This document shows, in pieces, positions 1-22,224 of a stretch of DNA of 22,224 bases (its first letter is position 1; each line of letters starts with the position of its first letter). Source of the stretch: an uncultured Macromonas sp. (GTDB lineage Bacteria; Pseudomonadota; Gammaproteobacteria; Burkholderiales; Burkholderiaceae); contig CAMLOF010000015.1 in assembly GCA_946481585.1 (NCBI GenBank), positions 1 to 22,224 on the forward strand, read 5' to 3'. A program made the translations under genes and the position numbers. Below the pieces are notes generated by a model. It was not told where the DNA came from, did not search any database, and saw only the letters and a program-made list of their open reading frames with translations.

Positions 1-1278
1 CTGACCGCAGCGTTGGCGCGCCTGCATGCCCGGGCCGGGCGGCGGGTGCGTGTGTTCAAGTGCGGGCCGGACTTTCTGGACCCGCACTGGCACGCGCTGG
101 CCAGCGGTGCGCCGGTGCACCAGATCGACCTGTGGATGACGGGTGAGGACGATATCCGCGAGCGTCTGCACGCAGCGGCGCAAGAGGCCGATCTGATCCT
201 GGTCGAGGGGGTGATGGGACTGTTCGATGGCGAACCGAGCGCGGCCGATCTGGCGCGGCGCTTCGGTTTGCCGGTGCTGGCGGTCATCAATGCGTCGTCC
301 ATGGCTGGTACGTTCGGTGCGCTGGCGCATGGCCTGCAGCACTACCGACCGGGGCTGCCTTGGGCGGGCGTGCTGGCCAACCAGGTGGGCAGCGAACGGC
401 ATGCGCAGATGCTGCAGGATTCACTGGATGACCCTGCACATTGGCTGGGAGCCCTGCGGCGCGACGCGGCCTGGGCCTTGCCGGAACGTCACCTGGGTTT
501 GACGGTAGCCGGGGAAATCGACGACGCGTTGCAGCGGCTGGATGCCGCCGCCGACGTGCTGAGCGATACGCCACTGGGGCGCATGGACCTGGGTGACTTG
601 CAGCGTTGGGCGGTGAACTTCGCGCCGCCTGCTAAGCCATCTGCACCACCGCAGTTGTTGGCTGGCCGCAAGGTGGCGGTGGCGCGGGACAGGGCCTTCT
701 GTTTCATCTACGACGCCAACGTGGACACCTTGCGGGCGCTCGGGGCAGAAGTGTTGTGTTTCTCGCCGCTCGCGGGTGAGCCCGTGCCTGATTGTGATGC
801 TCTGTGGCTGCCCGGGGGCTACCCGGAATTGCACGCGCGGGCGTTGGGCGCGCAGCACGCGGTGCGTGCCAGCCTGTTGGCCCATGTAGAGGCAGGGCGC
901 CCCGTGTGGGCGGAATGCGGCGGCATGATGGCGCTGTTTGACGAGCTGGAAACGCGCGAAGGTGAAGTGCATGCAATGTGGGGCCTGCTGCCTGGCAGGG
1001 TCACCATGCAAAAACGCTTGGCAGCGCTGGGGCCGCAGCAACTGGCGCTGCCGCAAGGCACGCTGCGCGGCCATACCTTCCATTACTCCACGGCGGCAAC
1101 GAGCGCCAGGGTGTTGACCCGCACCGCGCGTCCAGACGCCGAGCCCGTAGCCAATGCTGGGGAGGCGCTTTACCAGTGTGGCAGCGTCCGGGCCAGTTAC
1201 TTTCACGCCTGGTTCGCGTCGGCGCCCGCTGCTGCTGCGAGCCTGTTCCTGCCCGAGGTACAAGGGGGACACCAATGA
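1..1278 (+). CDS. cobB: Cobyrinate/hydrogenobyrinate a,c-diamide synthase, 5'-truncated by window edge
   Basis: CobB amidates the a and c acetate side chains of (hydrogeno)byrinate, using glutamine and ATP. The frame is open from base 1, and its first codons (L-T-A-A-L-A-R-L) match the region just after the P-loop in this family. The true start and the Walker A loop therefore lie upstream, with roughly 20-25 residues missing. Visible hallmarks are FKCGPDFLDP near the start, EGVMGLFDG from visible codon 69, and a C-terminal class I glutamine amidotransferase domain. That domain has LPGGYPE, the nucleophile Cys in AECGGM (visible codon 306) and a late His in SYFHAWF. The stop overlaps the next start codon (ATGA at 1275-1278), so it is translationally coupled to the BtuF-like gene. 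The TTG at position 13 is only an internal codon, not the start. Confidence 0.95.
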   Translation: MTAALARLHARAGRRVRVFKCGPDFLDPHWHALASGAPVHQIDLWMTGEDDIRERLHAAAQEADLILVEGVMGLFDGEPSAADLARRFGLPVLAVINASSMAGTFGALAHGLQHYRPGLPWAGVLANQVGSERHAQMLQDSLDDPAHWLGALRRDAAWALPERHLGLTVAGEIDDALQRLDAAADVLSDTPLGRMDLGDLQRWAVNFAPPAKPSAPPQLLAGRKVAVARDRAFCFIYDANVDTLRALGAEVLCFSPLAGEPVPDCDALWLPGGYPELHARALGAQHAVRASLLAHVEAGRPVWAECGGMMALFDELETREGEVHAMWGLLPGRVTMQKRLAALGPQQLALPQGTLRGHTFHYSTAATSARVLTRTARPDAEPVANAGEALYQCGSVRASYFHAWFASAPAAAASLFLPEVQGGHQ

Positions 1279-2093
1279 GTACTGACCTCGGACCACAACG
1301 CATTGTCTGCTTGACCGAAGAGACCACCGAGTGGCTCTACCTGCTGGGGCAGGAGCACCGTATCGTCGGCATCAGCGGCTACACCGTGCGGCCCCGGCGC
1401 GCGCGGGAGGAAAAGCCCAAGGTCAGCGCCTTTCTCAACGCCAAGATCGACAAGATTCTGGAGTTGCAGCCGGATTGCGTGCTTGGGTTCTCTGACCTGC
1501 AGGCCGACATTGCGGCGGCACTGGTACGCGCAGGCGTGCAGGTGACCGTGTTCAACCAGCGCAGCGTGGAACAGATCTTTTCTGTCCTTTATCAGGTGGC
1601 CGCCATGGTGGGCTGTGAGGCACAGGCGCAGCAGTGGGTGGCGCAACGGCGTGAACGCATTGCGCAGATCGAGGACGCGGTGAAGGGGTTGCAGGCACAA
1701 GGGCGGCGCAGGCCGCGCGTGTTCTTCGAGGAGTGGGACGATCCGCACATCAGCGCCATACGCTGGGTGTCCGAGTTGATGGGTATTGCTGGCGGCGATG
1801 ACATCTTCCCGGAGCTGGCACAGCAAGCTATGGGTAAGCAGCGCATCATTGCCGATGGGGCCGAGATCGTGCGGCGTGCGCCGGACATCGTGATCGGATC
1901 GTGGTGCGGCAAGAAGTTTCGCTCCGAAAAGGTGGCTGCACGCGCTGGCTGGCAAGACGTGCCTGCTGTGAAGAACGGTCAGCTGTTCGAGATCAAGTCG
2001 GCCGACATTCTGCAGCCCGGTCCGGCGGCATTGACCGATGGCCTGGAGCAGTTGCACCGCATCGTTGCCGAATGGATGGTCGAGCATGGTTGA
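1275..2093 (+). CDS. BtuF-like cobalamin-binding protein without signal peptide
   Basis: This 272-aa protein belongs to the helical-backbone periplasmic binding protein family (BtuF/FepB/FhuD type). Family features are PQRIVCLTEETTEWLYLLG at the N-terminus, a KILELQPDCVLGFSDLQ segment and a C-terminal PGPAALTDGLEQLH segment. It starts directly with the mature-domain fold: there is no hydrophobic leader, Tat motif or lipobox. It should therefore be cytosolic unless the start is wrong. The ATGA overlap with cobB fixes the start, because any longer form would have to run inside cobB in another frame. A separate BtuF with a signal peptide lies two genes downstream, so this is a divergent paralogue. 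It could bind corrinoid intermediates in the cytoplasm. That role is inferred only from fold and neighbours. Confidence 0.85.
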   Translation: MSTDLGPQRIVCLTEETTEWLYLLGQEHRIVGISGYTVRPRRAREEKPKVSAFLNAKIDKILELQPDCVLGFSDLQADIAAALVRAGVQVTVFNQRSVEQIFSVLYQVAAMVGCEAQAQQWVAQRRERIAQIEDAVKGLQAQGRRRPRVFFEEWDDPHISAIRWVSELMGIAGGDDIFPELAQQAMGKQRIIADGAEIVRRAPDIVIGSWCGKKFRSEKVAARAGWQDVPAVKNGQLFEIKSADILQPGPAALTDGLEQLHRIVAEWMVEHG

Positions 2094-2664
2094 GCGCATG
2101 AACATCGCACGGGCTGAGCTGATCTTGGGCGGCCAGAAGAGCGGAAAGTCGCGGCGGGCCGAAGACTTGGCGCGCGCATGGCTGGCGCAGCCCGGCCACC
2201 GGACGTGTTTGCTGGCAACCGCCCAGCCTTGGGACGATGAGATGCGCGAGCGCATTTCTCGCCACCAGCGCGATAGGGCAGAAAGGGTGCCTGGCATGTC
2301 CACGCTGGAGGTGGGGGCTGGTTTGGTAGAGGTTCTGGTGCGCGAGAGCCGCCCGGACACGCTGCTGGTGGTGGACTGCCTGACCTTGTGGTTGACGGCA
2401 GGGTTGATGCCGATGGCTGGTGAACCCTGGTCTGCTGACGAGCTTGATGCCCAGCAGGCCAACCTGGTGGATGCCTTGGGGCGCGCGCCTGGGCCCGTGG
2501 TGATCGTCAGCAACGAGATCGGGCTGGGCGTGATTCCCATGGGGCGTGATGTGCGCGCCTTCGTGGATGCGCTGGGACGCTTGAACCAGTGCGTGGCCGG
2601 GGTGTGCGAGCGTGTCATCTTCATGGCGGCGGGCTTGCCCATGGTGCTGAAAGGAAACACATGA
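2086..2664 (+). CDS. cobU: Adenosylcobinamide kinase / adenosylcobinamide-phosphate guanylyltransferase
   Basis: This bifunctional enzyme (CobU in enterics, CobP in Pseudomonas denitrificans) phosphorylates adenosylcobinamide and then transfers GMP to give GDP-cobinamide for nucleotide-loop assembly. The 192-aa product has the P-loop GGQKSGKS (residues 15-22). It also has the ERISRHQRDR segment, whose His60 is the expected guanylylated residue, plus VVDCLTLWL, IVSNEIGLGVIP and a C-terminal LGRLNQCVA segment. The Trp that usually follows the His-containing segment is not obvious here. Two starts are possible: ATG 2086, overlapping the previous gene by 8 bp, or ATG 2098, just after its stop. 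Neither has a strong Shine-Dalgarno. The stop overlaps the btuF start (ATGA, 2661-2664). It serves both salvage and de novo synthesis. Confidence 0.94.
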   Translation: MVERMNIARAELILGGQKSGKSRRAEDLARAWLAQPGHRTCLLATAQPWDDEMRERISRHQRDRAERVPGMSTLEVGAGLVEVLVRESRPDTLLVVDCLTLWLTAGLMPMAGEPWSADELDAQQANLVDALGRAPGPVVIVSNEIGLGVIPMGRDVRAFVDALGRLNQCVAGVCERVIFMAAGLPMVLKGNT

Positions 2665-3608
2665 CCAGGGTTTTGACTAGGGCCTGGCGCAGTGCGCTGG
2701 CCCTCGTGCTGCTTGGCGCGTGCTGGGCGGGCAGCGCGTTACACGCGGCACCGTTGGAGGTGACCGATGACCGTGGCCAGCTGGTGCGTTGGGAGCAGGT
2801 GCCGCAGCGCATCGTGTCGCTGCTGCCGTCGTTGACCGAAACGGTTTGCGAGCTGGGCCAGTGCCACCGCTTGGTGGGGGTGGACCGCTATTCCAACTGG
2901 CCGCAGGCCGTGACACGGCTGCCGCAGCTGGGTGGCGGGTTGGACCCGAACATTGAAGCCATTGTTGCGCTGCGGCCAGATGTGGTGCTGGTGAGTACCG
3001 CCACGCGGGCCAGTGACCGCCTGCAGGCATTGGGCCTGAAGGTGGTGGCACTGGAACCCAAGACCCATGCCGACGTGCGCCGGGTGCTGGGCAAGGTGGC
3101 GCAGGTGCTGGGCCTGCCCGTGAGCGACAGCGAGCGGGTGTGGCGGCACATTGACGCAGCGGTGTCGGCGGCGGCGCAGTCCTTGCCTGCGGCGGTGCGG
3201 GGCACGCGCGTGTATTTCGAGGTCAACCGTGCGCCCTACGCGGCGGGCGAATCCTCCTTTATTGGCGAGACGCTGCAACGGCTGGGTGCGCGCAACATCG
3301 TTGGGGCAGCGCTTGGGCCATTCCCAAAGCTCAATCCAGAGTTCGTGGTGCGTGCCAACCCCGATGTGATCATGGTGGGTGACCGCAACTTCGCGGGCAT
3401 GACCGACCGGCCAGGCTGGGCGGGCATTCGCGCGGTGCGCGAAAAGCGCCTGTGTGTGTTTCCCACGGCAGACGCCGACCTGCTGGTGCGGCCGGGCCCG
3501 CGCATGGCAGAGGCGGCTCGCATCATGGCTGCGTGCTTGGCAGACAAGGCGCCGGGGGCCACGGGCGACGCGCGGCGGCCAGTGCTGCAGGGCAAGGGGC
3601 AGCCTTGA
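2661..3608 (+). CDS. btuF: Periplasmic vitamin B12-binding protein of the BtuCD importer
   Basis: This 315-aa substrate-binding protein has an N-terminal export signal: a charged start (MTRVLTRAWR), a hydrophobic stretch at residues 11-24, and a likely signal peptidase I site after LHA (residue 29). An LGAC sequence ending at Cys21 could alternatively act as a lipobox. The mature part shows the family pattern PQRIVSLLPSLTETVCELG. It is followed by VGVDRYSNWP, the region that contacts cobalamin in BtuF, and by NIEAIVALRPDVVLVS. AAAGGA lies just upstream of ATG 2661, inside the end of cobU. The permease and ATPase genes follow directly, so this encodes the binding protein of a complete BtuFCD importer inside a biosynthetic operon. 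Confidence 0.92.
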   Translation: MTRVLTRAWRSALALVLLGACWAGSALHAAPLEVTDDRGQLVRWEQVPQRIVSLLPSLTETVCELGQCHRLVGVDRYSNWPQAVTRLPQLGGGLDPNIEAIVALRPDVVLVSTATRASDRLQALGLKVVALEPKTHADVRRVLGKVAQVLGLPVSDSERVWRHIDAAVSAAAQSLPAAVRGTRVYFEVNRAPYAAGESSFIGETLQRLGARNIVGAALGPFPKLNPEFVVRANPDVIMVGDRNFAGMTDRPGWAGIRAVREKRLCVFPTADADLLVRPGPRMAEAARIMAACLADKAPGATGDARRPVLQGKGQP

Positions 3609-4621
3609 GTGGGGTGTCGCCGATGGCTCGCCGTGCCTGGTGGCTGAGTGCCGTTCTGGTGTCCGCCGCCGCCATCTTGATGATTCTGGGAACCAGTGTG
3701 GGCAGCACGGGGCTGGACAGCCTGCGGGCCATGTGGCAAGACCCCGTGGCCGCGCAGATCGTCTGGGACATCCGCTTGCCACGCTCGCTGGGGGCCTGGC
3801 TGGCTGGCGCGCTGCTGGGCCTGGCTGGCGCAGTAGCGCAGGGGCTGTTCCGCAACCCGCTGGCAGATCCGTACTTGTTGGGTAGCGCCTCGGGCGCATC
3901 TTTGGCTGTGGCGCTGGCCTTGGCACTTTTTGGCGGCAGCCCCTTCGCCACCGCCTGGGTGTTGCGGCTGGGCCTCACCGGGGCGGCGTTTGCCGGTGCC
4001 GTGGCGGCGGTGCTGCTCACGCTGGTGCTGGCGCAAGGCGTGCAGCACAGCCTGCGCCTGTTGCTGGCTGGTGTCATCGTGGGGGTGGTGCTGGGGGCCA
4101 TGACGTCGCTCGTCATGCTCACACACCCGGACGTGTTGCAGGCCATGCAGGCTTTCATGCTGGGCTCCACGGGCTTTGTGGGTTGGAGCGCGGCGGGTGT
4201 GATGGCCGTGCTGCTGCTGCTTTGCGCCGTGGCGGCAGTGGGCTTGAGCCGCGTACTCGATGGCCTGAGCCTGGGCGAGTCCACGGCACAGAGCCTGGGT
4301 TTGCCACTGGCGCCCATGCGTGCCGCACTGGTGGCGGTGCTGGCGCTGGCCACGGGCACGGCGGTGGCACAGACGGGGTTGATTGCCTTCGTGGGGCTGG
4401 CGGCACCGCACCTGGTGCGATCGGTGGTAAAGACGACCCACAACCGATTGGTGCTGTTGTCCGCATTGGCGGGTGGAGCCTTGCTGCTGGGTGCCGACGT
4501 GCTGGCGCGCGCCGTGCTGGCACCCCAGGAATTGCCGGTGGGTGTGCTCACGGCGGTACTGGGGGGCGGCTACTTGCTGTGGCTGATGTACCGAGGCCAA
4601 GGCCGAGGGGGCTGGCGATGA
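3605..4621 (+). CDS. btuC: Vitamin B12 ABC transporter permease
   Basis: This integral inner-membrane protein of the BtuC/FecCD family dimerises to form the corrinoid translocation path. The sequence is highly hydrophobic with many predicted membrane helices. It carries the family segment IRLPRSLGAWLAGALLGLAG near the N-terminus, FRNPLADPYLLG soon after, and the C-terminal GLIAFVGLAAPHLVR (residues 252-266 counted from the internal ATG 3623). The start is uncertain. TTG 3605 overlaps the btuF stop (TTGA) and has AGGGGC a few bases upstream. GTG 3614 and ATG 3623 are in-frame alternatives that shorten the protein by 3 or 6 residues. The stop overlaps the btuD start (ATGA, 4618-4621). Confidence 0.93.
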   Translation: MSGVSPMARRAWWLSAVLVSAAAILMILGTSVGSTGLDSLRAMWQDPVAAQIVWDIRLPRSLGAWLAGALLGLAGAVAQGLFRNPLADPYLLGSASGASLAVALALALFGGSPFATAWVLRLGLTGAAFAGAVAAVLLTLVLAQGVQHSLRLLLAGVIVGVVLGAMTSLVMLTHPDVLQAMQAFMLGSTGFVGWSAAGVMAVLLLLCAVAAVGLSRVLDGLSLGESTAQSLGLPLAPMRAALVAVLALATGTAVAQTGLIAFVGLAAPHLVRSVVKTTHNRLVLLSALAGGALLLGADVLARAVLAPQELPVGVLTAVLGGGYLLWLMYRGQGRGGWR

Positions 4622-5445
4622 ACCGCTATGCGATTGAAGCCAGCGGGGTGCGCGCCACGCTGGGCCGCAGCGAAGTGCTGCACGGCATCGATTTGGCGAT
4701 TGAACAAGGGCGATGGACCGCCTTGGTGGGGCCCAACGGCGCAGGCAAGTCCACGTTGCTCAAGGCGCTGGCCGGGCTGTTGCCACATGGCGCGGCACAA
4801 GGGCAGGTGAACCTGTTTGGTCGACCTTTGCGCGAACTGCCTCACCGAGAACGTGCGAGGCAGCTTTCGTGGCTGGGTCAGAACGAATCGGCCAGCGACG
4901 ACCTGACCGTGCACGACGTGGTGATGCTGGGCCGCCTGCCGCACCAAGGGTGGCTGGCGCCGCCCAGCGCAGCCGACATGGCCGCCGCAGAGCGGTCGTT
5001 GCGGGCCACCCAGGCCTGGGAATGGCGTGACCGGCCCTTGGCGGCGCTTTCTGGCGGCGAGCGCCAGCGGGTGCTCCTGGCCCGCGCCCTGGCAGTAGAG
5101 GCTCAGGTGCTGTTGATGGACGAACCGTTGGCCAATCTTGACCCCCCGCACCAGGCGGATTGGCTGGCCATCGTGCAGGGCCTTGTGCGCGAGTGCCGCA
5201 CGGTGGTCAGCGTGCTACACGAGATAGGCATGGCTTTGCACGCCGATGAACTGGTGGTGATGGCGAAAGGCCGCGTCACCCATCAAGGGGCGTGCAACGA
5301 CTCGGCCACCCACCGCGCGCTGGAAGCGGTGTTCGACCACCGGGTGGCCGTGCGCGAATTGGCCGGTCAATGGGTGACTTTGCCTCTGCCAGGCGGCTGT
5401 GCTGATGGCGCCTCTGGGATACCGGTTTGTAGTGAGGGATATTGA
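4618..5445 (+). CDS. btuD: Vitamin B12 ABC transporter ATP-binding protein
   Basis: This 275-aa cytoplasmic ATPase of the BtuFCD importer has all the ABC elements in order. Walker A is GPNGAGKST (residues 38-46), the Q-loop region is LSWLGQNE, the signature is LSGGERQ (144-150), Walker B is VLLMDEP (164-170), and the H-loop His is H201 in SVLHE. The C-terminal tail is a little longer than in minimal BtuD proteins and ends with a Gly/Cys-containing segment of no clear function. The start is fixed by the 4-bp ATGA overlap with btuC. The following gene, cobA, begins within a few bases of the stop, so transport and de novo genes share the transcript. Confidence 0.94.
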   Translation: MNRYAIEASGVRATLGRSEVLHGIDLAIEQGRWTALVGPNGAGKSTLLKALAGLLPHGAAQGQVNLFGRPLRELPHRERARQLSWLGQNESASDDLTVHDVVMLGRLPHQGWLAPPSAADMAAAERSLRATQAWEWRDRPLAALSGGERQRVLLARALAVEAQVLLMDEPLANLDPPHQADWLAIVQGLVRECRTVVSVLHEIGMALHADELVVMAKGRVTHQGACNDSATHRALEAVFDHRVAVRELAGQWVTLPLPGGCADGASGIPVCSEGY

Positions 5446-5447
5446 CT

Positions 5448-6194
5448 TTGAGTGAACCGCTGAACTTCGGTCTGGTGTCCATCGTTGGTGCAGGGCCCGG
5501 CCCTGTCGACCTCATGACCTTGCGTGCTCTCGACCGTCTCCGGCGCGCCGAGGTGGTGGTGCACGACCGCTTGATTTCGCCCGAAGTGCTCGAATTCGCC
5601 CCGGCCACGGCCTTGCGTATATACGTTGGTAAGGCCCTTGGCAACCACAGCATGCATCAGGAAGGCATCCACGCATTGCTGATTGAGCATGCCAGGGCTG
5701 GCCGACGGGTGGTTCGGCTCAAGGGGGGCGACCCCTACGTGTTCGGGCGCGGCGGCGAAGAGGTGCAGGCGCTGCAGGGCGAAGGTATCGCCTTCGAGGT
5801 GGTGCCTGGTGTCACTGCGGCCAGTGGCTGCTCGGCCGCCGCAGGCATCCCCTTGACTCACCGCGACCTCTCGGCCAGTTGCGTGTTCCTGCCGGGGCAC
5901 TTGGCCGATGATGCCGCCACACACGACTGGCGTGCGCTGGCTCGCCCTGGGCAGACCCGGGTGTTCTACATGGGCACCCAGCGCTTGCCATACATTGCAG
6001 ACCGGCTGATGGCCGCAGGGCTGTCGTCAGATACCCCGGCTGCCATCGTGCGCGATGGCACGCGCGCATCGCAGACCGTGCTGGCCTGTCGCCTCAGTCG
6101 CTTGGTGGAGCGGGCTCCAGCCTATGGCCCTCAACCCGGGCTGCTCATCATCGGCGAGACGGTGCAACTGAGCCCGCATTTCGAGACCGACTGA
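5448..6194 (+). CDS. cobA: Uroporphyrinogen-III C-methyltransferase
   Basis: CobA uses two S-adenosylmethionine molecules to methylate uroporphyrinogen III at C2 and C7. The product, precorrin-2, is the entry point to the corrin ring. The 248-aa single-domain protein is a tetrapyrrole methylase with GAGPGPVDL (residues 14-22), VVVHDRL, the diagnostic RLKGGDPYVFGRGGEE from R90, and VVPGVTAASG. It lacks the N-terminal CysG dehydrogenase domain. There is no ATG start. TTG 5448 sits 8 nt after GAGGGA (5434-5439), which is good spacing. TTG 5442 is in frame but only 2 nt from that element. I chose 5448. The gene opens the biosynthetic part of the operon. Confidence 0.95.
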   Translation: MSEPLNFGLVSIVGAGPGPVDLMTLRALDRLRRAEVVVHDRLISPEVLEFAPATALRIYVGKALGNHSMHQEGIHALLIEHARAGRRVVRLKGGDPYVFGRGGEEVQALQGEGIAFEVVPGVTAASGCSAAAGIPLTHRDLSASCVFLPGHLADDAATHDWRALARPGQTRVFYMGTQRLPYIADRLMAAGLSSDTPAAIVRDGTRASQTVLACRLSRLVERAPAYGPQPGLLIIGETVQLSPHFETD

Positions 6195-6211
6195 GACGGA
6201 CGGACCCCATC

Positions 6212-7402
6212 ATGAATGTCTCTACTTCCATACGCCACAGTGACCCCATGCAGGTTAAGGGTTGGTGCCCGGGCGCTATACGGCCCATGGCCGCCCGTGA
6301 CGGTCTGGTGGTCCGCATCCGTCCCCCGGCAGGTTGGCTCAGCCCCGCTCAGGCTCACGGCGTCGCAGTGCTGGCGGGCCGGTGGGCACAGCCGGTACTG
6401 GAGCTGACCAATCGGGCTAACCTGCAGCTTCGGGGGGTCAACCCCGCTGACCATGCCCCGCTGCTGCAAGGCATGCGCGCGCTGGGTCTGGTCGATGCGG
6501 ATGTGGCTCAAGAAGCGCGGCGCAACGTTCAGGTGCAACCGTTCTGGACGGACGGTGACATCACGCCTGCCCTGGCGCGGGCGCTGGGTAACCAGCTTGC
6601 CAGCAAAGAAGCGCCGGCACTGCCCGCCAAGTTCGGCTTTGTGGTGGACACGGGCCCAGTGCCTTGTCTGCGCGATGCACACGCGGACATCCGGATGGAA
6701 AGCCACCCCGACGGTGTGTTGATCTATGCCGATGGCGCCGATCATGGCGTGCTGAGATCCCCGCAAACGGCGGTGCAAACAGCGTTGGCGCTGGCGCGTT
6801 GGTTTTTGCACTCGGGAGGGGCACCGGCAGGGCGGGGGCGCATGTCGGCCTTGCTGCGCCAACGTCCGCTGCCGGTCGAGTGGCGGCAAACGCCTGTCGC
6901 AAGAGACTGGATGGGTGCGCCCGCGCCGGGGCCGCAGGCAGCGGGATACTTGGTCGGTTTCCCTTTTGGCCTGCTCCGGGCCAGCACGCTGGCGACGCTG
7001 GGCACCCTTGGTGCGCTGCGCCTGACGCCGTGGCGTGCGTTGTTGGTTGAAGGGGCGAAAGAGTTGCCCGCTATCCCGGAAATGATTTCAGACCCCAATG
7101 ACGTCCGGTTGCGGGTGGCAGCCTGTACCGGCGCTCCAGGGTGCGAGCAGGCGCAGGGCCTCACCCGGCCGCTGGCGTTGGAACTGGCACCGCTGGTCCC
7201 CCCGGGGAAACGGCTGCATGTGTCGGGTTGCCCCAAGGGCTGCGCCCATCCGAAGGCGGCTGTCACGGTCGTCACCACCGCCAGCAGCTTGAATCTTGTG
7301 CGTTGGGGCACCGCAGACAGCTTTCCCGACCACAGTGGGCTGGACCCATCAAGCCTCAAACAACAACTACAACAAGTCTTCTCAAATGCTGCACAGCTAT
7401 GA
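6212..7402 (+). CDS. cobG: Precorrin-3B synthase (oxygen-dependent)
   Basis: CobG hydroxylates precorrin-3A at C20 and forms the gamma-lactone of precorrin-3B using O2, the step that commits to the aerobic pathway. The 396-aa protein resembles the sulfite/nitrite reductase haemoprotein family. It has a KGWCPGAIRPM opening, ELTNRANLQLRG in the first ferredoxin-like domain, and a C-terminal iron-sulfur set. The set is C305-X5-C311 (CTGAPGC) and C340-X3-C344 (CPKGC). All four [4Fe-4S] ligands are present, so it looks active. It starts 17 bp after cobA with only a weak Shine-Dalgarno and overlaps cobH by 17 bp. Its presence together with CobF argues for the aerobic rather than the anaerobic route. 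Confidence 0.94.
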   Translation: MNVSTSIRHSDPMQVKGWCPGAIRPMAARDGLVVRIRPPAGWLSPAQAHGVAVLAGRWAQPVLELTNRANLQLRGVNPADHAPLLQGMRALGLVDADVAQEARRNVQVQPFWTDGDITPALARALGNQLASKEAPALPAKFGFVVDTGPVPCLRDAHADIRMESHPDGVLIYADGADHGVLRSPQTAVQTALALARWFLHSGGAPAGRGRMSALLRQRPLPVEWRQTPVARDWMGAPAPGPQAAGYLVGFPFGLLRASTLATLGTLGALRLTPWRALLVEGAKELPAIPEMISDPNDVRLRVAACTGAPGCEQAQGLTRPLALELAPLVPPGKRLHVSGCPKGCAHPKAAVTVVTTASSLNLVRWGTADSFPDHSGLDPSSLKQQLQQVFSNAAQL

Positions 7403-8018
7403 ACGCGATGGCGATGCCATTTACCGCCAGTCTTTTGCCATCATCCGCTCCGAGGCCGAACTCAGCCGCTTCTCAGCGGCTGAGGAAATGGCCGTGGTCC
7501 GCATGATCCACGCCGCTGGCCTGGTGGGGCTGGAGCGGCACGTTGCCTTCACTCCGGGCATGGCAGAAGCCACGCGTCAGGCCCTGCTGGCCGGTGCGCC
7601 CATACTTTGCGATGCGCGTATGGTCAGTGAAGGCATCACCCGCAAACGGCTGCCAGCCGACAATCCGGTGCTCTGCACGCTGCAAGACCCAGCGGTACCC
7701 GAGCTCGCGCGGCAGTTCCAGACCACGCGCAGTGCGGCGGCGCTGGAGCTTTGGCGCCCATACCTGGCCGGTGCCGTGGTTGCCATTGGCAATGCCCCCA
7801 CGGCCCTGTTTCACCTGCTCAACATGTTGCAGGACCCGAACTGCCCGCGGCCCGCCGCCATCATCGGATGCCCGGTGGGCTTTGTGGGGGCAGCCGAATC
7901 CAAGGCCGCGCTGATGGCGTCGGGTGGTGTGCCCGCGCTGGTGGTGCACGGGCGCCTGGGCGGCTCGGCTATCACCGTGGCTGCGGTCAACGCCCTGGCC
8001 AGCGAGAAGGAAATCTGA
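7386..8018 (+). CDS. cobH: Precorrin-8X methylmutase
   Basis: CobH moves the C11 methyl group to C12, converting precorrin-8X to hydrogenobyrinate. The 210-aa protein is a full-length CobH/CbiC member. It shows AIYRQSFAIIRSEA near the start, the catalytic histidine H42 in RMIHAAG, CDARMVSEGI, AVVAIGNAPTALF and GCPVGFVGAAESK. ATG 7386 lies inside the end of cobG. No purine-rich ribosome binding site precedes it, only a CAA-rich, probably unstructured stretch, so expression is probably coupled to cobG translation. A longer in-frame reading inside cobG is possible, but it adds residues unlike the family. The stop overlaps the cobI start (TGATG). Confidence 0.95.
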   Translation: MLHSYERDGDAIYRQSFAIIRSEAELSRFSAAEEMAVVRMIHAAGLVGLERHVAFTPGMAEATRQALLAGAPILCDARMVSEGITRKRLPADNPVLCTLQDPAVPELARQFQTTRSAAALELWRPYLAGAVVAIGNAPTALFHLLNMLQDPNCPRPAAIIGCPVGFVGAAESKAALMASGGVPALVVHGRLGGSAITVAAVNALASEKEI

Positions 8019-8749
8019 TGGGACGCATTGTCTGTGCTGGCCTCGGGCCCGGCGACCCCGAACTGATGAGCGTGCGCGCCGACCGCCTGGTGCGGTCTGC
8101 CCGGCATGTGGCCTATTTCCGGAAGAAGGGCAGACCTGGTCAGGCCCGTAAGATGGTGGAGGCCTTGCTGGCGCCGGGAGTGACTGAGTATGCGATGGAG
8201 TACCCCGTCACCACCGAATTGCCGTTCGACAGCTCGGCCTACATCGACTGCCTGGCGCGCTTCTATGACGACTGGGCACAACGCCTGATCGAACTGGCGC
8301 AGACGCAGGACATCGTCGTGCTGTGCGAGGGCGACCCGTTTTTCTACGGTTCTTTCATGCACCTCTATACCCGGCTGCAAGGGCGCGCTGCGGTCGAGGT
8401 GGTGCCTGGTATTCCCGGCATGGTGGGCTGCTGGTCGGCCACCGGTCAGCCCATGACCTGGGGTGACGATGTGTTGACGGTGCTGATGGGCACCCTGTCG
8501 GAAGACGATTTGGTGCAACACATGCTGGCGGCCGATGCGATCGCGGTGATGAAGACCGGGCGCAACCTGCCGCGGGTCCGACGTGCACTGGCGCGGGCAG
8601 GCCGGCTTGACCAAGCGTGGCTGGTGCAGCATGGCACCATGCAGCAGCAGCAGATGAGTCGTCTGGCCGACACGCCTGATGGGGCCTGTCCGTATTTCGC
8701 CATCGTGTTGGTGCATGGGCAGGGGCGTCGTCCGGAGGCGGCCGAATGA
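8018..8749 (+). CDS. cobI: Precorrin-2 C20-methyltransferase
   Basis: CobI transfers the C20 methyl group from SAM to precorrin-2, giving precorrin-3A. The 243-aa tetrapyrrole methylase has GLGPGDPELMSVRA (from residue 8), the AYFRKKGRPGQAR segment typical of CobI/CbiL, CEGDPFFYGS (around residues 103-112) and VVPGIPGMVG. The start overlaps the cobH stop by one base (TGATG), with GAAGGAA upstream as ribosome binding site. The stop overlaps cobJ by 4 bp. Although its reaction precedes CobG, the gene lies after cobG and cobH, so operon order does not follow reaction order. Confidence 0.95.
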   Translation: MGRIVCAGLGPGDPELMSVRADRLVRSARHVAYFRKKGRPGQARKMVEALLAPGVTEYAMEYPVTTELPFDSSAYIDCLARFYDDWAQRLIELAQTQDIVVLCEGDPFFYGSFMHLYTRLQGRAAVEVVPGIPGMVGCWSATGQPMTWGDDVLTVLMGTLSEDDLVQHMLAADAIAVMKTGRNLPRVRRALARAGRLDQAWLVQHGTMQQQQMSRLADTPDGACPYFAIVLVHGQGRRPEAAE

Positions 8750-9486
8750 GCGGCTGGCTTTGCATAGCCGGCCTAGGGCCGGGCGACGAGGCCATGGTCA
8801 CGCCGGAGGTGAGCCTGTCACTGGCCGAGGCCACCGATGTGCTGGGCTACATTCCCTATGTGGCGCGCGTGGCGTCTCGCCCCGGGTTGACCCTGCATCC
8901 CTCGGACAACCGTGAAGAACTGGAGCGGGCCCGCGCGGCGCTGGGTCTGGCGGCCCAAGGTGGCCGTGTGGTGGTGGTGTCCTCGGGCGACCCGGGCGTG
9001 TTCGCCATGGCGGCGGCTGTGTTCGAGGCCATGGAGGCACGCTCCGACTGGCAGGCACTGGACGTGCGGGTGCTGCCCGGCATCACCGCGATGCTCGCTG
9101 CGGCGGCGCGGGCGGGTGCGCCGCTCGGCCACGATTTCTGCACCATCAACCTCAGCGACAACCTCAAACCCTGGGCATTGATCGAGCGGCGCGTGCGTGC
9201 CGCTGCGGGCGCCGACATGGCCATGGCCTTCTACAACCCGCGCTCTGCCAGCCGCCCACATCGTTTCGAGCAGATCCTGCAGTTGCTGCGTGAGTCCTGC
9301 GAGCCCGAGCGCCTGCTGCTGTTCGCACGCGCGGTCAGCACGCCACAGGAGCGGCTGTTGTGCGTGTCACTCGGCGAAGCGCGGGCCGACATGGCCGACA
9401 TGCGCACCTTGGTCATCGTTGGCAGTTCGACCACGCGCCGTGTAGGCCGTTTTGTCTATACCCCCCGTTCGGTGTCGTGCCCATGA
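8746..9486 (+). CDS. cobJ: Precorrin-3B C17-methyltransferase
   Basis: CobJ methylates C17 of precorrin-3B and drives ring contraction to precorrin-4. The 246-aa product shows GLGPGDEAMVTPE at the N-terminus, LGYIPYVARV, SSGDPGVFAMAAAVFEA (from residue 79), VLPGITAMLAAAARAGAPLG, AFYNPRS and a C-terminal TLVIVGSSTTR. These are standard for CobJ/CbiH without the extra C-terminal domains seen in some fusions. GGAGG at 8734-8738 is a strong ribosome binding site 7 nt before ATG 8746. The last 31 bp are antisense to the end of cobK, and this is the last gene of the first plus-strand run. Confidence 0.95.
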   Translation: MSGWLCIAGLGPGDEAMVTPEVSLSLAEATDVLGYIPYVARVASRPGLTLHPSDNREELERARAALGLAAQGGRVVVVSSGDPGVFAMAAAVFEAMEARSDWQALDVRVLPGITAMLAAAARAGAPLGHDFCTINLSDNLKPWALIERRVRAAAGADMAMAFYNPRSASRPHRFEQILQLLRESCEPERLLLFARAVSTPQERLLCVSLGEARADMADMRTLVIVGSSTTRRVGRFVYTPRSVSCP

Positions 9487-10214
9487 GACAGCCCAAGCCA
9501 TTGCAGTGCCTGTGCCACCGTGCCCACGGTCGTGCGCGGGGGTATGGGTGGCCGGTCGATCAGGATGACCGGGCAGCCCCGTTGCCGTGCTGCGGTCAGC
9601 TTGGCCTGAGCGCCGTGCCCGCCCGCGTTCTTGGCCACCACATGGGTGATGCCATGGCGCTCCAGCAGATCCAGGTCGTTGGCGAGGCTGAACGGGCCGC
9701 GGTCGAGTACCACGGTGCCTCGGTTCTCGGGCAGTTCAAAGCCGGGGTCGACCAAGCGCAACAGGTACCAGTGCTGGGCCTGCTCCAGGAAGGGCTGGAC
9801 ATACTGGCGGCCGATGGCCAGGAACACCCTCGCCGGTTCCGTCGGCAGGGCGGCCACGGCGGCCGCCAGATCGGGCACGTGCTGCCAACGGTCGCCGTCC
9901 TGTGCCTGCCAGGCCGGACGTTCCAGCGCCAGCAGTGGCAAGCCCAGTTCGGTGCAGGCCTGTACCGCGTGCTGGCTCATCTGGGCGGCAAAGGGGTGTG
10001 TGGCGTCGATCACGTGGCTGATGGCCTCGCGCTGGAGGTAGTCGCGCAAGCCAGGCACGCCGCCAAAGCCGCCCACTCGGGTGGGCAGGGGTTGCGTCAC
10101 GGGCGCCTCGGTGCGGCCGGCGTAGGAGAACACCGCATGTACATCCGCCCCGGCCAAGGCCTGGGCCAGGCGGCTGGCCTCGGTAGTTCCACCCAGCAAA
10201 AGGACACGTGGCAT
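9456..10214 (-). CDS. cobK: Precorrin-6A reductase
   Basis: CobK reduces the C18-C19 double bond of precorrin-6A with NADPH, giving precorrin-6B. The 252-aa protein begins MPRVLLLGGTTEASRLAQAL, the family's nucleotide-binding start. It continues with FSYAGRTEAP, VIDATHPFAAQMS, FLAIGRQY and a C-terminal VVAKNAGGHGAQAKL followed by ILIDRPP. It is the only gene on the minus strand here. It runs towards cobJ (31-bp tail overlap) and away from cobL, with the two start codons sharing CATG at 10212-10215. In-frame starts up to 10271 would add 19 residues before the conserved N-terminus, and none has a clear Shine-Dalgarno. Its promoter would have to lie inside the cobL coding region. Confidence 0.94.
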   Translation of the reverse strand: MPRVLLLGGTTEASRLAQALAGADVHAVFSYAGRTEAPVTQPLPTRVGGFGGVPGLRDYLQREAISHVIDATHPFAAQMSQHAVQACTELGLPLLALERPAWQAQDGDRWQHVPDLAAAVAALPTEPARVFLAIGRQYVQPFLEQAQHWYLLRLVDPGFELPENRGTVVLDRGPFSLANDLDLLERHGITHVVAKNAGGHGAQAKLTAARQRGCPVILIDRPPIPPRTTVGTVAQALQWLGLSHGHDTERGV

Positions 10215-10215
10215 G
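10198..10215. promoter_or_regulatory. Shared divergent start region of cobK and cobL
   Basis: The palindrome CATG (10212-10215) contains the ATG of cobL on the plus strand (10213) and the ATG of cobK on the minus strand (10214). On the plus strand AAAAGGA (10198-10204) is a good ribosome binding site 8 nt before the cobL start, and it lies within cobK coding sequence. No comparable element is visible for cobK. No intergenic DNA exists, so promoters for both genes must lie within the neighbouring coding regions or, for cobL, further upstream. I could not identify -35/-10 boxes. Confidence 0.6.
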
Positions 10216-11400
10216 GCTGAACCGTGGTTGTCGATCATTGGCATCGGAGAAGAGGGGTTGTCCGGACTCACCGATGGTAGCCGCGCTGCGCTGGCCAGCG
10301 CCCACCACGTGTTTGGCGGGCCGCGCCACCTGGCCCTGGCCGATGTGGGCGCGCGCGGCAGGGCCTGGGATGTGCCGTTCGACCTGCAGCCTGTGCTGGC
10401 CTTGCGCGGTCAGCCAGTGGCCTTGCTCGCCTCGGGCGATCCGTTCTGGTTCGGTGCAGGCGGCAGCATTTGCCACCTCCTGCAGCCGGGTGAATGGACC
10501 GCCTATTCCACCCCTTCCACTTTTTCGCGTGCCGCGGCCCTTCTGGGGTGGAGGCTCGAGTCCGTGCACTGCTTGGGGTTGCATGCTACGCCGCTGGTCT
10601 CGGTTCGTCCGTGGCTGCGGCGCGGTCAGCGCCTGATCTGCCTGGTGCGTGACGCCCAGGCAGCGCGGGCGCTTGCGGCCCTGGTCAGCGGTCACGGTTT
10701 CGGAGCCGCGAGCGGCTGGACGCTGGAGCGTCTGGGTGGAACTCACGAACGCGTCCACCGTTTCCGCCTCGATGCCCCGGACCTGCCGGCACTGGCCGTG
10801 CCTCTGGCGCTGGCGCTGGACCTGCACGACGGCCCGCCCGGTCTGCCCACCACCAGTGGGTTGCCTGATGAGTTGTTCGTCCACGACGGGCAGATCACCA
10901 AGTCGCCTATCCGTGCGCTGACGCTGCGCGCCCTGGCTCCGCGGCCCGGCGAGCGCCTGTGGGATCTGGGTGCAGGGTCGGGCTCGATATCGGTGGAGTG
11001 GTGTCTCGCGGGCGGCCAGGCGCACGCCGTGGAGCAGCACGACTCCCGTGCATCCAACATCCGCCTGAATGCCGAGCTCCTGGGCGTAGCACACCGGCTT
11101 AGTGTGCACGGCGGTTCATCACAGACCGTTCTGCCCACGCTGCCCGCACCTGACGCGGTGTTCGTGGGCGGCGGCTTCGACCGCAGCCTGTTCGACGCGA
11201 TCACCGCAGTGCCGCGCCCGGGTTGCCGTCTGGTTGTCAACAGCGTGACGCTGGACACCGAGGCCTTGCTCTTGCAGTTACACGCCCAGTATGGCGGCGA
11301 ATTGCTGCAGTTGTCCTTGTCTCAGGCGCAGCCGCTGGGCAGGCTGCGCGGCTGGTTGCCCGCGCGCCCCCTGGTGCAGTGGAGTGTGGTGCTGCCATGA
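10213..11400 (+). CDS. cobL: Precorrin-6B C5,15-methyltransferase (decarboxylating), CbiE-CbiT fusion
   Basis: CobL methylates C5 and C15 of precorrin-6B and decarboxylates the C12 acetate chain, giving precorrin-8X. The 395-aa protein is the classical two-domain fusion. Residues about 1-195 form a CbiE-like tetrapyrrole methylase (SIIGIGEEGLSGLT, LLASGDPFWFGAGG, STPSTFSRAAALLGW). Residues about 205-395 form a CbiT-like Rossmann methyltransferase with DELFVHDGQITKSPIR and the SAM-binding LWDLGAGSGSISVEW (249-263), then AVFVGGG-type residues. The start has a good AAGGA site inside antisense cobK. The stop overlaps the cobE start (ATGA, 11397-11400). It is the first gene of the second plus-strand run. 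Confidence 0.95.
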   Translation: MAEPWLSIIGIGEEGLSGLTDGSRAALASAHHVFGGPRHLALADVGARGRAWDVPFDLQPVLALRGQPVALLASGDPFWFGAGGSICHLLQPGEWTAYSTPSTFSRAAALLGWRLESVHCLGLHATPLVSVRPWLRRGQRLICLVRDAQAARALAALVSGHGFGAASGWTLERLGGTHERVHRFRLDAPDLPALAVPLALALDLHDGPPGLPTTSGLPDELFVHDGQITKSPIRALTLRALAPRPGERLWDLGAGSGSISVEWCLAGGQAHAVEQHDSRASNIRLNAELLGVAHRLSVHGGSSQTVLPTLPAPDAVFVGGGFDRSLFDAITAVPRPGCRLVVNSVTLDTEALLLQLHAQYGGELLQLSLSQAQPLGRLRGWLPARPLVQWSVVLP

Positions 11401-11810
11401 GCGATGTAAAACATGTCGTGGCCGGATTGGGTTTTCGCGAGGAGGTGAGCTGCCAGTCGCTGCACCAGGTGCTGGACGCAGCCATTGCTGCTGGCAAGCA
11501 TGCCTGCGGTGGTGTGGCGCTGCAGGCACTGGCCACCGCTGAAGACAAATGCCGCCACCCAGCCCTGTTGCAGCTGGCGACCGAACGGGGCCTGCAGGTG
11601 CAGGCCGTGCCGCTGGCGCGTTTGGTCGCGCAGGATCTGCTGCACAGCGCCCATGTGCCCCCGCGCTACGGTGCCCACAGCCTGGCCGAAGCCGCTGCAC
11701 TGGCGGCGTTGGGGCCGGGCGCCGTACTCATCGTGTCCCGACTCGTCAGCGATGACCGACACGCCACCGCTGCGATCGCTTTGAATCCGACAGAACCCGA
11801 ATACACATGA
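11397..11810 (+). CDS. cobE: CobE, CbiG C-terminal-domain-like cobalamin biosynthesis protein
   Basis: This 137-aa protein matches the stand-alone CobE family, which corresponds to the C-terminal domain of CbiG. Recognisable parts are [16 protein letters not shown] at the N-terminus, the [14 protein letters not shown] segment, a [12 protein letters not shown] segment, and a [13 protein letters not shown] region near the end. The exact role of CobE in the aerobic pathway is not settled in the literature I know. A carrier or accessory role for corrin intermediates has been discussed. Here it is fused by 4-bp overlaps to cobL and cobM, whose products act on intermediates, so it is certainly co-translated with the ring-modifying enzymes. 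Confidence 0.88.
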
Positions 11811-12592
11811 CAGTCCATTTCATCGGCGCCGGACCTGGCGCCCCCGACCTGTTGACCCTGCGCGGCCGTGACCTGATCGCTGCCAGCCCAGTGTGCCTGT
11901 ACGCTGGTTCATTGGTGCCCGAAGGCGTGCTCGCGCACTGCCCCTCCGGGGCGCGGATCGTCAACACGGCACCGCTATCGCTGGAGCAGATCGTGGACGA
12001 GATCCGGGCCGCCCATGAGCAAGGGCTGGACGTGGCGCGACTGCACTCGGGTGACCTGTCGGTCTGGTCGGCGATGGGCGAGCAGTTGCGGGCGTTGCGC
12101 GAGGTCGGCATTCCCTTCACCGTTACCCCAGGCGTGCCATCTTTCGCGGCAGCCGCGGCCACCCTGGGCTGCGAGCTGACTTTGCCGGGCATGAGCCAGT
12201 CGGTGGTGCTGACCCGCACCAGTGGCCGTGCGTCGCCCATGCCTGAAGGTGAGGCGCTGGCGCACTTTGCCCAAACCGGCGCCACGCTGGCGATACACCT
12301 GTCCATCCATGTGCTGCCACAGGTGGTAGAAGAGCTGCTGCTTCACTACGGTGACGACTGCCCGGTGGCTGTGGTCTGGCGTGCCAGCTGGCCCGATGAG
12401 CGAGTGGTGCGCGCCAGCCTGGCAACCATCGAGTCCGCTATTGGCGAAGGCATTGACCGCACCGCACTCATCCTGGTAGGGCGCAATATCGGTGCGCAGG
12501 ACTTCGGTCACAGCCGCCTCTACGCGGCAGACTACGATCGCCGCTACCGGCCCCTCGGCGCACAGCCGCGTTTTCCTGCGGGCACCGAATGA
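11807..12592 (+). CDS. cobM: Precorrin-4 C11-methyltransferase
   Basis: CobM methylates C11 of precorrin-4, giving precorrin-5. The 261-aa tetrapyrrole methylase opens with [18 protein letters not shown]. It has CLYAGSLVP, the [15 protein letters not shown] substrate loop, [13 protein letters not shown], the diagnostic [15 protein letters not shown], and [11 protein letters not shown] near the C-terminus. These identify CobM/CbiF rather than the other methylases of the cluster. It overlaps cobE upstream and cobF downstream by ATGA. The C-terminal tail after the conserved LILVGRNIG is about 30 residues. Confidence 0.95.
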
Positions 12593-13371
12593 AGATCCAC
12601 CTCAGCCTGATCGGAATGGGCGCAGGCCATCCCGACCACATCACCCGCCAGGGCATTGCTGCACTCAAACGGGCCCAGGTGGTACTGGTGCCGCGTAAGG
12701 GCGATGACAAGGCCGATCTTGCCGAGCTGCGCCTGCAGTTATGCCGTGAATTCATTCCGCACGGTGGCGCAGTGGTAGCGCCTTTCGACATGCCGGTGCG
12801 CACGGGCGCCGAGATAGATTACCTTGTTGCGGTGGACAGGTGGCACGACGCGATTGCGCTCATCTGGCTGGAAACCATCGCGCAGCACCTGCCGGATGGA
12901 GGCGAGGTGGCGCTGCTGGTCTGGGGCGACCCTTCGCTGTACGACAGCACCCTGCGCATCGCCCAGCGTCTGGCCAGACGAGTGAGCCTCACCACCACAG
13001 TGGTGCCGGGCATCACGGCCTTGCAGGCCCTGACCGCAGCGCATGCCATTCCGCTCAACGAGATCAACGCACCAGTACTCATCACCACGGGGCGGCAGCT
13101 GCGAGAGCAGGGCTGGCCGACCAGCGCCGACGCCGTGGCGGTGATGCTAGATGGCCATTGCACCTTCCAGACGCTGGCGCCGCAAGGCCTGCACATTTGG
13201 TGGGGTGCTTACCTGGGCATGCCACACCAGCTGTGCATCAGTGGCCCGCTGGCCGACGTGACGCCGACGATCCTGCGCGATCGGGAGCAGGCACGGGCCC
13301 GCCACGGCTGGATCATGGACACCTATTTGCTCAAGCGAGCCGCATCCCACCGTTCACACCATGCAGATTGA
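12589..13371 (+). CDS. cobF: Precorrin-6A synthase (deacetylating), C1-methyltransferase
   Basis: CobF methylates C1 and releases acetate, converting precorrin-5 to precorrin-6A. It is specific to the aerobic route; the anaerobic route uses CbiD instead. The 260-aa protein has [38 protein letters not shown] (a CobF-typical segment), [37 protein letters not shown] and a C-terminal [14 protein letters not shown] segment. The start is set by the ATGA overlap with cobM. The last 11 bp overlap the start of cobO in another frame. Confidence 0.95.
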
Positions 13372-13930
13372 AACCCCTCCAATTACCCGAGACACACCCA
13401 AGCCCCAGGGCGAGCGCCGTGGCCTGATCATGGTCCATACCGGCAACGGCAAGGGCAAAAGCACGGCGGCCTTCGGGCTGGCACTGCGCGCCCATGGCCG
13501 TGGCAAGAACGTCAAGGTTTACCAGTTCATGAAGGTGCCCACGGCTCGCTTTGGCGAACACCGCCTGTTCGAGCAACTGGGCATTCCCATTGAAGGGCTG
13601 GGTGACGGCTTCAGCTGGAAGAGCCGTGACCTGGATCACTCCGCCCAACTGGCGCAGGAAGGCTGGGCAAAGGCTGAGGCCACGATCCGCGCTGGCGAGC
13701 ATTTCATGGTGGTGCTGGATGAAATCATGTACCCGCTGCGCTACGGCTGGATTGCGTTGGAGCAGGTGTTGACATGCCTTGGGGAGCGGCCCGCGCAGGT
13801 GACCGTGGTGCTGACCGGGCGCAACGCGCCTGCCGAGTTGATCGAGCTGGCCGACACGGTGACCGAGATGACGTTGGTCAAGCATCACTTCAACGCTGGT
13901 GTGCCCGCGCAGCGTGGCATTGAAGACTGA
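13361..13930 (+). CDS. cobO: Cob(I)yrinic acid a,c-diamide adenosyltransferase
   Basis: CobO (BtuR/CobA-type) transfers the 5'-deoxyadenosyl group of ATP to cob(I)yrinic acid a,c-diamide and to other corrinoids, forming the Co-C bond. The 189-aa protein has the modified P-loop TGNGKGKST (27-35), VYQFMKV, a GEHRLFEQLG segment, FMVVLDEIMYPLRYG (Walker B-like) and TGRNAP. The C-terminus MTLVKHHFNAGVPAQRGIE is typical of CobO. It overlaps cobF by 11 bp. The reductase that provides Co(I) (CobR) is not visible in this window. Confidence 0.95.
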   Translation: MQIETPPITRDTPKPQGERRGLIMVHTGNGKGKSTAAFGLALRAHGRGKNVKVYQFMKVPTARFGEHRLFEQLGIPIEGLGDGFSWKSRDLDHSAQLAQEGWAKAEATIRAGEHFMVVLDEIMYPLRYGWIALEQVLTCLGERPAQVTVVLTGRNAPAELIELADTVTEMTLVKHHFNAGVPAQRGIED

Positions 13931-14016
13931 TGGAAACGTCCGCACTCATTGCCCGTCACGCACCTCTTGCGGTGTTGGGGCTGGCCTGCGCGCCCGTGGC
14001 GCTGCCTGTGCGATGA
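13930..14016 (+). CDS. Possible 28-residue mini-ORF between cobO and cobW
   Basis: This short frame starts with an ATG that overlaps the cobO stop (TGATG at 13928-13932). It ends with TGA at 14014-14016, which overlaps another ATG (14013) in the cobW frame. The peptide is short and mostly hydrophobic in its middle (APLAVLGLACAPVALPV) after a small polar start. I recognise no family and no dedicated Shine-Dalgarno. It could be a coupling relay that keeps ribosomes on the mRNA, a membrane micropeptide, a remnant of a lost gene, or chance. It fills most of the only gap (130 bp) between cobO and cobW. No promoter, terminator or riboswitch is evident in that gap. Confidence 0.25.
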   Translation: METSALIARHAPLAVLGLACAPVALPVR

Positions 14017-14060
14017 GCACCATCCACTTCCCCTTCACAACCCCCAAACAAGGACTTTTC

Positions 14061-15125
14061 ATGAACCTCCAGAAAATCCCAGCCACCATCGTCACCGGGT
14101 TCCTGGGCAGCGGCAAAACCACGCTGTTGCGCCATCTGCTCACGAACGCACAGGGGCGGCGCATCGCGGTCATCGTCAACGAGTTTGGCGAACTGGGCAT
14201 TGATGGCGAACTGCTGCGCGGCTGCGGCATTGGCTGTGACGAAAACGGCGCCGACAACGGCCAACTGTTCGAGTTGGCCAACGGTTGCCTGTGCTGCACC
14301 GTGCAAGAAGAGTTCGCACCGGTGATGGAGCAACTGGCCGCACGGCGTGAGCAGATCGACCACCTGGTGATCGAGACTTCCGGGCTGGCGCTGCCCAAGC
14401 CGCTTGTGCAGGCCTTCCAGTGGCCTGCGCTGCGCAATGCGTTCACGGTGGACGCCGTGGTCACCGTGGTGGATGCGCCAGCGGTGGCCGCAGGCCGGTT
14501 TGCCGAAGACCCGGTGGCCGTTGACGCGCAACGCCGTGCCGACGAGAACCTAGACCACGACTCCCCCTTGGCCGAGCTGTTCGAGGACCAGTTGGCCACT
14601 GCCGACCTGGTGGTGATCAACAAGACCGACGGTGTGGACGCGCCCACGCTGGCGCAGGTTGAAGCCACGGTGCGCACCGAGACCCCGGCGGGGGTGAAGG
14701 TGGTGCACGCGCAGCAAGGCCGCGTGGGCCTGGACGTGCTGCTGGGCATGGGCCGCGCCGTGGAAGACGTGATCGACCAGCGCCTGACGCACCACGACGA
14801 GGAAGAGGACCACGACCACGACGCTTTCGATTCGGTGTCCATCGGGCTTGAGGTGACAGACCGCCAACGGCTGCTGGATGCCCTGGCGGCGCTGGTGCGG
14901 CGGCACGAGATATACCGGGTCAAGGGTTTTGTGGCCTTGCCGGGGGCGGCCATGCGCCTGGTGGTTCAAGGCGTGGGGCAGCGTTTTGACAGCCATTTCG
15001 ATCGGCCCTGGCAAGGTGGCGAATTGCGCGCCACCCGGCTTGTGTTGATTGGCGACCACCTGGATGCGGCCGCCCTGCAAGGCGAGCTGCAGTCGGCCTT
15101 GTTGGCGGAAGCCACCGCAGCCTGA
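14061..15125 (+). CDS. cobW: CobW-type G3E GTPase, putative cobalt chaperone
   Basis: CobW proteins are metal-binding GTPases thought to deliver cobalt to the chelatase. The 354-aa protein has Walker A GFLGSGKTT (13-21), VNEFGELGIDGELL, the metal-binding GCLCC motif (Cys76, 78, 79), the VVIDA-type switch region VVTVVDA, and the guanine-specificity motif NKTD. A His/Asp/Glu-rich loop (residues 244-254, HHDEEEDHDHD) separates it from the C-terminal CobW domain. AAGGA (14050-14054) lies 6 nt before ATG 14061, which supports this start. An in-frame ATG at 14013 would add 16 residues and overlaps the preceding mini-ORF. It sits directly before cobN, in keeping with a role in cobalt supply. Confidence 0.93.
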   Translation: MNLQKIPATIVTGFLGSGKTTLLRHLLTNAQGRRIAVIVNEFGELGIDGELLRGCGIGCDENGADNGQLFELANGCLCCTVQEEFAPVMEQLAARREQIDHLVIETSGLALPKPLVQAFQWPALRNAFTVDAVVTVVDAPAVAAGRFAEDPVAVDAQRRADENLDHDSPLAELFEDQLATADLVVINKTDGVDAPTLAQVEATVRTETPAGVKVVHAQQGRVGLDVLLGMGRAVEDVIDQRLTHHDEEEDHDHDAFDSVSIGLEVTDRQRLLDALAALVRRHEIYRVKGFVALPGAAMRLVVQGVGQRFDSHFDRPWQGGELRATRLVLIGDHLDAAALQGELQSALLAEATAA

Positions 15126-15136
15126 GGCCAGGAAAC

Positions 15137-18100
15137 ATGCATCTATTGTCCACGCGGCCAGGCGGTTTCGTCGAAGACGGCGGGCAGGGCGTCGTGCGTG
15201 TTGAGCAGTCGCCAGGTGACATCGTGGTGTTGAGCGCGGCTGACACCACCTTGTCTTTGCTGGCCGACGCCGCTGCTGGATTGCCAGAGGCATTTCCAAA
15301 GGTGCGGCTGGCCAACCTGATGTGGCTGCGCCAGCCCGCGTCCACCGATTTCTACGTGGACGACGTGTTGCGCCACGCCAAGGTGGTGGTGGTTGATCAC
15401 CTGGGCAGCCCGAGCGACTGGGCGTATCTGGTGGAGCAACTGATGTCTCTGGCCGCACGGCAGGGGCAGTGGCTGGCGCTGTTTTCGGGCGACAACGTGG
15501 AAGACCCCCAGTTGTTGCTGCGCAGTACCGCTCCCGTGGAGGATTGCCGCCAGCTATGGCGCTGCCTGCGCGAGGGCGGGCGTGCCAATGCCTCTGCGTT
15601 CTTCTCACTCATCGGCCATGCGGTGTTCGGTATGGGGCAACGCCCGCCGCCGCCTCAACCGCTGCCACCGGTCATGCGTTACAGCCCTGCGGCGCCTTCG
15701 CGCTGGGTGCCCGGTGCGCCAGTGGCCTTGCTGGTTTTTTACCGCGCCCACGTGCAAGCCGGGAACACCGCGGTGTTCGACGTGGTGATGGCCGCGTTGG
15801 CGCAACGGGGGCTCAATACGCTGGCCGTTGGCGTGGATTCGTTGAAGAACCCAGACAGTCTGGCGGCCTTGCAAGGCCTGGCGGCAGAACACGGGGTGGG
15901 CGTGGTGCTGAACGCCACCAGCTTTGCCGTGGCTTCACTGGACGGTGGTGACAGCGATGGGGCACAGGCGTTGGCAGAGCTGGCCGGTGATGCACCGGTC
16001 CTGCAACTCATCACCGCTGGCTGTTCGCAAGAACAATGGCAGGCCGATCCGCATGGCCTTGCGGCGCGTGACCTGGCCATGCAAGTGGTGTTGCCCGAGG
16101 TGGATGGCCGCATCTGCACGCGCGCCATCAGCTTCAAGGGGCTGGCCTGGCGCTGCGAGCGCACCGAGGTTGATGTGGTGCGCTACCAGCCCGAACCCGA
16201 ACGCATCGATTTCGTCGCGGAACTGGCCAGGCGCTGGTGTGCCTTGCGCGATCGTCCCCATGCCAGCAAGCGCGTGGCGCTCATCCTGGCCAACTACCCC
16301 AACGACGATGCCAGACTCGCCAACGGCGTGGGCCTGGACACCCCGGCTTCCACGGTGCGCATCTTGCAGGCCATGCAGGCGCAGGGGTACATCGTAGATA
16401 AGCTTCCAACAGATGGCGACGCGCTGATGGCAGCGTTGACACGAGGGGTTACCAACAACCTGGACGCCAATGACGACAGGCCTGCGGGCCAGAGCTTGTC
16501 GATGGTGGACTATTTGGCCGACTTTCATGCGCTGCCGCAGGAGAACCAGGACGCGGTATGCGGACTGTGGGGTTCGCCAGTGCAAGACCCGATGGTGCGC
16601 AGCGGGCGTTTCATGGTGCCTGGGTTGCGCTTGGGTCAGGTGTTTGTCGGCATCCAGCCCGCGCGTGGCCGCGACCTGGACCTGGTGGCCAGCTACCACG
16701 ACGCGGACCTGGTGCCCACGCATGCCTACCTGGCCTTCTACTTCTGGCTACGGCGGGTGTTTGCGGTGGACGCGGTGGTGCACGTCGGCAAGCACGGCAA
16801 CCTGGAGTGGCTGCCGGGCAAGAGCGTGGCGCTGGGCGCGGCGTGCTGGCCCGATGCTCTGCTGGGACCCTTGCCGCACCTGTACCCGTTCATCGTCAAC
16901 GACCCGGGCGAAGGCAGCCAGGCCAAGCGTCGCACGCAGGCGGTCATCATCGACCATTTGATGCCCGCGCTCACGCGGGCCGAGACCTATGGGCCGCTGC
17001 TCGACGTGGAGCGGCAGATGGACGAGTACTACGAAGCCCTGGCGCTCGACCCCAGGCGGGCAAAGCGGCTGCGTGAAACCATTCTGGAGCACGTTGTCCA
17101 GCACAGGCTGCACGAAGATCTGGGTTTCCAGGCGCCCACGGACGACACACAACGCGAACAGCTGCTTACCCGGCTGGATGCCTACCTGTGCGAGATCAAG
17201 GAGTCCCAGATTCGCGACGGCCTGCACGTGCTCGGGTGTTCGCCACAGGGGCGCCAGCGTACCGACACCCTGGTGGCGCTGGCGCGCTTTCCCAGTGGCA
17301 AGGCGGCGGAGCAGGGCGGCCTGCTGGCGGCCCTGGCGCAAGACTTGGGCCTGCATGGCTTCGACCCTCTGGCTGTGGAATGGGCCGAACCCTGGGCCGG
17401 CCCGCGCCCCGGAGCGCTGGCTTGCCTGAGCGATGCACCGTGGCGGCACGCTGGGCACACCCGCGAACGACTGGAGATGCTGGCCGCACAGTGGGTAGAG
17501 CGTTACCTTGTCGTCGATGAAACCGGTGACGGCCGCCAGGCGCTGCCGGACCCGCAGGCCTGGCCGCACACCGCACCCGTGATCCGCCGCATGCGCGAAG
17601 TGTTGGCGCCCCGGTTGGACGCCTGTGGCCCTGCCGAGGTTGAACAGCTGCTTCGCGGATTGGCGGGCCGCTTTGTGCCCCCAGGCCCCAGTGGGGCACC
17701 GTCGCGCGGGCGGCCCGACGTGCTGCCCACCGGGCGCAACTTCTATTCGGTGGATACGCGCGCCGTGCCCACGCCCACCGCCTATGCCATGGGCCTGCTG
17801 GCCGCGCAGCGGGTCATCGAGCGGCATCTGCAGGACCAGGGCGCTTATCCCGATGCGGTTGGCCTGTCCGTTTGGGGCACCAGCACCATGCGCACGGGCG
17901 GCGAAGACATCGCGCAGGCCTTTGCCCTGCTGGGTGTGCGGCCCAAGTGGGCGGCGGGCAGCAACCGTGTGGTGGACATCGAGGTGCTGCCCATGGCGAT
18001 GAGCAACCGGCCGCGCATCGACGTGACCTTGCGCGTGTCTGGGTTCTTCCGCGATGCCTTCCCGAACGTCATCGACCTGTTCGACGCCGCTGTGCGCGCG

Positions 18101-18943
18101 GTGGCCGCCATTTCTGAGGAGGATGAGCCTGACGATGTCAACCCCATCCGTGCCAGGGTGCGGCGTGAAGCAGAGCAGGCCCAGGCGGAGGGCATGGCCC
18201 CTGGCCAGGCGCAGCGCCAGGCCACCTGGCGCGTTTTCGGCCCGCGGCTGGGTGGCTACGGCGCGGGCTTGCAGGAATTGATAGCCAGCGGCCGGTGGTC
18301 CGACACCGGAGACCTTGCACAGGCTTATCTGCGCGCCGGCGCCTTCGCCTACGGGCAGGACGCCCATGGGCAGGCAGCACGTGACACTTTCGAGCGGCGG
18401 CTGGCAGGTGTCGACGCGGTGCTGCACAACCAGGACAACCGCGAGCACGACATCCTCGATTCCGACGACTACTACCAGTTCCAGGGCGGCATGGCAGCTG
18501 CCGTGCAACACCTCACCGGCGCGCCCGCGGTGCTCTACCACGGCGATCTGAGTGTGCCTGGCGCGCCCCGTATCCGCACCCTTGGCGAAGAGGTGGCGCG
18601 CGTGGTGCGTTCGCGTGCCGTGAATCCCAAGTGGCTCGATGGCGTCAAGCGCCATGGCTACAAGGGGGCGTTCGAGGTAGCCGCGACGGTGGACTACCTG
18701 TTCGCCTTCGATGCCACGGCGGGTGTCGTGGCCGACCACCACTACGCCATGGTTGCTGATGCCTACGTGCACGACCCTGGCATCCGGGCTTTTTTGCAAC
18801 AACACAATCCACTGGCCTTGCGCAGCATCGGCGAGCGTTTGCTAGAGGCCATGCAGCGGGGGCTGTGGCAGGAGCCCGGTGATCACCGGGAACGGATCGA
18901 ACAACATCTGCTCGCGCTGGAGCATCGACTGGAGGAGCCTTGA
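15137..18943 (+). CDS. cobN: Cobaltochelatase large subunit CobN
   Basis: CobN binds hydrogenobyrinic acid a,c-diamide and cobalt and carries out ATP-dependent metal insertion with an AAA+/VWA motor pair. At 1268 aa it is the usual full length for CobN. Family hallmarks are VHVGKHGNLEWLPGKSVAL (His549, His553), FIVNDPGEGSQAKRR, and GRNFYSVDTRAVPTPTAYAMG. SVWGTSTMRTGGEDIAQAFALLG, LRVSGFFRDAFPN and a late HDILDSDDYYQFQGGMAA follow. Its ATG has AGGAAA just upstream, 11 bp after cobW. The gene is followed by an intrinsic terminator, so it probably ends the cobL-cobN transcript. A long antisense open frame inside it is a codon-bias artefact. Confidence 0.96.
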   Translation: MHLLSTRPGGFVEDGGQGVVRVEQSPGDIVVLSAADTTLSLLADAAAGLPEAFPKVRLANLMWLRQPASTDFYVDDVLRHAKVVVVDHLGSPSDWAYLVEQLMSLAARQGQWLALFSGDNVEDPQLLLRSTAPVEDCRQLWRCLREGGRANASAFFSLIGHAVFGMGQRPPPPQPLPPVMRYSPAAPSRWVPGAPVALLVFYRAHVQAGNTAVFDVVMAALAQRGLNTLAVGVDSLKNPDSLAALQGLAAEHGVGVVLNATSFAVASLDGGDSDGAQALAELAGDAPVLQLITAGCSQEQWQADPHGLAARDLAMQVVLPEVDGRICTRAISFKGLAWRCERTEVDVVRYQPEPERIDFVAELARRWCALRDRPHASKRVALILANYPNDDARLANGVGLDTPASTVRILQAMQAQGYIVDKLPTDGDALMAALTRGVTNNLDANDDRPAGQSLSMVDYLADFHALPQENQDAVCGLWGSPVQDPMVRSGRFMVPGLRLGQVFVGIQPARGRDLDLVASYHDADLVPTHAYLAFYFWLRRVFAVDAVVHVGKHGNLEWLPGKSVALGAACWPDALLGPLPHLYPFIVNDPGEGSQAKRRTQAVIIDHLMPALTRAETYGPLLDVERQMDEYYEALALDPRRAKRLRETILEHVVQHRLHEDLGFQAPTDDTQREQLLTRLDAYLCEIKESQIRDGLHVLGCSPQGRQRTDTLVALARFPSGKAAEQGGLLAALAQDLGLHGFDPLAVEWAEPWAGPRPGALACLSDAPWRHAGHTRERLEMLAAQWVERYLVVDETGDGRQALPDPQAWPHTAPVIRRMREVLAPRLDACGPAEVEQLLRGLAGRFVPPGPSGAPSRGRPDVLPTGRNFYSVDTRAVPTPTAYAMGLLAAQRVIERHLQDQGAYPDAVGLSVWGTSTMRTGGEDIAQAFALLGVRPKWAAGSNRVVDIEVLPMAMSNRPRIDVTLRVSGFFRDAFPNVIDLFDAAVRAVAAISEEDEPDDVNPIRARVRREAEQAQAEGMAPGQAQRQATWRVFGPRLGGYGAGLQELIASGRWSDTGDLAQAYLRAGAFAYGQDAHGQAARDTFERRLAGVDAVLHNQDNREHDILDSDDYYQFQGGMAAAVQHLTGAPAVLYHGDLSVPGAPRIRTLGEEVARVVRSRAVNPKWLDGVKRHGYKGAFEVAATVDYLFAFDATAGVVADHHYAMVADAYVHDPGIRAFLQQHNPLALRSIGERLLEAMQRGLWQEPGDHRERIEQHLLALEHRLEEP

Positions 18944-18969
18944 GGCACCTCTGCCCATTTTTCCGTGAT

Positions 18970-18992
18970 GCCGATCATCAATCGGCTTTTTT
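18970..18992 (+). terminator. Rho-independent terminator after cobN
   Basis: GCCGAT (18970-18975) and ATCGGC (18981-18986) form a perfect 6-bp stem with a 5-nt loop, followed directly by six T residues (18987-18992). The hairpin lies 27 bp after the cobN stop and about 25 bp before the cbtB start. It could end the cobN transcript completely or reduce read-through into cbtB. It is the only clear intrinsic terminator I found in the window. Confidence 0.75.
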
Positions 18993-19017
18993 GTCAAACC
19001 AACCCAAGGAGTTCATC

Positions 19018-19203
19018 ATGACCCAGTTCAACACTTCCAACCCGGCGGTTCCTGCCACGCGCGGTGCAGGCCTTTGGGGTAGCCTGTTCGCAGCGAGCGC
19101 TCTTGGCCTGATGTTGATGTATGGCGTAGCGTTCGCGCACAGCCCGTTGGCCCACAACGCCGCGCACGACGTTCGCCACGTCACCGTCAAGCCCTGCCAC
19201 TGA
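19018..19203 (+). CDS. cbtB: CbtB, small histidine-rich cobalt transporter subunit
   Basis: This 61-aa protein matches the CbtB family, the small partner of CbtA in a predicted, B12-regulated cobalt importer. One membrane helix spans about residues 19-40. It is followed by the conserved FAHSPLAHN segment and a tail with His41, 46, 50, 54 and 61 plus Cys60, likely metal ligands outside the membrane. AAGGAG (19006-19011) lies 6 nt before ATG 19018. It is the first gene after the terminator and leads the cbtBA-chelatase-motor unit. The genes of this family are often preceded by a cobalamin riboswitch, but the 74-bp gap here is too short and shows no B12 box. Confidence 0.88.
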   Translation: MTQFNTSNPAVPATRGAGLWGSLFAASALGLMLMYGVAFAHSPLAHNAAHDVRHVTVKPCH

Positions 19204-19239
19204 CGTGCGCCGTCATCACCCATATCCAGGAGCCGACAT

Positions 19240-20034
19240 ATGAGACTCTTCCAAGCCTTGTTTTGGGCGGCACTGGCCGTCGCCGTGGTGGTAGGTAGTG
19301 CGCATACTGCGTTGATGCAGTGGTGGGCAACCCCCATCATCCTGCAGGCCGAGACCTTTGAAGACCAGAAGACCATCACGGGCACTGTGACCGAAGGTAA
19401 TCATGCCCACGATCGCGCGACGTCAGAGCCGCATACCCATGTGGTGGCGGCTGAAGGCGGAGAGGGCGGTTGGGTACCCCAGGACGGGGCCGAACGCACG
19501 TTCTGGACCTGGGCCGCCACAGTGCTGCATGCGTTGGCGATGGCCCTGCTGGGTTTGGTGGCGTTGAGTGTGCGGACCCACCTGCGCGGGCCAGCTTCGT
19601 CACGGCTGTTCGCCGCGTTGGGGCTGGCTACGGCGGGCTACATCAGCTTGCACCTGTGGCCTTCGTTGGGGCTGCATGCCGAGATTCCCGGTATGGACGC
19701 CGCTTACCTGGAGGGGCGGCAGGCTTGGTGGGTGTTGGCCGTTGCCAGTGCGTCGGCGGCATGTGGAGCTATTGCGCTGGGGCGCAGCGCATGGCGATGG
19801 GCGGCTGCGGCAGCCCTGCTGGCGTTGCCGTTCGCGGTGGGGGCCCCCCAGCTGGCGGGCGATCCCCTTGCCGGTTTCAGCGGGCAGGCACAGACTGCCC
19901 TGCGCACGTTGGGTGCTGATTTTGTGCGTGTCACGCACATGCTGGCCGTGGTGTTCTGGCTAGGGTTGGGTGCGGCATGTGCCTGGGCTTTCCAGCGCTG
20001 GGTGCAGCCAGTGCTGGCTACTTCCATCCGTTGA
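19240..20034 (+). CDS. cbtA: CbtA, membrane subunit of predicted cobalt transporter
   Basis: This 264-aa membrane protein matches CbtA. Predicted helices lie at about residues 4-24, 90-111, 122-140, 162-182, 184-203 and 232-252. A loop after the first helix carries His55, His57, His65 and His67 (NHAHD and PHTH), suitable for capturing Co2+. The segment YISLHLWPSLGLHAEIPGMD is typical of the family. AGGAG (19228-19232) is a strong ribosome binding site 7 nt before ATG 19240. With CbtB it would bring cobalt into the cytoplasm next to the CobN chelatase. Transport by CbtAB is a comparative-genomics prediction in the literature I know, not shown by this sequence. Confidence 0.88.
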   Translation: MRLFQALFWAALAVAVVVGSAHTALMQWWATPIILQAETFEDQKTITGTVTEGNHAHDRATSEPHTHVVAAEGGEGGWVPQDGAERTFWTWAATVLHALAMALLGLVALSVRTHLRGPASSRLFAALGLATAGYISLHLWPSLGLHAEIPGMDAAYLEGRQAWWVLAVASASAACGAIALGRSAWRWAAAAALLALPFAVGAPQLAGDPLAGFSGQAQTALRTLGADFVRVTHMLAVVFWLGLGAACAWAFQRWVQPVLATSIR

Positions 20035-20044
20035 TCGCACCAGC

Positions 20045-21088
20045 ATGACTGTTCCCGTTTTTCCCTTCAACGCGCTGGTAGGGCAGGCGCGGTTGCGGCA
20101 GGCCCTGTTGCTGGCGGCTGTGGACGAGCGCATCGGCGGCGTGCTCATCAGTGGGCCGCGCGGAAACGCCAAGTCCACTGCAGCTCGCGCGCTGTCAGGC
20201 TTGTTACCTGGTGCCCCCTTCGTCAATTTGCCGCTGGCGGCCAGTTTGGAGCAACTCGTGGGCACGCTGAGCCTGGAGGACGCCCTGCGCGACGGAGAAG
20301 TGCGGCTGGCCCCAGGGCTGGTGGCACGTGCCCATGGCGGTGTGCTCTACGTGGATGAAGTCAACCTCCTGCCCGATGCGTTGGTGGATGCGTTGCTCGA
20401 CGTGGCCGCCAGTGGAACGAATACGGTGGAGCGTGATGGTATTTCCCGTCAACATGCCGCCCGCTTCGTTCTGGTGGGTACCATGAACCCTGAGGAAGGG
20501 GACTTGCGCCCGCAATTGCTGGATCGCTTTGGCCTGTTCGTTTCCCTGGACAATCCGGGCGATGCCGCGCAACGCCAAGCCATCGTGCGCGCCCGATTGG
20601 CTTTCGATCATGACCCGGACACCGTGTTCAGGGCACATGAGGCAGAGCAGACCCGTCTTCAGACTCGCGTCGCGGCGGCGCGCGAGATGCTGTCCCGTCT
20701 GTCTTGGCATGATGACGTGCTTCAGCGTGCCGCAGACTTGGCATTGGCGGCTGGTGTAGATGGCGTGCGGGCCGACTTGGTGATGTTGCGTGCAGCCCGC
20801 GCGCAAGCGGCGCTGGAAGGGCGTGATCGCATCTGCGTGGAACACGTGGACGCTGTGGCCGAGTTTGCATTGGCGCACCGCCGTGGCGGTGACGGTCATA
20901 CTGACAACGCCAGACCGCCCGTGGGGGGGGCGCACGGAAACGAAGGGCCACACTCCCCTCAGTCGCGGTCTGCAAATGCCCCTTCTGCACATGCCGAACC
21001 AGAGGGCGACTGGGGTGCGCTGCCGCCGCAACCGCAAGCCTTGGCGCGCGTGCGATCCGCAGGGGCACTCATCCCAAAAAAAGCGTGA
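20045..21088 (+). CDS. chlI: ChlI-like AAA+ ATPase, small subunit of CobN chelatase
   Basis: This 347-aa protein is an AAA+ ATPase of the magnesium-chelatase I type. It has FPFNALVGQARLRQAL at the start, Walker A GPRGNAKST (37-45; the AKST ending is normal in CobN-linked members), and Walker B VLYVDE (100-105). Sensor-1 is GTMNPEEGDLRPQ (Asn148) and the Arg finger region is LLDRFGL (Arg161). A helical lid extends to about residue 285, then a Pro/Gly/His-rich linker. That linker is unusual for a small subunit and looks like the AAA-VWA linker of ChlD. Codons 345-346 lie in an A7 run immediately before the stop, and a -1 slip there enters the VWA frame. The gene may thus encode both a 347-aa I subunit and the N-terminal half of a 580-aa D subunit. 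No CobS/CobT genes are present. Confidence 0.9.
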   Translation: MTVPVFPFNALVGQARLRQALLLAAVDERIGGVLISGPRGNAKSTAARALSGLLPGAPFVNLPLAASLEQLVGTLSLEDALRDGEVRLAPGLVARAHGGVLYVDEVNLLPDALVDALLDVAASGTNTVERDGISRQHAARFVLVGTMNPEEGDLRPQLLDRFGLFVSLDNPGDAAQRQAIVRARLAFDHDPDTVFRAHEAEQTRLQTRVAAAREMLSRLSWHDDVLQRAADLALAAGVDGVRADLVMLRAARAQAALEGRDRICVEHVDAVAEFALAHRRGGDGHTDNARPPVGGAHGNEGPHSPQSRSANAPSAHAEPEGDWGALPPQPQALARVRSAGALIPKKA

Positions 21089-21136
21089 GCCACCCCGGCC
21101 CGCGCGCACCCACGGTGTCCAGCGGCTGGCGGTGGC
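21061..21136 (+). other. Putative programmed -1 ribosomal frameshift signal joining chlI-like and chlD-like frames
   Basis: AGGGG (21061-21065) resembles a Shine-Dalgarno and lies 10 nt before A7 (21076-21082). In the zero frame this run reads CCA AAA AAA, so A AAA AAA is a canonical X XXY YYZ slippery heptamer. GCG and the zero-frame TGA (21086-21088) follow. A stem starts 6 nt after the heptamer. GCCACC (21089-21094) pairs with GGTGGC (21131-21136). CCGGCC (21095-21100) pairs with GGCTGG (21124-21129), including one G-U, and C21130 is bulged. That gives 12 pairs. The loop contains a small CACC/GGTG hairpin. After a -1 slip, codons run AGC GTG AGC into the VWA frame. The layout matches the E. 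coli dnaX signal. Confidence 0.75.
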
Positions 21137-21786
21137 AGTCTCCTCCGTTGGGGCCGCGACCGGTCCTGCCGGGCCGGGTTCAACCTGTGGCCCGCGTGGG
21201 TAGCCTCTTGGGCCAACGCGTTGACTGGGTGCGAACCCTCGCGGCCAAAGGCCCGGGGCGGCTGCGGCAGGAGCACGTTCGCCACCAGCCGCTGAACGTG
21301 CGGGTGCCCACATTGCATGTCATTGCTTTGGATACGTCTGGCTCCATGCGTTCGCGGGGCCGCCTGGCATGGGCCAAGGGGTATGCCGCGAGCCTGATTC
21401 AAGAGGCCGCGCGTCATGGTGATCATGTGGCCTTGCTGTGCTTTGGCGGGCGGGGGGTGGAGCTGTTGCTTCCCCCGGGGCCAGCGCGCACGGCAGGCGT
21501 GGTGCGTGTGCGACCCCTGGGCGGCGGCGGCGGTACGCCGCTGTCGGTCTGCGTGTGCGAGGCCGACCGCCTGCTGCAGAGCATCAGGCGCAGTCAGAAA
21601 CCATTCACCAGGGCTTGTTTGTGGCTGCTCACAGACGGTCGCACGCTTGACAGCCCCCCGGCGCCCAAGGCGGTCGATCAAGTCATCGTCGTTGACTTCG
21701 ATGACCCGAGGCTGCCGATTGGCCGGTGCGCAAGTTGGGCCAAGCAGTGGCGGGCCGAATACCGTCTGGGCCCACAAGGTACCTGA
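21085..21786 (+). CDS. chlD: ChlD-like VWA-domain part of the cobalt chelatase medium subunit
   Basis: This frame encodes the integrin-I/VWA domain of a ChlD-type subunit with a complete MIDAS site: DTSGS (Asp83, Ser85, Ser87), Thr151 in GGGGTPL and Asp184 in LTDGR. Residues 1-75 resemble the basic linker before the VWA domain in ChlD. Read alone from GTG 21085 (GTGA overlap with the upstream stop), the protein has 233 aa and lacks the AAA+ domain that medium subunits normally carry. No ribosome binding site lies at proper distance; the nearest AGGGG is 19 nt away. It is therefore better explained as the C-terminal part of a 580-aa AAA+-VWA protein made by -1 frameshifting. Stand-alone expression by termination-reinitiation is the alternative. 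Confidence 0.88.
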   Translation: MSHPGPRAPTVSSGWRWQSPPLGPRPVLPGRVQPVARVGSLLGQRVDWVRTLAAKGPGRLRQEHVRHQPLNVRVPTLHVIALDTSGSMRSRGRLAWAKGYAASLIQEAARHGDHVALLCFGGRGVELLLPPGPARTAGVVRVRPLGGGGGTPLSVCVCEADRLLQSIRRSQKPFTRACLWLLTDGRTLDSPPAPKAVDQVIVVDFDDPRLPIGRCASWAKQWRAEYRLGPQGT

Positions 21787-21812
21787 ACTTTCCAAAGTAT
21801 GAAAACGCTAAC

Positions 21813-22223
21813 ATGACGCATTTCACATCCTCCCCTATCACCGAAGTGATTGTTTGCACCACCTGTCGCCCTCCTGGGGTTTCCCGGGACGAACCTGCGG
21901 CTGGCGAGATGTTGTTCGAGGCTGTGCAAACTGCCCAGAGTACGGACGTCACCGGCCAGTGGGGCCGCGTGCGGGTCCGTGGGATGGCATGCTTGAACAG
22001 TTGCTCGCGAGCCTGCACCGTGGCGTTCCAGGCGCATGGGAAGCACAGTTATCTGTTCGGTGATCTGACGCCTGGGGCGGGGCTTGCCGAACAGGTTTTG
22101 GCCTGCGCGCGCATGCATGCTGATGCCTCGGACGGAACGCTTGTGAGGAATGAGCGGCCTGAGGGCTTGCGCAACGGCATTCTGGCCAAGCTGCCGCCTC
22201 CACTGGAGCCCGCACTGCCGTGA
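21813..22223 (+). CDS. DUF1636 cysteine-rich metal-binding protein
   Basis: This 136-aa protein matches DUF1636, a thioredoxin-like-ferredoxin-type family often found beside cobalamin genes. Cysteines occur as C15-X2-C18 (VCTTCRPPG) and C60-X3-C64-X3-C68 (MACLNSCSRACTVAF), followed by the conserved HSYLFGDLTPG segment and an ERPEGLRNGILAKLPP tail. The five cysteines suggest a bound metal or a [2Fe-2S]-like cluster. Its biochemical role is unknown to me, with a part in cobalt handling only inferred from context. ATG 21813 lies 26 bp after the VWA stop with no clear Shine-Dalgarno. The preceding bases are AT-rich, and a 5-codon ATG frame (21799-21816) overlaps the start. The stop lies one base before the window end, and GTG 22220 could begin the next gene. 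Confidence 0.85.
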   Translation: MTHFTSSPITEVIVCTTCRPPGVSRDEPAAGEMLFEAVQTAQSTDVTGQWGRVRVRGMACLNSCSRACTVAFQAHGKHSYLFGDLTPGAGLAEQVLACARMHADASDGTLVRNERPEGLRNGILAKLPPPLEPALP

Positions 22224-22224
22224 G

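Follow-up and report, generated by a model that had tools for sequence, protein, structure and literature searches.

A probable frameshifted chlD gene in a B12 locus combines a conserved slip site with a covarying downstream stem

INTRODUCTION

By sequence, the solved structures closest to the gene described here are those of the magnesium chelatase subunits ChlI/BchI and ChlD/BchD (1g8p, 2x31, 8osf), which follow the same AAA plus VWA plan. In magnesium chelatase the I and D subunits come from two genes, whereas the single gene of this locus, its AAA module common to both products, would provide the two. CobS and CobT of cobaltochelatase likewise serve aerobic B12 synthesis together with CobN but belong to different families.

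Frameshifting in chlD has already been published, in 2013 with reporter assays in E. coli and in later work. Antonov 2013 (PMC3711429) describes 23 genes of this kind, found in Pseudomonas, Burkholderia, Delftia, Herpetosiphon, Methanocaldococcus and Methanococcus; reporter cassettes shifted in E. coli at 63, 40, and 10%, the 10% value being obtained with seven A's. In a review (Atkins 2016; PMC5009743), the signal is given as A_AAA_AAR plus stem potential, and the stem sequence is termed not strongly conserved. Kuznetsov 2022 (PMC9227772), which uses a database covering more than 1200 genomes, states that one chlD may yield both subunits. An initial annotation of the DNA analyzed here, made from its letters, had mentioned that frameshifted chlD genes had been published, and these three papers bear this out.

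The dnaX gene of E. coli shares with this gene type an A_AAA_AAR heptamer, a spacer, a stem and two products per gene; it also has an upstream Shine-Dalgarno element, whose counterpart here is significant in the clade of the window and not in the window itself. The consequence of the shift differs: in E. coli dnaX it leads to the short product, whereas in frameshifted chlD (fs-chlD) it leads to the long one.

Here we describe a chlD-like gene in a 22,224-nt stretch of DNA from an uncultured Macromonas sp. (the window). Compared with published fs-chlD genes, the same AAA half, A_AAA_AAR heptamer, -1 shift, stem-forming sequence and link to cobalt chelatase are found, and the window differs from them in carrying cbtBA between cobN and the gene.

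RESULTS

The gene lies in a B12 locus next to cobN

Domain matches in the window include several tetrapyrrole methylases, CbiC/CobH, the CbiG C-terminus, CobA/CobO, CobW, a CobB/CobQ-like amidotransferase, CobU, two periplasmic binding proteins and parts of a FecCD/ABC transporter, a content that identifies it as a B12 locus. It also encodes a nitrite/sulfite-reductase-like protein that is probably CobG and would thus indicate the aerobic route. On the + strand lie cobN, for the large cobaltochelatase subunit (15137..18943; TIGR02257, 1537 bits against a cut-off of 822), cbtB (18940-19203), cbtA (19240-20034) and the gene under study (20045..21786); directly 3' of the latter is a DUF1636 gene (21813-22223; domain match). 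By tblastn, a cobN match falls within the flanks of 75 of the 80 rows of the comparative set described below, and a DUF1636 match lies near the gene in 13. The placement of cbtBA between cobN and the gene is particular to the window among these 80 rows. In L001 cbtB-cbtA precede cobN, and in L020 and L028 they follow DUF1636; since its position differs among loci, this cobalt-transporter pair seems to be mobile within the locus.

The gene holds two overlapping frames on the + strand. The zero frame (20045..21088) starts with ATG at 20045, ends in ..PKKA* and, by translation and domain matches, encodes a ChlI-like AAA+ subunit of 347 aa. The -1 frame extension (21082..21786), 234 codons followed by TGA at 21784-21786, would encode the linker and VWA domain of a ChlD-like product. 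AAA_lid_2, Mg_chelatase and AAA_5 match the first half and VWA_2 the second. Both halves match TIGR02442 ("putative cobaltochelatase"), the best stretches covering profile positions 87-319 and 456-585 out of 641, and neither reaches the cut-off on its own; the CobS and CobT models TIGR01650 and TIGR01651 are absent among the matches of both ORFs at E <= 0.001. When a profile of 26 relatives was used, the best-scoring solved structures for the AAA half were ChlI and the 38-kDa magnesium-chelatase subunit. Translation of the shared AAA module gives a Walker A motif (GPRGNAKS) and VDEVN, and that of the extension contains DTSGS, GGGGGTP and LLTDGR; we take DTSGS, GGGGGTP and TDGR to be metal-site motifs of VWA domains. 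A protein database search found close protein-level relatives for both halves, the three nearest database proteins being 85-92% identical. In relatives, gene callers annotate the two halves as separate proteins, the VWA ones often of 220-240 aa.

The junction of the two frames reads CCA AAA AAA GCG TGA GCC ACC. From 5' to 3', the + strand carries (i) a Shine-Dalgarno-like AGGGG (21061..21065) 10 nt 5' of the slip site, (ii) the ten-base spacer between them (21066-21075), (iii) the slippery heptamer A AAA AAA, in zero frame A_AAA_AAA (21076..21082), (iv) a six-base spacer (21083-21088) that includes the zero-frame stop TGA (21086..21088), 3 nt 3' of the heptamer, and (v) a putative stimulatory stem (21089..21136), in which 21089-21100 pairs with 21124-21136. 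A GTG (21085..21087), not conserved in relatives, overlaps the TGA and is a rival candidate for a restart codon. The initial annotation had named the AGGGG, both spacers, the heptamer, the near stop and the stem, all of which can be read in the sequence. Its unshifted product of 347 aa and fused product of 580 aa follow from ORF translation and codon arithmetic (346 + 234 codons for a slip at the heptamer), and the VWA_2 match agrees with its claim that the -1 frame enters the VWA domain.

We consider it very probable that this gene is an fs-chlD that makes a short I and a long D subunit by a -1 slip. Most ribosomes would read CCA AAA AAA GCG TGA and stop, yielding the 347-aa ChlI-like AAA+ ATPase as the small subunit (I). 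A fraction would pause at the GC-rich stem 6 nt downstream, the lysyl-tRNAs on A AAA AAA would re-pair one base back, and reading would resume with AGC GTG and continue through the linker and VWA domain, yielding the 580-aa ChlD-like medium subunit (D). I and D would then assemble with CobN into the aerobic cobaltochelatase. The frames, heptamer, stop and stem are features of the DNA itself, conserved as described below; the shift in the source organism, its efficiency, the assembly of the subunits and the metal are what we infer.

Slip site, stop spacing and frame relation are conserved

Shuffling the window 100 times produced an A7 on either strand in 27 cases, and the A-run and the fold of the window alone are only mildly unusual. 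The evidence comes from comparison. When one genome per species was scanned, at least 588 stretches and at least 582 relatives were obtained, of which the best 80 loci were kept; the 80 rows analyzed are the window and 79 of these loci, L030 being left out where its contig ends before the stop. We scanned for an in-frame A AAA AA[AG] no more than 24 nt from the zero-frame stop. Among these best 80 of at least 582, the heptamer precedes the stop of the AAA ORF in 73 rows, or in 74 with L058, which the scan missed through an earlier in-frame stop near the contig end and which we added by hand; L058 carries the same signal as the other frameshift loci. The A-run, singled out in the initial annotation for a conservation check, is thus retained in 74 of 80 rows. 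The other six (L043, L045, L048, L062, L068 and L074) are single ORFs.

The geometry of the site is nearly invariant across the 73 scanned loci. The heptamer (48 A_AAA_AAA, 25 A_AAA_AAG) stands exactly 3 nt from the stop (TGA in 56, TAG in 17) in 72 of 73, and the VWA domain is in the -1 frame in every one of the 72 loci with a VWA match, L037 being without one. Elsewhere in the same 73 genes, runs of six or more A's occur three times in 124,762 nt. A second draw of 199 genomes came from the family of G025 (a Denitromonas); 20 of these had a match, which was close (71-100% identity) in 10. After L180, whose contig ends too early, was dropped, nine were readable (L175-L179 and L181-L184), of which L175 is the gene of L044, already in the first set. 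All nine have the slip site just 5' of the stop (7 A_AAA_AAG, 2 A_AAA_AAA), and in the 8 of 8 loci that extend to the VWA domain it is in the -1 frame. The 10 weaker genomes (46-53% identity) were covered by a heptamer scan on the stored strand, plus L185.

In Cupriavidus basilensis OR16 (L037), the slip site and stem are kept, the VWA half was not found past position about 7030, and the -1 frame is open for just 65 codons.

The two heptamer types were also compared with tRNA content. In a first test of 28 genomes, all 14 with an ARAGORN-confirmed tRNA-Lys(CUU) had A_AAA_AAA. The A_AAA_AAG genomes G042 (L168) and G039 (L172) also gave ARAGORN CUU calls, and the idea that A_AAA_AAG occurs only where tRNA-Lys(CUU) is absent was refuted by G213, G244, G127, G239 and G250, which have A_AAA_AAG and a confirmed tRNA-Lys(CUU). 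The Pseudomonas serbica contig (G042, L168) has 16 ARAGORN tRNA calls in 3 kb, two of them tRNA-Lys(CUU), and this group resembles a tRNA cluster carried by a phage or another mobile element.

A stem at a fixed distance covaries among relatives

The 58-nt fold of 21083-21140, which the initial annotation had marked for folding, contains the stem at -33.3 kcal/mol, but its z of -1.84 is modest and 12 of 200 shuffles were equally stable. At gathering threshold, Rfam gave zero families in the window, and zero with E <= 1 in 20900-21300. Pairing was examined across relatives in 54 non-redundant segments, 19 near-copies having been removed. In 39 of 54 segments the 8-mer starting at +6 can pair perfectly with a stretch no more than 60 nt away, G-U counting as a pair; with partners exchanged among loci the share drops to 15%. 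For 8-mers that start elsewhere than +5 to +11, at most 7% pair within their own segment. With 7-mers a second, weaker rise appears at +23 (13/54 against 11% swapped), which is probably an inner stem. A spacing of +6 resembles that of other -1 stimulators.

The same register stands out against other positions in the genes. An 8-bp stem at +6, the element whose conservation was to be checked, is present in 54 of 73 loci, compared with 533 of 10074 control positions (5.3%) in the same genes, and a stem of at least 6 bp in 64 of 73, compared with 2572 of 10074. Within these 64 loci, pair 3 is C-G in 42 and A-U in 22; pair 4 is A-U in 36 and U-A in 25, plus three other types; and pair 5 is C-G in 31, U-A in 23 and U-G in 10. 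Both arms change together, as in GCCACC/GGTGGC, GCCATC/GATGGC, GCCTCC/GGAGGC and ACCACC/GGTGGT. Nine of the 73 loci are without a perfect 6-bp stem at +6 (L015, L016, L019, L023, L025, L027, L036, L041 and L042), and some of these, L015, L016, L025 and L027 among them, fold a similar stem one base later. The fixed register and the covariation argue that the RNA structure is under selection. Together with the frame relation, slip site and stop spacing, the covarying stem, seen across several pseudomonadotal families, supports the programmed -1 frameshift that the initial annotation had proposed.

A Shine-Dalgarno-like element is stronger than expected in one clade

Shine-Dalgarno strength, taken as binding to the anti-Shine-Dalgarno, was compared with that of synonymous-codon shuffles, which keep the protein unchanged. 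For the window itself the match is -5.7 kcal/mol, where such shuffles average -4.4, and 0.33 of them were as good. The signal appears in the 15-member clade of the window, at -8.01 against an expected -5.12 kcal/mol with 0 of 300 shuffles as strong, for rows that were chosen after the energies were seen and that a tree later recovered as the same 15-member clade. That AAA-domain tree (80 rows) places the window in a set of 15 A_AAA_AAA rows with support of 100/99, and 10 of the other 14 are labeled Comamonadaceae. The 33 other A_AAA_AAA loci showed a slight excess, -4.24 against -3.4 (1 of 300 shuffles as strong), and the 25 A_AAA_AAG loci had no Shine-Dalgarno excess (249 of 300 as strong). 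With plain shuffles of all 73 loci, 42 were stronger than their own mean, which is no clear general Shine-Dalgarno signal. Thus, of the dnaX-like three-part signal claimed for the window, the slip site and stem stand, and the Shine-Dalgarno part holds for the clade and is not significant in the window itself; the three-part signal would then be a feature of the clade.

This gene type is the only detected I and D source in most sampled frameshift genomes

Genome content was sampled in 16 relatives, ten with the frameshift gene (G001-G008, G015 and G016) and six with a fused ORF (G009-G014). A CobN match is present in all 16. With the AAA query, 15 genomes gave a single copy and G004 gave two, the second of which is a frameshift gene too, with slip site and stem. 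This genome, Hydrogenophaga intermedia (contigs C44 and C76; L208), has two cobN genes, each adjoining its own frameshift chlD. CobT matches occur in 5 of 16 (G001, G007, G010, G012 and G013) and CobS matches in 6 of 16 (strong in the same five, weak in G004), none of either above the curated cut-off. Eight of the ten frameshift genomes have cobN and are without CobT, a strong CobS or any AAA homologue beyond this gene type, absences that are counted in sampled genomes of unstated completeness; G001 and G007, also frameshift genomes, do carry CobT and strong CobS matches. By these counts, no source of I and D other than this gene type was detected in 8 of the 10, which indirectly supports the earlier claim that one gene makes both. 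The short product is therefore probably, not certainly, needed in the frameshift lineages, and a separate chlI, cobS or cobT elsewhere in the source genome of the window is possible.

Among the fused-ORF genomes, G009, G011 and G014 are without a CobT or CobS match. In G011 (L048) and G014 (L074), both Gammaproteobacteria, cobN is long and open, and a single fused AAA-VWA gene is present without a second AAA homologue, so the long product alone can apparently suffice there, and their chelatase motor may consist of the long chain alone. Judging from these relatives, the short product may be dispensable in some cases. Acidovorax sp. SUPP3334 (L043, G009) has a fused chlD that lacks the slip site; the neighboring cobN was found as two pieces with two TAA stops, and the locus looks like one in decay.

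There are four other explanations to weigh. The one that survives best accepts the frameshifting as real and assigns a role to the long product alone, with the short one as a tolerated by-product. The fused-only G011 and G014, in which cobN is present and another I subunit was not found, fit it, as does an AAA module common to both products. Yet a single inserted base would fuse the frames, and the shift, with its stop at the slip site, persists in 74 of 80 rows; beyond the five gammaproteobacterial fused rows, the lone fused gene (L043) adjoins the broken cobN. We regard a mere by-product as unlikely.

A second explanation is that the locus holds two genes, one for a ChlI-like AAA protein and one for an independent VWA protein, whose translation would reinitiate at GTG 21085 after termination at the GTGA overlap. 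The overlap of GTG and stop in the window and the separately called VWA proteins of relatives are what this would produce, but the stop-overlapping codon in the 73 loci is CTG in 53, CTA in 12, GTA in 3, TTA in 2, GTG in 2 and ATG in 1, and in 27 of them no ATG, GTG or TTG is found in the -1 frame from -60 to +120. Separated frames with their own ribosome binding sites, an outcome that would have counted against a frameshift, did not appear in relatives. Restart requires neither an in-frame heptamer nor a stem at +6, and we find it very improbable.

Transcriptional slippage at the A-run, giving mixed mRNAs of which part would fuse the frames, is slightly more improbable still. Other genes with longer A-runs are known to undergo polymerase slippage, and 48 of 73 loci have A-runs of 7 to 9. 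The remaining 25, however, have just six A's followed by G, which is short for polymerase slippage, and slippage alone does not explain why the stop lies at 3 nt and the stem at +6. Finally, a sequencing error or pseudogene, in which one A was lost from a true single ORF like those of the six fused rows, is barely credible, since 72 of 72 loci, from both isolates and MAGs, share the identical -1 offset at this position together with a conserved signal (a missing eighth A is hence hardly likely), and both halves have close protein relatives.

DISCUSSION

Our preferred reading of the gene remains a programmed -1 slip that yields both I and D. Genes of the fs-chlD type were reportedly also covered by Antonov in 2020. 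Relative to PMC3711429, PMC5009743 and PMC9227772, the present analysis appears to add evidence from covariation and a Shine-Dalgarno signal limited to one clade. Where the review (PMC5009743) terms the stem sequence not strongly conserved, we find its position and pairing conserved by covariation.

The fixed geometry, with a slip site, a stop at 3 nt and a stem at 6 nt, is thereby established beyond the folding of a single sequence, and it spans Comamonadaceae, Burkholderiaceae, Pseudomonas and the family of Denitromonas. The D subunit of such loci is easily missed because gene callers split the two halves.

A tentative and rather doubtful extension is that I and D share one apparently intact AAA module and that the ratio of short to long product would itself be the control point of cobalt insertion, with the strength of the slip signal tuned by lineage, through the stem in most and through a Shine-Dalgarno helper in the mostly Comamonadaceae clade of the window. 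In any case, the fused-only relatives offer natural controls for whether the short subunit is needed; if the ratio does act as a control point, they would be natural fixed-ratio versions of the same chelatase motor.
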